Source of the DNA: Flexilinea sp.
GTDB lineage: Bacteria; Chloroflexota; Anaerolineae; Anaerolineales; Anaerolineaceae
NCBI GenBank assembly: GCA_017432685.1
Contig: JAFRIR010000052.1
Location: forward strand, 1-59,355
Direction: 5' to 3'
Length of the DNA stretch: 59,355 bases
This document shows, one piece after another, positions 1 to 59,355 of this stretch. The notes beneath the pieces were generated by a model. That model made no database searches and was not told where the DNA came from. It saw only the letters and a program-made list of their open reading frames with translations. Positions within the stretch are counted from its first letter, which is position 1; every line of letters starts with the position of its first letter. A program made the position numbers and the translations under genes.

Positions 1-20
1 CAAAGGATCTGTCCTTGGCT

Positions 21-217
21 TGCATCAGAATTGGGAGAGGCTCATCCTTCACATAACAATGAGGGTGCAAAGGGAACCGTCTCCGCTGTCACTTGATAAT
101 TTACCAAATGACAGATGGGGACGGTTCCACTCCGGCACCGTGAGAACTGCGCTTCTTTCACCGGGGAGCGCCAATACGGTGCCTCCGGGCAACCGGCCCC
201 ACTGTCAGGTCCAGGCA
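21..217 (+). repeat. Dispersed hairpin repeat, copy 1 (inverted relative to 37088-37277)
   Basis: Two consecutive imperfect hairpins. The first has arms beginning GGAACCGTC and ending GACGGTTCC, with CTGTCA/TGACAG extensions. The second has arms GGCACCGT and ACGGTGCC and is followed by CCGGGCAACCGGCCCC. The same series of blocks occurs in reverse complement at 37088-37277, so this is a dispersed element and not random GC-rich sequence. No convincing gene lies in 1-723: the short open frames across it follow the repeats. It resembles REP-type elements moved by REP-associated tyrosine transposases (inference); no such transposase is in the window. Confidence 0.75.
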
Positions 218-220
218 GAG

Positions 221-281
221 ACACAACGGGGACGGTTTTCCTGCTGCAGCGAAGCCTGCACAGAAGAACTGTCACCTTGTG
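221..281 (+). repeat. CGAAGC-loop hairpin element, copy 1
   Basis: Inner stem TGCAG/CTGCA (245-249 and 256-260) closes a CGAAGC loop at 250-255. An outer stem is formed by CACAACG near 222 and the CTTGTG around 276. The same loop with different but compensating stem bases recurs at 24417, 36434, 45214 and 58735. Confidence 0.7.
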
Positions 282-313
282 CGCCTGATTCGAAAAGGTC
301 ATCCTGCAATTGC

Positions 314-376
314 GCACACATGAGGACGGTTCCTGCGTGTCGGCTGCGCGACACCGCAGAAACCGTCCCCGTGTGC
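314..376 (+). repeat. Long GC-rich hairpin with GGACGGTT/AACCGTCC arms
   Basis: A nearly perfect hairpin: outer GCACAC (314-319) pairs with GTGTGC (371-376), then GGACGGTT with AACCGTCC, then CTGCG with CGCAG, then GTCG with CGAC around a GCTGCG loop. It shares the GGACGGTT core with the neighbouring repeats, so the 5' end of the window looks like a tandem cluster of related REP-like hairpins. Confidence 0.7.
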
Positions 377-391
377 CGGGTGAGCCCGGGC

Positions 392-458
392 GGGGTCAGA
401 TCCCTCCAACTCTCCGCTCGTGCTTCGCACATCGCGTGAGTCTGCGGAATCCGACCCC
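392..458 (+). repeat. GGGGTCAGATCC repeat family, copy 1
   Basis: Begins GGGGTCAGATCC and ends GGAATCCGACCCC, with the central block CGCTCGTGC..CGCACATCGCG. A near-identical copy lies at 58415-58481, a related piece at 58350-58384 and a half copy at 6914-6942. The ends are inverted repeats of one another. Confidence 0.75.
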
Positions 459-535
459 GAGCGAGCAGGATTCGACGCCAGCCTGTTGAAATTCACAGAT
501 TCATCGGCGTTTCCTTGAAAATAATAAAACGGGTG

Positions 536-556
536 TATAATTACCATTTGTATAAT
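536..556 (+). promoter_or_regulatory. Candidate -10 boxes for the adhesin gene
   Basis: Two TGTATAAT boxes, with TATAAT at 536-541 and 551-556, lie in an AT-rich stretch after the repeat cluster. TTGAAA at 515-520 is a possible -35 for the first, but the 15-nt spacer is short. The implied 5' leader is about 170 nt. Confidence 0.4.
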
Positions 557-714
557 TGTTCGGTATATCCTTCATTCCGCGGTGGCTGCGGGATGTGTGG
601 ACCGGACAGATAAATCTATTTTCGGTAATCCGATGCTCTCCTGTCCCATGTGTTTCTGTCGGACAGAAATTCAGCACCTTTTTTGCATATATGTCTTTGT
701 TGCGTATATGTCTC

Positions 715-722
715 GGGGGGGG
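715..722 (+). promoter_or_regulatory. G8 homopolymer at the adhesin ribosome-binding site
   Basis: Eight consecutive G residues end one base before the ATG at 724. The run is in the Shine-Dalgarno region and is of a length prone to slipped-strand mispairing. Changing the run would alter the distance between ribosome-binding site and start codon. Confidence 0.6.
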
Positions 723-723
723 T

Positions 724-3700
724 ATGAAATTCGTTCTAAAAAAATCCGTCTTTTTGCTGCTTGTTCCCATTCTCATTTTGTCTTGTTTTTCCGCTGTTCA
801 CGCAGAGTTGATTAAAGGTGCCACTGATCAATCTACTTTTGCCAAAGACGCAAATCTCGCGACGGTGACGATCCTCAATTTAAAAGATTTATCAGTAACG
901 GCTGAACTTGTATCTTTTTCCGATTCCCAATTGACAGATGTAAATGGAAATACAGTAAACCCCAAGCTTGAAAATAATGAACTCTCATTTCCAAATGCTT
1001 ATATGAGTCCACGCACAACCTATGATGCAGGCAACTTTACCGTAAAATTTAATCAGGCAGCCAGGTTAAGTGACGGGACGCCGAAGGATCTATATATTGT
1101 GTTTACCGGTGTAAAAATTTTCACATGGGTAAATAATAGCAATCCAGTTACCCTATCTCCTATTTTGTTCTTCGCGCATCATACTGGGAATGATAACAAA
1201 AAGGACTATCCGTGCGTATCAGTGAAGTCTAAAGAATCAATTGGAGTTAGTTACGATTCTTTAAAAGTCTATGTTGATGAGGCTGCATATACAGACACTT
1301 TTTTCTATACGATTTATGGTGTAAATGTTAAACGATCAGAGGATTATTCAAATAAAATGTATTATATGGCAAATCAAAATAACAGATTTTCAGAACGTGT
1401 CATGCTTGATCTTTCCGGCACAACCGGGAACATTTATATTCCGAAAAATGGAAAATTGTATCCGGATGGCTATGAAGCTCCAAATATATTTAAGGCGCCT
1501 TATAACCAAAATGAAGATAAAAATCAGCAGCTAAATAATGATACGTATGAATCAGGTTTTGCCGTTCTTGCCAACGCGAAAACCGGGTTGAATGCAAAAT
1601 TTTGGTCAAGTGCCGGTCTGGATTTGTATTTTCTCCCCGACGGCATAACGCATACCATCACCTCTTCCTCCGGTACCGGGGGAAAAATAGCGACCGGACG
1701 CAATGGGACAGGCACCGATCTGCCCGGCGGCGGAAACGAGGATACAGCTGAAAAGCGAACCTATGACGTTCCTGACGGAAAAGACGTGACCTATACCATG
1801 ACCCCGAATCCGGGCTATGTGATGAGAAGTCTCACCATCGACGGCCAACAAAAATCCCTGCCGAGCCTGATTGACGGGGTTTACAAATACACTTTTGACG
1901 CAGCGAAAAACCAGGTGACCGGAGATCATACCATTCATGTCGAGTGGGTTCAGGTCATCGACGTCACAGTCACGAAAAACTGGGCGGATAACAACAACAG
2001 CGACGGCACCCGGCCGAAAACCGTTACGATCCAACTTCTGCAAAACGGAAACAAATCAGTCACTCGTGCGGATGGGACAGTGGAACCAATGAAAAAAGCA
2101 ATCACCAACCCAGCCACGGAAGTTACCTTTACCCGTTTGCCAAAGATGGATCCGGACGGAAATGTGTATAGATACAGCATAGAAGAAGACTCGGCATTCA
2201 AAGACAATTATGCGGTGACGATCAGCCCGGAAAGCTTATCCGAATCCGGTACGATCACTGTCACCAACACAAAGATTCATCAAGTCACCTTTCCTTCGGT
2301 CATCAAGAGCATTCAGGGACCATCCTCCGCGTATGAAGGCGCAAATTATACCTTCAATATCACAGCCTCCCCTGTTGATGCACCGATGCCGAAGGACGGA
2401 AACGGAAACGAAGTCACACGCATTACGATTCCTGCCGGTGAAAAAGGGCAGGCGAAAGACTTCGGTGCCATTACATTTGAGAAAGCAGGAACCTATGTTT
2501 ATACCGTAAAGGAAGCTGTCGATTCCAACGGTGGATATACGGTCACTCCCGGATCCTATACAGTCACCTATGAGGTTGGAAGCAATGGCGCCATCACCGG
2601 CCCGAACATAAAAAGTGATAATACTTCAAATTACAATGACAAAGAACTTGTTTTTGAGAATGATTATCCCTTCGAAAGCGGACTTTGGGCAATCCCATCG
2701 GTCATCAAAAAAATCAACGGCATTGAACCGGAGAATCCGGATACTTTTGAATTTCTGCTGCGCCGCGATCCGAAATATCCGGACTCTCCTATGCCAAACG
2801 GTGAAGATCAAAAGGTTATTTCTATCACCGGCGCAGGTGAGGCTGACTTCGGTGAAGTGGAATTTGTCTGCGAAGATGATGCCGGCTGCACGTACAAATA
2901 TTATATCCGGGAAGTGATCCCGGCAAAGCCAATCAAAGGCGTCACTTATGATGAGACGGTTTATCACGTCACGATCAACGTAAAAAACGGAGAGCTTGTT
3001 TCAAGAGAGGTTGAAGGCGGATCAGTTGTCGGTGATACCTATGTCTTTACCAATACCTATCCCGATACGATCGAACCGGTTGAAATTGGTGTGCACAAAG
3101 TCGTTGAAAACGGGGACTGGGCGGGTGATGACCGCTTCGATTTTGTCCTGCAGGCAGTCAGCAAGCCGGAAGATGTGGAAAAATACCCCATGCCGGTGCT
3201 TTCGGAGGAAGAGGGTGATGTTCCGACCAAAACCATTACCCTCAACGGTACAGGCGCTGAAAATAATGAAAAATTCGCCTCTTTCGGTTACATTCAATTT
3301 GAAGCTCCGGGTGAATATACCTATAAGATCACAGAAAAGAAAGGAAATCTCTCGCGGTACGATTACGACACCAATGAATTTACCGTTACCTGGGATGTAA
3401 GTCTGAATGAAGATGGAACAGCATATGTTCCTGTCCAATATGTGAAAAATCAGAGCGGAAGTACGGTCCATCCGGAAGTCCAGAATAATGCGGTAACTTT
3501 CCGGAACCTTATCCTGCCGGAAGGTGCGGGAGATGATCTGCATGTAGAGAAGGTGATCACCGGATATGAAACGGATGAAGCGGCAAGGTTCCGCTTTTCA
3601 CTGACCGGTATGCCTTCCGATCTGACGGTTCCGCCAATGCCGGCTGAAGACAATACGCATAAAACATACACATGTAATTTTGAAGATCCCGACAAAAGTG

Positions 3701-5757
3701 TTTTGGTTTGCGCTCTCAAAGGCGGCAGTCTGAACTTCTATTTCGGTGAGATCGATTTTCCGGAAGACGGAGAATATTCTTATACTGTGGAGGAAATCGA
3801 TGACGGGAATCCGGATATCGTCTACGATACAGCAAAATATGAAATCACTTATGTCGTGGAATACGGGGAATTGAAATCGAAAACCGTTATAAAAGACGGG
3901 GTAACTTATACGGACAAGACGCTCGTTTTCACCAATGAAAATAAGAAACGCCCGGATTCTGATTTTGCTCACGCACATATTGGAGTTGAAAAGAAGATTT
4001 TGGGTGGTGAGCCGGACGAGGCTGATGTCTTCAATTTCACGATGAAGCGTCTGAACAGCAGCAATCCAATGCCCGAAGGTGTGTCCGGAGATACCGCTAA
4101 AGTTTCGATCAAGGCTTCCGATGAAGAATTGACGGCGGATTTCGGAATGATCACCTTTGGGACCCCGGGCGTTTATGATTATGAGGTTCGTGAAGTTCTG
4201 GATGAACTGGATCATTACCGGTATGACTCGACTGTCTATACCGTCAGCTGGACCGTTACCCACAGCACAACGGATGAGGATTCTCCGCTGCGGGCTGAGA
4301 TGACAGTGCTGATGGATGGGTACCGTGAAGACACCCGAAGAAGCAGTAAACTTCTTTTCGAAAATGTTTTGCTTGAGCCCAACGAAGCCGTTTTGATGGT
4401 CAACAAATTCGTGCGAGGAGGTACGCCGGATATTTTAAGCCGGTTCCTTATCACGCTCAAAGGGGTCAGCAATTCGGTGGAAGGCCTGGATAAGAACCCG
4501 CTGCCGGAAAGCTGTGAGGATGATCACTGCGCTGTGGAAATTCTCAATACCGGACATGATTATTTTCCAAAAATTGCCTTTGAAAAGGATGGGGAATATA
4601 TCTATGAGGTACGTGAAACACCTGGCAGTTCCGAAGATTATGAATATGATGGATCGGTTTACACGGTGAAATATATTGTTCGCGACGGCAAGGTTCAGCG
4701 TCCGCCGGAGATCAAAAAAGACGATGTGGCGCTCGCCAATCATAACATGGCGGTGTCCTTTGAGAATCACTATCTGCAGGGTGTGGATGAGATGGATCCA
4801 ACTGTGCGCAAAGTGATCAAGGGTAATCCGAACCGTGACGATGTTTTTACCTTTGAATTCAAGGCTGTTGAAAATGACCGGAAAATTCCGGTGGTATCCA
4901 TGCCGATGCCGTATGGTTCCGACCTGACAAAGGGGATCAAGATTCTTGAAATCAATGGCAGAGGCCGGAAGAATTTCGGTACGATCGCCTTTGAAAACCC
5001 GGGAAAGTATGTTTATACGATCCGGGAAGTTCCGGGAGATGCGGGATATAATTACGACAGTACGATCTACACGGTCACCTATGATGTCATCGAAAACGAA
5101 ACAGGAACACTTGTTCAAAGGTCGATCAAAAAAGGCGGAGTGGATTACTCCGGCGAGTTTTATGAATTTACCAACAAGTGGGGCTCAGGTGATGATGAGG
5201 AAGACGATGGTGGTGATGGTGACGGCGAATCCGGCAGCGGCAGCTCTCTGCCCCGTACCGGCTTTGCGCCTGGTGTGGTGACGCGGCTGCCGAAGCAGCG
5301 GGTGGATTATTCTGTCTATTCACAGCTGCGGCTGCGCATTCCTGCCCTCGGTGTGGACGCTGAGATCCTGGGCGTCCCTGAAAGGGAAGGTGACTGGGAC
5401 GTGAGCTGGCTGGGAGACAGCGTCGGCTGGCTGCAGAACACGGCCTGGCCGGCTTCCTCCAAAGCCGGGAACGCGGTGATCACCGGACATTCCTACAACT
5501 ACCTGGGACGCCCGGGGGTGTTCTCGGGCCTCGACCGGCTGAGCTACGGCTGTTCGATTTCCGTCACGGCTTTTGGAGAGACCTTCGTTTACCTGGTCGA
5601 AGACGTGCAGACGGTCTTTGCCGATACGCCTCAGGTGATGTCACAGAAGACGGACGTGCCGGAGCTGACGCTGATCACCTGCAAATACTACAACGAGGCC
5701 ACGAACGACTACGACGGCCGCGTGGTGGTGAAGGCGAAGCTTGCGGAAATCAGGTGA
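724..5757 (+). CDS. Giant pilin-like adhesin with LPRTG motif and fused C-terminal sortase domain
   Basis: A secreted surface protein of 1677 residues. I place the start at 724 because a signal peptide follows directly (residues 1-27, ending AVHA); the frame is open upstream to about 556. Order: unrecognised AT-rich head (about 28-300), InlB-like repeat (about 300-408), Cna-B-like domain (about 411-517), then seven pilin isopeptide-type domains (about 520-1486) of the streptococcal Spy0128/FctA kind. Each of the seven shows an N-terminal Lys, a central Glu in Y-x-Y-x-(V/I)-x-E and a C-terminal Asn in F-x-N, the triad of Lys-Asn isopeptide bonds. Domains 2, 4 and 6 also carry Cys pairs. An acidic Gly/Asp/Glu linker leads to LPRTG (1509-1513), followed not by a membrane anchor but by a sortase domain with TGH (His1589), LITC (Cys1653) and Arg1666. 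Sorting substrate and enzyme are thus one polypeptide. Composition runs from very AT-rich at the head to GC-rich at the sortase. Confidence 0.88.
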   Translation: MKFVLKKSVFLLLVPILILSCFSAVHAELIKGATDQSTFAKDANLATVTILNLKDLSVTAELVSFSDSQLTDVNGNTVNPKLENNELSFPNAYMSPRTTYDAGNFTVKFNQAARLSDGTPKDLYIVFTGVKIFTWVNNSNPVTLSPILFFAHHTGNDNKKDYPCVSVKSKESIGVSYDSLKVYVDEAAYTDTFFYTIYGVNVKRSEDYSNKMYYMANQNNRFSERVMLDLSGTTGNIYIPKNGKLYPDGYEAPNIFKAPYNQNEDKNQQLNNDTYESGFAVLANAKTGLNAKFWSSAGLDLYFLPDGITHTITSSSGTGGKIATGRNGTGTDLPGGGNEDTAEKRTYDVPDGKDVTYTMTPNPGYVMRSLTIDGQQKSLPSLIDGVYKYTFDAAKNQVTGDHTIHVEWVQVIDVTVTKNWADNNNSDGTRPKTVTIQLLQNGNKSVTRADGTVEPMKKAITNPATEVTFTRLPKMDPDGNVYRYSIEEDSAFKDNYAVTISPESLSESGTITVTNTKIHQVTFPSVIKSIQGPSSAYEGANYTFNITASPVDAPMPKDGNGNEVTRITIPAGEKGQAKDFGAITFEKAGTYVYTVKEAVDSNGGYTVTPGSYTVTYEVGSNGAITGPNIKSDNTSNYNDKELVFENDYPFESGLWAIPSVIKKINGIEPENPDTFEFLLRRDPKYPDSPMPNGEDQKVISITGAGEADFGEVEFVCEDDAGCTYKYYIREVIPAKPIKGVTYDETVYHVTINVKNGELVSREVEGGSVVGDTYVFTNTYPDTIEPVEIGVHKVVENGDWAGDDRFDFVLQAVSKPEDVEKYPMPVLSEEEGDVPTKTITLNGTGAENNEKFASFGYIQFEAPGEYTYKITEKKGNLSRYDYDTNEFTVTWDVSLNEDGTAYVPVQYVKNQSGSTVHPEVQNNAVTFRNLILPEGAGDDLHVEKVITGYETDEAARFRFSLTGMPSDLTVPPMPAEDNTHKTYTCNFEDPDKSVLVCALKGGSLNFYFGEIDFPEDGEYSYTVEEIDDGNPDIVYDTAKYEITYVVEYGELKSKTVIKDGVTYTDKTLVFTNENKKRPDSDFAHAHIGVEKKILGGEPDEADVFNFTMKRLNSSNPMPEGVSGDTAKVSIKASDEELTADFGMITFGTPGVYDYEVREVLDELDHYRYDSTVYTVSWTVTHSTTDEDSPLRAEMTVLMDGYREDTRRSSKLLFENVLLEPNEAVLMVNKFVRGGTPDILSRFLITLKGVSNSVEGLDKNPLPESCEDDHCAVEILNTGHDYFPKIAFEKDGEYIYEVRETPGSSEDYEYDGSVYTVKYIVRDGKVQRPPEIKKDDVALANHNMAVSFENHYLQGVDEMDPTVRKVIKGNPNRDDVFTFEFKAVENDRKIPVVSMPMPYGSDLTKGIKILEINGRGRKNFGTIAFENPGKYVYTIREVPGDAGYNYDSTIYTVTYDVIENETGTLVQRSIKKGGVDYSGEFYEFTNKWGSGDDEEDDGGDGDGESGSGSSLPRTGFAPGVVTRLPKQRVDYSVYSQLRLRIPALGVDAEILGVPEREGDWDVSWLGDSVGWLQNTAWPASSKAGNAVITGHSYNYLGRPGVFSGLDRLSYGCSISVTAFGETFVYLVEDVQTVFADTPQVMSQKTDVPELTLITCKYYNEATNDYDGRVVVKAKLAEIR

Positions 5758-5800
5758 AATCAGGTGAAATAAGAAATCAGAAATAAGAAATAAGAAATAA
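5747..5800. repeat. Heptanucleotide array spanning the adhesin stop codon
   Basis: Degenerate 7-nt units such as aaatcag and aaataag run through the last codons and stop of the adhesin gene up to the terminator. It is one of about a dozen 7-nt-period arrays in the spacers of this window. Confidence 0.7.
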
Positions 5801-5837
5801 AACGAAAAAGAAGGTGCGCCGCACCTTCTTTTTCGTT
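5801..5837. terminator. Bidirectional intrinsic terminator
   Basis: A perfect 17-bp stem around a GCC loop, with AACGAAAAAG on one side and CTTTTTCGTT on the other, so both strands read into a U tract. It lies between the convergent adhesin and Rpn genes. Confidence 0.9.
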
Positions 5838-5924
5838 GTCTAAAGTCTAATGTGCCTACCACTTCGCCCGAGCCGGTAGAATCCGCTGCAATTCTTCACT
5901 GACTGTGGGGAAGTGTGAAAATTC

Positions 5925-6167
5925 TCAGGCAATCTGGAACTCTCTGTAAAGCTGAGCACGGAATTCCGGATCTTCGGCTGCACGGCTCAGATCTTCTGTC
6001 CGACCCTGGTTCAGGAGAAATGATATCAGTTTTCCCATCATCCATTCTCCTTCGGCCTTTCCTCTGGCAATTCCTTCAGCCTTTCCCTCGGCAATTCCTT
6101 CAGCTTTTCCGATTTTTTTGCCTTTATCTTCACTTTCTCTCAAAACTCTATCCAGCCATTCAGACAT
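5925..6167 (-). CDS. Probable intragenic C-terminal Rpn protein (gene within gene)
   Basis: An in-frame ATG at 6167 inside the Rpn gene is preceded by AAAGGAG (complement of 6174-6180) with a 6-nt spacer, an almost ideal Shine-Dalgarno site in the middle of a coding region. It would make an 80-residue protein starting MSEWLDRVL and containing the GKAEG repeats and helical tail but no nuclease domain. In E. coli rpnA a C-terminal protein made from an internal start acts as antitoxin to the full-length nuclease; the same arrangement is inferred here. The stand-alone gene at 58128-58322 encodes the same segment, which supports it being a real product. Confidence 0.65.
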   Translation of the reverse strand: MSEWLDRVLRESEDKGKKIGKAEGIAEGKAEGIARGKAEGEWMMGKLISFLLNQGRTEDLSRAAEDPEFRAQLYREFQIA

Positions 6168-6854
6168 CGTTTTCTCCTTTCCCGCTTCAACGTTGTCATT
6201 CATTTTAATTTCAAAGCGCTTTTCTTTGTCCATTACGTTCAGCAGATGCAAGACCTCCTGAATATGTTCCACAACTTCTGTCCCGGGATCATAATTCCCC
6301 GTTTCCCGCATTTGTACGAAATAATCGGCCACGATCTTGAAATCACTTTGAAACAGATTCACCTGTTCTCTGTTCAGATAAGCAATTTCAAAAAGATTGA
6401 TTTTCAGATCGTTTACATAAGGCTTGAGTTTTTCCGAAACATTTACAGCATCAAAAATGGTAACGGGCTGGTCCCATCGTTTTCGATATCCGAAATATAA
6501 TACCAGTGTTACCACCGGATAAGGTTCAAAGCCATCATTCAACTTGTTGATCTGAGCGCGATATTCGGTTCCGTCATAACCGGCCACTCTCAGAGGCATA
6601 TAGGGATCCGGTTCTGTCTGATTCTCCAGTCCGATACAGGCAATGCGGATATTTTGTTTCTTCCAGCGTTTCGACACATCGCGTTCCAGTTCGCGGATTT
6701 TTCCGTCTGCTTTGTAATAAGCATTCGGAGCCTGATCTTCAAGGTCAGCCGGATCGATCACCCGTTCCCCTCCGAAAAGCAACACATTTACGATGTCAGC
6801 AAAAACATCGTTATATCCTTCAAGAATTTTTTCCGTAATATCCTTTTCTGCCAT
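5925..6854 (-). CDS. Rpn family PD-(D/E)XK nuclease/transposase-like protein
   Basis: 309 residues from ATG at 6854 (an in-frame TTG lies at 6863; the ATG matches the start of the second copy at 58080). The N-terminal two thirds resemble the PD-(D/E)XK family called Rpn or PDDEXK_2, with the nuclease-like GLENQ motif and a following hydrophobic strand. The C-terminus carries tandem GKAEG-type repeats and a helical tail ending EFQIA. Rpn proteins are DNA endonucleases linked to RecA-independent recombination and, in E. coli, to phage defence. The promoter is at 6881-6909. A strong internal ribosome-binding site and ATG within the gene suggest a second, C-terminal product (separate entry). Flanking half repeats at 6914-6942 suggest a mobile past. 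Confidence 0.82.
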   Translation of the reverse strand: MAEKDITEKILEGYNDVFADIVNVLLFGGERVIDPADLEDQAPNAYYKADGKIRELERDVSKRWKKQNIRIACIGLENQTEPDPYMPLRVAGYDGTEYRAQINKLNDGFEPYPVVTLVLYFGYRKRWDQPVTIFDAVNVSEKLKPYVNDLKINLFEIAYLNREQVNLFQSDFKIVADYFVQMRETGNYDPGTEVVEHIQEVLHLLNVMDKEKRFEIKMNDNVEAGKEKTMSEWLDRVLRESEDKGKKIGKAEGIAEGKAEGIARGKAEGEWMMGKLISFLLNQGRTEDLSRAAEDPEFRAQLYREFQIA

Positions 6855-6880
6855 CTTTACCAATCCGTTTTCCGGTTTAA

Positions 6881-6909
6881 ATTATACACCGGGCGGTGGG
6901 AAAAGTCAA
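6881..6909 (-). promoter_or_regulatory. Promoter of the Rpn gene
   Basis: On the minus strand TTGACT and TATAAT are separated by 17 nt. The same TTGACT-17-TATAAT arrangement precedes the deleted Rpn copy at 58031-58059, although the spacer sequences have diverged. Confidence 0.8.
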
Positions 6910-6913
6910 CATG

Positions 6914-6942
6914 AGCTGCGTACGAGTCGGAGGGGTCGGATC
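6914..6942 (-). repeat. Half copy of the GGGGTCAGATCC repeat family
   Basis: Reads gagtcggaggggtcggatcc on the plus strand and matches one arm of the elements at 392-458 and 58415-58481. It sits immediately upstream of the Rpn promoter. Confidence 0.55.
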
Positions 6943-6982
6943 CCTATTGCACTGTTCAATAATCTGAAGAAATATGAAAAAA

Positions 6983-7011
6983 TTGAAAACTTGCATAATT
7001 TCAAGTACAAT
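6983..7011 (+). promoter_or_regulatory. Promoter with leaderless geometry
   Basis: TTGAAA (6983-6988), 17-nt spacer, TACAAT (7006-7011). The ATG of the acetyltransferase begins at 7018, 6 nt after the -10 box, so transcription should start at or next to the initiation codon. Confidence 0.75.
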
Positions 7012-7017
7012 AGAATC

Positions 7018-7557
7018 ATGGCAGAAATTGAAATTGGTGCGGCTACGTTAGATGAGTTCCCTCAGATCGCGAAAATGGACCTGAGTTTTGAGAGCGAATA
7101 TGTCTGGAAGACCCAGATGCTGGAAGGGCTTGGCAGCTTTGAAGCCAGCTTTCAGCGCATCAGGCTCCCGAAAACAATTCGTGTATCTTTTCAGGCCTAC
7201 AGTACGGCGAACATGGAAGCGCTGATCCGCCAGCACCAGGTCCTTTCGGTACGCTATGAGGACAAAGTGATCGGTTATCTGCGCCTGGAGCAGGACGAAA
7301 CGGTGAACCGTCTGGTGCTGAAGACCGGCGGTGTCATGCCCGAATACCGGAACAAGGGGGTCGGGACCGTGCTGTTGGAACGGGTGAGCGAGATCGCGCG
7401 AAGCAACAACCTCCGCAGCCTGGTGTGCATGGTTCAGGCGAAAAATGACCCGGCGATCCATTTCCTGATGGCGCGGGGGTTTGTGTTCTGCGGGTACCAG
7501 GAATTTTTCTTTCGGAATATGGAGATCGGTCTGTTTTTCTCGAAAAACATCCGGTAG
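7018..7557 (+). CDS. GNAT family N-acetyltransferase
   Basis: 179 residues starting at ATG 7018. The C-terminal half contains the GNAT acetyl-CoA binding motif PEYRNKGVGTVLLE (R-x-x-G-x-G pattern), followed by the usual helix and a region ending in the GF motif (ARGFVFCGYQ). The substrate cannot be told from sequence. The start is favoured because a good promoter ends 6 nt upstream and no Shine-Dalgarno site is present, indicating a leaderless mRNA. The frame is open further upstream to 6793 but that extension overlaps the divergent Rpn promoter and has no family similarity. The stop overlaps the GTG start of the next gene by one base, so the two are probably co-transcribed. Confidence 0.85.
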   Translation: MAEIEIGAATLDEFPQIAKMDLSFESEYVWKTQMLEGLGSFEASFQRIRLPKTIRVSFQAYSTANMEALIRQHQVLSVRYEDKVIGYLRLEQDETVNRLVLKTGGVMPEYRNKGVGTVLLERVSEIARSNNLRSLVCMVQAKNDPAIHFLMARGFVFCGYQEFFFRNMEIGLFFSKNIR

Positions 7558-9479
7558 TGTCTGACATGAACTATTTTATTCACGGACTGCGGGCGCTGAG
7601 CGAGGTGCTGACAGCGGCTGTTGCCATGACCGCTTTTTCGGTGCTGCTTTTTTCCCTGCAGTTCCTGCGGCGAAGGCAAAAACTGGCGGCTGCCCTGGTG
7701 CCGGTACTGGTGTGCGTCACGGTGATCTACAGCGCGGATGCGCTGGAGACTATGGCGATGGGTGCGGCGGCCAAGTTGATGTGGCAGCTGATCCACTGGA
7801 CCGGTTTTGTGATCCTGCCCGCGGCTGCTCTGTTTTTTTCACTGGTGATTCTGGAGTTGACCGGCAGAGAGATCGGGAAAGCTGTGACCGTCGGCTCGGT
7901 TCTCAATTACCTGCTTTCCTTTGTTTTTGTCTCCCTGCTGTGGAGCGGTAAACTGTTTGACGGCATCCATGTGATCTCCGACATCGGGACGACCATGGTC
8001 CATACCGGGATGACAGCGCTGTTCTGGGTTTATTTTGCACTCAATCTTTGTGGAATACTCATTGTACTGGCAACAGCTTACGGACGGACCCGGACTCAGG
8101 CCAGCCGCCGCAGGATGCTTTATCTGATCTTCGGTCTCATCGGCATCATCATCGGCACTTTTCCGCTGCTGCTGTTCGGCTCCGGCCTGCTTATTTCCCG
8201 GTATCCGGTGGTCTTTTGGACGCTGAGCGTACTGGGAAACGCGATGGTGACGGTGATGGTGGTCTTGCTGGGCTATGCCTCCGCTACCTTTTCCGTCTCC
8301 TGGTCCGACCGTTTCACTCGATTGCGTATGATCGAATGGATGCTGCGCGGACCGGTCACAGCCAGTTTTACGCTTTGGCTGGTGACGATGATCAACCGTT
8401 CCGGGGACGCGCTCGGGCTTGATATCTCCGGGGTGAACACGCTGGCGACGGTGGTCTCGATCATTTTGATGGAATATCTGGTCACAGTGCTGATGCCGCG
8501 CATTGAGCGGGGAGCCCTTGTCGGTCTCGGCCGGGAAGATTATGCGATCTACCGGGAGTTCCAGGGCATGATGGTCTTCAAGCCGGAACTGGAAACCTAT
8601 CTGGAAGCGCTGACCGGGGCCTTGTGCGACCGGTTTCAGGCGCGGGACGGTTTTTTTGCGGTGATGGACGAGTCCGGTTCCTTTGACCCGGTCGTGAAGA
8701 CCGGGGAGAGCAGCTGGCTGGACCTGCCGGAGCTGCTCAGCCGGATGCCGGCTTATTTTGCGGAGCATGGCGATGCCTTTTACTGGGATGGCACCGGGGT
8801 CCTCATTCCGCTTTTTAACCATGATGAAGGCCTGGATACGTTTCTGGGCGTGCTGGGGCTGGCGGACGTCTCCCCGGACCTTTTCCCGAACGGGAATGTC
8901 AGCGTGCTTGAAGATGCACTGGACAAAGCCCGCACGGTGCTGTGGCAGCGGCGCTACCTGACGAGCGCTTATCAGGTGCTGCGTACAAAGACGAAAGAGG
9001 CCGGCGCCAACAGCTTCCACAGCGGCAGCGTTCTGGACCAGGATGCGCTGCTGGAAAATGCGAATACCGCGGAACTGGACCGGGTAACTGTTTGGGTCAA
9101 GGATGCGCTCACGCACTATTGGGGCGGCCCGAAGCTTTCGGAAAACCCGCTGCTGAGCTGGCGTGTCGTCCGTGAAAATGCGGCTGCCGGCAGTGAAAAT
9201 GAGGTGAACAGCCTGCGCAGCGTGCTGAAACAGGCGCTGGAGGAGCTCCGTCCGGAAGGAGAGCGTTCCATCAGCGGTGAGTGGACGCTGTATAACCTGA
9301 TCGATCTGAAGTTTTTTGAAAAGCAAAAGGTCAAAGATATCGTCCGGAGACTTTCCATGTCGGAAGCTGATTTTTACCGGAAACAGAAGGTGGCTGTGGA
9401 AGCGCTTTCGAAAGTGATCATCCGGATGGAACAATCTTTGCAGGATGAGACAGGTGATGGTTTACAAAATGACAAATGA
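7557..9479 (+). CDS. 7TM sensor-like membrane protein with GAF-like region and C-terminal helix-turn-helix
   Basis: 640 residues from GTG 7557 (ATG at 7566 is an alternative). About 7 to 9 hydrophobic segments fill residues 15-320 and resemble the 7TM module found at the N-terminus of some histidine kinases. A soluble region (about 330-480) looks GAF-like. There is no histidine kinase H-box or ATP-binding domain. The C-terminus (about 590-625) has the pattern VRRLSMSEADFYRKQKVAV, which reads as a helix-turn-helix. This could be a one-component membrane regulator or a scaffold. It overlaps the ftsK-like gene by 11 bases, so a joint role in the cell cycle or chromosome partition is possible but unproven. 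Confidence 0.6.
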   Translation: MSDMNYFIHGLRALSEVLTAAVAMTAFSVLLFSLQFLRRRQKLAAALVPVLVCVTVIYSADALETMAMGAAAKLMWQLIHWTGFVILPAAALFFSLVILELTGREIGKAVTVGSVLNYLLSFVFVSLLWSGKLFDGIHVISDIGTTMVHTGMTALFWVYFALNLCGILIVLATAYGRTRTQASRRRMLYLIFGLIGIIIGTFPLLLFGSGLLISRYPVVFWTLSVLGNAMVTVMVVLLGYASATFSVSWSDRFTRLRMIEWMLRGPVTASFTLWLVTMINRSGDALGLDISGVNTLATVVSIILMEYLVTVLMPRIERGALVGLGREDYAIYREFQGMMVFKPELETYLEALTGALCDRFQARDGFFAVMDESGSFDPVVKTGESSWLDLPELLSRMPAYFAEHGDAFYWDGTGVLIPLFNHDEGLDTFLGVLGLADVSPDLFPNGNVSVLEDALDKARTVLWQRRYLTSAYQVLRTKTKEAGANSFHSGSVLDQDALLENANTAELDRVTVWVKDALTHYWGGPKLSENPLLSWRVVRENAAAGSENEVNSLRSVLKQALEELRPEGERSISGEWTLYNLIDLKFFEKQKVKDIVRRLSMSEADFYRKQKVAVEALSKVIIRMEQSLQDETGDGLQNDK

Positions 9480-11835
9480 GAAGCAGAAAATTCTGAACCA
9501 GCCGACGCTGCCGATCTACAAAGCGGGACACAGCACAGACATCATCTGTGTGGTCCTGATCTTCATCGGCATGCTGCTTTCGGCCGGGTTTTTCAGCGCC
9601 AGTCCGGGCTCCCTGATCGTCCCGTTCTGCGAGCTGCTGCGCTCCTGGTTCGGGGTTTGGGCTGTGGTCCTTTCGGTGGCGATGGCGCTCTTAGGGATCG
9701 CGGTGCTTCTTTTCCGCTGGGTGCTGCCGCATATCCGGCTCAGCCGGGGCAAACAGATTTTTTATGCCGTGCTGGTCTTCCTGATGATTTTGGACGGCAT
9801 CACGCTCAGCGCCCTTTATGGCGGCGCTGAAGCGGGCGGCGGGCTCGGGATGACCCTTGTGCGTGCCCTGACTTCCGGCGGGAACGCCGGGCAGGTCAGT
9901 TTTCTCTTGTGGGTGTTCCTGATCATTGGACTGTGCCTGCTGACCGGCGGGACCAAATGGATGCCGAAGCTCTTTCGTGCCTTTTGGAGCGAGGTCAAAG
10001 AACTGTTCATGGATGGGGTCCGGGTCGTTAAAGAGCGCCCGGCCGTGGAAAAGCCGGCGGATTTTGACTGGCGCACGGAGTATAAAGCTGTGACGGAAAC
10101 AGCCTCAGCACAAAACATTGCAGATAACATGGAGGGAAAGGAAACTGTTCCTGAGCCGGTGAAGATCCCGGCTCCCGTAAAGAAGATCGTGGACCCGATC
10201 CCGGCCTTCTTTACGAAGAAAAAGACAATGGAAAACGAAAATATCAACATTAAACCGGTAACAAACACAAACACGAATACGAAAAAAATGTCAACCCAGG
10301 CCGCCGGTCCGGCTGTTCGGTCGAACCGTCTGCCGCCCCTGAACCTGCTCGATACGGAACTCGGGTTTTACGGGCAGAACGCCGATCATTCGGAGTTCAT
10401 TGCCCAGATCGAAGAGGCAATGGATGAGTTTGGCGCTCCGGTGAAGGTCATCGGCTGCTCGGTGGGACCGAGCGTGGTGCAGTACCAGGTGGTCCCGGGG
10501 AATATCGCGAAAGCCGGCAAGGTCAGCGCGAAAAACATCCGGGTGACGCAGGTCGCCCAAACCGAGCGGGACCTGGCCGTGCGGCTTGGTGTCAGCAACC
10601 TTTCCATCCAGGCGCCGGTGCCGGGTGAATCTTATATCGGGATCGACATCCCCAACCCGCAGGCGATGAAGGTTCGTCTGCGTCCGCTCATCGAAAGCCC
10701 GGAATTCCAGCGGAAGAATTCTCCGCTTTCCGTGGCGCTGGGACGGGATATCACCGGCAACCCGGTGGTGGTGGACCTGGGCTCCATGCCCCATCTGCTG
10801 GTGGCAGGGACCACAAACTCCGGTAAATCCATCTGTCTGCGGGCGATGGCGATCTGTTTGGCGATGAACAATTCTCCGGAGCAGCTGCGATTTGTGATGA
10901 TCGACCCGAAACGTGTGGAATTTTACCATTTCAACGGTTTGCCGCACCTGCTCGGGAAGGTCGAAACGGAATATGAGCGCTCCATCGCCGTGCTGGAATG
11001 GGCGGTGCAGGAGATGCAGAGCCGCTACCGGCTCTTTGAGACCGTTGGCGTCCGCAAGCTCGAGGTTTATAACGAGTATGCGAAGGATCACGGGCAGAAA
11101 ACGCTGCCTTATATCGTCATCATCATCGATGAGATGGCCGAGATCATGAAAGGTGCGGACAAGCAGGGTCAGGTCTGCATCGACAAGCTCACTTCCCTGG
11201 CCCGTGCAACCGGCATGCACCTGATCTGTGCCACCCAGCGTCCGGATACCTCTATCGTGACCGGGAAGATCAAGACCAACATTCCCGCCCGTATCGCGCT
11301 GAATGTGGCAAGCGCGATCGACTCCCGCGTGATCATGGGGAAGCAGGGCGCGGAAAAGCTGCTGGGCCGCGGGGACATGTATTTCATTGACCCGTCTCTG
11401 AATGTGCCGACCCGGGTGCAGGGCGCTTTGCTGACGGACAACGAGATCGACAAGGTCGTCGACCTCTGGAAAAAGCTTTCTCCGAAACCGACCGCGGAGC
11501 TGAACACCACCCCGTGGGATGAGATCGCGGAAAACAGTAAAATGAGTGCCGACAACAAGGATGAAAAGAAGCTGAAGCTGGCGATTCAGCTGGTCTGCCG
11601 GACAAAGAAAGCCAGTGCGGCATATATTTCCGGAAAGCTCAATGTCAGTTTCCCGACGGCTTCCCGTCTGCTTTCCCGTATGGAGGAGCTCGGTGTGGTC
11701 GGTCCCATGCAGCTGGGCGGCAAAGCCCGTGAGGTGCTATGGGATGAGGCAGAGGCTGAGGACTTTGTTCAGACCCTGAAGAGCAATAAAAAAGATATGT
11801 TTGATGATGAAAATGAAGATTATGATTTGTTTTAG
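9469..11835 (+). CDS. ftsK: FtsK/SpoIIIE family DNA translocase
   Basis: 788 residues from ATG 9469, chosen because AGGTGATGG lies about 8 nt upstream; ATGs at 9445 and 9457 are less well placed. Four N-terminal membrane segments (to about residue 165) are followed by a variable linker rich in Lys, Pro and Asn. The motor has a Walker A GTTNSGKS at 447-454 (Asn replaces the usual Gly), a Walker B IIIDEMAEIM, and the ATQRPD motif. The C-terminal winged helix (about 700-770) matches the FtsK gamma domain that recognises polar chromosome sequences. Such proteins pump DNA through the septum at division. The gene overlaps the 7TM gene, and a heptanucleotide array begins at the base after its stop codon. 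Confidence 0.93.
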   Translation: MTNEKQKILNQPTLPIYKAGHSTDIICVVLIFIGMLLSAGFFSASPGSLIVPFCELLRSWFGVWAVVLSVAMALLGIAVLLFRWVLPHIRLSRGKQIFYAVLVFLMILDGITLSALYGGAEAGGGLGMTLVRALTSGGNAGQVSFLLWVFLIIGLCLLTGGTKWMPKLFRAFWSEVKELFMDGVRVVKERPAVEKPADFDWRTEYKAVTETASAQNIADNMEGKETVPEPVKIPAPVKKIVDPIPAFFTKKKTMENENINIKPVTNTNTNTKKMSTQAAGPAVRSNRLPPLNLLDTELGFYGQNADHSEFIAQIEEAMDEFGAPVKVIGCSVGPSVVQYQVVPGNIAKAGKVSAKNIRVTQVAQTERDLAVRLGVSNLSIQAPVPGESYIGIDIPNPQAMKVRLRPLIESPEFQRKNSPLSVALGRDITGNPVVVDLGSMPHLLVAGTTNSGKSICLRAMAICLAMNNSPEQLRFVMIDPKRVEFYHFNGLPHLLGKVETEYERSIAVLEWAVQEMQSRYRLFETVGVRKLEVYNEYAKDHGQKTLPYIVIIIDEMAEIMKGADKQGQVCIDKLTSLARATGMHLICATQRPDTSIVTGKIKTNIPARIALNVASAIDSRVIMGKQGAEKLLGRGDMYFIDPSLNVPTRVQGALLTDNEIDKVVDLWKKLSPKPTAELNTTPWDEIAENSKMSADNKDEKKLKLAIQLVCRTKKASAAYISGKLNVSFPTASRLLSRMEELGVVGPMQLGGKAREVLWDEAEAEDFVQTLKSNKKDMFDDENEDYDLF

Positions 11836-11925
11836 GTGTCAGGTGTCAGGTGTCAGGTTTTAGGGAATAGGTGATAGGGGATAGGGAATAAGGAGTAAGG
11901 AGCAAGTAGTAAAGAGGAAATATAA
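11836..11925. repeat. Heptanucleotide array directly after ftsK
   Basis: Begins at the base after the stop codon with gtgtcag repeated three times, then drifts through ggaatag, gtgatag and ggagtaa to agaggaa, always in 7-nt register. Its 3' part is complementary to the array at 11957-12012, so the two could form an extended hairpin between ftsK and the next gene. Confidence 0.85.
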
Positions 11926-11956
11926 ATTAGTAAGGAGTAAATATTGAATGGAAATT

Positions 11957-12012
11957 TCCTTATTCCTTACTCCTTATCATTTACTCCTTACTCTTAACTC
12001 TTTACTATTTAG
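11957..12012. repeat. Heptanucleotide array, inverted partner
   Basis: Units ccttatt, ccttact, ccttatc, atttact and variants in 7-nt register, reverse-complementary to the ggaataa/ggagtaa units of the array at 11836-11925. Confidence 0.8.
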
Positions 12013-12028
12013 TTGATGGGGAGGAATT

Positions 12029-12631
12029 ATGAGTGAAGAGCGAAAAATCACGTTTACCGAGAAGTGCCGGAAATGGTTCAAAGGCTTTGGTGATGCGGCT
12101 GCATCCTTTCTGCTGAAGATCGGTCTGACGGCCAATGCCGTGACTGTCATCGGCTGTCTGGGACATATCGGCGCCTGCTGGCTGGCTTATAGAGGTCATT
12201 TTTTCTGGGCAGGCATATTGCTGATCCTGTTTGCCGTCATGGATTTCTTTGACGGAACGATGGCCCGCATGGCAACCGGCGGAAAGGGTACGAAGTTCGG
12301 TGCGGTGCTGGATTCAACCACCGACCGCTATGCAGAATTCCTGATTTTCGGCGGGATCCTGCTGAACAATGCAGAAGCGGGAAATATACCCTGGGTCGCG
12401 GTTTGTGTGGCTGCCATGATGGGCGCTTTCCTGGTCCCCTATACCCGGGCGAAGGGTGAGATCTACGGGCTGGATATGCGTCTCGGCATCATGTCCCGGC
12501 TGGAGCGCTACATCGTCCTGGTGGTCTGTCTGCTGATCGGTTTCCCGAACATCGCTATGGCCGTCATCGCCGTCTTTGCCAACATCACCGCCATCCAGCG
12601 TCTGCTGCATATGAAGAAGAATCTGGATTAA
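12029..12631 (+). CDS. CDP-alcohol phosphatidyltransferase family protein
   Basis: 200 residues, preceded by GGGGAGGAATT. It carries the complete CDP-alcohol phosphotransferase signature: DG-x2-AR-x8-G-x3-D-x3-D, visible as DGTMAR (about 73-78) and later G..LDSTTDR. Several membrane helices surround it. The enzyme joins a CDP-linked lipid (or CDP-alcohol) to an acceptor alcohol such as glycerol phosphate or inositol phosphate in the cytoplasmic membrane. Length fits PgsA-like and phosphatidylinositol phosphate synthase-like members; sequence alone does not settle the acceptor. It stands alone between an array and two strong hairpins. Confidence 0.85.
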   Translation: MSEERKITFTEKCRKWFKGFGDAAASFLLKIGLTANAVTVIGCLGHIGACWLAYRGHFFWAGILLILFAVMDFFDGTMARMATGGKGTKFGAVLDSTTDRYAEFLIFGGILLNNAEAGNIPWVAVCVAAMMGAFLVPYTRAKGEIYGLDMRLGIMSRLERYIVLVVCLLIGFPNIAMAVIAVFANITAIQRLLHMKKNLD

Positions 12632-12681
12632 GGGAAATTCTAAAAACATATGAGCGGGGGTATGGGGGCTGCATAGTAGAG

Positions 12682-12729
12682 CCTGCTCCGTAAGGTACGG
12701 GCTGACGCCCGGTTTGTATGCGGAGCAGG
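12682..12729. repeat. Inverted repeat CCTGCTCCG/CGGAGCAGG
   Basis: Perfect 9-bp arms at 12682-12690 and 12721-12729 with a small GGGC/GCCC hairpin inside. With the next hairpin it fills most of the 268-bp gap before the toxin-antitoxin genes. Confidence 0.7.
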
Positions 12730-12750
12730 AGCTTCGCCCCACGGAGATCA

Positions 12751-12801
12751 TGGCGCGGGAAGGTATATTCCCTGAGAAAAATTTTTTTGAATCCCGCGCC
12801 A
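12751..12801. repeat. Inverted repeat TGGCGCGGGA/TCCCGCGCCA
   Basis: Perfect 10-bp arms at 12751-12760 and 12792-12801. A run of seven T precedes the right arm, so it does not look like a standard terminator on the plus strand. Confidence 0.7.
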
Positions 12802-12871
12802 CAATGAATGAACTGTGAATGAGGTCAGAATTTTTGGATTTTTAGAGGGTTCCTTAAAAATATGCAAAATG

Positions 12872-12880
12872 TGATATAAT
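12872..12880 (+). promoter_or_regulatory. Extended -10 promoter of the toxin-antitoxin pair
   Basis: TGATATAAT gives an extended -10 (TG-n-TATAAT, 12872-12880); no good -35 is visible. The antitoxin ATG at 12900 has TTGGAGGAAT before it. The upstream region resembles that of the decayed toxin locus at 32760-32870. Confidence 0.6.
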
Positions 12881-12899
12881 ATGCCTATATTGGAGGAAT

Positions 12900-13190
12900 A
12901 TGATCACACAAATGCAAGAGGAAATACGTCCGTCAGCAGATCTGCGGAATCATTACAGTGAAATTTCCCGTGAGTGCAGAGAAAACCGCACGGCGGTCAT
13001 CATAACGGTGAACGGCAGGGGGGATACTGTTTCGATCGGATACCAGCAATATAAAAATATGAAAGCAAAGCTTGAATTGCTGGAAATGCTCGATGATGGT
13101 GAGCGCGATTACCGGGAGGGCAGAACTTCTCCGGAAAATGTTGTTTTTGAAAGACTGTATGCCCGTTTGGCGGATGTAAATAAAAAATGA
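12900..13190 (+). CDS. Phd/YefM-type antitoxin
   Basis: 96 residues. The N-terminal half has the Phd/YefM pattern (IRPSADLRNHYSEIS, then a central strand with VITVNGRGDTVSI), which forms the DNA-binding dimer that represses its own operon. The C-terminal half is charged and helical, as expected for the toxin-wrapping segment. Its stop overlaps the start of the following toxin gene by 4 bases (ATGA), the usual antitoxin-first coupling. Strong Shine-Dalgarno site GGAGGA. Confidence 0.85.
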   Translation: MITQMQEEIRPSADLRNHYSEISRECRENRTAVIITVNGRGDTVSIGYQQYKNMKAKLELLEMLDDGERDYREGRTSPENVVFERLYARLADVNKK

Positions 13191-13501
13191 AATACAGTAT
13201 CGAATGGACTGAAACTGCGGAAAGCCAGCTCTTCGAAGACGCATTATATATTGCTTTGAACACCGGAGATACAGAAGAAGCGGTTTCTTTTGTGGACAAG
13301 GTCAGAGAGGCTACCGGAAAACTGGATGAAATGCCGAACCGGGGCATTCTGCCGAGAGATGTTTCAATCAGGAAAAAGGGTTTCAGAGCCCTGCTCATTG
13401 GGAATCATGCCGCCTTTTACAAAGTCTATGAGAAAGAGCATCTCGTGGTGATCGAAGTTTTTGCTTCATTGAAGGAAGATTATATCCATTTACTTATCTG
13501 A
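13187..13501 (+). CDS. RelE/ParE superfamily toxin
   Basis: 104 residues. The sequence has the RelE/ParE shape: an N-terminal strand (YSIEWTETAESQL), two helices, then central strands with RALLIGNHAAFYKV and a final strand HLVVIEVFAS. The pattern is closest to plasmid-stabilisation ParE-like toxins; whether it poisons gyrase or cuts mRNA cannot be read from sequence. It is translationally coupled to the Phd/YefM antitoxin. The downstream lgt gene follows after 36 bp with no terminator between, so some read-through into lgt is possible. Confidence 0.85.
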   Translation: MKYSIEWTETAESQLFEDALYIALNTGDTEEAVSFVDKVREATGKLDEMPNRGILPRDVSIRKKGFRALLIGNHAAFYKVYEKEHLVVIEVFASLKEDYIHLLI

Positions 13502-13537
13502 TCGTGACTATTCAGAACGAAGTTCACGGAGACTGAT

Positions 13538-14356
13538 ATGCAATTTGTTCGTGAAGGGATCATTATCGGGCCGTTGTTCCTGCACTATTACGGGCTCATC
13601 ATCATGCTCGGGGTGCTGGCCGGGGTGTGGCTGGCCATGCAGGCGGGGAAAAAGCGCGGATACAAGCCGGATGATTATTGGGACATGGTTCCCTGGATGC
13701 TCATCCCGGGAATTCTGGGCGCGCGGCTCTGGCACGTGCTGATGCCCTCCGTCTCCTCCGGGCTTTCCTTTTCCTGGTACCTGCAGCACCCGGGTGAGAT
13801 TTTGGCTGTCTGGAACGGCGGGCTCGGCATCCCGGGCGGCGTGTTGGGCGGCGCTTTCGGGATCTGGCTGTTCTGCCGGCGCAAGGGCTTCCCCTACGGT
13901 GATTTCATGGATACCATTGCCATCGGTCTGCCGCTGGGGCAGGCTATCGGACGCTGGGGAAATTTCGTCAACCAGGAGCTTTATGGACGTCCGTCGACAC
14001 TGCCCTGGGCGATCACCATCGACTCTGCTCACCGCATCCCGGAATACGCGGACACAGCTACCTACCACCCGCTGTTCCTTTATGAATCGCTTTATAACCT
14101 GCTCCTGTGCTTGTGCCTGTGGAAGCTGGATCATTCGAAAAACGTGAAGCTGAAGCAGGGCAGCCTGTTCCTGATCTACCTTATCGCCTATCCGGTGGGC
14201 CGCTTCTTCCTCGAATTCCTGCGTCTCGATACCGCACAGCTCGGCGGTATCAATGTCAATCAAACGGTCATGGCGATCGTGGCGCTCATATCGGCTGTCT
14301 GTCTGGTGTACAGAGAAAGAGTAAGGAGTCAGGAAACACCAGTCATTGAACACTGA
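13538..14356 (+). CDS. lgt: Prolipoprotein diacylglyceryl transferase
   Basis: 272 residues, close to the family norm. Lgt moves a diacylglyceryl group from phosphatidylglycerol to the lipobox Cys of prolipoproteins in the cytoplasmic membrane. The Lgt signature is present as GRWGNFVNQELYG (about 147-159), together with the conserved HPLFLYES segment, HYYGLIIMLG near the N-terminus and several membrane helices. The last codons merge into a cactgac heptanucleotide array, so the C-terminal tail (about 10 residues) looks recruited from repeat sequence. The start follows CACGGAGACTGAT. Confidence 0.95.
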   Translation: MQFVREGIIIGPLFLHYYGLIIMLGVLAGVWLAMQAGKKRGYKPDDYWDMVPWMLIPGILGARLWHVLMPSVSSGLSFSWYLQHPGEILAVWNGGLGIPGGVLGGAFGIWLFCRRKGFPYGDFMDTIAIGLPLGQAIGRWGNFVNQELYGRPSTLPWAITIDSAHRIPEYADTATYHPLFLYESLYNLLLCLCLWKLDHSKNVKLKQGSLFLIYLIAYPVGRFFLEFLRLDTAQLGGINVNQTVMAIVALISAVCLVYRERVRSQETPVIEH

Positions 14357-14378
14357 CCACTGACCACCGGCCACTGAA
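14318..14378. repeat. Heptanucleotide array across the lgt stop
   Basis: Units gagtaag and gagtcag, then cactgac repeated and caccggc, overlapping the end of lgt and running up to the ribosome-binding site of the next gene. Confidence 0.75.
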
Positions 14379-14386
14379 AGGAAATT

Positions 14387-14827
14387 ATGATCAAAATTTT
14401 TGAAATCACTGAAATGTCGCAAAAGGTATATGACGCCTTTGAACGGCTGCTGCCGCAGCTCTCCTCTTCCGCAAAGACCCCGACCTGGGACGAACTGGAA
14501 GATCTGATCAGCTCCAAAGCCGGGATCGTCCTGGCGGCTGTTGATGATGAGGATCCGGATGAAACCATTCTCGGGACGATGACCCTGGTGGTCTTCCGTA
14601 TCCCGACCGGCGTTCGGGCCTGGGTGGAGGATGTGGTGGTGGACAAGGAAGCCCGCGGGAAGGGGATCGGGGAAAAGCTGATCCGTACTTCCATTGAACG
14701 GGCAAAAGCCGAGGGCGCCAAGACCATCGACCTCACCTCCCGTCCGACCCGTGTGGAGGCTCATCGCCTGTACAAACGCTGCGGGTTCGAAATGCGGGAA
14801 ACCTGCGTCTTCCGCCGAATCCCGTAG
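14387..14827 (+). CDS. GNAT family N-acetyltransferase
   Basis: 146 residues with Shine-Dalgarno AAAGGA. The central acetyl-CoA motif is VVDKEARGKGIGEKLI (R-G-x-G-x-G), and the C-terminus has LYKRCGFEMRET, typical of small GNAT enzymes. Substrate unknown. The 7-nt arrays on both sides isolate it from lgt and from the transporter operon; nothing nearby indicates a pathway. Confidence 0.88.
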   Translation: MIKIFEITEMSQKVYDAFERLLPQLSSSAKTPTWDELEDLISSKAGIVLAAVDDEDPDETILGTMTLVVFRIPTGVRAWVEDVVVDKEARGKGIGEKLIRTSIERAKAEGAKTIDLTSRPTRVEAHRLYKRCGFEMRETCVFRRIP

Positions 14828-14933
14828 CGGTTGTCGGCTGTCAGTTGCCGGTTGCCTGGTGTCGGTAGCCGGCAACTGGCAACTGTCAACCGGTAACAGG
14901 CAACCGACAACTGACCACTGGCAACTGACGTCC
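14828..14933. repeat. Heptanucleotide array with self-complementary halves
   Basis: About 15 units beginning at the base after the stop codon: cggttgt, cggctgt, cagttgc in the first half and cggcaac, tggcaac, tgtcaac in the second. The halves are reverse complements (gttgccg/cggcaac), so the transcript can fold into a long hairpin and may stop transcription. Confidence 0.85.
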
Positions 14934-14954
14934 AAATCATAACAAATGTCACCA

Positions 14955-14983
14955 TTGACAGAAAAATAAAGAGCTTTTAAAAT
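14955..14983 (+). promoter_or_regulatory. Promoter of the sugar transporter operon
   Basis: TTGACA (14955-14960), 17-nt spacer, TAAAAT (14978-14983), about 50 nt before the start codon at 15036. No operator is obvious. Confidence 0.85.
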
Positions 14984-15035
14984 CGTATGCTGTTAGTGGG
15001 CAGTGATGCTCAAACCATTTAAGGAGGAAGCTTTT

Positions 15036-15953
15036 ATGCGTAAATTAGTTGTTTTGTTGACGGCTCTTTGCCTGTTCGCCGGCATCGTTTCCGCTGTTTC
15101 TGCAGAAGGAAACCTGATCGGGTACACCTGCATGGACGGTACCAACCCGTTCTTCGTAGCTCTTGAAGGTTCCATCAAGGAAGTTGTTGAAGAACACGGT
15201 GACACGCTTGTTTCCCTGGATCCCCAGAACAGCAATGAAAAACAGATCGCCCAGATCGAAGACATGATCAGCCGCGGTGTTGTTGCGATGTTCGTCAATC
15301 CTGTTGACCGTGACGGTATCACCCCGGGTCTGGATGCACTGAAGGATGCTGACATCCCGATGTTCGGTTTCGACACTGAAGTTACCGAAATGGATTACCT
15401 CGTGACCTACGCCGGCTCCGATAACTACAATGCCGGTTACGTCTGCGGTGTCGACCTTGTCGAAAAGGTTCCGGATGGCGGCAAGATCATCGTTCTGGAT
15501 TCCCCGACCATGCAGTCCGTTGTTGACCGCACCGACGGTTTCCTTGAAGCCATCAAAGATCATGGCTTCGAAGTTGTTTCCCAGATCGACTGCATGGGCA
15601 ACCAGGAACAGGGTAACCTGAACGGTACCGATGCACTGACCAAGGATCCGGATGCAGTCGCCATCTTCGGTGGTAACGATCCGACCGCCCTGGGCGCTTT
15701 CGCTGCTGCTGAAGCTGCCGGCTCCAAGGCTCTGATCTATGGTGTCGACGGTTCCCCGGACATCAAAGCCCTGATCGCCGAAGGTAAGGTTACCGGTACC
15801 GGCGCCCAGTCCCCGATGACCATCGGCAAGACCATCGCTGAACTGTATTACAAGTGGCTCGATGGCGAAGAACTCGAAGACCGCTATCCGATCCCGACCT
15901 TCATGATCAACTCTGACAACATCGAAGAATACAACAACGGTGGCTGGCAGTAA
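15036..15953 (+). CDS. Sugar ABC transporter substrate-binding protein (RbsB-like)
   Basis: 305 residues from ATG 15036, chosen for the excellent AAGGAGGA site and the signal peptide that follows. The mature part has the type I periplasmic-binding fold of ribose/galactose/xylose binders: GYTCMDGTNPFF at the start, a DMISRGV segment, VDGSPDIKALI and a C-terminal TIAELYYKWLDGE. The signal peptide ends AVSA with no lipobox Cys, so it looks like a signal peptidase I substrate and not a lipoprotein. It is the first gene of an operon with the ATPase and permease; D-lyxose isomerase downstream suggests a pentose or related sugar as ligand (inference). Confidence 0.9.
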   Translation: MRKLVVLLTALCLFAGIVSAVSAEGNLIGYTCMDGTNPFFVALEGSIKEVVEEHGDTLVSLDPQNSNEKQIAQIEDMISRGVVAMFVNPVDRDGITPGLDALKDADIPMFGFDTEVTEMDYLVTYAGSDNYNAGYVCGVDLVEKVPDGGKIIVLDSPTMQSVVDRTDGFLEAIKDHGFEVVSQIDCMGNQEQGNLNGTDALTKDPDAVAIFGGNDPTALGAFAAAEAAGSKALIYGVDGSPDIKALIAEGKVTGTGAQSPMTIGKTIAELYYKWLDGEELEDRYPIPTFMINSDNIEEYNNGGWQ

Positions 15954-15962
15954 AATACATCA

Positions 15963-15988
15963 GTCATCCGCGATAAAAATCGGATGAC
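15963..15988 (+). terminator. Hairpin after the binding-protein gene
   Basis: GTCATCCG/CGGATGAC arms (15963-15970, 15981-15988). Without a U run, it is more likely an mRNA-stabilising hairpin than a terminator. Confidence 0.55.
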
Positions 15989-16007
15989 GTGTAAACTGAT
16001 CAATCAG

Positions 16008-16046
16008 CAGACGGCTTTGCACATCTGCGGCAAAGCCGTCTGTTTT
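16008..16046 (+). terminator. Partial terminator between binding protein and ATPase genes
   Basis: 13-bp stem CAGACGGCTTTGC/GCAAAGCCGTCTG (16008-16020, 16030-16042) followed by TTTTCT. Such attenuators raise the binding protein above the membrane components. Confidence 0.8.
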
Positions 16047-16068
16047 CTGTAGAATAAGGTGAAAACAA

Positions 16069-17583
16069 GTGAGCGAATATCTTCTCGAAATGAAAAAAAT
16101 CTCCAAGTCTTTTCCGGGCGTCAAAGCGCTGACGGATGTAGACTTTCAGCTGAAAGCCGGGGAAGTACACGCGCTGCTTGGTGAAAATGGCGCCGGCAAG
16201 TCAACACTGATCAAGGTCCTGGGCGGTATTTATATTGCCGAACAGGGAGAGATCCTCATTGACGGAAAGCATGTGGACATCCAGAATGTGGCAGATGCCC
16301 GGGCAAACGGGATCTCGATCATCCATCAGGAGCTGGTACTTGTTCCGCATATGACAGTCGCTGAGAATATCTTCCTGGGACGGGAATTGATGGGACCTTT
16401 CGGGATCGACAGCATAAAGATGCGCAAAGAGGCTCAGACAATGCTGGACCGGTTTGATCTTGGCATTGATGCGGGTGATCCGGTCGGCAGCCTCAGCATT
16501 GCCCAGCAGCAGATGGTTGAGATCGTCAAGGCGATTTCCTTCAACTGTAAGATCCTGGTGATGGATGAACCGACTTCTTCCATTTCGGACAGAGAAGTGG
16601 AAGCACTTTTCAACATCATGCGCGATCTGGCAAAGCAAGGTGTAGGGATCGTCTATATTTCACACAAGATGAGTGAACTGGATGAGGTCTGCGACCGTGT
16701 GACAGTTCTTCGCGATGGCTTTTATGTAGGGACCCGTGTCGTGAAAGAGACCCCGCGGGATGAGCTGATCAACATGATGGTCGGCCGGGAACTGAGTCAG
16801 TATTATGTCCGGGATCATGCTGAATCAACCAAAGTTGTTTTCCGTTGTGAGCATATCGATGATGCGAAAAAGACAAAAAAGCGGGTCAATGATGTCAGCT
16901 TTGAAGTCCGGGAGGGTGAAATTGTTGGTTTCGCGGGACTGGTCGGCGCGGGACGCAGTGAAACGATGCAGTGTGTTTTTGGCCTGACACCCGGTTCTAC
17001 CGGTGAGGTTTTCCTTGACGGGAAAAAGCTGGAGATCAAAAATGCCACAGATGCCATGGCTGCGGGAATTTCTCTGGTTCCGGAAAACCGGAAAGTCGAA
17101 GGTCTGTATCATGTCCAGAGCGTGAGTTTCAACTCCACCATTGAAGTTCTGAAGGAATTTATCAATCATCTTCGTGTGGATGGGAAGAAAGAACGGGCGA
17201 TCACACAGGAATTCATCGATAAGATGAAGACCAAAACCCCAAGCCTTGAACAGACAGTGACGAATCTCTCGGGTGGCAACCAGCAGAAGGTCATGATCGG
17301 CAGATGGCTGGCGACCAAACCGCGCATTCTGATCCTTGATGAACCGACACGCGGTGTGGATGTGGGCGCAAAAGCGGAAATTTATGACATCATGAACGAA
17401 CTGACCAAGCAGGGCGTTTCCATCATCATGATCTCATCCGAACTGCCGGAAATTATCAACATGTCTGACCGTGTTTACGTGATGTATGAAGGTAACATCA
17501 CCGGCTGCATCAACTGGCAGGATCTCAGCCAGGAAGCCATTATGAAGCTTGCAACAGAAGAAACTGCAGGAGTGAAAAGTTAA
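16069..17583 (+). CDS. Sugar ABC transporter ATP-binding protein (RbsA-like, two ABC domains)
   Basis: 504 residues, GTG start after AAGGTG. Two fused ATPase domains: the first has Walker A GENGAGKST (about 39-47), signature LSIAQQQ and Walker B ILVMDEPTS; the second has the degenerate P-loop GLVGAGRSE typical of the RbsA/MglA/XylG family, signature LSGGNQQK and Walker B ILILDEPTRGVDVG. It powers import with the permease encoded next, whose start overlaps this stop by one base. The family covers ribose, galactose, xylose and autoinducer-2 transporters; specificity rests with the binding protein. Confidence 0.95.
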   Translation: MSEYLLEMKKISKSFPGVKALTDVDFQLKAGEVHALLGENGAGKSTLIKVLGGIYIAEQGEILIDGKHVDIQNVADARANGISIIHQELVLVPHMTVAENIFLGRELMGPFGIDSIKMRKEAQTMLDRFDLGIDAGDPVGSLSIAQQQMVEIVKAISFNCKILVMDEPTSSISDREVEALFNIMRDLAKQGVGIVYISHKMSELDEVCDRVTVLRDGFYVGTRVVKETPRDELINMMVGRELSQYYVRDHAESTKVVFRCEHIDDAKKTKKRVNDVSFEVREGEIVGFAGLVGAGRSETMQCVFGLTPGSTGEVFLDGKKLEIKNATDAMAAGISLVPENRKVEGLYHVQSVSFNSTIEVLKEFINHLRVDGKKERAITQEFIDKMKTKTPSLEQTVTNLSGGNQQKVMIGRWLATKPRILILDEPTRGVDVGAKAEIYDIMNELTKQGVSIIMISSELPEIINMSDRVYVMYEGNITGCINWQDLSQEAIMKLATEETAGVKS

Positions 17584-18539
17584 TGAAATCTATTAAACGA
17601 TATTTTACCGATAATCTGGGCATCATCATCGCACTTGCGGCAATGATCCTGTTCCTTTACATTTTTCCGACAACGCACAACACATTTCTGACACAGAAGA
17701 ACATCTTCAACGTCCTGCGCCAGAGTGCTCCGAACATGATGCTTGCCTGCGGTATGACGATGGTCATCATTCTGGGCGGGATCGACCTTTCCGTCGGTTC
17801 CATCATTGCCATGTCCGGTGTGTTGGGTGCGGCAGCAGTGGTCTGGTGGGGTCTGCCGGAAATCTGCGGTATTTTGATCGCGATCTTCTCCGGTTTGATC
17901 TTCGGTCTTTTGAATGGTATGGTTATCGCCCTGACGAAAATTCCACCGTTCATCGTGACACTCGCTTCCATGAACATTGCCAAGGGTATCGCTTACGTTT
18001 ATTCCGGCGGGAAGCCGATCCGCTGCATGACGGATGCCTGGAAATTCCTGGGCGCCGGTTATGTCGGACCGATTCCGACACCTGTCATCACCATGCTGCT
18101 CGTCTTTGTGATCGGTGTGCTGGTTCTGAACCGCACCCAGATGGGCCGCCACATTTACGCTGTCGGCGGTAACGATACCGCTGCCAAATTCTCCGGTATC
18201 AGCGTGGCGAAGGTCAAATTCTTTGTCTACAGCTTCTCCGGACTGATGGCCGGTCTGGCAGGCATCACCATCGCGAGCCGTCTGTATTCCGGTACCTGTA
18301 CTTCCGGTGACGGGGCGGAAATGGATGCCATCGCGGCGGTCGTGGTCGGTGGTACGTCCATGTCCGGCGGTTCCGGGAAACTGGGAGGGACACTGATCGG
18401 TGTTCTGATCATCGGTATCCTGAACAACGGTCTGAACCTGATGGGCGTCAACTCCGACTGGCAGTACATCATCAAGGGTGCGGTCATTCTGCTCGCGGTC
18501 TACGTGGACTTCCTGCGCAGCACCAAGAAATCGAAATAA
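17583..18539 (+). CDS. Sugar ABC transporter permease (RbsC-like)
   Basis: 318 residues with about 8 to 10 membrane helices. It shows the RbsC-family landmarks: GGIDLSVGSI near residue 60, TKIPPFIVTLASM, YAVGGNDTAAKFSGI in the cytoplasmic coupling region and GGTSMSGGSGKLGGTLIG near the C-terminus. It forms the membrane channel for the sugar bound by the 15036 protein. A strong terminator follows. Confidence 0.95.
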   Translation: MKSIKRYFTDNLGIIIALAAMILFLYIFPTTHNTFLTQKNIFNVLRQSAPNMMLACGMTMVIILGGIDLSVGSIIAMSGVLGAAAVVWWGLPEICGILIAIFSGLIFGLLNGMVIALTKIPPFIVTLASMNIAKGIAYVYSGGKPIRCMTDAWKFLGAGYVGPIPTPVITMLLVFVIGVLVLNRTQMGRHIYAVGGNDTAAKFSGISVAKVKFFVYSFSGLMAGLAGITIASRLYSGTCTSGDGAEMDAIAAVVVGGTSMSGGSGKLGGTLIGVLIIGILNNGLNLMGVNSDWQYIIKGAVILLAVYVDFLRSTKKSK

Positions 18540-18554
18540 TTTCATCACATCGAA

Positions 18555-18592
18555 ACAGCCCGTATTCGTAAAAAGATACGGGCTGTTCTTTT
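18555..18592 (+). terminator. Intrinsic terminator of the transporter operon
   Basis: ACAGCCCGTAT/ATACGGGCTGT stem (18555-18565, 18576-18586) with TCTTTTT after it. The ribosome-binding site of the lyxose isomerase gene lies 10 bp downstream, so that gene may be expressed by read-through. Confidence 0.9.
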
Positions 18593-18609
18593 TATCTAAG
18601 GAGCCTCCC

Positions 18610-19290
18610 ATGAAGCGATCCGAGATCAATCAGGTTATCAAAGAGATGGAACGGATGATCCGCGATCACGGTTTTTATCTGCCGCCGTTCTGTAACTGGA
18701 CACCGGAGGAATGGCAGACGAAAAGCCATGAATATGACGAGATTCGGGATAATATGCTGGGCTGGGACATCACAGATTTCGGCTCGGGCGATTTCAACCG
18801 CTGCGGTTTGAGCCTCATCACACTCCGCAACGGCAACCAGCATGACCCGAAATATAAGAAGGTCTACGCGGAAAAGCTGCTGTACATGCGGGAAAGCATG
18901 GTTTGCCCCATGCATTTTCACTGGTTCAAATCCGAGGATATCATCAACCGGGGCGGCGGATCGCTGCTGATTAAGGTCTGTAACGATGACGGGAACGGCG
19001 GCCTTTCGCCGGATCCGGTGACGGTCAATTCCGACGGGCGCTCTTATCAGGCCCCCGCAGGCGCCTCGATCCGTCTGGAACCGGGTGAAAGCATCACGAT
19101 CTGGCCGCATCAGTACCATGAATTCCGTGTTCTTCCCGGAACCGGCAGCGTTTTGATCGGTGAGGTTTCACAGTGCAACGATGACAACACCGATAACCGC
19201 TTTTACGAGCCCACCGGCCGTTTTCCTGAAATCGAAGAGGACGAACCGCCCTACCGCCTCCTCTGCAATGAATATCCTCCGGCTGAGTGA
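18610..19290 (+). CDS. D-lyxose isomerase
   Basis: 226 residues from ATG 18610, preceded by AAGGAG. It resembles the cupin-fold D-lyxose ketol-isomerase family (formerly DUF1498), which interconverts D-lyxose and D-xylulose and often D-mannose and D-fructose using a bound Mn or similar metal. Likely metal ligands: HFH at about residues 103-105, a Glu shortly after (KSED), and a His in WPHQYHEF. Its position behind a pentose-type ABC transporter suggests uptake followed by isomerisation, although no xylulokinase or phosphotransferase gene is nearby. Confidence 0.88.
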   Translation: MKRSEINQVIKEMERMIRDHGFYLPPFCNWTPEEWQTKSHEYDEIRDNMLGWDITDFGSGDFNRCGLSLITLRNGNQHDPKYKKVYAEKLLYMRESMVCPMHFHWFKSEDIINRGGGSLLIKVCNDDGNGGLSPDPVTVNSDGRSYQAPAGASIRLEPGESITIWPHQYHEFRVLPGTGSVLIGEVSQCNDDNTDNRFYEPTGRFPEIEEDEPPYRLLCNEYPPAE

Positions 19291-19316
19291 AAATAAAATA
19301 AATGGGGTTTTATAAA

Positions 19317-19814
19317 ATGGATAATACAGAAAGGGTTATGCCTGTACATATCATTGCAGCGGCTGGAGTTGTCATAAATGAGAAAAATGAAATCCTGATG
19401 GTCAAAAATCTTCGAAGAGGCTGGGAATTTCCGGGGGGACAGGTTGAAGTTGGTGAAAGTGTGATAAATGCTGTCAGACGGGAAATTTTCGAGGAAACAG
19501 GCATTGATATTGAGGTTGGTGAGATTTTTTGTATTTCTTCAAATACCGGCAAATATCCCGGTTATAACGGTGTAAAAGAAATACCGACAAAAATCATACT
19601 TGACTTCATTTGTTATGCCAAAGGCGGAATACCGAAACCTTCTGATGAGAATTCGGATACAGCTTTTGTTCCGAAAAACAAAGTTCTGGAATTGATCCAG
19701 GCTCCGGCGTATATCGAACGATATAAGGCATTTTTGGAGTATGAAGGGAGACCGATCTACCTGGAATATGTGTCAAAGCCGGAATTTCAATTGAAACAGA
19801 AAAGGTTTATATAA
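19317..19814 (+). CDS. Nudix hydrolase
   Basis: 165 residues from ATG 19317; an in-frame ATG at 19302 would add five residues and neither has a clear ribosome-binding site. The Nudix box GGQVEVGES..REIFEETGI (G-x5-E-x7-REUxEExGU) is complete at about residues 40-62, so metal-dependent hydrolysis of a nucleoside diphosphate linked to another moiety is expected. Substrate unknown. The next gene, a TetR-type regulator, follows after 24 bp. Confidence 0.88.
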   Translation: MDNTERVMPVHIIAAAGVVINEKNEILMVKNLRRGWEFPGGQVEVGESVINAVRREIFEETGIDIEVGEIFCISSNTGKYPGYNGVKEIPTKIILDFICYAKGGIPKPSDENSDTAFVPKNKVLELIQAPAYIERYKAFLEYEGRPIYLEYVSKPEFQLKQKRFI

Positions 19815-19838
19815 ATTCAAATTTGGAGCGTAAAGCTA

Positions 19839-20387
19839 ATGAAACGAAAAACAGCCAGGGAAATGCTTGCAGAATCCTTTCGGGAACTTGCGGAAAGCAA
19901 GCCGGTGGATAAAATCACAGTTCCGAATATTATTGAAAACTGCGGTTACTCAAAAACTACCTTTTACCGGCTGTTCAAAGATAAATATGATCTGATAGCA
20001 TGGGATTATGCAAAAAGACAGAAAGAAATTATGGATCAGGTCGGAAATGCCGGTTATGAGTGGAAAACAACACTGCTTGAAGGCGCTTTTTTATTCAATG
20101 ATCAGCGGGATTATCTGAAAAATCTGCTGCTTCATACAAGTGGATATGATTCCTTTTCAAGATATATGAAGGAGCTTCATTTTGATAGTTTAAGCAAATG
20201 TGTGCTTGATGTATCGGGCGAAACAGAACTGGATGTTAAGACAGAAATGTATGTGAGAACTTATTGTCAGGGTACCGTGGATCTGATTTGTGATTGGATC
20301 ATGGGTACATATCAGGTTACACCTGAGGAATTGGCAGAAGTTCTTGAAAACTGCCTACCGGTTCCTCTTCATAAATACCTTCTCTGA
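19839..20387 (+). CDS. TetR/AcrR family transcriptional regulator
   Basis: 182 residues, Shine-Dalgarno TTTGGAGCG. The N-terminal helix-turn-helix has the TetR pattern VDKITVPNIIENCGYSKTTFYRLFKDKYDLIAWDY (shown here in consecutive parts: ITVPNIIENCGYSK then TTFYRLFKDKYDL), about residues 24-58. The C-terminal part resembles the DhaS-like TetR group. It may control its neighbours (Nudix upstream, ferritin-like gene downstream), but no operator was identified. Confidence 0.85.
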   Translation: MKRKTAREMLAESFRELAESKPVDKITVPNIIENCGYSKTTFYRLFKDKYDLIAWDYAKRQKEIMDQVGNAGYEWKTTLLEGAFLFNDQRDYLKNLLLHTSGYDSFSRYMKELHFDSLSKCVLDVSGETELDVKTEMYVRTYCQGTVDLICDWIMGTYQVTPEELAEVLENCLPVPLHKYLL

Positions 20388-20407
20388 AAAACGGAACAAA
20401 TTACAGG

Positions 20408-20430
20408 AAAAGTCCCATTATGGGACTTTT
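20408..20430. terminator. Symmetric terminator after the TetR gene
   Basis: AAAAGTCCCAT/ATGGGACTTTT stem with a single-base centre, functional in either direction. Confidence 0.8.
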
Positions 20431-20445
20431 CAGGTTGTTTATCAA

Positions 20446-20473
20446 TTGAGAATTTTTATATTTCCCATATAAT
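20446..20473 (+). promoter_or_regulatory. Promoter of the ferritin-like gene
   Basis: TTGAGA (20446-20451), 16-nt spacer, TATAAT (20468-20473). A small hairpin TGCGC/GCGCA (20481-20499) follows in the leader. Confidence 0.75.
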
Positions 20474-20529
20474 ATGGTTGTGCGCGATAAGATAGCGCAA
20501 TATGATGTTATTATATGGAGGATAATTCA

Positions 20530-20979
20530 ATGACAAAGGTTGAACTTCTAAAGGAATTTGCCAAAGGTTGGTTCGGTAATTCTCAGCAGCATTCCATTCA
20601 TGCACAGCTTCTGAAACAGCGTGGTTTTGGGAAACTCGGGGATAAGATCATGGCTGAATCCGATGAGGAATGGGAAGAGGCAAAAAAGGTAAACGCCAGA
20701 CTCATCGAGCTTGGTGAGACACCTGTTGTCGCTATTCAGGAATATCCGGTCATTACCGATATTAAAGAGATGCTGGCATATGACTGCAAAGACAGCGCTC
20801 AGGCGCTTCCTGAGATGAGCAAGTGCCTTGCCATGTTTGACGATGATTTTGTGACAAAGAACATGATCCAGCAGTTTATCGTTGATGAACAGGAACATTT
20901 CAACTGGGTTCGGCAGCATTTGAATCTCATTGAAGAAATCGGTTATGAAAACTATCTCATCGAACAGATCGGTGAATAA
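20530..20979 (+). CDS. Ferritin-like (four-helix bundle) protein
   Basis: 149 residues from ATG 20530, chosen because TGGAGGA lies 9 nt upstream; an ATG at 20515 is inside that site. The sequence is almost all helical and has ferritin-like Glu/His spacing: H-x7 and E clusters in the first helices and DEQEHFNWV (E-x-x-H type) in the last. It probably binds a di-iron centre, but whether it stores iron or reduces oxygen species is unknown. It starts a group of oxidative-stress genes, with a small HTH gene 16 bp downstream. Confidence 0.7.
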   Translation: MTKVELLKEFAKGWFGNSQQHSIHAQLLKQRGFGKLGDKIMAESDEEWEEAKKVNARLIELGETPVVAIQEYPVITDIKEMLAYDCKDSAQALPEMSKCLAMFDDDFVTKNMIQQFIVDEQEHFNWVRQHLNLIEEIGYENYLIEQIGE

Positions 20980-20995
20980 TTAAAAGGGTATTACA

Positions 20996-21178
20996 ATGGA
21001 CGAAAAAGAAATCATTTTGGAAGCCATGCGGAAAGCCGGTGAACCTTTGAATGCAGGTAAAGTGGCTGAGCTTACCGGACTGGATCGAAAAGTCGTAGAT
21101 AAGGCTTTTGCCGCCATGAAGAAGGACGGCAGCATCGTTTCTCCCATTCGCTGCAAATGGGAACCCGCACAAAAATAA
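20996..21178 (+). CDS. Small helix-turn-helix protein
   Basis: 60 residues. The pattern ILEAMRKAGEPLNAGKVAEL, then TGLDRKVVDKAFAAMKKDGSI is a compact winged-helix-like DNA-binding domain and little else. It follows the ferritin-like gene within the same likely transcript, so it may be a local regulator; no partner domain for sensing is present. Confidence 0.6.
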   Translation: MDEKEIILEAMRKAGEPLNAGKVAELTGLDRKVVDKAFAAMKKDGSIVSPIRCKWEPAQK

Positions 21179-21255
21179 CAAATTATGGCATGAACCCATG
21201 CCTAAAGCTCCGAAATGGCATTGTTGGGTGAAGAAAGAAAACCGGAGAAGCTGAA

Positions 21256-21699
21256 ATGCAAAGCGCCGATCCTCTGCTTCTGGAAAACCAATTATGCTTT
21301 CCTTTATATGCCTGTGCGAAAGCGGTTATCCGCCGGTACCGAAAACCGCTTGAACCGCTGGGCTTGACTTATACCCAGTACATTGTGATGATGATCCTGT
21401 GGGAATATGGCGGTATGACTGAAGGGGAACTGAGCAAAATAATCCATTTGGATTCGGGTACATTGGCTCCGCTGCTGAAGCGGCTGGAGAAGCAGGGAAT
21501 GATAAACCGGATCCGACCGGAAAATAATGAGCGCAAACTGTTCTTATCTCTGACGGAAGATGGAATAAAACTGAAAGATAAAGCCCTTTCAGTCCCTGAA
21601 GCCATGCAGGGATGCATTCCCCTTTCAGAAAATGAATTGCTCCTGCTGAAAAGGCTTCTTGATCGTGCTATGTTAAATATGGAAATTGCATTCCCATGA
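21256..21699 (+). CDS. MarR family regulator, OhrR-like peroxide sensor
   Basis: 147 residues, Shine-Dalgarno CCGGAGAAG. MarR winged helix with TYTQYIVMMILWEYG and LDSGTLAPLLKRLEKQGMI. The N-terminal LENQLCFPLY places a Cys at residue 14, matching the reactive Cys of OhrR, and the Tyr pair that hydrogen-bonds it in OhrR also appears to be present. OhrR represses organic-hydroperoxide defence until that Cys is oxidised. A peroxiredoxin remnant and a lactamase-rubredoxin gene follow, consistent with control of a peroxide-defence group. Confidence 0.85.
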   Translation: MQSADPLLLENQLCFPLYACAKAVIRRYRKPLEPLGLTYTQYIVMMILWEYGGMTEGELSKIIHLDSGTLAPLLKRLEKQGMINRIRPENNERKLFLSLTEDGIKLKDKALSVPEAMQGCIPLSENELLLLKRLLDRAMLNMEIAFP

Positions 21700-21748
21700 T
21701 AAAATGAATAAGAAGCTTAAAAATGCTGGAAGATAAGAAAAACGGATA

Positions 21749-21853
21749 ATGCTGGAAATTGGCGCTATAGCCCCTGATTTTGATCTCCCGGATCAAAATG
21801 GGGCGATAAAGCCATCAGATAACGCAGCACAGATGCTGGAAACACTTGTATAA
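21749..21853 (+). pseudogene. Internally deleted peroxiredoxin (Bcp-type) remnant, still in frame
   Basis: A 34-codon open frame reads as the first 18 residues of a thioredoxin-dependent peroxiredoxin (MLEIGAIAPDFDLPDQNG) joined to a C-terminal end (KPSDNAAQMLETL). The catalytic Cys region and the core are missing. Normal Bcp proteins are about 150 residues, so roughly 115 codons have been removed without breaking the frame. It lies between the OhrR-like regulator and the lactamase-rubredoxin gene. Confidence 0.7.
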
Positions 21854-21868
21854 CAGAAAGGATTGTTT

Positions 21869-22810
21869 ATGGAGATCAAAGCAGTAAAATTCAGAAAAGA
21901 CGGTTTTTATTCACAGCCTTTTGCCTTCGGTGGAGAAGAGGGCATGGATAAATTTGATCTGAACATCCGCTATCGCGGGACTTTACAAAATTATCTGATC
22001 GACACAGGCAATGAGGTGATCCTGGTTGATACAGGGCTTCCCGCCGGAACACCGGAAGAAAAGCCGAACGAAACCAGCCTTGCCTTTACCGGGAAGGATA
22101 TTTCAAGTTACATGGAAGCCTTTGCAGCACTCGGTTACAAGCCGGAGCAGGTGACAAAGATCCTTCTCACGCATAAACACTCAGATCATTCCGGTGAACT
22201 GAAATCTTTTCCGAATGCACAGATCTTTGTCAATGAAGATGAACTTTCTGCAGATGAACTGAAGGAAATCCCGAACCTGGTTCCCGTAAAATTCACTGAT
22301 GGTGCCTACTATAATTTTCCGGCATGTCAAAAGATCGCGGAAGGCATTACTTTCATCAAAGCGAAAGGTCACACCAACGGCAACAGCATTGTGATCGTTG
22401 AAAATGACGGTCTCTTTTATATGATCCACGGCGACATCACCTACGTGGATGAAGCGCTGTATGAGAATAAGCTTTCTGTCGTATTCGAGGATCTCCCTGC
22501 TGCCCGTGAGACGATGGATCGTGTACGTGTCTTTGTCCGTGAACACCCGACAGTCTATATGGGCACTCATACGCCGCAGGGATATGAAAACCTTGAGGCA
22601 AAACGAATCATGGACCTGGATCATCCGGTGGAAACGGTTTATCCCGAAATCGATTTTACAACCGGGCAGGCAACCGGGAAATATGTCTGCTCCATCTGCG
22701 GCTACGTCTATGACCCGGCTGAACATGACGGCATAGCATTTGAAGATCTGCCTGATGATTGGAAATGCCCCCGCTGCAGGAAAGGAAAGGACAAGTTCAA
22801 TCCGGCGTAA
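21869..22810 (+). CDS. Metallo-beta-lactamase fold hydrolase fused to rubredoxin
   Basis: 313 residues from ATG 21869 (AGAAAGGA six bases upstream). The N-terminal 255 residues are a metallo-beta-lactamase domain with [10 protein letters not shown] (HxHxDH), a later HGD and a THTP His. The C-terminal 45 residues are a rubredoxin domain: [10 protein letters not shown] and CPRCRKGKD give four Cys for one Fe. There is no flavodoxin domain, so this is not a classical flavorubredoxin. A role in reducing oxygen, NO or peroxides is inferred from the rubredoxin and the neighbouring genes; the HxHxDH centre could instead hydrolyse a small ester or thioester. Confidence 0.85.
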
Positions 22811-22851
22811 ATTAACCAAAGTGAATAAAGGACTAATTTGTCCAGCAGTAC

Positions 22852-22887
22852 AAAAACCGGTAAATCAGTTCTGAATTGCCGGTTTTT
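22852..22887 (+). terminator. Terminator after the lactamase-rubredoxin gene
   Basis: AAAAACCGG/CCGGTTTTT arms with an inner AATTCAG-type pairing; it sits 41 bp after the stop. Confidence 0.75.
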
Positions 22888-22985
22888 AATACGTCTTCAT
22901 CATTTTGCAGATTACACAGCGAATGAATTAATGTCTCTGATACATATAAAAGGTAAAATTCATAAATCAATAAAAGGAAAACACA

Positions 22986-23861
22986 AGGAAACAATATATT
23001 GTAGATGCTTTCACCGATGAATTATTCAGCGGCAATCAGGCGGCTGTTTGTATCCCTGATGAATGGCCGGAAGACGAACTGATGATGAACATCGCAAAGG
23101 AAAACAATTTTTCTGAAACTGCCTTTGCGGTCAGGAAAGGAAATGCCTATCATCTGCGTTGGTTTACACCGGGTGGAGAGATCGATTTCTGCGGTCATGC
23201 TACGCTTGGAACATCTTTTGTTATTTTCAATTATTATGAAAAGAGCAGTTCCGAAATTACTTTCATGACAAAAGTCGGCGAATTAAAAGTTCAGCGGAAA
23301 GACGGTATCTTTGAAATGGATTTTCCGGCTTATACATTGAACAGAATTGAAGTCACCGATCAAATGGAAGATGCAATCGGAGTACGGCCTTTGGAAGCAT
23401 ACATCGACAGAGATCTGCTGCTTGTGCTGCCTGACGCTGCATCGGTAGTGAAATTACAACCGGACCAGAATAAGATGCTGCAGCTTGACGGATTGCTCAC
23501 AGCTGTGACTGCTCCGTCAGATGATGAAAAATATGACTGCATCAGCCGTGTATTTGCGCCAAAGCTGAACGTGCCGGAAGACTCCGTCACCGGCAGCGCT
23601 CATTGCATGATAACGCCCTATTGGTGCCATCGACTTAGAAAAAAGAATCTGGTCTGCTATCAGGCATCGAAAAGAACCGGAGTTTTATTTGCAGGTATTC
23701 ATGGAGACAGAGTAAAAATCGCAGGGAATGCAGCGCTTTATTCTGAAGGAAGAATTCTGGAAAATTGTATTCGACAATTCCCTTTGGAAGCCGCAGGTGA
23801 CAGCGGGAATATTGAGAGACGAAAGTATGGAAGTTCTCAAAAAGTATTTTTCACAACATAG
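22986..23861 (+). pseudogene. PhzF family isomerase gene with mutated start codon
   Basis: Translation from 22989 gives KQYIVDAFTDELFSGNQAAV, the standard PhzF beginning, but the codon where Met should be (22986) is AGG. An AAAAGGA site is placed correctly before it and no other in-frame start exists after a stop at 22971. The first usable ATG is 23082, which would drop about 32 residues. Retained residues include the catalytic Glu region (NNFSETAF), GHATLG and EDSVTGSAHC. PhzF proteins act as isomerases or epimerases. The C-terminus continues about 35 residues past the usual YSEG end. Probably a recent pseudogene, unless AGG is a sequencing error. Confidence 0.75.
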
Positions 23862-23900
23862 TAAAGGGTAGAAAATTCATTTTTTCGGAAATATATTATA

Positions 23901-23930
23901 AAACCCCGGTATGAGAAATTGCCGGGGTTT
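23901..23930. terminator. Bidirectional terminator
   Basis: AAACCCCGG/CCGGGGTTT stem (23901-23909, 23922-23930) between the convergent PhzF and zinc-ribbon genes. Confidence 0.85.
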
Positions 23931-23968
23931 GTGTAAATAAACGGTAATTACGGAAAATGGGTTATTTA

Positions 23969-24385
23969 TTATGTTCTTTCGATGAACTTGTTTCCGCACT
24001 TTGGGCAGGTGATTTCGATCTGCCCTTTCCCTTTCGGCACGCGGATCGTCACACCGCATTCCTTGCAGCGGTAGAATTTGTGTGTCTTCCGCTGCTCCCA
24101 GCGCTGTTTCCATTGCTTCGGCAATTTTTTGATTTGCTCAACTTTTTTCAGAAACCACAGCCGCTCATTGGAGCGTTTGAGGTGATCCCGTGACAGGGAG
24201 CGATAGAGGGAGTAGCCAAGGCCGATGAGCCCGACATAGTAAAACACCGAGCTCTTTGTGATCAGCGAGATGATCCAGAGCACAAGAAAGGCAATGGCAA
24301 GTGCGCTGTTCAGTTCATCATAGCCGTACCGCCCCTGCATCCAGTAATTGATTTTATTTTTTATATTTTCCAAAAAATTTCTCAT
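23969..24385 (-). CDS. Membrane protein with C-terminal zinc ribbon
   Basis: 138 residues from ATG 24385 (CGGAGATA upstream); a longer frame reaches 24472 but runs through a repeat element. Two adjacent hydrophobic segments lie at about residues 27-65, followed by a basic stretch (KQWKQRWEQRK) and a zinc ribbon with CKEC and CPKC near the C-terminus. The ribbon suggests nucleic-acid or protein binding at the cytoplasmic face. No family function is recognised. Confidence 0.7.
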   Translation of the reverse strand: MRNFLENIKNKINYWMQGRYGYDELNSALAIAFLVLWIISLITKSSVFYYVGLIGLGYSLYRSLSRDHLKRSNERLWFLKKVEQIKKLPKQWKQRWEQRKTHKFYRCKECGVTIRVPKGKGQIEITCPKCGNKFIERT

Positions 24386-24416
24386 CTTTATCTCCGTAAG
24401 GTAAAAGTGTAATGAA

Positions 24417-24479
24417 GCACAACGAGACGTTTCTGCCGCTGCGGCGAAGCCCGCACGGCAGGAGCGTATCACGTTGTGC
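24417..24479 (+). repeat. CGAAGC-loop hairpin element, copy 2
   Basis: Outer stem GCACAACG/CGTTGTGC (24417-24424, 24472-24479), middle CTGCCG/CGGCAG, inner TGCGG/CCGCA around the CGAAGC loop at 24445-24450. It lies just upstream of the zinc-ribbon gene on the opposite strand. Confidence 0.8.
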
Positions 24480-24520
24480 GTTCTCTCAGCAAACCGTGAA
24501 GACGCATAAAAATTATAAGG

Positions 24521-24598
24521 TGAAGGGTGAAAGGTGAATTGAATTTCTGAAACCTGGCGCCTGAAACCTATTTCCTATTCCCTATCACCTGTTCCCTG
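24521..24598. repeat. Heptanucleotide array
   Basis: ggtgaag/ggtgaaa units, then tgaaacc, tatttcc, tattccc and tatcacc in 7-nt register. Confidence 0.75.
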
Positions 24599-24722
24599 TA
24601 ATAATTGTAGCTTAGCATCATCAAAAAAATGTTAGAAATAAATTAAAAATAATAACAGCCCTGGTTTACGGGGTATAGTTAATAATATAGAAAAACGAAA
24701 CCATATCAATGAAGAATGATGC

Positions 24723-24799
24723 TGCTTCGGAACCATAACAGATAACAAATCTTCATTCTTCATTCTGACTTCTTCATTACTTGGATGGGTTCCGAAGCA
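24723..24799 (+). promoter_or_regulatory. Perfect inverted repeat upstream of dnaJ
   Basis: TGCTTCGGAACC (24723-24734) and GGTTCCGAAGCA (24788-24799) flank a tcttcat heptanucleotide array. The right arm ends just before the ribosome-binding site ACAGGA. A competing pairing (AATGAAGAATGA with TCATTCTTCATT) is also possible, so the leader could switch between two folds. This is not a CIRCE element. Confidence 0.6.
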
Positions 24800-24811
24800 A
24801 CAGGATAAAAG

Positions 24812-25627
24812 ATGATAGACGATCCGTATAAAGTGTTAGGGGTTTCCCGTGACGCTTCTCAAGACGAAATAAAAAAAGCATATCGGAAAATGGCCAAACT
24901 GTATCACCCGGACCTGCATCCGGACGACCCTGAAGCCAACAAAAAAATGAATGACGTGAACACGGCCTACGATATGCTGATGAACCCGGACAAATATCAG
25001 GCTCAGCGTGCCCGGGAGAGCGCCTATTCCCGCTCCTCTTCCACCGGCTCTTATGGCGGCAGTACCTACAGCAATTCGCAGCAGTCCGGTTACAGTCAGT
25101 ACCGCCGGACCTATGACGGCGATTACGGTTGGACAGGTGACTTCTTCAACTGGGAAGATATTTTCTTCGGCGGAACAAATGCCTACCAGAGCACAGGCAC
25201 CTACAGCAAACCGACAGCCGAATCCACGGACTCCGTTGAGATCCGCAATGCCATCAGCTATATCAACGCCGGGAACTACCGCGAGGCAGTCGTGATCCTG
25301 ACGAAAATCCCTTCCACAGCCCGTGATGCCCGCTGGTATTATCTCAGCGGCCTGGCCAACCATGGCATGGGCAACAGTCCCCGCGATGTGGACATGATGC
25401 AGAGGGCGGTCCAGCTGGACCCGAACAACAACCTGTATCACAACCTGCTCCGCCAGTATCGCAATGGCAGCAGCCAAAGTCCCTACAGGACCTATAGCTA
25501 CCGGACCGGGCAAAGCCGCGGCAGCAGCGGTCTCGGCATCATCAGCAAGATTTTCCTGGGGTATATGGCGATCCAGTTCATTTTCATGTTGCTGCGCCTC
25601 TTCCTCGGCTTCGGATTCTATTTCTGA
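24812..25627 (+). CDS. J-domain protein (DnaJ-like) with C-terminal membrane segment
   Basis: 271 residues. J domain at residues 1-65 with the HPD motif (YHPDLHPDD) that stimulates Hsp70 ATPase. A Ser/Gly/Tyr-rich linker follows, then a helical TPR-like region (about 145-215), and a hydrophobic C-terminal segment (IISKIFLGYMAIQF on to FGFYF) that probably anchors it. It lacks the Cys-rich and substrate domains of canonical DnaJ. The dnaK-like gene 147 bp downstream is the obvious partner, so it may recruit Hsp70 to the membrane. Confidence 0.85.
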   Translation: MIDDPYKVLGVSRDASQDEIKKAYRKMAKLYHPDLHPDDPEANKKMNDVNTAYDMLMNPDKYQAQRARESAYSRSSSTGSYGGSTYSNSQQSGYSQYRRTYDGDYGWTGDFFNWEDIFFGGTNAYQSTGTYSKPTAESTDSVEIRNAISYINAGNYREAVVILTKIPSTARDARWYYLSGLANHGMGNSPRDVDMMQRAVQLDPNNNLYHNLLRQYRNGSSQSPYRTYSYRTGQSRGSSGLGIISKIFLGYMAIQFIFMLLRLFLGFGFYF

Positions 25628-25676
25628 TGTTCTCAGGATTCAGTGTCAAATAATACCGGCTTCTGCCGTATATGGC

Positions 25677-25755
25677 ATACCGGACACTGATCACTGCTCA
25701 CCGACCACTGACCTCTAAACACTGACCACTGACCACGGATCACTGACCAGTTATA
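25677..25755. repeat. Heptanucleotide array between dnaJ and dnaK
   Basis: acactga, tcactgc, ccactga and related units, about 10 in register, ending about 20 bp before dnaK. Confidence 0.8.
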
Positions 25756-25774
25756 CAAGCGAAAGGTAAAAAAT

Positions 25775-27550
25775 ATGGGCAAAACGATTGGTATTGACCT
25801 TGGTACAACAAATTCCTGCATGTCCGTTGTGGAAAACGGACGTCCGATCATCATCCCGAACGACAAGGGAACCCGGACCACGCCCAGTGTGGTCGCGTTT
25901 ACAAAAGATGGGGAACGTCTGGTTGGCGTCAGCGCTGCCCGCCAGGCGGCTGTCAATTCAGACCGGACGGTGACCTCCGTCAAGCGGCAGATGGGCACGA
26001 ACTGGCACATCAGCGTAGACGGTAAAAACTTTTCCGCTCAGGAGATCAGCGCCATGATCCTGCGCAAACTGCGCATGGACGCGGAGGCATATCTCGGCGA
26101 GCCGGTGACGGATGCGGTCATCACGGTTCCGGCTTATTTCAACGATATCCAGAGACAGGCGACCAAAGATGCCGGGAAGATTGCCGGGTTTAATGTCAAA
26201 CGAATCATCAACGAGCCGACCAGCGCTGCCCTGGCATACGGACTGGACAACGGCGCTGCCCAGAAGATCATGGTCTATGACCTGGGCGGCGGCACTTTTG
26301 ACGTTTCCATCATTGAGATCGGTGACGGGGTGATCGAGGTTCTGGCAACCAACGGTGACAATCACCTGGGCGGGGATGACTTCGACGAACGGATCATGAA
26401 ATATGTCCTGAATGACATCAAAACAAAATTCGGCGCTGATCTGAGCAAGAACATGGCTGCCATGCAGCGCATCAAGGAAGCTGCGGAACAGGCGAAAAAG
26501 GAGCTTTCCTCCGCGGTGACCACTTCCATCAATCTGCCCTATCTGGCGGAAAACCGTGGACAGATGATCCATTATGAGACCACGCTGTCCCGGGCAAAAT
26601 TCGAGGAACTGATCCATGACCTGATCGAGCGGACCGCTGTTCCGGTGCAGAATGCGCTGGATGACGCGGGTATTGCTCCCTCGGAACTGGGGAAGGTCCT
26701 GCTGGTGGGCGGCTCTACCCGCATCCCGGCGGTACAGGACCGGGTGCGCATGATGACCGGCATCGAACCTTCCAAGAACATCAACCCGGATGAATGTGTA
26801 GCACAGGGCGCTGCCATTCAGGGCGACACCCTTTCCGGCGGGAAGATGGAACTGGCAGGAACCACCGGCGGCATTTTGCTGCTGGATGTGACTCCGCTGA
26901 GCCTTTCGATTGAGACGGTCGGCGGTGTGGCGACCCGGCTGGTGGAGCGAAATTCTACGCTGCCGATCCATTATTCACAGGTATTCTCAACAGTTGCTCC
27001 GTTCCAGAGTTCCGTGGATATCCATGTGCTGCAGGGCGAACGTCCGATGGCTGCTGACAACAAGACCATCGGTAAGTTCCGATTGAATGGAATTAAGCGT
27101 GCTCCGGCAGGCGTTCCACAGATCGAGGTGACCTTTGATATCGATGCCAACGGGATCCTGACGGTTTCCGCCCGGGATCTGGATACCGGTAAGCAGCAGT
27201 CCATCACCATCACAGCCAACGACCGTATGTCTGATGCCGAGATCAACGCGGCAATCCATGATGCAGAAGCTTATGCTGCGCAGGATCAGTTCCGCCGGGA
27301 TACTTTCACTGCATTATCGGAAGCCGGAACACTGATCGGCAAAGTTGACAATGCATTGCACAATGCTCCGAAGGATTTTGACAAAGACGAAAAGAAGCGC
27401 GTCAAATCCGACCTCGATGAACTGCGCAAACTGGCGTCGAAACTGAAGCCGGAGAAGATGACGGAAGCCGACCTCGCCGACCTGCGCCGCGCCATGCAGA
27501 CACTTGAATCCTCTTCGGAGAACATTCGCCGGGCCGCGGGAATTCTATAA
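25775..27550 (+). CDS. dnaK: Hsp70 family chaperone DnaK
   Basis: 591 residues, slightly shorter than the usual 610-640. Nucleotide-binding domain with [10 protein letters not shown] at the N-terminus, [18 protein letters not shown] and [11 protein letters not shown]; substrate-binding domain with [13 protein letters not shown] and ERNSTLP. The C-terminal lid is short and ends without the acidic tail seen in housekeeping DnaK. It sits behind a membrane-anchored J protein and before TPR and AAA genes with no grpE, so it is probably a specialised second Hsp70 and not the main heat-shock copy. Shine-Dalgarno GAAAGG. Confidence 0.92.
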
Positions 27551-27593
27551 ATTCGGCACAAGAGAACCGTCATCTGTGCTTCGGCCTTCGCTT

Positions 27594-27628
27594 CATTATC
27601 TCACTTCTCATTTTTCATTCCTCATTTA
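27594..27628. repeat. Short heptanucleotide array
   Basis: tcattat, ctcactt, ctcattt, ttcattc and ctcattt in 7-nt register, running into the -10 box of the next gene. Confidence 0.65.
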
Positions 27629-27632
27629 TAAT
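27627..27632 (+). promoter_or_regulatory. -10 box with leaderless geometry
   Basis: TATAAT ends 6 nt before the ATG at 27639. The string TATAATAGAAGCATG closely matches TACAATAGAATCATG before the acetyltransferase at 7018. The -35 (TTCTCA near 27605) is weak. Confidence 0.6.
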
Positions 27633-27638
27633 AGAAGC

Positions 27639-28958
27639 ATGTATTTAAAAGGTTCTTCGTATAATTACAGCTCAAAGCGCAAGCGTTCCAGTCCGATCCG
27701 GATCCTGATCCTGTTGGTCCTGGTCGGAGCAGGGCTGTATTATGCCATCAACATCGTCCCGAACACGGATCCGCTCTTCATCCCCACGGCAACTCCGACC
27801 ACCGCACCGGAAGCCTATCTGAACCAGGCTGAACAGCTTTATTCCGAGGGGCGGATCGAGCGTGCCATCGGTATGTACCAGCAGGCGATCAACTCCGACC
27901 CGAAAAATATCAACACCTATATTGCCCTGGCAAAGCTGCAGGTGTTCAACGGTCAGTATACAGAAGCCCTGACCAACGCGGAAAACGCGATCCTGCTGAA
28001 CCCCAACAATGCGGAAGCTCACGCGGTGCGCGGCTGGGCGATCGGCATGCAGGGCAACTATCTGGACGCGCAAACCGCCTTTAATCGGGCCAAGGAGCTG
28101 AACCCGAACCTGGCTCTGGCTTATGCCTACCAGACCGAGGTGCTGGTGGAGCAGATCAATGCCGGGGAAGACCGGCTCGACACCCTTACCCAGGCGACGG
28201 AAAACTCCCGTCAGGCAATCAGCCTCGGCAATACCCTGATGGAGTCTCACCGTGCCCGTGGCCTGCTGTTGGAGATCACCGGGAACTATGAGGAAGCGGT
28301 CACGGAATTCCAGATCGCTATCGCCATCAACCCCAACATTGCTGACCTCTATCTCGCGCTGGGACGTGCCTACCGTGCCAACGGCATGGATACGGAAGCT
28401 ATCACTGCCTTTGAACGGGCGGCAACGCTTAATCCTTATGATCCCTGGGCCCCCTATTACATCTCCCGTACCTATGCCAGCAACGGTGAATATACCAAGT
28501 CGATCCAGATGGGTGAGGATGCCATTGAACTTGACCCGACTGAGACTCAATTTTACTGGAATCTCGGCACGCAGTATTACCGTTCCGGTGACTATTCCCG
28601 GGCGTTGGAATATTTCCGCATCTCAATTCAGGGCGGTATCGGCAAAGATGGCGCCATTGTCCGGGGTATTCCGCTTTCCTATGACAACCGGGTGCCGGAG
28701 CTTTATTACATGTACGGGCTGATCCTTGCCCGCAGCGGACAGTGTCAGGAAGCGGCGGAAGTGGTGCGGCTCCTGACGCAGGGCGTCCCGGAGGATGCTA
28801 CTGCGGTCCTGAATGCGGAATACATGACGGAAGTCTGCAAGGACGGAGATTTTGACATCGTTCTTGTCGCTGTTCCCACCGATACGCCAATGCCGGAAGG
28901 CGCCGAAGAGGGGGAAGCGGATGAAGAACTGATGCTGGAGAATAATTATCGGGAGTAG
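27639..28958 (+). CDS. Membrane-anchored tetratricopeptide repeat protein
   Basis: 439 residues from ATG 27639. A single membrane segment (about 21-40, ILILLVLVGAGLYYAI) follows a basic N-terminus, then a Pro/Thr-rich spacer and about seven TPR units (for example AIGMYQQAINSDPKN and AVTEFQIAIAINPNI). TPRs bind protein partners; the position between the dnaK-like and Ycf46-like genes suggests a co-chaperone or scaffold outside or at the membrane. The C-terminus is acidic (EEGEADEELM). No ribosome-binding site; a -10 box ends 6 nt before the ATG. Confidence 0.82.
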   Translation: MYLKGSSYNYSSKRKRSSPIRILILLVLVGAGLYYAINIVPNTDPLFIPTATPTTAPEAYLNQAEQLYSEGRIERAIGMYQQAINSDPKNINTYIALAKLQVFNGQYTEALTNAENAILLNPNNAEAHAVRGWAIGMQGNYLDAQTAFNRAKELNPNLALAYAYQTEVLVEQINAGEDRLDTLTQATENSRQAISLGNTLMESHRARGLLLEITGNYEEAVTEFQIAIAINPNIADLYLALGRAYRANGMDTEAITAFERAATLNPYDPWAPYYISRTYASNGEYTKSIQMGEDAIELDPTETQFYWNLGTQYYRSGDYSRALEYFRISIQGGIGKDGAIVRGIPLSYDNRVPELYYMYGLILARSGQCQEAAEVVRLLTQGVPEDATAVLNAEYMTEVCKDGDFDIVLVAVPTDTPMPEGAEEGEADEELMLENNYRE

Positions 28959-28995
28959 AAAGCCGGCGGCTGCCGGTCAGCTTTTAAGGAAAATT

Positions 28996-30474
28996 ATGGA
29001 ATTTGTACAGGAAATCGATCTCAGTTTACGCAGCAAGGCGACGCTGATTCTGGTGATTTCAGCGGAGGAAGAACGGGTCACGGAAGACCTGAAGTCGCTG
29101 TGCCAAAGGACGGAACGGAACTGTATCGACTGGGATCTGGCAGAAGGGTTTAAACTCCTGGTCGGGAAATCTGCACCGACCGGTGGCAGAGATCCGCTCA
29201 GTGTTCTGGAGCAGATCGACAAGGCCGATGCGGACGAAGCGGCGCTGTTCATCCTGCATGATTTTCATGAATGCTGGGACAACCCGAACGTCAAACGCAA
29301 GCTGCGCGGGCTGGCTCGAAAGCTCAGGTATACCCGGAAATCCATCCTTATCACGGCCCCGGCGGCGGTTCTCCCGCTGGAACTGCTCAATGAGTGTGTG
29401 GTCCTGGATTATCCGCTGCCGGACATCCGTGAGCTTGAATCCGTGCTGGAGAAACTCAAGCTTACTCCCGGTATCAGCGATACGCTCAGTCCCAAAGGAA
29501 AGGAAAAACTGCTTCAGGCGGCGCTTGGATTGACCGCATCACAGGCACAACGTGTGTTTGCACGGGCAATCGTACGGGACGGGAGGCTGAGTGACGAGGA
29601 TATTGATTTTGTCCTTCAGGAAAAGAAGCTGATCATCCGTGATATCGGGGCGCTGGAATTTACGGACGTTTCCGAGACGCCGGAAGCTGTGGGCGGGCTG
29701 GACGCGCTCAAGCATTGGCTGAACCTTCGTGAAAAAGCTTTTGGCAGTGAGGCAAGGGAATACGGGCTGCCTTCCCCGAAAGGGATCGCTTTGATCGGGA
29801 TCCCGGGAACCGGGAAAAGCCTGACGGCCAAGATGATCAGCCGGTTGTGGCATCTGCCGTTGATCCGCCTGGACGTGGGAGCACTTTTCGGTTCGCTGGT
29901 TGGTGAATCGGAAGAACGTGTCCGCCGGGCTCTCTCCGTGGTGGAAATCATCGCTCCCTGCATCCTGTGGATCGATGAAGTGGAAAAAGCGCTCTCGCAC
30001 GGCGGTCTGGACAGCGGAACCAGTACCCGGGTCTTTGGAAATATCCTGACCTGGATGCAGGAGAAGACCGCTCCTGTTTTTGTGGTCGCGACCGCCAATG
30101 ATATCTCGGCGCTGCCGCCGGAGCTGCTGCGCCGGGGCCGCTTTGATGAGATCTTCTTCCTGGATCTTCCGACCGAACAGGAACGCCGTGAAATCTTTGA
30201 GGTTCACATTCTCAAACGCGGCAGGCTTCCGGAGATGTTTGATCTTGACAAGCTGGCGAAAGCCTCCCTGGGTTATGTCGGTTCGGAAATCGAGCAGGCA
30301 GTGATCGACGCGATGTATCTCGGCTTCAATGACGGGAAACGGGAATTCACCACGGAGGATATCCTGCTTGCCCTGCGGCATCAGGTGCCGCTTTCGATAT
30401 CACAGCGCGAACAGATCGAAAAACTGCGCAGCTGGCTTCGTGAAGGCCGTGCACAGTCGGCTTCCTTCGGCTGA
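28996..30474 (+). CDS. AAA+ ATPase, Ycf46-like
   Basis: 492 residues, Shine-Dalgarno AAGGA. An N-terminal domain of about 250 residues unlike FtsH or Lon is followed by a classic AAA module: Walker A GIPGTGKS (about 271-278), the [19 protein letters not shown] segment characteristic of Ycf46, Walker [13 protein letters not shown] and RRGRFDEIF with the arginine finger. Ycf46-type ATPases are known in cyanobacteria and plastids and are implicated in CO2-related regulation there; their role in other bacteria is unclear. The DUF1257 (Ycf35) partner-type gene lies at 32373, separated from this gene only by the EcoRI-like pair. Confidence 0.88.
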
Positions 30475-30519
30475 TGTGAGAGTCAAAGTACTTACAGTTT
30501 GTGCCGATAAAGATTGAAG

Positions 30520-30525
30520 TATAAT
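30520..30525 (+). promoter_or_regulatory. Candidate -10 of the restriction-modification operon
   Basis: TATAAT about 35 bp before the endonuclease start; the -35 region (TTTGTG, 16-nt spacing) is poor. Confidence 0.4.
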
Positions 30526-30560
30526 CATAGAATAAACCAATCAATGAGGATGAAATCATT

Positions 30561-31397
30561 ATGAATGTTAAAGGGCAATCGGACAGACTGGCAGGGCAGC
30601 AGAAAGATTCACATGGTGTATCAGGAATTCTTAATGATGAAACCATGTTTCATGACTCAAAGGTATCAAATATTTCAAAAAATATTCTGATTATTTTGGA
30701 AAAAGAATATCCATCACTTATATTTCGTTACAGAAAATCAATACTGAAAAAAGACATCAATGCAGCCTTACAGAAACTCGACAAATCATTAGGCCAAACC
30801 CTCTTTGTTGATAATGCAGAAGTTAAACCTGACGGAGGAATACTGGAAGTAAAAGATGATGATGGCAACTGGCGGATTATATTAGTGTCTGAAGCAAAGT
30901 ATCAGGGAAAAGACATTGAAAATATCCGTTCAGGAAAGCTGGTAGGAATCAATAATGATCAAGACCTGATGACAGCAGGCAATGCCATTGAACGAGCTTA
31001 TAAAAACATTTCAGAAATTGCAAATTATATGTTGTCTGAATCTCATTTTCCTTATGTATTGTTTCTTGAAGGGTCAAATTTTCTTACCAGGGATATAACA
31101 ATTATCAGACCGGATGGAAGAGAAGTTACGCTTCATTACAAATCCGGTGCATTAAACCGTCTGGATCGTTTAACAGCTGCAAACTATGGAATGCCTATCA
31201 ATAGAAATCTCTGTAAAAATATGCACATAACGATAAATGGGCATACTGTCATGCTTCAGGCGGCTTCAATTTATTCAAAGGGAACCGGCGAACGATGGGG
31301 CAGAACCGAGATGACGGAAATACTGCTTGAGATTGCAAAGACATCATTGAAAATATTAGGGAAAGATCTATTTACTCAAATTACCCGAAAAGGATAA
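30561..31397 (+). CDS. Type II restriction endonuclease, EcoRI homologue
   Basis: 278 residues against 277 in EcoRI. The catalytic PD-(D/E)XK residues fall at the same numbers as in EcoRI: Asp91 (KPDGG), Glu111 and Lys113 (SEAK). The DNA-recognition segment is also kept, with GNAIER placing Asn141, Ala142 and Arg145 as in EcoRI, followed by KNISEIAN, and Arg200/Arg203 in LNRLDRLTAANYGMPIN. Specificity for GAATTC is therefore likely. Composition is AT-rich compared with the flanking chaperone genes, indicating transfer. The methyltransferase gene starts 5 bp downstream. Confidence 0.95.
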   Translation: MNVKGQSDRLAGQQKDSHGVSGILNDETMFHDSKVSNISKNILIILEKEYPSLIFRYRKSILKKDINAALQKLDKSLGQTLFVDNAEVKPDGGILEVKDDDGNWRIILVSEAKYQGKDIENIRSGKLVGINNDQDLMTAGNAIERAYKNISEIANYMLSESHFPYVLFLEGSNFLTRDITIIRPDGREVTLHYKSGALNRLDRLTAANYGMPINRNLCKNMHITINGHTVMLQAASIYSKGTGERWGRTEMTEILLEIAKTSLKILGKDLFTQITRKG

Positions 31398-31402
31398 AGC
31401 AG

Positions 31403-32362
31403 ATGAAAAGAACGATAGATCATGCACTGTTAGATAATGCAAAGATAAACAAAAAGGATGAGTTTTATACGATTCTTTCAGACATAGAGAATGAAATTGT
31501 TCATTATACACACCTGTTTCACGGTAAGATTGTTTATTGCAACTGCGACAACCCGCAATATTCAAACTTTTGGAAATATTTTTATGATCATTTTGTAGAC
31601 TTAGAACTCAAAGGTTTGATTGCAACATATTATGATTCAGAATCAATCTGCTGGAAATATGATGGGAAGGAAATTACAAAAAATAAACTTCAAGGAAATG
31701 GAGATTTCCGTAGTGAAGAATGTAAAAAAATTTTGCAGCTATCGGACATTGTTGTAACAAATCCTCCTTTCTCGCTTTTCAGAGAATACATTCGCCAATT
31801 AACTGATTTTGAAAAAGAGTTTTTGATTATCAGTAACATAAATGCAATCACATATAAAGAAGTATTTGCCTTGATTCAAAAAAACAAAATATGGCTGGGT
31901 ATCAATTTTGGAAGAGGGATTTCGGGATTTATTGTTCCGCAGGATTATGAACTTTACGGATTGGAAACTGAAATTAGAGAAACAGGGGAGCGCATTATTT
32001 CCCCGAATAATTGTATGTGGTTGACGAACCTTGATAACGAAAAAAGGCATGAACCGATCGAACTTGTGAAAAACTATGAAGGAAACGAGAAAGAATATCC
32101 CTTTTATGATAACTATCAGGGAATCAATGTTAATAAGACAAAAGATATTCCGGCTGATTTCACGGGTGTGATGGGAGTCCCTATCACTTTTTTGAACAAA
32201 TTTAATCCGGATCAGTTCGAGATTATAAAATTCAGAAAAGGTGATGATGATCGAGATCTTAGGATAAACGGGAAATCGACATACTTTCGCATTCTGATAA
32301 AAAATAAGAGAATACAGCATCCTGCCGTAGAGATTCCGGTTATGCAGCCAAGCTTGTTCTGA
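31403..32362 (+). CDS. Adenine-specific DNA methyltransferase, M.EcoRI homologue
   Basis: 319 residues. It follows M.EcoRI closely: KKDEFYTILSDIENE near the N-terminus, VYCNCDNPQ, the catalytic motif DIVVTNPPFSLFREY, NKIWLG..FGRGISGFIVP and INVNKTKDIP. It should methylate the inner adenine of GAATTC and protect host DNA from the partner nuclease. Order (endonuclease first, methylase second, no controller gene) matches the original EcoRI system. Very AT-rich. Its stop is immediately followed by the ribosome-binding site of the DUF1257 gene, marking the right edge of the inserted pair. Confidence 0.95.
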   Translation: MKRTIDHALLDNAKINKKDEFYTILSDIENEIVHYTHLFHGKIVYCNCDNPQYSNFWKYFYDHFVDLELKGLIATYYDSESICWKYDGKEITKNKLQGNGDFRSEECKKILQLSDIVVTNPPFSLFREYIRQLTDFEKEFLIISNINAITYKEVFALIQKNKIWLGINFGRGISGFIVPQDYELYGLETEIRETGERIISPNNCMWLTNLDNEKRHEPIELVKNYEGNEKEYPFYDNYQGINVNKTKDIPADFTGVMGVPITFLNKFNPDQFEIIKFRKGDDDRDLRINGKSTYFRILIKNKRIQHPAVEIPVMQPSLF

Positions 32363-32372
32363 GGATTATATC

Positions 32373-32753
32373 TTGTCGCACATTTCCGTTATGAAAATTG
32401 CTTTTGCGGACCGGGAGCTGTTGCTTCAGGCGCTCAAAGACCTTGGCTATGAGCTTGAGGAAGGGGACGACCTGCGCATTACCAACGGTGTGAAGTCGGT
32501 GAAGGTTGATTTCCTCGTCAAAGTTCCTTATACGGATTCCATCGGTTTCCGCAAAGGGAAAAACGGCTGGCAGCTGACCGCGGATTGGTTCCGGGTGAAT
32601 CTGGACCGGAAACAATTTGAGAACCGTCTCAAACAGCGCTATGCTTATCTTTCGGTGAAGCAGTCGCTTGAAAAGCAGGGCTACTGCATTGCGGAAGAGA
32701 CGAAGGACGAAAAACAGCGCCTTCACATCGTCCTCCGCCGGACGGAATTTTAA
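32373..32753 (+). CDS. DUF1257 (Ycf35-like) protein
   Basis: 126 residues from TTG 32373 (CTGAGGA eight bases upstream). The pattern MSHISVMKIAFADRELLLQA, GYELEEG, VDFLVKVPYTDSIGFRKG, LTADW and LKQRYAYLSVKQSLEKQG matches the DUF1257/Ycf35 family. The family often co-occurs with Ycf46-type ATPases and small ferredoxins in cyanobacteria; molecular function is unknown. Here the Ycf46-like gene lies directly before the EcoRI-like insertion, so the two were probably adjacent before it. Confidence 0.85.
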   Translation: MSHISVMKIAFADRELLLQALKDLGYELEEGDDLRITNGVKSVKVDFLVKVPYTDSIGFRKGKNGWQLTADWFRVNLDRKQFENRLKQRYAYLSVKQSLEKQGYCIAEETKDEKQRLHIVLRRTEF

Positions 32754-32877
32754 GAGTACCTCTAAAAACTACCGGGCGGGGTATGGAGCGGTAGAGAAAA
32801 ACAGATAATATTTGAGGCTCCTTTAATTATCTGATAAAATAATATATATGCACAGTTGAAAGATAAAGAGAAAAAAT

Positions 32878-33069
32878 ATGGAAGAAAAAAACCAGCTTGA
32901 TTTCACTTGTGGCCTTTCTGATGATGAATTGACGGAACGTTTCAAACAATCAATACGTATAGATCAGGAAATTCGGAAAATAATGGGAGTGCCGGAGCCA
33001 AAATATGATGATGAGACCATGATTGCATATCTCGAATACCCTGATGGTAGGCGTGAATATGTTAGTTGA
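32878..33069 (+). CDS. Small protein, probable antitoxin of a decayed zeta-type locus
   Basis: 63 residues, acidic and helical, ending YLEYPDGRREYVS. I do not recognise a named domain. It directly precedes a remnant of a zeta-toxin-like kinase (33088-33309), and its upstream region shares blocks with that of the Phd/ParE pair at 12640-12890, so an antitoxin role is inferred. GAAAGATAAAGAG lies before the ATG. Confidence 0.55.
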   Translation: MEEKNQLDFTCGLSDDELTERFKQSIRIDQEIRKIMGVPEPKYDDETMIAYLEYPDGRREYVS

Positions 33070-33087
33070 TAAGGTTTTTCTTCCTGA

Positions 33088-33309
33088 GGTCATGGCGTTC
33101 CGGAGGACAAGATTCGCTCAAGATATTCCAAAGCGCTTTTACTGATACCGGACCTTGTTCAGGTTTGCGATATTTTACATATTTATGATAATACAGTAGA
33201 ACCATTTCGTATTTTTAAAAAACGTAAGAATCAGTTTTTTTATTGGGAGAATAAATATTGGGATTTATCAAAAATAGAAAAACTGACCGGTATTACTTAT
33301 TTTGGATAA
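33088..33309 (+). pseudogene. C-terminal fragment of a zeta-toxin-like kinase
   Basis: The frame beginning at 33088 has no start codon but reads GHGVPEDKIRSRYSKAL, then PDLVQVCDILHIYDNTVEPF and FRIFKKRKNQFFYW to a stop at 33307. G-H-x-(V/I)-P-E-x-K-I-x-x-R-Y and the IYDN block are characteristic of the C-terminal half of zeta-type UDP-sugar kinases. The P-loop half is gone. An ATG at 33059 in another frame gives only 28 codons. The toxin is therefore inactive and the small upstream gene is an orphan. Confidence 0.7.
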
Positions 33310-33330
33310 TATTGAATTGATTTACATATA

Positions 33331-35505
33331 ATGCCTGATAATTCTCAAAAGAAGTGGCTTAATTTACTGAAAGCTCCGGGTTTTCCGATTGATTTCCCGG
33401 AAGAAGACGCCTACCGTGCCGCCTGCATCGGTGCGGTGATGCTGCTTTTTGAAGCTGGTGATTGTGACGGACTGACGGACTCGGTGCGGAATGCCTCCGC
33501 ACCGGAGAGCCGGGGACGGGCATTATCTGCCCTTGAAAGTCTTGCGCTTCCCGATTCACCCGTTTCCGCGCAGGCGGTCCATCGGCTGCATGAATTGGCG
33601 GTGCTGGATGGTATCCCGGAAGCCGGGCGATTCCTGAAGAAAAGCAGACTGCAGGACGAAGCACCGGGATGGAACAGTGCCCGGATGCTCCTGTTTGAGC
33701 AGAAAAAGGAGCTGCTCAAGGCGGATCCCGGCCCGGAACACCTGACAGAGCTTTATCTGAGCGGGGACATACCCGAACGCTTCCGGCTGATGGAACTGGG
33801 AAAGAAGATTCTCTCGCATTGGGCGCTGCTTATGCGATTTTTTGATGAACCGACTCTTCCGCATCGGCTTGATATCGAAGAGAACTATCGTTCTTTTTCA
33901 CCGGATGAGCGGAAGCTGCTTACTTTTTGTGTCGGGGAAGATCCTTCCGTCAGTTCCCTTCCTGCGGATCTGCTGTTGACATATGACGATGATTTTTTGT
34001 CAGCGCTCTGCGTGGAGAACGGGCTGCTCCCTTCGGACCCGTCTCAGCATGCATTGTTTTATTTTCTCAGCGGTCAGTGGGAAAAGTATTATGCCTCCGA
34101 CAGCGATTACCGCAGTATTCGTATAGCCTATGAAGGAAAAAATGCGGTTCTTCAGCGTCGTCTGATTGCGGTCAGTCGGGACTCCGGCAATAACGCCTGG
34201 CTGCGGGAGATCAACAGCAGTTCGGAGAATCTGCCCCATGGCGGTACCCTCTCCGATCAGCACCTGCTGGCAGCGTCGCTGATTGAACAGCAGCAATGGC
34301 CCCGGCTCTGGGACCTGCTGCCGAACCTGCCGCTGCTGTGTATGCCCCCTGTGTGTGAAGCGCTTTCCGCGGCGGGGTTCAGCCCGTTACAGGCGGATGA
34401 AAAGACCTTTTTTCAGGAGCTATGTTCAAAAATCAGCGCCTGTGGAGGACTTTCGCCAATTCCCGTCAGGGAACGTTTAGGGGAAGGATTCGGCGCTGCC
34501 ATCGATCTCTGTGCCGGCGGACCGTATATCGCCGTGTTGTTCGCGGACAAAAAGATCCTGCTTTGGGACAGGCGGGATACCTTTGCCGCGCCGCTTCGCA
34601 TCAGTTCGAACCATCTCAGTTTCCGCCGTGCTGTGATCAGCCGGGACGGGAAGTATCTGTGCGCGGATTGCGGAAAGGATGGCATCACGGTTTTTTCGCT
34701 TCCCGGCGGACAGGCAGTGAAGACTGTTTCATTGGGCGGATCGCTGCCCTCCGGACTTTTCCTGCAGCCTGATAACAGACGGTTGATTGTGCTGTTGCAG
34801 AGCGGGAAAGGTTTCGTTTATTCCTTCCCGGGTGGGACGGAGCTGTATCATTTTGATTTGGAACTGAAGGATTGCATTCGCTCAGCATATGATGCGGATG
34901 GCGCTTGTGTATGTGGGCTGGATACGGATGGAAATTGTGCGGCATACGATCTCAACACCAGGCGTCCGCTGAATGCGGTCAGCCTGAAAGAGAATATTCT
35001 TTCGTCATCCGAACACATTGCTTCCCATCGTCTGCCTTATCTTTCCCGGGAGGAAAGGCTTTCGGTTTTGAATCTGCTTTCCGGGAAACCAGTGTTGGAG
35101 AAGATCGACCTCAGCGGTCAAAACGTCCGCCGGATCATCCCGATCTCCACGGGAGAGCTTTTCGCTCTGGGGACGCTTGACGGGAAGGTCCTGATCTTTG
35201 ATCCGTTCACGAAAGACAGTGCTGCGGTTTTGTCTTTTGGCAGTAAGGCGGCTGTCACGGGGCTGTGGTATGATGAGACGGGAAAAACACTTTATGGCTG
35301 CAATTCCGTGGGAACGGTGCGCAGCTGGGATTTGGGTCTGTTTTCCGATATGATCCGCGTCCTGCCTTTGACCCAACTGCCGGGAATGAACCGCATAGAT
35401 GAGTTCGTCAAAAATTATCCGGAGCCGGGCGTAAAAGCTGCAGCCGAGTGGCTGAAGACTGTTATTGCCTGGCGCAGACGTTTTGACATTGAAATAGAGT
35501 TTTAA
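33331..35505 (+). CDS. Large protein with helical N-terminus and C-terminal beta-propeller-like repeats
   Basis: 724 residues. Residues 1-370 are mainly helical with no recognised domain. From about 375 the sequence breaks into WD40-like units (for example AAIDLCAGGPYIAVLFADKK, LLWDRRDTF, AVISRDGKYLCADCG, VFSLPGG, VLIFDPFTKDSAAVLSFG and LWYDETGKTLYGCNS), with about seven blades ending near residue 690. It probably acts as a scaffold. It closes the chaperone/AAA/DUF1257 region and is followed after 6 bp by an SprT-like protease. A TATAAT overlaps the ATG, so the true start may lie elsewhere; no ribosome-binding site is clear. Confidence 0.65.
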   Translation: MPDNSQKKWLNLLKAPGFPIDFPEEDAYRAACIGAVMLLFEAGDCDGLTDSVRNASAPESRGRALSALESLALPDSPVSAQAVHRLHELAVLDGIPEAGRFLKKSRLQDEAPGWNSARMLLFEQKKELLKADPGPEHLTELYLSGDIPERFRLMELGKKILSHWALLMRFFDEPTLPHRLDIEENYRSFSPDERKLLTFCVGEDPSVSSLPADLLLTYDDDFLSALCVENGLLPSDPSQHALFYFLSGQWEKYYASDSDYRSIRIAYEGKNAVLQRRLIAVSRDSGNNAWLREINSSSENLPHGGTLSDQHLLAASLIEQQQWPRLWDLLPNLPLLCMPPVCEALSAAGFSPLQADEKTFFQELCSKISACGGLSPIPVRERLGEGFGAAIDLCAGGPYIAVLFADKKILLWDRRDTFAAPLRISSNHLSFRRAVISRDGKYLCADCGKDGITVFSLPGGQAVKTVSLGGSLPSGLFLQPDNRRLIVLLQSGKGFVYSFPGGTELYHFDLELKDCIRSAYDADGACVCGLDTDGNCAAYDLNTRRPLNAVSLKENILSSSEHIASHRLPYLSREERLSVLNLLSGKPVLEKIDLSGQNVRRIIPISTGELFALGTLDGKVLIFDPFTKDSAAVLSFGSKAAVTGLWYDETGKTLYGCNSVGTVRSWDLGLFSDMIRVLPLTQLPGMNRIDEFVKNYPEPGVKAAAEWLKTVIAWRRRFDIEIEF

Positions 35506-35511
35506 AAAAAT

Positions 35512-36429
35512 ATGTCTGTGAAAAAAATATCGCTTTCTCCTGCGCAGATCAATGAGCAGCTGCAGGAGATCATGAACAAGACCGCTCTTGCGGAAAACTA
35601 CCGTCTGGAAGCGGAGACTGTCAAGACCTATAACCTGATCGTCAATCTCGAAAAAAGCCTTCCCGCGGAAGAGACCGGGTTGAGCAATTATTATCTGCTG
35701 TTCAACGCCTGGATCCGCTGGCTTGCGGATTGGAAAAACTATTCGCTGAACCTGATGCATCGCAGACGACTGCTGGGACATTTGAACCAGCAGCTGGGTG
35801 TCGGAAAATTTACGCTGCAGATCTATCCCTATGCCGCCCGGCTTTACAGCTATAAGCTTGAGAGAGGCAAACCGCTGATACAGCTTCATGAGGCGCTGGA
35901 TTACATGACGGAATATGATTGCAAACGCTTTGCGAATTTTGTCCGAAGACAGCGCTGGGGCGAGCTGAGACAACTGGTCGCGGAATATCAGGAGAGGACC
36001 CCGCAAGCGAAGGAAATGAGCGCCTTCTTTCATGAGACGAAAGCAAACCCCACGCATGAAAACCGGACCAGAGGGCGGTATTATGATCTGGAAACGGTCT
36101 TCAGCAATTGCAATCAGCGTCATTTCGGCGGGAAGATGGCTCGCCCGAAGGTGATGCACTGGTCGGCGAAGGTCAACCATTCCACCATGGGGTCTTATAA
36201 CATCAATGAGGACACCCTGATGATCAACCGTGGGCTGGACCGCAGCGACGTGCCGGCTTATGTGCTGGATTTCGTGATGTACCATGAGCTGCTGCACAAG
36301 GCGCTGGGCGTGAAGACCTCCGGTTCCCGCCGCATGTCGCATACAAAGGAATTCCGCGAACTTGAACAGCGTCACCCCGATTACGACCGCGCCCAGGCCT
36401 TTATCCAGAAAAATGCAAAAAGACTTTAA
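35512..36429 (+). CDS. SprT-like / DUF45-type zinc metalloprotease
   Basis: 305 residues. The C-terminal part has the zinc-binding MYHELLHKALG (HExxH, about residues 260-264) and a downstream His in RMSHTKEFRELE as probable third ligand, the arrangement of SprT and YgjP-like metallopeptidases. The N-terminal 150 residues are helical and unassigned. It starts 6 bp after the propeller gene with only AAAAAAATATG before it, suggesting translational coupling. Substrate unknown; SprT-like enzymes elsewhere cut DNA-crosslinked proteins. Confidence 0.75.
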   Translation: MSVKKISLSPAQINEQLQEIMNKTALAENYRLEAETVKTYNLIVNLEKSLPAEETGLSNYYLLFNAWIRWLADWKNYSLNLMHRRRLLGHLNQQLGVGKFTLQIYPYAARLYSYKLERGKPLIQLHEALDYMTEYDCKRFANFVRRQRWGELRQLVAEYQERTPQAKEMSAFFHETKANPTHENRTRGRYYDLETVFSNCNQRHFGGKMARPKVMHWSAKVNHSTMGSYNINEDTLMINRGLDRSDVPAYVLDFVMYHELLHKALGVKTSGSRRMSHTKEFRELEQRHPDYDRAQAFIQKNAKRL

Positions 36430-36433
36430 CACC

Positions 36434-36494
36434 CGCAGTACACCTGGCCGGTTGTTTTGCTGCCGCGAAGCCGGCACAAAACGGCCGGACTGCG
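36434..36494 (+). repeat. CGAAGC-loop hairpin element, copy 3
   Basis: Outer CGCAGT/ACTGCG, then CCGGTT/GGCCGG (two G-U pairs), GTTTTG/CAAAAC, and inner TGCCG/CGGCA around CGAAGC at 36466-36471. It begins 5 bp after the protease stop codon and may serve as its 3' end. Confidence 0.85.
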
Positions 36495-36567
36495 TGTTGC
36501 GTTTATTTTTGAGAGCTTTTTAGTGTCACAAAAAGGTTGGATGATAGTTTTTGATAGCTTTTTTCCC

Positions 36568-36573
36568 TATAAT
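36568..36573 (+). promoter_or_regulatory. Candidate -10 for the DUF35 gene
   Basis: TATAAT 35 bp upstream of the ATG at 36608; no convincing -35. AAAGGGA gives the ribosome-binding site. Confidence 0.4.
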
Positions 36574-36607
36574 TTCTCATGGTTGATAGAAAAGAAAGGG
36601 AAAAAAC

Positions 36608-37009
36608 ATGGAAGCGCCTCGCCATTGGAGACTCAAAAAACAACGCTACAGCCTGACAGGGGAAGTCTGTCCGCACTGCAGTGCCAAGATCTTCCCTCCC
36701 CGGGATGTTTGCCCGGTCTGCGGTCTGGAAGCGAAAACACAATATCAGTTCAGCGGGAAAGGAGAGGTTTATTCCTACACATCGATCAATGATGCGCCTG
36801 CCGGGTTCCGGGAAACTACCCCTTATTCCATCGCGCTGGTGAAACTGGAGGAAGGTCCTGTGGTCACGGCCCAGCTGACCGATTTGGGTGATGATCCCGT
36901 GAGCATCGGTATGCCGGTGGAGATGGTCACACGTCGTCTGAAGGATGATGAAAACGAACGCGGCGTGATCCTTTACGGATATAAATTCCGCCCCGTCCTT
37001 GCAAACTGA
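36608..37009 (+). CDS. DUF35 OB-fold protein with zinc ribbon
   Basis: 133 residues. A rubredoxin-like zinc ribbon (CPHC, then CPVC, about residues 21-41) is followed by an OB fold (GKGEVYSYTSINDAP, TPYSIALVKLEEGPVVTAQL). This is the DUF35/ChsH2 architecture, which usually binds acyl-CoA and partners a thiolase or HMG-CoA synthase. No such partner is nearby, so it is an orphan here. A strong terminator follows 27 bp after the stop. Confidence 0.85.
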   Translation: MEAPRHWRLKKQRYSLTGEVCPHCSAKIFPPRDVCPVCGLEAKTQYQFSGKGEVYSYTSINDAPAGFRETTPYSIALVKLEEGPVVTAQLTDLGDDPVSIGMPVEMVTRRLKDDENERGVILYGYKFRPVLAN

Positions 37010-37035
37010 AACGATAAATTCGAATAAATGATTCA

Positions 37036-37063
37036 AAAGACCCCGCCGGGAGGCGGGGTCTTT
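37036..37063 (+). terminator. Strong intrinsic terminator
   Basis: 12-bp stem AAAGACCCCGCC/GGCGGGGTCTTT with a GGGA loop. Confidence 0.9.
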
Positions 37064-37087
37064 CATTTGAGCCGTTTCCCCGAGGGT

Positions 37088-37277
37088 GACAGTGGGGCCG
37101 GTTGCCCGGAGGCGCCGTACAGATGCTGTCGGAAGGAAGGAACTCTTCCTTTACGGCGCCGGAGTGGAACCGTCCCCATCTGTCACATTTGTTGTGTTAT
37201 CGTGACAGCGGGACGGTTCCGCTCTGCACAAACCCTTAATGCTCTGTGATGGAAAAATGTATCCCAATTCTGATGCT
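37088..37277 (-). repeat. Dispersed hairpin repeat, copy 2 (inverted relative to 21-217)
   Basis: On the minus strand this carries the same ordered blocks as 21-217: GCATCAGAATTGGGA, GGAACCGTC, CTGTCA, TGACAGATGGGGACGGTTCC, ACTCCGGCGCCGT and GCCTCCGGGCAACCGGCCCC. The spacers between blocks differ, so paired stems are kept better than loops. Confidence 0.8.
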
Positions 37278-37391
37278 TGGCGAGTGCAGGACCCTTGCGG
37301 TGCGCCGGGCAACCGACCCGCAGTCACTCCGTTCCTCAGTTTGATTATTTAATTAGAAACTAGAAATAAATTAATAAAATGTGAAAATCCC

Positions 37392-37420
37392 TTGACAAAT
37401 AAAATTTTATTGTTTACAAT
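37392..37420 (+). promoter_or_regulatory. Strong promoter with overlapping palindromes
   Basis: TTGACA (37392-37397), 17-nt spacer, TACAAT (37415-37420). ATAAAATTTTAT (37400-37411) is a perfect palindrome inside the spacer and ATTGTTTACAAT overlaps the -10, so a repressor could bind here. Confidence 0.75.
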
Positions 37421-37474
37421 AAACATTAGAAAGAAAATGCTAAACAGTTATTCAAAAAAAGGAGGGAGCGAATC

Positions 37475-38635
37475 ATGAAAACGGAAGTCATGCGAAACAG
37501 TTTGTCAGTTGAACAACAATTGCAGCGTCTGTATCAATATGGTGAGTCCGGCGGTTCGGAGAACCGTGGAATCCTGACGGATATCAAAGCTGCCGATCTG
37601 CCGCTGGAAGCGTCAAATGCGTTCAGCAATGCTCCCTTTGATTTTGAAACAACGGCAGCACTGCTCTGGGAAGATACGCTCAAAATCTACGATCATGCCT
37701 GCATCGAAAACCGCTTCTCCGAAAACTACCTCAAATACTGTACACAGCTGGAAAAGAACATCAAAGAAGCCGGCAGTCTCTGCCTGACCAAAGCCGTCCT
37801 GGAAAAGAACGGTTATGAATTCCCGGGGCTGGAAAGCATGTCGGTCAAAGAGTTGGTCGGCATGGTCTCCTTCCACCTGCTGAAATGCCATGCAGCGCTG
37901 GATGGACTGTATAAAGATAACAATTTGCTGGGACTAAGCTACCTGAACTGGGAATTCCGCTGGTTCGGGCTGGGTAACCGGCTGAAAGCCACAGAGGTCA
38001 AGATTCAAAGGATCCTGGATGGGGAAATCAAAGCTGATTCCCTGCTCAAACAGACGCAGACCTTCAAAGATGCGCCTCGAACCAATCTGGCTCCTTCTGA
38101 ACCGCGAAGCCTGCGCATGAATGTCTGTGCCCTGCCGCTCAACGGTTCGATGGCCCGGGCCATGCTGCAAAAGGAAGCGGAAGAAGCGAGGATGCAGGCC
38201 CGGGAACAACGGGAGGAAGAGCGCTGGGAACGGGAGCTGATGGACCTCGGACTGATGGCCAGGCCTTTCCCGCCAACGCCGCAAAAACAGATTCTGAAAG
38301 AGCTCATGGAAGACCGCATGAAATCCAACCAGAAAAACCCGGAACCCGCACCGGAACCGGCAGCGGAAACGCCGGATGAAGAGCGGCAGCCAGGCGAGCT
38401 CACTGAAGCGGAGGCCAGGCAGCTCCTGATCGAACGGGCGTTAGACCGGGGAGACACGGAAACGGCAGCAGCCATCCGGATGGAAGATCCTGATACCTTC
38501 TATGAGCGCTGGCTCCGCTATGTGGAAGAAATCGAGACGGAAAATCGCAGACGTGCCCTGGCTGCCGCGGGCCGTGCAGGACCTTCAAATGCTACCCGGA
38601 AAAAACTGCGGGAAAAACGCAGGAAAAAGAAATAG
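37475..38635 (+). CDS. Unrecognised protein, helical with charged C-terminus
   Basis: 386 residues with an excellent ribosome-binding site (AAAGGAGGG). I do not recognise a family. Residues 1-190 are helical with conserved-looking aromatic spacing (LLGLSYLNWEFRWFG). Residues 225-260 form a highly charged coiled-coil-like helix (EEARMQAREQREEERWEREL). A Pro/Glu-rich linker and a second helical part precede the basic tail KKLREKRRKKK, which could bind nucleic acid. No signal peptide or membrane segment. It has its own strong promoter and stands alone. Confidence 0.6.
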   Translation: MKTEVMRNSLSVEQQLQRLYQYGESGGSENRGILTDIKAADLPLEASNAFSNAPFDFETTAALLWEDTLKIYDHACIENRFSENYLKYCTQLEKNIKEAGSLCLTKAVLEKNGYEFPGLESMSVKELVGMVSFHLLKCHAALDGLYKDNNLLGLSYLNWEFRWFGLGNRLKATEVKIQRILDGEIKADSLLKQTQTFKDAPRTNLAPSEPRSLRMNVCALPLNGSMARAMLQKEAEEARMQAREQREEERWERELMDLGLMARPFPPTPQKQILKELMEDRMKSNQKNPEPAPEPAAETPDEERQPGELTEAEARQLLIERALDRGDTETAAAIRMEDPDTFYERWLRYVEEIETENRRRALAAAGRAGPSNATRKKLREKRRKKK

Positions 38636-38714
38636 CTCATTTCCCGGAAATCAATAATTGATGTAAAATAATAATGCCGGTTCAGTCCGGCTATATTAAG
38701 TCCGGGAGGCAACT

Positions 38715-39221
38715 ATGTCTGAAAAAACCGAAGTACAGGTTCAGAGTCTGCGCGTCAGCCTGACCAATCAGAACCGTATCCTGCTTCTGAAGGAAATCGA
38801 CGGCCCGCTTTCCCTGCCGCTGTTTATCGGTCAGTTTGAGGCAGAAGCGATCGTGCTGTCGCTTCAGAACATTGAAATCAGCCGCCCGCAGCCTCATGAT
38901 TTGCTCTGTGATGCGATTGCAGCCCTTGACGGGCACATCCTTTCCGCGGAGATCATCGTCATGAAGGCCTCCACTTTTTATGCAGAGATCCTGATCGAAA
39001 ATGCTGACGGTGCAAAAATCCATCTGGATTGCCGCCCGTCGGACGCGATTTCGGTCGCATTGCGGGCGCACGTGCCGATTTACGTTGATCGGCAATTGAT
39101 GCAAACCTACGGGATCTTTCCGGAACCCGATGTGCGAACGCAGAAAACGCAGCGCCCTCAACCCTCTGATGAAGACGAGGACGATCTCTCCGCCTTTTCA
39201 GATTTTCTCTCCAATTTCTAA
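38715..39221 (+). CDS. Bifunctional nuclease family protein (BFN, DUF151)
   Basis: 168 residues, Shine-Dalgarno CGGGAGG. Matches the DUF151/BFN domain: LPLFIGQFEAEAI (about 35-47), RPQPHDLLCDAI, and LDCRPSDAISVALRAHVPIYV. Members in plants have DNase and RNase activity; bacterial roles are poorly known. The C-terminus is an acidic tail (DEDEDDLSAF). It is 21 bp upstream of dnaB and probably part of that transcript. Confidence 0.9.
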   Translation: MSEKTEVQVQSLRVSLTNQNRILLLKEIDGPLSLPLFIGQFEAEAIVLSLQNIEISRPQPHDLLCDAIAALDGHILSAEIIVMKASTFYAEILIENADGAKIHLDCRPSDAISVALRAHVPIYVDRQLMQTYGIFPEPDVRTQKTQRPQPSDEDEDDLSAFSDFLSNF

Positions 39222-39242
39222 TATTACCAAAGGCTGCTGCCC

Positions 39243-40628
39243 ATGGAAATGAATGATTTCGACTTCGTCCCCGATGATATGGACCTCACCACCCCGGATG
39301 AGATCAACCAGATCCCACACAGCCGGGAAGCGGAAGAGGCTGTTTTGGGTGCGATCCTGATCAATCCGGAAAAATATTTTGATGTCTCCCAGCTTATCAA
39401 CGGACGGGATTTTTATATCCACCGCAACCGCTGGGTCTGGGAGGCTTACGGCGCTCTGTTTGAAAAGGGGCAGTCTATAGATGTCCAAACCGTCTGTGAA
39501 GAGCTGGAGTCCCAGGGACACCTGGGAGAGGTCGGGGGGAAGGTCTTCTTCTATAACCTGACCTCCAAGACACCCTCTTCCATGCATGCGGAGTCTTATG
39601 CCAACATCGTGCTGGAGAAGAGTCAGCGCAGGAGCCTGATCGAAGCCGGGCAGAAGATGGTGGAGCTGGCCTACGATTCCAAAAAGGACCTGAACCAGGT
39701 GCTGAACGAATCGGAAGGGATGATGGTTGCCATCAGCGAGAAAAGGGACCGGAAGGAGATCATTCCGATCACGGATGTGCTGAGCAATGTTTATGACCAG
39801 GTCCGTCTTTTATATTCCAAAGGCGAAGACATCGTCGGCGTCCCCAGCGGACTGATCGATCTGGACCGGCTTCTCGGTGGTTTCCAGAAATCGGACCTGA
39901 TCATCGTTGCCGGCCGTCCGGGTATGGGGAAAACCGGTTTCATGCTGACCGTGCTGCGGAATGCGGCTCTGCGGGCGAAAAAGCGCATCGCTATGTTTTC
40001 GCTGGAAATGTCCAATGAACAGCTGGTCCACCGCCTGATCTCCCAGCAAACCGGCATCAGCACACAAAAACTGCGCACGGGGAAGCTCTCCAACGATGAT
40101 CTGACCTTCTTCATTGAGGCGATCGACATTTTGGGCGAAACAAAGATATTCCTGGATGATACTCCTGCCATCACACCGATGCAGCTGCGCTCCAAATGCC
40201 GGCGGCTCCACATGGAGCATCATCTGGACATGATCATCATCGACTATCTGCAGCTGATGAGCGGAGATTCAGGCAACGACAACCGTGTCCAGGAGGTTTC
40301 CAGTATCTCCCGCTCCCTGAAGATGCTGGCGAAGGACCTGGATGTGCCGGTGCTGACGGCAGCTCAGCTTTCCCGCGGTGTGGAACGTCGTGATCCGAAG
40401 GAAGGTCCGATGCTTTCCGACCTGCGTGAATCTGGTTCTCTGGAACAGGATGCGGATATCGTGATGTTTCTGCACAATCCCAATGCCGGACAGGAAGAAG
40501 AGCATCCGGAGCTGGAAGGTGCGATGAAGCTCATGGTCAAAAAGAACCGTCATGGTGAAGTCCGGGATATCGACCTGGTGTTCCTGAAGAATCAGGCCCG
40601 GTTTGAAAATGCAGCCCGTATCGATTAA
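39243..40628 (+). CDS. dnaB: Replicative DNA helicase DnaB
   Basis: 461 residues, typical length. The N-terminal domain has PHSREAEEAVLGAILINPE, and the RecA-like motor has Walker A GRPGMGKT (about 224-231), the SLEMS motif, IIIDYLQLM (Walker B) and AQLSRGVERR. DnaB is the ring helicase that unwinds the fork. The genes that follow encode a DnaD-like protein and a DnaC/DnaI-like loader, so this is a primosome operon. No intein is present. Confidence 0.96.
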   Translation: MEMNDFDFVPDDMDLTTPDEINQIPHSREAEEAVLGAILINPEKYFDVSQLINGRDFYIHRNRWVWEAYGALFEKGQSIDVQTVCEELESQGHLGEVGGKVFFYNLTSKTPSSMHAESYANIVLEKSQRRSLIEAGQKMVELAYDSKKDLNQVLNESEGMMVAISEKRDRKEIIPITDVLSNVYDQVRLLYSKGEDIVGVPSGLIDLDRLLGGFQKSDLIIVAGRPGMGKTGFMLTVLRNAALRAKKRIAMFSLEMSNEQLVHRLISQQTGISTQKLRTGKLSNDDLTFFIEAIDILGETKIFLDDTPAITPMQLRSKCRRLHMEHHLDMIIIDYLQLMSGDSGNDNRVQEVSSISRSLKMLAKDLDVPVLTAAQLSRGVERRDPKEGPMLSDLRESGSLEQDADIVMFLHNPNAGQEEEHPELEGAMKLMVKKNRHGEVRDIDLVFLKNQARFENAARID

Positions 40629-40638
40629 GGGATCGTGA

Positions 40639-41262
40639 ATGGTGAACAGCGTTTTTTCCGGGTTTACCAGCGGTATCGAGGTGGTCCCTTCGCAGTTTTT
40701 TGAAGAGCTGGTTCCAGATATTGACAGCCTTGCCGAGCTGAAGGTCACGACCTTCGCCTTCCATCTGCTCAACCAGTTTGAGGGGGATAAACGCTTTTTG
40801 CTGCGTGAGGATTATACCGAACAGGAGCAGTTTATGCGGGGTCTTTCGGATGATCCGGACGAGGCCGAACGGCTGCTGGATGAAGGTCTGGAAGCCGCCG
40901 AAGAGCGCGGTACCTTTTTACGGGCTGATTATGACGGCAAAGCTCTGTTTTTTCTCAACAGTCCCAAAGGGAGGAATGCCCTTGCCAGTTTGGAAGATGG
41001 CACATGGATCCCGAATGCCTTCCTGCATCTGAGCGTTCAGACGGAGCTGTTCCGTCCGACGATCTTCAAACTGTATGAGGAAAACATTGGGCCGCTGACG
41101 CCGATGATCGCGGACGTCCTGAGGGAGAGCGAAAAGGATTACCCTTATGAATGGATCCGCGATGCGGTGGAAGAGGCGGTGGTGAACAATGCCCGCAGCT
41201 GGCGCTATGTGGAGTCGATCTTGAAAAAGTGGAAGGAGAATGGTCAGCATGGATCCTATTAA
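40639..41262 (+). CDS. DnaD domain protein (primosome component)
   Basis: 207 residues, starting 11 bp after dnaB. The C-terminal 60 residues have the DnaD/DnaB_2 pattern: IFKLYEENIGPLTPMIADVL, DYPYEWIRDAVEEAV and NNARSWRYVESILKKW. The N-terminal part is winged-helix-like. In Firmicutes DnaD remodels origin DNA and helps load the helicase; the same role is inferred. It overlaps the loader gene by 14 bases. Confidence 0.88.
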   Translation: MVNSVFSGFTSGIEVVPSQFFEELVPDIDSLAELKVTTFAFHLLNQFEGDKRFLLREDYTEQEQFMRGLSDDPDEAERLLDEGLEAAEERGTFLRADYDGKALFFLNSPKGRNALASLEDGTWIPNAFLHLSVQTELFRPTIFKLYEENIGPLTPMIADVLRESEKDYPYEWIRDAVEEAVVNNARSWRYVESILKKWKENGQHGSY

Positions 41263-42682
41263 AAGTATCGCGGAGCGTATCGCCCGGGATTTTGTCCCGC
41301 CGGAGAACCCGGTGACCCCTTCCGTTGAGCCGGAAAACCGTTTCGGTCTCGGCGATCCCGACTGCCCAATCTGTCACGGCACGGGCTTTGTGATAAGGGG
41401 TGGGAATGAGGAACCTGGTTCCGGAACAATGACACCTTGTGAATGCAGAGTCAGAATGTTTGAATTTGACAGGAAAAAGGTTAATGCAAATGTTTCTAAT
41501 ATGCAGGGATATGAGAAAATGACATTTGATTCATTTATTATTCCTTCTGAAGAAAGTAATGAATTTTGGCCGGAAGAACGATTGAAACTGGAAGAGGCTT
41601 TATATGAAGCTAAACATTTTGCTGCGAATCCCAAAAAATGGCTTTTTTATACGGGTATTTATGGTACAGGAAAAACACACTTAGCTGCGGCAATTGCAAA
41701 TTATGCTTTAGAGAATGGGTACAGAATTATTTTTCAACCAGTTCCGGATTTGTTGGATGAGTTACGTTCCAGTTATAACAACAAAAATGATTCTTATGAG
41801 GAAACGATAGAAAGAATAAAATCAATTCCTTTATTGATCCTTGATGATTTAGGAGCTCAAAACACTACGGATTGGGCGGAAGAAAAACTATATCAAATAT
41901 TCAATTATCGGTATGTAAATAAATTGCCTACGGTTATTACCAGTAATGTTGGTTTGTCAAAAATTGATGGAAGAATTGTTTCCCGTCTGGGAGATCGGGA
42001 TCTTACTACGGTTATACACATGAATGTCCCGAGTTATCGTACGAAGCAGAGGATCAATGATTATGAAGACAATATTTCAATATTACATCTCCTGTCTGAT
42101 AAAACATTTGATAATTTTGATCCGCGAAGGAACCTTACAGGTGAAGCCTCCAGACAATTAAATACCGCTGTTGATCGTTGTAAAGAATTCGCAAGAGAGA
42201 CGAAAAACTGGCTTGTTTTAATCGGACCAAGTGGTATTGGAAAGATGCATCTTGCGGCTGCTGTTGGAAATAAATGCAAAAAAGATGGCGATCAACTGTT
42301 CTTTGTTACAGCATCTGATTTATTGGATTATTTAAGGGCCACATACAGCCCGAACAGTACTATTACTTATGATGCTGTATTTGATAAGATTCGTAAATGT
42401 GAGGTCCTTATTCTAAATTATCTGGATACGATGAATGCAACATCCTGGGCTAAGGAAAAAATATACCAGTTATTAAATTATCGATATCAGGCAAAGCTGC
42501 CTACAATGATTACACTTCAAAAACCGTTGAAGGTTGTTGATCAGAATATTCGCAGCCGCCTGGCAGATACAAGCATATGCACTGTGGTCAATATGTTTAG
42601 TGTTCCAATGTATTATTCAGCTCCTGATGAAGATATTGAGAATATGAAAAATGATCGTGGTAAAAACAAATTAGTTAAATAA
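41249..42682 (+). CDS. Helicase loader with two tandem DnaC-like AAA domains, the second degenerate
   Basis: 477 residues from ATG 41249 (AAGGAG ten bases upstream), well above the usual 250-330. A Zn-binding N-terminus (CPICHGTG and a later CEC) precedes AAA domain 1 with an intact GIYGTGKT Walker A and LLILDDLG Walker B. Domain 2 is a recognisable copy (WAEEKLYQIFNYRY versus WAKEKIYQLLNYRY), but its Walker A is GPSGIGKM and its Walker B LILNYLD, so ATPase activity should be lost. Composition changes inside the gene: 67% GC by hand count at 41281-41340 and 25% at 41881-41940. The AAA part looks transferred onto a native N-terminus. Confidence 0.88.
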   Translation: MDPIKSIAERIARDFVPPENPVTPSVEPENRFGLGDPDCPICHGTGFVIRGGNEEPGSGTMTPCECRVRMFEFDRKKVNANVSNMQGYEKMTFDSFIIPSEESNEFWPEERLKLEEALYEAKHFAANPKKWLFYTGIYGTGKTHLAAAIANYALENGYRIIFQPVPDLLDELRSSYNNKNDSYEETIERIKSIPLLILDDLGAQNTTDWAEEKLYQIFNYRYVNKLPTVITSNVGLSKIDGRIVSRLGDRDLTTVIHMNVPSYRTKQRINDYEDNISILHLLSDKTFDNFDPRRNLTGEASRQLNTAVDRCKEFARETKNWLVLIGPSGIGKMHLAAAVGNKCKKDGDQLFFVTASDLLDYLRATYSPNSTITYDAVFDKIRKCEVLILNYLDTMNATSWAKEKIYQLLNYRYQAKLPTMITLQKPLKVVDQNIRSRLADTSICTVVNMFSVPMYYSAPDEDIENMKNDRGKNKLVK

Positions 42683-42721
42683 GTATTCATCAAAGGTGTC
42701 TATTTTTTTTTGAATTAGTAC

Positions 42722-42749
42722 TTGAAAAAATGAAAAAAAGCTGTATAAT
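42722..42749 (+). promoter_or_regulatory. Promoter of the small RNA / DUF3800 unit
   Basis: TTGAAA (42722-42727), 16-nt spacer, TATAAT (42744-42749). Confidence 0.75.
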
Positions 42750-42753
42750 TAAT

Positions 42754-42769
42754 GATATAACGTTATATC
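42754..42769. promoter_or_regulatory. Perfect 16-bp palindrome at the transcription start
   Basis: GATATAACGTTATATC lies where transcription from the upstream promoter should begin, so it could be an operator or a 5' hairpin. Confidence 0.7.
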
Positions 42770-42833
42770 TAATATGGGCTGGTCGTGAGACCCTGGTCCA
42801 ACCTATCAGGCGGGCAAGCTGTCCGCCATTTTT
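42754..42833 (+). ncRNA. Candidate DUF3800-associated structured RNA
   Basis: The short transcript between the promoter and a GC hairpin with U run (GGCGGGC/GTCCGCC, 42809-42815 and 42821-42827, then ATTTTT) would be about 78 nt. It contains a GGTC-GTGA-GACC hairpin with a GNRA loop (42781-42792) and a second GGTC at 42795-42798 that competes for the same GACC. Families of structured RNAs named DUF3800 motifs are known directly upstream of DUF3800 genes; I infer this is one, but cannot assign a subtype. Confidence 0.65.
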
Positions 42834-42848
42834 CGTTAACGATTAATT

Positions 42849-43532
42849 ATGAGCAATCTTAGTATTTTTGTTGATGAATCTGGAGATTTTGGTGTGTATC
42901 AAAAACATTCACCTTATTATATTGTTACGCTTATTCTCCATGATCAAGACAATGATATTTCGGAAAATGTAAGTTTATTGAATCAATCACTCAATGAACT
43001 GGGATATAAATCGGATTTTGTTATTCATACAGAACCCCTTATCAGAAAAAAGGAAGATTTTTCACACCTTTTTCCAAATCAGCGAAGGGGTTTGTTCACA
43101 AAATTATTCGTATTTTTAAAAAAATCAGATGTTGTATACAAAACTTTTTTATTTGATAAGAGAGATTTTGATAAACCATTAAAATTACAAGGCCGTATTG
43201 CGAGAGAAATCTCATTATTTTTCAGGGAAAATTTGGGCTTTTTTCTGTCCTTTGACAATGTAATTCTATACTATGATAACGGACAGCATGAACTGACCCA
43301 AATATTAAATAATGTGCTTGCTACAGAACTTCTGAATTTTGATATTCGTAAAGTCTTACCAAAGGACTATAAGTTGTTCCAAGCTGCGGATCTGATTTGT
43401 ACATTATCTCTTCTGGAAAAAAAGTTAAAAGAGGGTACGCTATCAAAATCAGAAATGCTTATTTTTCATAACGAAAGAGACTTGAAAAGGCAATTTTTGA
43501 TCCCATTGGAGAAGAAACGATTTGTTAAATAA
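42849..43532 (+). CDS. DUF3800 domain protein
   Basis: 227 residues. FVDESGDFG at the N-terminus, ILYYDNGQ in the middle and QAADLICTLSLLEKK near the C-terminus are the DUF3800 landmarks, with acidic residues arranged as in RNase H-like folds. Enzymatic activity is unproven for the family. No ribosome-binding site is visible. It is AT-rich like the loader gene before it, and follows the RNA terminator by 15 bp, so translation may depend on read-through of that RNA. Confidence 0.85.
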   Translation: MSNLSIFVDESGDFGVYQKHSPYYIVTLILHDQDNDISENVSLLNQSLNELGYKSDFVIHTEPLIRKKEDFSHLFPNQRRGLFTKLFVFLKKSDVVYKTFLFDKRDFDKPLKLQGRIAREISLFFRENLGFFLSFDNVILYYDNGQHELTQILNNVLATELLNFDIRKVLPKDYKLFQAADLICTLSLLEKKLKEGTLSKSEMLIFHNERDLKRQFLIPLEKKRFVK

Positions 43533-43586
43533 AAAAAACAAATAAAGTGATTTATATGAATAAATCTTTATAATAAAACTAAAACT

Positions 43587-44684
43587 ATGAAAAATACATA
43601 TATCATTGACTCACATGAAGACCTGGCTTATGAAAGCCTGTACGGAAAGTTTGACTACACGCGCTCTGTTGCGGACAACCGGAAATATTACACGGGCTCG
43701 GAGAAATTCGGCTGTACGATCGGCTGGCCGGAATATCAGAAAGGCCGGGTCGGGATCGTATTCGGGACCATCTTCATGGAACCGCCTGCGAACAGCAATG
43801 CGGACAACAAAAACCGGGAAACGACGTATGAGACGCCGGAAGATTTTCATGCGGCGGTGTGTACCCAGCTGGATTTCTATGACCGGCTCCAGGAAGAACA
43901 TCCCGACCTTTTCCGCCGTATCTTCACTCGCACGGATTATGACGAAATCGTAAGAGACCTTATTGAACAGCCGGAAAGCGAACATCCGGTCGGTCTGGTC
44001 GGGTTGATGGAAGGGTGTGAGTATCTGCGCAGTTTTGATGATCTTGATCTTTACTATGAACGAGGGATTCGTCTGATCGGTCCGGTGTGGGCCGGCGGGC
44101 GCTGGTGCGCGGGGACAAAAAGCACGGTGATGAAGGATGCCCTGACAGACGACGGGAAAACGCTGCTGAGAAAAATGTCCTCTCTGGGGTATGTGCTGGA
44201 TGTTTCCCATATGAAAAATCGCAGCGCAATGGATGCCCTGGATTATTATGATGGTATTGCCGCTGCTTCTCATGTGAACTGCAATGCGCTGCTGCCGGGA
44301 TTCCCGTTTGAACGGCATTTCAATGATGAGACCATCAAAATGCTCATCGAACATAAAGGCGTGATGGGTGTGATTCCCTTCAATTTCTTCCTCATGGCTG
44401 ACTGGGACAGAGAAGGAAAAACGCCGCGCAGCGCTGTCACTCTGGATACGCTTGCGAATCATATCGATCATATCTGTCAGCTTGCGGGCAATTCTCTCAC
44501 GGCAGCCATCGGGTCGGACCTTGACGGAGGGTTTGGCTATCCGGAAATCCCGTATGAGATGAATGATATTTCCGACCTGCAGAAACTGGCAGACATTCTG
44601 GAACGGCGGGGATACAGCGACGAGGATGTTGAGAACATCTTCCATAAAAACTGGCAGCGGATTTTGGAAAGGGCACTGAAATGA
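43587..44684 (+). CDS. Membrane dipeptidase (peptidase M19)
   Basis: 365 residues. The di-zinc site of renal-dipeptidase-type enzymes is visible: SHED at the N-terminus (HxD), GLMEGCEYL (Glu), LDVSHM and AASHVNC (two His), and IGSDLDGGFG (Asp). It hydrolyses dipeptides, including those with D-amino acids at the C-terminus. There is no signal peptide, so it is cytoplasmic. TATAAT at 43569-43574 lies 12 bp before the ATG and no ribosome-binding site is present. Composition returns to GC-rich here. The next gene overlaps its stop by 4 bases. Confidence 0.92.
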   Translation: MKNTYIIDSHEDLAYESLYGKFDYTRSVADNRKYYTGSEKFGCTIGWPEYQKGRVGIVFGTIFMEPPANSNADNKNRETTYETPEDFHAAVCTQLDFYDRLQEEHPDLFRRIFTRTDYDEIVRDLIEQPESEHPVGLVGLMEGCEYLRSFDDLDLYYERGIRLIGPVWAGGRWCAGTKSTVMKDALTDDGKTLLRKMSSLGYVLDVSHMKNRSAMDALDYYDGIAAASHVNCNALLPGFPFERHFNDETIKMLIEHKGVMGVIPFNFFLMADWDREGKTPRSAVTLDTLANHIDHICQLAGNSLTAAIGSDLDGGFGYPEIPYEMNDISDLQKLADILERRGYSDEDVENIFHKNWQRILERALK

Positions 44685-45208
44685 GTGAAAAACAAAACGA
44701 AAAAACAGCTGAAGTGGCTGAGGACGGGAACGTCCCGGTTCTTTATCCGCGGGTACGCATCCAGGCCGGGCTGCTGGGTACCTTTTTTGGTTTTCTGCTG
44801 GTGGTTCTCGGTGCGAAGCCTGAATTCTTCGGGATGGACCGCAGCCCCGTCATCGGGTTTGCCCAGACGGCAACTTTCCTGGTGGGGTTGGGTATCATCA
44901 GCTTCAGCGGATATTTCTGCCTGATGAGCTTTTGGCCGAAAGGGTATACGACCATCACCGCAGATTTTGGCTTGCGCCTGGTGGCAACGGGGTGGTTGGT
45001 CGCTTTCTTCTCCGGTATGGCAGATGTTTTGGGATTCGGGTCTCATCCGCTTACCGGCCTGGTCTTTTTCGGGAAGCTGCAGGCTATGGGCGTTGAGATC
45101 GGTGAGATGATGATCGGTATTGGCCTGGTAATGATGATCATGCCGCCGCATAGCGGGCTGCGTATCAAACCGGAAGAAAGCATCCAGAAAATCGATATGA
45201 ATAATTAA
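44681..45208 (+). CDS. Four-helix membrane protein of unknown function
   Basis: 175 residues. A polar N-terminal 25 residues is followed by about four membrane segments: LLGTFFGFLLVVLGA, FLVGLGIISFSGYFCLM, LVATGWLVAFFSGMADVLG and GEMMIGIGLVMMIMP. No known family recognised. The ATGA overlap with the dipeptidase gene implies co-translation; a link to peptide metabolism is only suggested by that. Confidence 0.7.
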   Translation: MSEKQNEKTAEVAEDGNVPVLYPRVRIQAGLLGTFFGFLLVVLGAKPEFFGMDRSPVIGFAQTATFLVGLGIISFSGYFCLMSFWPKGYTTITADFGLRLVATGWLVAFFSGMADVLGFGSHPLTGLVFFGKLQAMGVEIGEMMIGIGLVMMIMPPHSGLRIKPEESIQKIDMNN

Positions 45209-45213
45209 GGTAA

Positions 45214-45309
45214 CAATTCAGAACGAAGCACAACGAGACTGGTTTTTTGCTGCTGCGAAGCCAGCACAAAAAGACTGTATCGGTGATGCGCACCGTATAT
45301 TCTGAATTG
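45214..45309 (+). repeat. CGAAGC-loop hairpin element, copy 4 (longest)
   Basis: Outermost CAATTCAGAA/TTCTGAATTG (45214-45223, 45300-45309), middle TTTTTG/CAAAAA, inner TGCTG/CAGCA around CGAAGC at 45256-45261, and a side hairpin CGGTG/CACCG. Confidence 0.85.
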
Positions 45310-45376
45310 ATACTAATTAAGAATACGAACTCCTGTCTATTAAATCTCTGATTGAATCTGCTATAAAATTATGAGG

Positions 45377-45407
45377 AAGCTGATGCACATTGTGTCAGCT
45401 TTTTTTA
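45377..45407 (+). terminator. Intrinsic terminator
   Basis: AAGCTGA/TCAGCTT stem with inner CAC/GTG, then a run of T to 45407. Confidence 0.8.
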
Positions 45408-45438
45408 ATTTTTTCGCCTGATCCAAACCTTAAATATT

Positions 45439-45459
45439 GTTGTTTTCTCGTAAAACAAC
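45439..45459. promoter_or_regulatory. Inverted repeat GTTGTTTT/AAAACAAC
   Basis: 8-bp perfect arms with a 5-nt centre, about 130 bp before the response regulator gene; it may be an operator. The rest of 45410-45592 is AT-rich with no gene. Confidence 0.5.
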
Positions 45460-45592
45460 TGAGAATAATTAAGAAATTTTAAGGAACATAATTTTTGGCA
45501 TGCTTATTGCAACTATGACTTATAGCCGAAAGTATGTCGTTTGAGGCTTTGATTCTTAATAAAATTTAAAAAAGCATTTACGGAGTTGAGAG

Positions 45593-46285
45593 TTGGCATC
45601 GACAAAAAAACGAATTATTCTTATCGAAGGAAAGCAAACCGAACATCCTTCTTTTTTCTTCAGTCTTCAAAGCAAAGGCTATGAAGTGGATCTGGCACGC
45701 AATGGAGCAAATGCAATTGCCAAGATGACTGAAAAACCGGCTGATATTGCTGTGTTGGATACCGTTTCTCTTCATACGAGCGGCAAGCAGATCATCAGTT
45801 CACTCAAGAAGAAGTTCCCGGAGCTTCATGTGATCCTCATCGTGGATGATACCTATGACAAAAGCAAACTCTCCTCTGAAGCGGACATTGTTTTGTCCCA
45901 TCCTTTTACGCTGCATAAGCTGATGAACCGCATCAATGTGATCCTTGCTGACAGCGAACGGGAGAGCATTGTAGATGCGGGATCGATCAAATTTGATCCG
46001 GAATTGCAGATCGTTTTTGCGCACGGCAATTCTTTTGCGCTGACGCCTCGGGTTTCCGCACTGCTGGAAATGCTCATTGACAATCAGGGTGAGATCGTTC
46101 CCCGTGAGGACCTGTACCGTGAGGTCTGGAAGACGGATAACGTGGATGACATGCGCACACTGGATGTTCATATCCGCTGGCTTCGGGAGGCCATCGAGGA
46201 AGATCCTAAACGTCCGAAGCTGCTTCAGACCATCCGCGGTAAGGGATACAGACTGCTGATGCCGAACCAGACATTCGTAAGATGA
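45593..46285 (+). CDS. OmpR/PhoB-type winged-helix regulator with atypical receiver domain
   Basis: 230 residues, TTG start after CGGAG. The C-terminal winged helix is standard (LTPRVSALLEMLIDNQGEIV, VWKTDN, LDVHIRWLREAIEED, IRGKGYRLL). The receiver domain is not: the acidic pair after strand 1 is replaced (IILIEGKQTEH), and the conserved Lys before Pro is His (SHPFTLH). An Asp still occurs at the phosphoacceptor strand (AVLDTV). It is therefore likely phosphorylation-independent. The ECF-type gene overlaps its stop (ATGA), and no histidine kinase is adjacent. Confidence 0.85.
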   Translation: MASTKKRIILIEGKQTEHPSFFFSLQSKGYEVDLARNGANAIAKMTEKPADIAVLDTVSLHTSGKQIISSLKKKFPELHVILIVDDTYDKSKLSSEADIVLSHPFTLHKLMNRINVILADSERESIVDAGSIKFDPELQIVFAHGNSFALTPRVSALLEMLIDNQGEIVPREDLYREVWKTDNVDDMRTLDVHIRWLREAIEEDPKRPKLLQTIRGKGYRLLMPNQTFVR

Positions 46286-46827
46286 TCTCTTTTCTGAAAA
46301 AAATCCTTACCATTATTATATTTGCCGGACTATATTATGTACTTGAACGGTTTGTGAAAATCACGACCGCCTTCAGGTACATTCAGTTTTCTTATGCCCA
46401 GCCATTGATGAATTTTGCTTCCGTTGTTTTCGGTCCTGTTATCGGGGCTGCCGCAAGCGGTATCGGTGAATTTTTCGTTTCCGGTTGGAAAGACCCTTCC
46501 TATGACTGGGTTGCCATCGGATGTGCGGTCGTGAACTGCGGGACGATTGGTGTATCCATGGTCCATTCGAACGTCAATGATGGCTTCTTTATGAGAAAAG
46601 ATGTGGTGCGGTTCAATCTTACTCATTTTTTGTCTGGCATGCTCTGCTGGGGCATTATCTATCCGGGATTGAGCGTCCTGCTCATGCATGCGGAGTTTCA
46701 GGCGGCGATGAATTATGGCTTCGGGCGGTTTATCGGGATGGCGATCATGAATTTCGTTTCCGGAACGCTGCTGCTTTCTCTTTATGCCAGAAGCCGGATC
46801 AATGAGGCAAACTTTTACAGGAACTGA
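46282..46827 (+). CDS. ECF transporter S component-like membrane protein
   Basis: 181 residues with about five or six membrane helices. The segment FGPVIGAAASGIGEFFVSGW is typical of S components of energy-coupling factor vitamin transporters, which bind the substrate and share a common ATPase/T module encoded elsewhere. Substrate unknown. No ECF A or T genes are in the window. It is translationally coupled to the regulator upstream, so that regulator probably controls it or senses its substrate. Confidence 0.7.
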   Translation: MISFLKKILTIIIFAGLYYVLERFVKITTAFRYIQFSYAQPLMNFASVVFGPVIGAAASGIGEFFVSGWKDPSYDWVAIGCAVVNCGTIGVSMVHSNVNDGFFMRKDVVRFNLTHFLSGMLCWGIIYPGLSVLLMHAEFQAAMNYGFGRFIGMAIMNFVSGTLLLSLYARSRINEANFYRN

Positions 46828-46833
46828 ATTTCA

Positions 46834-47478
46834 GTGAAATTTGATGCTTTCTTTTTCGATCTTGACGGAACGCTTTACGACGAGAACTGCGGGATGTTGG
46901 ATGCCATCAATCAGCGCATTTGTGAATGGATCCCCCGTGTTGTTTCCCTGCCGCCGGAAGAAATCCCTGCTTTTCGGGATGAAATGTTCCGCCGTTACGG
47001 CGGGACGCTGCCGGGACTGACCGTCGAATACGGGTCAGATTATTATGCATCACTGCGTTATTGCCATGATCTGCGCATTGAAGATTATCTCTCTCCAAAC
47101 CCGCTTTTGCGGGAAAAACTGATGCGGCTGAGCGGACGGAAATACATTTTCACGACAGCTTACCGGTTTTATGCGGTACGGGTGTTGAACGTTCTCGGCA
47201 TTCTGGACTGTTTTGATGGTATCATTGATGCAATTGATGTGTTTCCCGAGCCCAAGCCTGCTCAGAGCGCTTTCAAACGGGCACTGCAGATCACGGCGGA
47301 AGACGACGTCAGCCGCTGTGTGTTTTTGGACGACCAGCCGCGTAATGTGGCGGCAGGACACAAAGCAGGCTTCTTTTCTGTGCAGGTCGGGAAAGAATAT
47401 TTGCCGGACCCGCTCGCGGATGCTTCGATCAGTTCTATCGGTGACTTGCTGACGATTCCGGCATTTCAGGAGGAATGA
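46834..47478 (+). CDS. HAD family hydrolase, pyrimidine 5'-nucleotidase-like
   Basis: 214 residues, GTG start. HAD motifs: FFDLDGTLYD (nucleophile Asp and acid Asp), FTTAY, EPKPAQSAF (Lys) and VFLDDQPRN. The LYDENCGMLDAIN start and cap spacing resemble the SDT1/pyrimidine nucleotidase subgroup, which dephosphorylates nucleotides or small phosphates. Exact substrate unknown. It lies between the ECF gene (6 bp) and the protease gene (8 bp), in one transcript. Confidence 0.85.
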   Translation: MKFDAFFFDLDGTLYDENCGMLDAINQRICEWIPRVVSLPPEEIPAFRDEMFRRYGGTLPGLTVEYGSDYYASLRYCHDLRIEDYLSPNPLLREKLMRLSGRKYIFTTAYRFYAVRVLNVLGILDCFDGIIDAIDVFPEPKPAQSAFKRALQITAEDDVSRCVFLDDQPRNVAAGHKAGFFSVQVGKEYLPDPLADASISSIGDLLTIPAFQEE

Positions 47479-47485
47479 ACCGTTT

Positions 47486-48751
47486 ATGAATATGAAAACT
47501 GTCCGTATCATTGCCGCTGCAGTGATCGTTATTTGTGTGTTTTTCATGGGACTTGGACTTGGTGTCATCGTTGAAAGTATCGGGATCATCAGCCAGAAGG
47601 CGGAGGATCTGCAGGATTATACCCGCAGTTCTGATTTTATGCTGACGGTAGGTGGCGAGAGAACCTCCGGCAGTGAGCGTGTGGAAGCTTTGTTTGAGCC
47701 TTTCTGGGAAAGCTGGGACCTGCTCCACATGTATTTCGTGGACCAGCCGCTGGATGACAATGCTATGATGGAAGGTGCGATCCGCGGGATGATTTCCGCC
47801 CTTGGAGACCAACATACCCGTTATGCTGATCCGGAAGAATATCAGGCGGAGGTGGACTCTTCTGCCGGGAATTATCAGGGTATCGGCGCTTATGTGGATG
47901 TGACCGGTGAGTATGTCAAGATCAATTCCACTATGTCCGGCAGTCCCGCGGAAGAGGCAGGGCTGATGTCCGGCGATCTGGTGATCGCGCTCAACGGTGA
48001 GGACGTGACAGGGAAGGATCCCAACCTGGTGCTTTATGATATTCGTGGTCCGGAGGGCACCGCGGTAACGCTGACCATCAGCCGTGAAGGGACGGATCCC
48101 TTCGATGTAGAGATCGTCCGGCGCAGGATCGAAACCGTTTCAGTCGAAGGGGAAATGCTTGAGAATGGAATTGCCTATGTGTCCATGGAGCAGTTCGGTG
48201 ACAATACGACAAAGGAACTGCGTGATACGCTGGATGGGCTGATGAAGGAAAATCCACAGGGCCTGATTCTTGATCTGCGCAACAATGGCGGCGGCTGGCT
48301 GACCACAGCAATTGAGACGGCCAGCGAATTTTTGCCGCTGAACACTGTGGTGCTCTCCGAAAAGGACGCTGAGGGAACGGAAACAATCTACAAAACCCAG
48401 CGGGGCGGCGGACGTGCACTGGAGGTCCCGATGGTGGTGCTGATCAACGAGAATTCAGCTTCCGCTTCAGAGATCGTCACCGGTGCACTGCGCTGCCATG
48501 ACCGGGCCACGGTCATCGGCAAAACCTCCTACGGAAAAGGCTCCGTACAGATCCAGCCGGAACTGTCGAATGGTGGCGCGGTCTCCGTGACCATTGCCCG
48601 CTGGTACATGCCGGACGGAACGCTGATCCACGGTGTCGGGATCAAACCGGACATCGAAGTTGATTACACGATCGAGGATGCCAACAACGGTGTGGACCCG
48701 CAGCTGGATGCGGCTATTGCTTTCCTTGAAGGAAATCTGCCTCAAAATTGA
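47486..48751 (+). CDS. S41 family C-terminal processing peptidase (CtpA-like)
   Basis: 421 residues. An N-terminal membrane segment (about 7-30) anchors the enzyme outside the cytoplasm. A PDZ domain (about 115-205, with GIGAYVD and GSPAEEAGLMSGDLVIALNGE) precedes the catalytic domain, where the Ser of NENSASASEIV and the Lys of GKTSYGKGSVQ form the Ser-Lys dyad. Such proteases trim or degrade exported proteins from the C-terminus. The ribosome-binding site AGGAGG overlaps the end of the HAD gene. A terminator follows. Confidence 0.93.
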   Translation: MNMKTVRIIAAAVIVICVFFMGLGLGVIVESIGIISQKAEDLQDYTRSSDFMLTVGGERTSGSERVEALFEPFWESWDLLHMYFVDQPLDDNAMMEGAIRGMISALGDQHTRYADPEEYQAEVDSSAGNYQGIGAYVDVTGEYVKINSTMSGSPAEEAGLMSGDLVIALNGEDVTGKDPNLVLYDIRGPEGTAVTLTISREGTDPFDVEIVRRRIETVSVEGEMLENGIAYVSMEQFGDNTTKELRDTLDGLMKENPQGLILDLRNNGGGWLTTAIETASEFLPLNTVVLSEKDAEGTETIYKTQRGGGRALEVPMVVLINENSASASEIVTGALRCHDRATVIGKTSYGKGSVQIQPELSNGGAVSVTIARWYMPDGTLIHGVGIKPDIEVDYTIEDANNGVDPQLDAAIAFLEGNLPQN

Positions 48752-48784
48752 GGTTTCAGATGTAATTTTTCAGCTGATTGTCAC

Positions 48785-48813
48785 AAAAAGTCATGAATTT
48801 TTCATGACTTTTT
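48785..48813. terminator. Symmetric terminator after the S41 protease gene
   Basis: AAAAAGTCATGAA/TTCATGACTTTTT with a TTT centre. Confidence 0.85.
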
Positions 48814-48821
48814 GATTATTG

Positions 48822-48850
48822 TTGGACATTTTTGAAAAAGTGAGTATAAT
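48822..48850 (+). promoter_or_regulatory. Promoter of the S1-domain gene
   Basis: TTGGAC (48822-48827), 17-nt spacer, TATAAT (48845-48850). Confidence 0.8.
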
Positions 48851-48894
48851 TTGAGATTGTGAAAAAATCTTGATTGGAGAATGGTTGTAAAAAC

Positions 48895-49863
48895 ATGGAA
48901 GAAGTTACTCAGGTCGTTGAAAACATTGAAAACAAGGTTGAAGCCATCATGGAAGATGCTGAAGCCACAGTCGAAAAGGTTGAAAAAGCCACTGTCGACG
49001 AAGCACAGGCCCTTGGTGTAACCTTGAAAGAACAGATCAAAGGGAAAGTCCTTAAAGTGGGCGCTCCCGGTGCTCTGGTCGAAATTGGAAAAGATAAACC
49101 CGCAGTCCTCCACATTTCTGAAATCCTTCGTCCTGAAGGGAAGGAAAATTGCAACAACACCGCTGAATTGCTGAACGTCGGTGATGAAATTGATGTTTAT
49201 GTGAAGCGTGTGAAGGATGGACTCGTTCAGCTGACGATGGTCAAACCGCTTGCCCTTGAATGGCGCGAGATCAAAAAAGATATGGTTGTTAAAGGCGTCG
49301 TCACGAAACTCGAAAAATTCGGCGCATTTGTTGAGATCGGCGCCGAACGTCCGGGTCTGGTTCACATCAGCGAAATGGCTCACAGCTACGTTCGCCAGCC
49401 TTCCGATATTTTGAAGGAAGGCGATGAAATTCAGGCTCAGGTTTTGGAAGTCAACAAACGCAAGAAGCAGATCAAGCTCAGCATGAAGGCACTGCAGCCC
49501 GAACCGGAAGCAAAGGAAGAATCTGAAGCAGATGATTCCAAGCCGACAGCTCCGCGCCCGATGAGTGCCCGCGCTCAGCAGCTCAAAGAAGGTAAATTCA
49601 GCTCCGAACCGCGTGAACCGCGTGAAAAACGCCCGGCAAAACGCGGCGCAAAGAAACGCGAGGAACTGAACGAAAATGTCAGTAATTTCATTTTCACTGA
49701 TGAAAATGCCACTGAAGAAGAACCGACCGCGATGGAAATTGCCTGGCGCTTCGCCATGGAAAAAGCAAAGAATCGCAAAGGTTCTGATGACAAGAAGAAG
49801 AAATCTTCTAATGCGGAGCAGGACGAGATTATTGCCCGCACACTGAATAACAAAATCGGATAG
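48895..49863 (+). CDS. Protein with two S1 RNA-binding domains
   Basis: 322 residues from ATG 48895 (an in-frame TTG at 48874 is possible). A helical acidic N-terminus is followed by S1 domain 1 (about 48-120, IKGKVLKVGAPGALVEIG) and S1 domain 2 (about 128-200, VVKGVVTKLEKFGAFVEIG, LVHISEM). The C-terminal third is Lys/Arg/Glu-rich and disordered-looking. It resembles short ribosomal-protein-S1-like or YugI-like proteins that bind mRNA at the ribosome. It is monocistronic, with its own promoter and terminator. Confidence 0.9.
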   Translation: MEEVTQVVENIENKVEAIMEDAEATVEKVEKATVDEAQALGVTLKEQIKGKVLKVGAPGALVEIGKDKPAVLHISEILRPEGKENCNNTAELLNVGDEIDVYVKRVKDGLVQLTMVKPLALEWREIKKDMVVKGVVTKLEKFGAFVEIGAERPGLVHISEMAHSYVRQPSDILKEGDEIQAQVLEVNKRKKQIKLSMKALQPEPEAKEESEADDSKPTAPRPMSARAQQLKEGKFSSEPREPREKRPAKRGAKKREELNENVSNFIFTDENATEEEPTAMEIAWRFAMEKAKNRKGSDDKKKKSSNAEQDEIIARTLNNKIG

Positions 49864-49890
49864 GCATAATTTTATACCAACTCCAATCCG

Positions 49891-49920
49891 GGGCGCCCTG
49901 GCAAAAAGGGCGCCCTTTTT
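49891..49920 (+). terminator. Intrinsic terminator of the S1 gene
   Basis: GGGCGCCC/GGGCGCCC arms (49891-49898, 49908-49915) then TTTTT. Confidence 0.9.
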
Positions 49921-49923
49921 AAA

Positions 49924-49966
49924 ATGAAGAATTCAGAATGAAGAAGTGAAATAGTTTATTTCTTCA
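49924..49966. repeat. Heptanucleotide array
   Basis: aatgaag, aattcag, aatgaag, aagtgaa in register, between the S1 terminator and proB. Confidence 0.6.
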
Positions 49967-50020
49967 TCCCGGAACCTTTATTTTCACTCAGATCAGATGC
50001 TTTCACAAGGATATTTACCA

Positions 50021-51136
50021 ATGTCACTTCCCTATCAGAAAATCGTCGTCAAAATCGGCACATCTACCATAACCGGAAAAACCAACAGTGTGGATTATCC
50101 CGGCATCATCGATCTCATGCGTCAGCTCTGCACGCTCTGTGACAAAGGTGTTTCGGTGACGCTGGTTTCTTCCGGCGCCATTGCTGTCGGCAGGGATGCG
50201 TTGAATTTTCCGCATCTTTCCAAGCATATTCCCCGGAAGCAAATGCTGTTTGCGGTTGGTCAGCCCCGACTGATGGCGGTATATAACAAGATCCTGCGAA
50301 TGTACGGTCATAATGCGGCCGAAATTTTGCTGACCCGCAGCGACTTTGTGCAGCGGGCGAATTATCTGAATGCCCGGAACACGCTCAATGCCCTGCTGGA
50401 CCAGAACGTGATGCCCATCATCAATGAAAATGATGCGGTTTCCATTAACGAGATGAAACTGGGTGACAATGACACGCTCTCTGCACTGGTTTCCGGGCTC
50501 ATCGGTGCGGATCTGCTGATTCTGGTCACGGATCAGGATGGTCTCTATACTGCTGACCCGTCTAAAGATCCGGATGCGAAGCTGATCTCCGTTGTCGATT
50601 CTCCGGAGATCCCGGCTGAGGTCCGGGAAGCTGCGGGAGACAGTGTCAGCGGACTCGGCACGGGCGGCATGGCGACGAAGGTCCATGCAGCCGATATCGC
50701 CCGGCGGCTGGGAACAGCCGTGATGATCGTGAACGGACAGGAACCGGACATCATCATCAAGGCGGCCTCCGGTCAGGCCTCCGGTACGCTGTTCAAGCCT
50801 GTGAACTCGGTCCTGGAAAGCCGCAAGCGCTTTATCCTGACGGATTATCACGGTGGTGAGAATGCGGTCATCATTGATGCGGGGGCCGCACGGGCGCTGC
50901 AGAGTGGAAAGAGTCTGCTGCCGGCCGGCATCAAGTCCTTCACCGGAGCTTTTTCCCGGGGAGACACCATTCGCATCCTGGATACGGACAAGCGTGAAGT
51001 CGGGGTTGGCGTGACCAACTACAGTGCGGAGAACCTGCGCCTGATGAACGGCTGCAAAGCCAATCAAATTGAAACAATTCTCGGTTATACTTATGGTGAT
51101 GAAGTGATCCATCACGATTTTATGATTTTGAACTGA
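50021..51136 (+). CDS. proB: Glutamate 5-kinase
   Basis: 371 residues from ATG 50021, chosen for AAGGATAT eight bases upstream; ATG 49997 would add eight residues without a site. Kinase landmarks: VVKIGTSTI, VSSGAIAVG, NENDAVS, and LGTGGMATKVHAA. The C-terminal 100 residues are a PUA domain (SGKSLLPAGIKSFTGAF, RGDTIRI). It phosphorylates glutamate in the first step of proline synthesis, and proA follows 15 bp downstream. Confidence 0.96.
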   Translation: MSLPYQKIVVKIGTSTITGKTNSVDYPGIIDLMRQLCTLCDKGVSVTLVSSGAIAVGRDALNFPHLSKHIPRKQMLFAVGQPRLMAVYNKILRMYGHNAAEILLTRSDFVQRANYLNARNTLNALLDQNVMPIINENDAVSINEMKLGDNDTLSALVSGLIGADLLILVTDQDGLYTADPSKDPDAKLISVVDSPEIPAEVREAAGDSVSGLGTGGMATKVHAADIARRLGTAVMIVNGQEPDIIIKAASGQASGTLFKPVNSVLESRKRFILTDYHGGENAVIIDAGAARALQSGKSLLPAGIKSFTGAFSRGDTIRILDTDKREVGVGVTNYSAENLRLMNGCKANQIETILGYTYGDEVIHHDFMILN

Positions 51137-51151
51137 TCGGAGGGTACCGAT

Positions 51152-52414
51152 ATGAAGACGATCCTGGAAATGGGAAAAGCGGCGCGGGAAGCTTCGCGCT
51201 TTCTGATGAACATCTCAACGAACAAGAAAAATGAATTTTTGCTGAAGCTGGCGGATGCCCTGGACGTGAACCGCGGGAAGATTCTCGCGGCGAACAAAGC
51301 TGACTACGATGCCGCAGACAAGCTCACACCTGCCATGCGGGACCGGCTGCTGCTGAATGATGCCCGTATTGATGGGATCATCCGGGATGTTCGTCATGTG
51401 GCGGAGCTGCCGGACCCGGTTGGGGAATGTTTCGATGAAATGTCTCACAAAGACGGGCTGAAGATCCACAAAGAACGCACACCGCTGGGTGTGGTCGCGG
51501 TGATCTACGAATCCCGCCCGAATGTGACTATCGATTCGGCCTCCCTGCTGGTCAAATCCGGCAACGCGGCGATCCTGCGCGGGGGCAAGGAGACGATCAG
51601 GACCAATGAAGCGCTGATGGCTGCCGTTACGGAAGCCCTGAAAGCTTCCGTCTTCCCGGAAGATTGCGTCCAGTGCATCCTTTCTCCGGACCGTGCGCTG
51701 GTCGGCGAGCTGCTGGCGATGGATGAATATGTGGACATGCTCATCCCGCGCGGCGGAGCCGGCTTGCATGAATTCTGCCGCAAAAACAGCCGCATCCCGG
51801 TCATCACCGGTGGCATCGGTGTCTGTCACATCTTCCTGGACGAGACTGCCGACATGTTCCGCTCCTTTGAAGTGATCCGCAATGCAAAGGTCCAGCGTCC
51901 AACGGTCTGCAATGCCCTGGAGACCCTGCTGGTCCATCAAAACATCGCGGATGCCGCGATTCCGGACCTCTGTGAATATCTTGCTTCTGACGGTGTGGTG
52001 ATGTGCGCCGATCCCCGTGCCTATGAGATTCTGGAGCATTCCCATGTGCGTCCGGAGTTTTATGAAGAGGTCAATGACGAGGATTACGACAAGGAATGGC
52101 TGAGCCTGCGCCTGAATGTCAAGGTGGTGGATGATCTCAAAGAGGCGATCGCTCACATTCAGGAACACGGCACCGGTCACTCCGACAGCATCCTCACCGA
52201 AGACGAAGACAACGCGAATGCCTTTGTGGCGCAGGTGAATTCTGCTGCCGTTTATGTCAACTGTTCTACCCGCTTCACAGACGGCTCCGAATTGGGGTTG
52301 GGTGCGGAGATCGCGATCTCCACGCAGCCGCTGCATGCCCGCGGGCCGATGGCGCTGCGCGAACTGACCACCTATAAGTGGGTCATCCGCGGGGATTATA
52401 ACAGTCGAAAGTAG
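51152..52414 (+). CDS. proA: Gamma-glutamyl phosphate reductase
   Basis: 420 residues, Shine-Dalgarno CGGAGGG. Aldehyde-dehydrogenase-like fold with GVVAVIYESRPNVT, RGGKET, PRGGAGL, the catalytic Cys in RPTVCNALETLL and GTGHSDSI. It reduces gamma-glutamyl phosphate to the semialdehyde that cyclises towards proline. proC is not in the window. The stop codon is followed immediately by a 147-nt heptanucleotide array. Confidence 0.96.
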   Translation: MKTILEMGKAAREASRFLMNISTNKKNEFLLKLADALDVNRGKILAANKADYDAADKLTPAMRDRLLLNDARIDGIIRDVRHVAELPDPVGECFDEMSHKDGLKIHKERTPLGVVAVIYESRPNVTIDSASLLVKSGNAAILRGGKETIRTNEALMAAVTEALKASVFPEDCVQCILSPDRALVGELLAMDEYVDMLIPRGGAGLHEFCRKNSRIPVITGGIGVCHIFLDETADMFRSFEVIRNAKVQRPTVCNALETLLVHQNIADAAIPDLCEYLASDGVVMCADPRAYEILEHSHVRPEFYEEVNDEDYDKEWLSLRLNVKVVDDLKEAIAHIQEHGTGHSDSILTEDEDNANAFVAQVNSAAVYVNCSTRFTDGSELGLGAEIAISTQPLHARGPMALRELTTYKWVIRGDYNSRK

Positions 52415-52561
52415 GAATCAGGATACAGGATATAGGATATAGGGTGTTGCTGGTTACTGGTTTCTGGTGTCTAACGTCTGAAGTCTAACGTCTAACGTCT
52501 AACGTCTAATGCCTAATGTCTCAAGTCTAACGTCTAATCCCTAAACCCTAAACCCTAATTA
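52415..52561. repeat. Heptanucleotide array filling the whole proA-52561 gap
   Basis: 21 consecutive 7-nt units run from the first base after the proA stop to the A of the next ATG. Units drift in blocks: gatatag, then ctggttt, then ctaacgt (five exact copies), then ctaaacc. No ribosome-binding site is present in it. Confidence 0.9.
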
Positions 52562-54162
52562 TGTCTAAACTCAAACCGCTTTCTGTCCTTTTTTTGATCG
52601 CTGCCTTCGGAATCGTTCAGTATTATATCTGGGGGAATGCTTTCATCACCGAGTTCCAGTCGGATTGTACGGATACGCTGCTGTGGGCACAGTCCATGCT
52701 CGAAAGCGGTTCCCTTTTCAAACCTTCCTTTGACTATGCCTATCGTCTTGCTTTCGGCGGACAGTGGCTCTTCCTGCCCTTCCTGAAGCTGTTCGGGGTG
52801 GGAATGACCGCGCTGCGGGCGGGAATGTGCCTGTTCACGGTTCTCTTCACGTTCTCGCTCCTGTTTTTCTTCCGCTCGCTGGGCTGCGGATGGGCTGTGT
52901 CCTCCACAGAAACCGCGGTGATGCTGCTGGCGGCCTGTGCTACGAAGAAAACCCGTGAGATTTTTTACGGTCACGTCATTCACTATAGCCTCTCGGTGTT
53001 TTATCTGCTCCTGGCGTTCATCTTTCTGAGCCTTGCGCTGAACAGGCGGAACTCCCGTTCCCGCGTTGTCGGGGGAGTGCTCTTCACCATGTCCCTGTTC
53101 ATGTGCTCTGCCAACGGGACGGTCGAGATACTTTATGTGACGATCCCGTTGCTGGCGGCCTGTGTACTGGAATGGTATCTGAGCGGCGATAGAAAACTGC
53201 TGCCCTTGTCGGGGCTCATCGTTATCGCGGGGTGCGGTGGGTTTCTTTTTTCCAAAACGCTGAACACGAACTATTCGGACTCCTACTCCGTGATCGTCCC
53301 CTTCCGCTCCTGGGCGGAGAACCTTTCGCTCTTTCCGGTGCGCTGGATCTCGCTCTTCTACCCGCTCTCGGGAAAAAATCTGGACTCTTTTTCTCCGCAG
53401 TGGACCAAGTGGATCTTCCGGACGGTCATCGCCCTGATGATGCTTGCCGGGGTTTTCCTCTCCTTCAGCCGCTGGAAGAACCTCAAAAGACGGGAGGAAC
53501 GGTTGTTTATCTTCACGGTCTGGGGGATGTTCGCGGCCTTTCTGTTCTTTTTCGTGTTCGGGAAGATCTCTGATGTGGACTGGCGCCTGACGCCGCTGGT
53601 TTTTGCTGCCGAGCTGCTTGTTCTGGTCCTGCTGAACGGGACCTCTGACGACTTCCCGGAACGGACGCTTTCCGGCGGATTGACGCTGCTCTGTGCCCTG
53701 CTGCTGGTCCTCAACGCTTTCTCCAACGGGCTTTCCGTGCTCCGGATCCCCTATGACAAAAAGATCTGGTTCGCGGAGGACGGTCTGCTGGAGACGCTGA
53801 AGGCTCACGACCTCGATTACGGCTATATCACTTCCTATTGGCTCTCCAACAGCGTCACTGTACTCAGCGATGACACCATCCGGCCGCGGCCTGTGGCCAT
53901 TGATGATGGGCATCTCTATCTGAACCTGTTCAACAGTGATCTGGAATGGTACGCGGACCAGCCGGAGCGGGACCGCTGGTTCCTTGCGCTGACAGAGGAG
54001 GAATTCGATCCGGAGATGCCGGAAGCCCGGGAGGCTTCGGAAATCTACACCTGCACGCAGGAAGACACCCGCAACTCCCGGACGAATACCTATCTGATCC
54101 TCGTCCATGATCACAACATCATGCAGGAAGAATTTAGGAATCTTTTACAAAGGTACAAATAA
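52561..54162 (+). CDS. Polytopic membrane protein, possible GT39/PMT-like glycosyltransferase
   Basis: 533 residues with about ten membrane helices up to residue 400 and a soluble C-terminal domain. The first extracellular loop (FITEFQSDCTDTLLWAQSML) has the acidic pattern of lipid-linked-sugar glycosyltransferases (GT-C fold), but I cannot assign a family firmly. The gene starts inside a heptanucleotide array with no Shine-Dalgarno site. A further array separates it from the convergent queA. Confidence 0.6.
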   Translation: MSKLKPLSVLFLIAAFGIVQYYIWGNAFITEFQSDCTDTLLWAQSMLESGSLFKPSFDYAYRLAFGGQWLFLPFLKLFGVGMTALRAGMCLFTVLFTFSLLFFFRSLGCGWAVSSTETAVMLLAACATKKTREIFYGHVIHYSLSVFYLLLAFIFLSLALNRRNSRSRVVGGVLFTMSLFMCSANGTVEILYVTIPLLAACVLEWYLSGDRKLLPLSGLIVIAGCGGFLFSKTLNTNYSDSYSVIVPFRSWAENLSLFPVRWISLFYPLSGKNLDSFSPQWTKWIFRTVIALMMLAGVFLSFSRWKNLKRREERLFIFTVWGMFAAFLFFFVFGKISDVDWRLTPLVFAAELLVLVLLNGTSDDFPERTLSGGLTLLCALLLVLNAFSNGLSVLRIPYDKKIWFAEDGLLETLKAHDLDYGYITSYWLSNSVTVLSDDTIRPRPVAIDDGHLYLNLFNSDLEWYADQPERDRWFLALTEEEFDPEMPEAREASEIYTCTQEDTRNSRTNTYLILVHDHNIMQEEFRNLLQRYK

Positions 54163-54222
54163 ATAAGAAATATAAAACCGAATTTCACATTTCATATTTC
54201 TTATTTCTTATTTCTTATTTAT
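54156..54222. repeat. Heptanucleotide array between convergent genes
   Basis: aaataag-type units on the left, catttca, tatttct and tatttat on the right, complementary to each other; probably also serves as terminator for both genes. Confidence 0.75.
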
Positions 54223-55250
54223 AAAATCAGCATCGCGTCCCCGAACGAGAAAAACCTGTATTTCAGCTCGATTGCCTCTTTGTAAAGGCTCAGCACGTTT
54301 TCCCGCCCGGCGAAGGCGCTGATCATCATGATCAGGGTGGACTTGGGCAGGTGAAAATTAGTGATGATGCCGTCGATGCCCTTGAATTCATAACCCGGCA
54401 GGATGAAGATATTGGTCTGCCCGCAGAAAGGGATCACCCGCTCCGCAGAACCCTCACGGATCGCTGCCTGTGCGGCGGTTTCCAGTGTCCGGGCGCTGGT
54501 GGTTCCGACGGAGATCACCCGTCCGCCGTTCCGCACGGTATTATTAATTAAGGAAGCGGTCTCTTCCGTTACTTCACACCATTCGGTATGGATGTGATGC
54601 TCCGCGGGGTCGTCTTCCGTGACCGGAGCGAAGGTGTCCAGCCCCACATGCAGCGTGACGCCCGCGAATTGCACGCCCATCTCCCGCAGTTCCTCCATCA
54701 ACCGGTCGGTGAAGTGCAGCCCCGCTGTCGGTGCGGCGGCTGAGCCGGTGTCCCTGGCGTAGACGGTCTGGTAGCGGTCCGGGTCTTCCAGCCGGGTGTG
54801 GATGTAGGGCGGCAGCGGCATTTGACCGGTGCGGATCACATACTCATCCAGGTTCCCGTCAAAGCGCAGCAGCCGGCGGCTGCCTTCATACTGGTCCACG
54901 ATCTCAGCGCTCAGCTCGTCGGAGAAGAGGATCTTCTTCCCGGTGAACAGCCGTTTTCCGCCTACCAGGGTCTCCCAGAGGTTTTCCTCCACACGCCGCA
55001 GCAGCAGCACTTCCACAGCTCCGCCGGTCCCTTCCTTGTGACCGAAGATCCGTGCCGGGATGACCCTGGTCCGGTTGATCACCAGCAGGTCGCCCTTGCG
55101 CAGGTATTGAGGCAGGTCACGGAAAATGCGGTGTTCCCGTGCGCCGTTCTCACGGTGATAGACCAGCAGACGGGACGAGTCCCGCGGTTCCACCGGGGTT
55201 TGTGCGATCCGCTCCTGCGGCAGTTCATAGTCAAAATCAGATGTTTTCAT
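54219..55250 (-). CDS. queA: S-adenosylmethionine:tRNA ribosyltransferase-isomerase
   Basis: 343 residues, normal length. Family landmarks: FDYELPQERIAQTP at the start, DLLVINRTRVIPARI, GAVEVLLL, AAPTAGLHFT, HVGLDTF and a C-terminal TNFHLPKSTLIMMISAF. QueA converts 7-aminomethyl-deazaguanine in tRNA to epoxyqueuosine. It lies 116 bp downstream of ruvB on the same strand. No ribosome-binding site is visible; the sequence before the ATG is a heptanucleotide array. Confidence 0.96.
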   Translation of the reverse strand: MKTSDFDYELPQERIAQTPVEPRDSSRLLVYHRENGAREHRIFRDLPQYLRKGDLLVINRTRVIPARIFGHKEGTGGAVEVLLLRRVEENLWETLVGGKRLFTGKKILFSDELSAEIVDQYEGSRRLLRFDGNLDEYVIRTGQMPLPPYIHTRLEDPDRYQTVYARDTGSAAAPTAGLHFTDRLMEELREMGVQFAGVTLHVGLDTFAPVTEDDPAEHHIHTEWCEVTEETASLINNTVRNGGRVISVGTTSARTLETAAQAAIREGSAERVIPFCGQTNIFILPGYEFKGIDGIITNFHLPKSTLIMMISAFAGRENVLSLYKEAIELKYRFFSFGDAMLIL

Positions 55251-55255
55251 AGTAG

Positions 55256-55370
55256 TTGTAAGTGGTCAGTGATCAGTGATTGGTGATCGGTGGTCGGTTG
55301 CCGGCATAGCGGCAGCATCAGAGCAGTCTCCGTGTGCTTCTTATTTCTTATTTCTTATTTCTTATTTTAA
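55256..55370. repeat. Two heptanucleotide arrays between ruvB and queA
   Basis: agtggtc, agtgatc, ggtgatc, ggtggtc at 55256-55304 and cttattt units at 55337-55370; the remainder is short spacer. Confidence 0.75.
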
Positions 55371-56401
55371 AAAAGCGCTCCCTGCTGCACATCGCTCTTC
55401 CGTTCGGTATAGGCGATGCCCAGATGCTCATAGGCTTTGCGGGTGGCGGTACGTCCCTGCGGGGTCCGGTCGATCAGACCCAGCTGCAGCAGGTAAGGCT
55501 CCACCACATCCATGATGGTGTCGGGCTCTTCGCTGATGGAAGCGGCGATGGTGTTCAGCCCCACCGGCCCGCCGTTATATTTCATGATAATGGTGTCGAG
55601 AACTTTTCGGTCTACTTCGTCCAGTCCGAGCGCATCGATATCAAGCAAATTCAGCGCCTGCACGGCGATCTCCCGGTCAATGGAGCCGTCACCGCGGACC
55701 AGCGCGTAGTCCCGCACCCGGCGCAGCAGCCGCAGACCGATGCGCGGTGTCCCGCGGGAACGGATGGCGACCTCGCTGATGCCCTCCGGTTCGTAGGCGG
55801 TGTTCAGCTTCTGTGCGGCCCGGGCGATGATCTGTTCCATGGCCGGCAGGTCATAGTAATTCAGGCGGTAGACGGCCCCGAACCGGGCACGGAGTGGTGC
55901 ACTGAGGAGGGAAAGCCGGGTGGTGGCGCCGATGACGGTGAAGCGCGGCAGCTTGAGTCGAATGGAACGGGCGGTCGGCCCCTTCCCGACCATGATGTCC
56001 AGCACACAGTCTTCCATGGCGGGATAAAGGATCTCTTCGATCGCCCGGCCCAGACGGTGGATCTCGTCGATAAAGAGAATGTCGCCCTCGTGCAGGTTGG
56101 AAAGGATCGCGGCCAGGTCGCCGGCCTTTTCAATGGCCGGACCGGCAGTGATCTTGATGCTCACGCCCATCTCGTTCGCCATCACATGGGCGAGGGTCGT
56201 CTTTCCCAGTCCGGGAGGACCGTAAAACAGTACGTGGTCCAGCGGTTCACCGCGTTTTTGTGCCGCGGAGAGCAGGATCGCCAGATTTTCGCGGACCTGG
56301 TCCTGACCGGTGACTTCCGCGAGCCTTTTCGGCCGCAGAGCCTGGTCGACGCGGTCGTCCCCGATCCCCGCCGCGGGATTGATCAGTCGTTCTTTTTCCA
56401 T
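55367..56401 (-). CDS. ruvB: Holliday junction branch-migration helicase RuvB
   Basis: 344 residues. Walker [10 protein letters not shown] (about 62-70), Walker [11 protein letters not shown], sensor [10 protein letters not shown] and the C-terminal winged helix ([10 protein letters not shown]) are all present. RuvB drives branch migration with RuvA, which is not in the window. A TATAAT (complement of 56409-56414) ends 7 nt before the ATG, so the transcript is probably leaderless. queA follows in the same direction. Confidence 0.96.
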
Positions 56402-56408
56402 GTCTTTT

Positions 56409-56414
56409 ATTATA
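56409..56414 (-). promoter_or_regulatory. -10 box of ruvB with leaderless geometry
   Basis: TATAAT-AAAAGAC-ATG on the minus strand; compare the boxes before 7018 and 27639. Confidence 0.65.
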
Positions 56415-56490
56415 CGACACTTTAGGGTTTAGGATGTAGGGTTTTGGGTTTAGGGGTGAGGTATCAGCTGCCGGGTGTCAGGTATCAGGC
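56415..56490. repeat. Heptanucleotide array upstream of ruvB
   Basis: ggtttag, gatgtag, ggtttag, gggtgag, gtatcag, gtgtcag in register. Confidence 0.75.
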
Positions 56491-56547
56491 GGCGGTTCCT
56501 TCAATAAATGATACAATAACATTCTGAAAATTAAACATAAAGAAGGA

Positions 56548-56598
56548 AGTCAGAAACATTTCTTATTTCTTATTTCTGATTTCTTATTTTTTATTTGG
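56548..56598. repeat. Heptanucleotide array upstream of hisS
   Basis: atttctt repeated, then atttctg, atttctt; it runs up to the GGAG ribosome-binding site of hisS. Confidence 0.75.
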
Positions 56599-56605
56599 AG
56601 TTGTC

Positions 56606-57862
56606 ATGAAGGAAATCATTCAGCGCGTAAAAGGTACCCGTGAATTTTACCCGGAGGACATGGCATTCCGCACCTGGCTTTACGCCCAGATGCGCGCGGT
56701 CTCCGAGTCTTTTGCCTATCAGGAATATGACGGTCCGTTTCTGGAAAAACTGGACCTGTATGCTGCCAAGTCCGGCGAAGAACTGGTGAAGGAGCAGTCC
56801 TTCGTCTTCATGGACCGGGGCGGTTCGGAGGTCGCGCTCCGTCCGGAGCTGACGCCATCCCTTGCCCGCATGGTGGCCCAGCGCCAGAACCTGCTGAACT
56901 ACCCGCTGCGAATGTGGTCCTTCGGTCCTTTCTGGCGTTACGAGCAGCCGCAGAAGGGCCGCACCCGCGAGTTCTTCCAGTGGAACATCGATCTCATCGG
57001 CGTCAAATCTTATCAGGCCGACGCGGAGCTGCTGGCGGTCTGCGCTTCCTTCTTCAAACGCGTCGGACTGACCCCGGAGCACGTCCGCATCAATGTCAAC
57101 AACCGCCGTCTGATGGACGGGGCGCTGGCAAAGATTGGCATTGAAGGCGAGGAAAAGGCGCTGGCTTTCCGCATGATCGACCGCCGCGACAAGATGCGCA
57201 AAGAAGCCTGGTATGAATACGGCATGGAGGGCGGCATGACCGCCGAAAAGATCGACGCGCTGGTCGCCCTGCTGGAGAACAAGGAACTGTGGAAGGAATC
57301 CGACGAGCTCAAGGAGATCTTTGCGCTGCTGGAGAAGATGGGCATCGGTGACTACTTCGCCTACGATCCTCAGGTCATCCGCGGCTTGCTTTACTATACC
57401 GGCACCGTCTTCGAAGCCCGGGATCTCGCCAAAGACGGACGTGCCATTCTCGGCGGCGGCCGCTATGAGAACCTGGTCGGTGAGGTAGGCGGTGACCCGC
57501 TGCCGGGCGTTGGTTTCGCCATGGGAGATGTGATGATCCGTGTGGTGCTGGAGAAGTACGGGCTCTATCCGGAGCTGAAAGTCCAGCCTGCGGATGTGAT
57601 GGTCACCTGCTTTGATGAGGCCAGCCTGCCCGAGTCTTATGCCATTGCCATGGAACTGCGCGAAGCGGGACTGAACGTCTCCTGCTATCCTGAGGCGCTC
57701 AAGCTGGACAAGCAGATCAAGTACGCCAACAAGATCGGCGTCCGGGCGTTGGTCATTGCCGGTCCGGACGAACTTGCCGCCGGCAAGGTCACTGTCAAGG
57801 ACCTCATCAACCGCACCCAACAGACCGTCGACCGTTCCGCTGCCGCCGCTTTGCTAAAATAG
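56606..57862 (+). CDS. hisS: Histidyl-tRNA synthetase
   Basis: 418 residues, TTTGGAG before the ATG. Class II motifs: RGGSEVALRPELTPSLAR, motif 2 FWRYEQPQKGRTREFFQ, LLYYTGTVFEA and the HisRS-specific GGGRYENLVGEVGG, then motif 3. The C-terminal anticodon-binding domain (about 330-418) includes VTCFDEASLPES and IAGPDELAAGKVTVKDL. It charges tRNA-His. A hairpin repeat cluster begins at the base after the stop codon. Confidence 0.97.
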   Translation: MKEIIQRVKGTREFYPEDMAFRTWLYAQMRAVSESFAYQEYDGPFLEKLDLYAAKSGEELVKEQSFVFMDRGGSEVALRPELTPSLARMVAQRQNLLNYPLRMWSFGPFWRYEQPQKGRTREFFQWNIDLIGVKSYQADAELLAVCASFFKRVGLTPEHVRINVNNRRLMDGALAKIGIEGEEKALAFRMIDRRDKMRKEAWYEYGMEGGMTAEKIDALVALLENKELWKESDELKEIFALLEKMGIGDYFAYDPQVIRGLLYYTGTVFEARDLAKDGRAILGGGRYENLVGEVGGDPLPGVGFAMGDVMIRVVLEKYGLYPELKVQPADVMVTCFDEASLPESYAIAMELREAGLNVSCYPEALKLDKQIKYANKIGVRALVIAGPDELAAGKVTVKDLINRTQQTVDRSAAAALLK

Positions 57863-58018
57863 GGGACGGGTCTGCGAAGCGCACAACGGGGACGGGTTTC
57901 CTGCTGTAAAATAGGGGGACGGGTCTGCGAAGCGGGCCTGTACCCCGGGCAATCGGCGCTTCCTTACAGAAGTTGAGCCTGTCCTCCCCGAGGTACAGGC
58001 CCCTGCGGGACCCGTCCC
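57863..58018 (+). repeat. REP-like hairpin cluster after hisS
   Basis: A partial element (GGGGACGGGT, CACAACGGGGACGGG, TTTCCTGCTG) matches 221-247. It is followed by a long hairpin: GGGACGGGTC (57916-57925) pairs with GACCCGTCCC (58009-58018), and GGGCCTGTACC with GGTACAGGCCC inside, ending in CTCTTT. It probably terminates hisS. Confidence 0.75.
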
Positions 58019-58030
58019 TCTTTCCTCTCT

Positions 58031-58059
58031 TTGACTTTTGCAATCCAATGTTGTATAAT
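58031..58059 (+). promoter_or_regulatory. Promoter of the deleted Rpn copy
   Basis: TTGACT (58031-58036), 17-nt spacer, TATAAT (58054-58059); same layout as the full-length Rpn gene promoter. Confidence 0.8.
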
Positions 58060-58079
58060 GTATTTAAAGGAAGCGGATA

Positions 58080-58322
58080 TGGCCGAAAAAGATATCACAG
58101 AAAAAACACTGGAAGGATATAACGACGATGTCAGAATGGTTGGATAGAGTATTGAGAGAAAGTGAAGATAAAGGAGAGAAAAAAGGTAAGGCTGACGGAG
58201 AACGGATGATGGGAAAACTGATATCGTATCTCCTGAACCAGGGGCGGACAGAGGATCTCAGCCGTGCCGCGGTGGATCCGGAGTACCGAAATCAGCTCTA
58301 CCGGGAATTTCAAATCGCCTGA
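58080..58322 (+). pseudogene. Internally deleted Rpn nuclease copy
   Basis: ATG 58080 opens MAEKDITEKTLEGYNDD, the start of the Rpn protein at 6854, and then hits a stop at 58146 because the next segment, matching the C-terminal part of Rpn, is in another frame. About 200 codons covering the nuclease core are missing. Both parent sites contain ACGATGT, so the deletion probably went through this 7-bp microhomology. Confidence 0.75.
58128..58322 (+). CDS. Stand-alone Rpn C-terminal small protein
   Basis: 64 residues, starting at the Met that corresponds to the internal start at 6167 of the full-length gene (MSEWLDRVLRESEDKG in both) and ending in the same EFQIA tail. The deletion brought the Rpn promoter and an AAGGA site (58113-58117, 10 nt upstream) directly in front of it. 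The GKAEG repeats are shortened. If the C-terminal protein is an antitoxin, this is an orphan antitoxin able to act on the 5925-6854 nuclease in trans (inference). Confidence 0.6.
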   Translation: MSEWLDRVLRESEDKGEKKGKADGERMMGKLISYLLNQGRTEDLSRAAVDPEYRNQLYREFQIA

Positions 58323-58349
58323 GTTACTGAGGGGTTGGATTTCGGAGAC

Positions 58350-58384
58350 TCGTGCTTGTCATGAGTCGGAGGGATCCGACCCCG
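58350..58384. repeat. Partial GGGGTCAGATCC-family element
   Basis: Reads actcgtgcttgtcatgagtc then ggagggatccgacccc, related to the ends of the full element 30 bp further on. Confidence 0.5.
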
Positions 58385-58414
58385 AAGATTGAACAGCGGG
58401 CGCCTGCACCCGGC

Positions 58415-58481
58415 GGGGTCAGATCCCTCCGACTCTTCGCTCGTGCTCCGCACATCGCGCGAGTCTGCGGAATCTGACCCC
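58415..58481 (+). repeat. GGGGTCAGATCC repeat family, copy 2
   Basis: Near-identical to 392-458 with a few substitutions: same GGGGTCAGATCCCTCC start, CGCTCGTGC centre and GACCCC end. Confidence 0.8.
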
Positions 58482-58734
58482 CTGCGTTCCCTCTCTTGTC
58501 TAATCATATGTGATATTCGTCTTTATTGATGTCATATTTAGCAAAAACCTTTCATAATTGGCAATTTCTGAAAAAATACGTGGTATACTAATAACGGTTT
58601 GAACTGTCGGAGGACGGCGTCTTTGTGTTTTCATACCTGACGCTGCTTATAAAATCCCCCGGCGATGACCGAAAAATGTATAGATTACTTCCCGGCGCAG
58701 AGAACCGGGAATTGATGGGAAAATGCTGGTCGGA

Positions 58735-58817
58735 ACGGAGCACACGGAGACTGCTCTGTTGTTGACGCGAAGCCGTCAAAACAGGGCTGTATCTCGTGAT
58801 GCGTCATCCGGTTCTGA
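58735..58817 (+). repeat. CGAAGC-loop hairpin element, copy 5
   Basis: Inner TTGACG/CGTCAA around CGAAGC (58768-58773), middle CTGTT/AACAG, and outer GAAC/GTTC. It lies about 45 bp before the secreted repeat protein. The rest of 58482-58860 is AT-rich leader with no gene. Confidence 0.8.
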
Positions 58818-58860
58818 ACAGTGATAATGGGAAAACGTTTCGAGACAGGAGAAATGTACT

Positions 58861-59355
58861 ATGAAAAAAACTTTGATTTTCATTCTTGTTGTGTTGATGG
58901 CGCTGTTTGCCTTCGCAGTGATTTCTGCGAATGAAGGCGATACGCCGACTGAACTGCCCGCTGCTGATGTAGTGGTTGATCCGGCTGATTTGGAGAAAGG
59001 GACGGAAGAGGTTGAAGAGACTCCGACCGATACCGTCGACCCGACAGAAGAGATCGAAGAGACTCCGACCGATACCGCCGAACCGACGGAAGAGATCGAA
59101 GAGACACCTGCCGATACCGCCGAACCGACGGAAGAGATCGAAGAGACACCTGCCGATACCGCCGAACCGACAGAAGAGATCGAAGAGACACCTGCCGATA
59201 CCGTCGACCCGACAGAAGAGATCGAAGAGACTCCGACCGATACCGCCGAACCGACAGAAGAGATCGAAGAGACACCTGCCGATACCGTCGACCCGACAGA
59301 AGAGATCGAAGAGACTCCGACCGATACCGCCGAACCGACGGAAGAGATCGAAGAG
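58861..59355 (+). CDS. Secreted acidic repeat protein (partial, runs off the window)
   Basis: 165 residues visible, no stop. A signal peptide (residues 1-about 21, MKKTLIFILVVLMALFAF then AVISA) is followed by a short acidic region and, from 59020, eight exact-length 42-bp units encoding TP(T/A)DT(A/V)(E/D)PTEEIEE, continuing to the end. Units differ by a few codons: TPTDT or TPADT, AEP or VDP. The repeat region is extended, acidic and rich in Pro and Thr, fitting a cell-wall stalk or spacer. AGGAG nine bases upstream of the ATG. Confidence 0.8.
   Translation, partial: MKKTLIFILVVLMALFAFAVISANEGDTPTELPAADVVVDPADLEKGTEEVEETPTDTVDPTEEIEETPTDTAEPTEEIEETPADTAEPTEEIEETPADTAEPTEEIEETPADTVDPTEEIEETPTDTAEPTEEIEETPADTVDPTEEIEETPTDTAEPTEEIEE
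59020..59355 (+). repeat. 42-bp coding tandem repeat, eight units to the window edge
   Basis: Eight consecutive 42-bp units, each ending gaagagatcgaagag, with interchanged variants that suggest duplication and conversion. Unit number is likely variable. Confidence 0.9.

Follow-up and report, generated by a model that had tools for sequence, protein, structure and literature searches.

The window protein and its surroundings

The window, by which we mean the whole 59,355-nucleotide stretch analysed here, is one contig (C18) of an assembly of 3.97 Mb in 151 contigs (87.5% complete, 4.7% contamination). Its forward strand carries at 724–5757 an open reading frame with an ATG at 724 and a stop codon at 5755–5757, which encodes 1677 amino acids; a longer version starting from the TTG at 556 is also possible. 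As judged from the translation, the product is a secreted protein with a C-terminal sortase. All features described below lie on the forward strand. The hydrophobic N-terminus looks like a Sec-type signal peptide (residues 1–27, positions 724–804), with the cleavage site placed by eye between AVHA and E. It is followed by a Cna_B isopeptide domain (residues 414–516, positions 1963–2271; PF05738, E 9.4e-18) and by seven FctA (Spy0128-like) isopeptide domains at 2290–5184, the outer limits of which are estimated (PF12892, E 1.2e-98); TIGR03786 likewise matches seven stretches of the protein. The first-pass annotation, made from the letters of the window, had counted seven isopeptide-type domains, which is right for FctA, while the Cna_B domain brings the total to eight and gives the protein a pilin-type composition.

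The stalk ends in an acidic Gly/Ser/Asp/Glu linker (residues 1488–1508, 5185–5247), after which the translation reads LPRTG at residues 1509–1513 (5248–5262), then Phe1514. A conserved linker of the form FAPGxxTxLPxQ...Y leads from the motif to the sortase (5263–5331, columns 17–42 of the alignment A4 described below, with Y32 in 80 of 81 rows). The sortase catalytic domain itself covers residues 1537–1673 (5332–5742; PF04203, E 1.8e-21; TIGR01076) and scores above the curated cut-offs of both models, with 76.6 bits for PF04203 (cut-off 26.6) and 40.7 bits for TIGR01076 (39.35). Its predicted catalytic residues, all invariant in A4, are His1589 (5488–5490), Cys1653 (5680–5682) and Arg1666 (5719–5721). 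Both the order of motif and catalytic residues and the idea that a sortase domain takes the place of a membrane anchor, as proposed in the first reading, are thus confirmed by the translation and the PF04203 match, and a simple hydropathy rule finds no anchor-like stretch in the last 220 amino acids. This is not a classical LPxTG sorting signal, as LPRTG is followed by 164 residues which hold the sortase domain and in which a membrane segment was not found. Instead, LPxTG and a sortase with intact catalytic residues are on a single chain, which is the layout of a self-processing fusion. None of the NCBIfam models for sortase classes F, C, D, GN and E reaches its own cut-off on this region (bits against cut-off: 60.9/166, 44.4/160, 37.5/165, 28.5/158.25 and 27.8/160, respectively).

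Eight neighbouring ORFs (5.9–17.6 kb) were scanned, and no evident partner of the window protein is found among them. Two lack a Pfam match, and the other six resemble a GNAT acetyltransferase, FtsK, a CDP-alcohol phosphatidyltransferase, a periplasmic sugar-binding protein, an ABC transporter ATPase and a 7TM kinase-type protein, the last of these matches being weak and just below cut-off.

Recurrence and conservation of the LPxTG-sortase end

A PF04203 search reveals 21 sortase domains in the same genome. When an alignment of 19 fused copies from this genome (A1) is used as the query, 23 matches are obtained, including one on contig C62 which is absent from the PF04203 list and was read separately. 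About 21 ends in the genome have the arrangement of LPxTG plus sortase: 20 of 20 readable fused copies have [LMI]PxTG ahead of the sortase, and the 21st is split by contig ends, with the sortase on C3 and the motif on C115. The motif is usually found about 30 residues before the first sortase strand. One copy, L022:6447-9233 on contig C143, stands apart with 56 residues, as its linker segment looks duplicated, with the second motif decayed; the other 18 rows of A1 have 26–32. Together with the genus relatives L254 (39 residues) and L240 (30 residues) it belongs to a subgroup with IP[ND]TG[ILY], read as IPDTG in both relatives. Many copies in the genome also show, in the columns of A1, a short F[FY]R[ILP]-like stretch about 10–20 residues before LPxTG. 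Four cassette genes adjoin each other on contig C7 (L023:604-12759), three on the same strand and one on the opposite strand. A cassette protein on contig C16 (L036:598-1860) has a lipobox-like signal peptide (FTAGC), so that by its sequence it possibly combines a lipid anchor at one end with sorting at the other.

For the conservation analysis we aligned the window protein with the best 80 of 287 relatives from a scan of genome contigs (A4, 81 rows). Every one of these 80 record titles names Chloroflexota or groups within it, Longilinea arvoryzae and Ornatilinea apprima among them. The pattern [LIMV]PxTG is present in 78 of the 80 relatives, the other two reading APATG and TPATG. The first-pass annotation had made its self-processing idea depend on conservation of LPRTG ahead of the sortase in homologues, and on this point A4 favours it: the Pro, Thr and Gly of the motif and the following Phe are invariant in 81/81 rows, equal to the catalytic His, Cys and Arg, a figure which may be flattering because the 80 relatives are those nearest to the window. 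The motif Leu is found in 70 of 81 rows and the x position carries 1.3 bits, while each of the 11 columns preceding the motif carries at most 0.97 bits, so that conservation begins at the motif. No Lys position in the cassette is invariant or nearly so.

Other sets, which overlap with each other and with those above, are somewhat looser. Among 30 genomes of the family, own genome included, the motif is present in 30/30 loci returned (28 PxTGF and two PxSGF). In two genus relatives [LI]PxTG precedes the sortase in all 20 copies read (6 of 7 and 14 of 31 matches), 16 of them with Phe next; the second of these genomes, with its 31 matches to the cassette profile, possibly holds more cassettes than the genome of the window. 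In a sample of the phylum [LIV]PxTGF is found in 27 of 30 loci returned, the exceptions being L180, a stand-alone 203-residue relative with LPASA near the motif position, L181, which is a partial match, and L182, a stand-alone sortase. On the basis of the 20/20 copies in the genome and of the invariance in 81/81 rows, the fusion of LPxTG to a sortase is not a product of chance, and an assembly artefact is ruled out by the presence of the same end in 80 named loci.

How far does the cassette extend? Of the family's 101 genomes, 77 have a match to A1; in 23 of the 77 it is only weak (E above 1e-20, counted by hand) and probably due to a stand-alone sortase. A profile, A3, matches 226 of 400 sampled Chloroflexota genomes, with at most eight candidates scored per genome. 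Among the matches listed, those that are strong and cover the motif are found in 27 of the 36 genomes of the window's order, and none outside the order is both strong and motif-covering. The order is taken to be Anaerolineales, to which Longilinea, one of the named relatives, belongs. The best of those listed outside the order (G371, 196.8 bits) starts at profile position 30, and the remaining ones score at most 101 bits and mostly start at positions 30–35. In 20 regions fetched from outside the order a sortase-like ORF pattern is present in 19, and there are three loose motif matches (IPRAG, VPLAG and VPQSG), none of them LPxTG. A strict limit to one order is spoken against by the many of the 80 relatives that are titled merely 'Chloroflexi bacterium'. 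The mention in the first reading of similar LPxTG-sortase ends in other Anaerolineae proteins, and of a possible lineage-wide design, is well supported by the 80 named Chloroflexota loci and the listed matches in the order.

A strict limit is also questioned by L112:9001-9519, a cassette with MPATGF whose record bears the title Herpetosiphon sp.; this genus belongs to another class, so that misnaming or transfer may be involved. Eight plasmid records show a match, and the three opened contain one Chloroflexota cassette and two motif-less sortases (Planococcus and Streptomyces). The former (L232, CP069395.1) is a plasmid of the unplaced Chloroflexota strain ZRK35, in which the cassette gene, with LPQTGFAPG, is annotated merely as a DUF11 protein and adjoins a heliorhodopsin gene. 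The scan of viral contigs gave 19 pattern matches, and none of these is a relative.

The proteins that carry the cassette are diverse. Five other passengers from the genome are DUF285 (BspA-like), Flg_new_2 with YDG and MBG, subtilase with Big_2, and two with the sortase domain only, by Pfam. In 13 further ones MBG_2, FctA, Cna_B, LRR_5, DUF7379, PGAP1, Abhydrolase_1, Flg_new, subtilase, DUF6273 and CopC are found, each family in one member of these 13. FctA, so prominent in the window protein, is therefore present in 1/13 and 0/5 of the other cassette proteins scanned in the genome. Five of the 80 named loci were scanned and contain Exo_endo_phos nuclease-like domains (two), a C-type lectin, Big_5 (two, one of them below cut-off), LTD, Calx-beta and CopC. 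In pairwise BLAST comparisons (E 1e-5) passengers are similar in 8 of 171 pairs from the genome and cassettes in 166 of 171; for the 80 named loci the numbers are 752 of 3160 and 3160 of 3160. The cassettes are thus alike and the passengers mostly are not, so that the same cassette recurs on mostly unrelated passengers. Those that could be identified, including pilin-like, BspA-like, subtilase and InlB-like types in the genome, are kinds of surface protein. A simple rule finds a signal-peptide-like start in 15 of 19 copies from the genome and, among the named copies whose upstream end is complete, in 42 of 54. Over the last 220 residues, hydropathy peaks are found in 0/19 and 4/80 copies, respectively, and the four begin where the sortase domain starts, some 140 residues short of the C-terminus. 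Since the same end is carried by subtilase, nuclease-like, lectin-like, BspA-like and further passengers, a device for pili only is ruled out; the spread of passengers points to a general module for anchoring (or release).

Possible mechanism of the cassette

We propose that the last 169 residues form a modular sorting cassette, in which a single chain carries both the enzyme and the motif that it would act on. Once the protein has been exported by Sec, its C-terminal sortase would cut the Thr-Gly bond of the preceding LPxTG, in cis or between neighbouring copies, and the passenger would be held as a thioester on Cys1653 until its transfer to an external amine, most likely that of a peptidoglycan or lipid II stem peptide. 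Adhesins and surface enzymes would thereby end covalently anchored and a sortase fragment of about 165 residues would be shed. Such a single-use, self-processing module, cutting its own Thr-Gly and transferring the passenger to an external amine, probably one of the cell wall, is in our opinion the probable function. Self-processing, as suggested in the first reading, remains the most economical explanation of the sequences, although its version there, a one-gene pilus releasing or polymerising its stalk, is too narrow. Cleavage, action in cis rather than in trans and the identity of the amine are all features that we infer. The motif proline lies 76–80 residues before the catalytic His in A4, close to the 71–72 residues of class C lids (see below), so it is plausible that the motif can reach its own active site in cis. 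The gene mraY, for lipid I synthesis, is found in the genome and therefore wall amines should exist. Pilin-like, BspA-like and InlB-like proteins are kinds usually attached to cells, and because of these passengers anchoring to wall amines appears to be the most likely outcome, with release and cross-linking less likely. Two observations weigh against this reading: no membrane anchor is evident that would keep the chain near lipid II after export, and Lys is missing from the conserved columns of the cassette.

The same lack of an evident anchor would fit a cassette that mainly hydrolyses its own Thr-Gly bond and so frees the passengers into the medium, and hydrolysis is indeed a side reaction of an engineered self-processing sortase fusion according to PMC9985607, where it counts as a loss. 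A transpeptidase would, however, be an unlikely choice for plain release, and the cell-attached kinds among the passengers point the other way as well, so that we regard shedding as very improbable. A different fate of the thioester can also be envisaged: each protein could wait in this charged state for a strong amine on the wall, on a partner protein or on a neighbouring cell, acting as a reactive, self-attaching adhesin. Here the cut would be reversible, as the new Gly end, which is the leaving group, remains part of the enzyme. We hold this only tentatively and consider it rather unlikely.

Are there conventional substrates and enzymes which could do the work in trans? The genome has one stand-alone sortase, of 313 amino acids and without an LPxTG-like motif (C102). 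A protein on contig C84 (L256:1303-2937), without a Pfam or NCBIfam match, has a classical-looking end with LPHTGG, a membrane segment and a basic tail, and the notion that there are no classical substrates at all is thereby ruled out. This signal scores 10.9 bits to TIGR01167, below cut-off. From its sequence the C84 protein is a candidate substrate of C102, and with such a signal the genome probably has a small conventional system beside the cassettes. Profile searches of the genome for classical sorting signals gave nothing clear, and the same profiles also give matches in 14/14 and 13/14 control genomes. Two other weak matches (on C68 and C12) were read and are not sorting signals; among the remaining weak ones, those in L068–L072 were screened by a rule. 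The same screening rule flagged three more ORFs of 83–102 amino acids in about 279 kb of stretches from the genome, which are taken as spurious. A DNA pattern for LPxTGF, which also admits FPxTGF, has 28 matches in the genome against 5 for the reversed control. Nineteen of these are in ORFs of at least 60 amino acids, of which 12 continue into a sortase, one (C115) runs into a contig end and six (70–413 amino acids) do not run into a sortase. The longest three of the six (123, 236 and 413 amino acids) lie across longer ORFs of other frames and appear to be spurious; the others have 70–72 amino acids.

The stand-alone sortase and the C84 signal suggest that a trans system probably exists and that it might act on cassettes as well. 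LPxTG would then be cut by C102 or by other cassettes, and the attached sortase would cross-link other chains into a network or an FctA pilus, which would suit both the presence of about 21 cassettes and one stand-alone sortase in a single genome and the isopeptide-type stalk of the window protein. However, in all copies that could be followed throughout, the motif is joined to a sortase, and processing in trans would not call for such a fusion; the 12 of 19 pattern ORFs that continue into a sortase argue in the same direction, so we find processing in trans improbable.

Relation to known sortases and sorting systems

Sortase anchoring is seen as a two-part system, with many substrates and few membrane-held enzymes. 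Like the sortase A type of sorting in Gram-positive bacteria, the cassette proteins are secreted with a C-terminal LPxTG and involve a His/Cys/Arg sortase. In the sortase A type, however, one protein bears the motif, a membrane segment and a basic tail, and a second protein is the sortase, whereas in the cassette the sortase domain itself comes after the motif and a membrane segment is not evident. A Chloroflexota lineage appears to use one-part sortase anchoring, which in one genome extends to about 21 surface proteins. If true, this would account for the way in which adhesins and surface enzymes are fastened to these bacteria. Motif surveys limited to the last 50 residues, as is the one described in PMC12617251, would miss the cassette. 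The solved relative with the best profile match is PDB 4d70 (E 3e-16), which we take to be SrtD of Clostridium perfringens. This is a stand-alone enzyme, in contrast to the fused sortase here, and the window cassette does not reach the cut-off of the class D model.

The likeness to class C (pilus) sortases goes further. The two are related in sequence, and in class C a segment similarly placed ahead of the domain is able to occupy the active site, according to PMC3493515. This lid is a DPY, DPF or DPW pseudo-substrate, as opposed to the full LPxTG of the cassette, and class C enzymes, unlike the cassette, are separate proteins with a C-terminal membrane segment. In the same paper the lid prolines of GBS SrtC2 and SrtC1 are at positions 85 and 91 (the latter between Asp90 and Tyr92) and the catalytic His at 156 and 163, from which we compute spacings of 71 and 72 residues respectively, and the lid overlaps the LPAT substrate, prolines included, in superposition.

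The LPxTG of the cassette could accordingly be seen as a substrate-mimicking lid, an uncut inhibitory plug, with the sortase acting on other proteins once the plug moves. The nearly equal position relative to the catalytic His speaks for such a role, and so does a profile alignment with the class C sortase 24rr, in which its lid falls just behind the motif, a few residues further on, where the alignment is weak. Yet what the lids share, according to PMC3493515, is D-P-aromatic, while the cassette keeps a full motif in which x is free and Thr-Gly invariant. In addition, against about 21 such enzymes only a single classical-looking separate substrate came to light in the parts of the genome that were read, and a plug alone leaves unexplained why conservation sets in at the motif on unrelated passengers. 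We therefore give the lid little credence. Conversely, though this is rather unlikely as well, the class C lids could be decayed relics of a substrate cut in cis, and if the self-processing cassette is real the origin of the lid becomes testable.

The protein family and, by inference, the chemistry are those of the known sortases; no paper among those listed in searches of part of the literature describes the arrangement as a natural repeated cassette. On the best reading, that of a self-processing sorting module, the cassette is the natural counterpart of engineered LPxTG-sortase fusions, of which STEPL is one, and would offer natural self-processing cassettes for protein engineering. These constructs have passenger, LPxTG and sortase on one chain, as the cassette does. 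The order is identical in the autocyclase (target, LPGTG, linker, SrtA), where, according to PMC9985607, an intramolecular thioester forms and then gives way to an internal or external amine. BISOP, with the reverse order of sortase, LPETG and target, is also self-cutting according to PMC2901362 (citing Mao 2004). The cassette, whose cleavage is predicted, differs from these fusions in being natural and in having many paralogues and a conserved linker.
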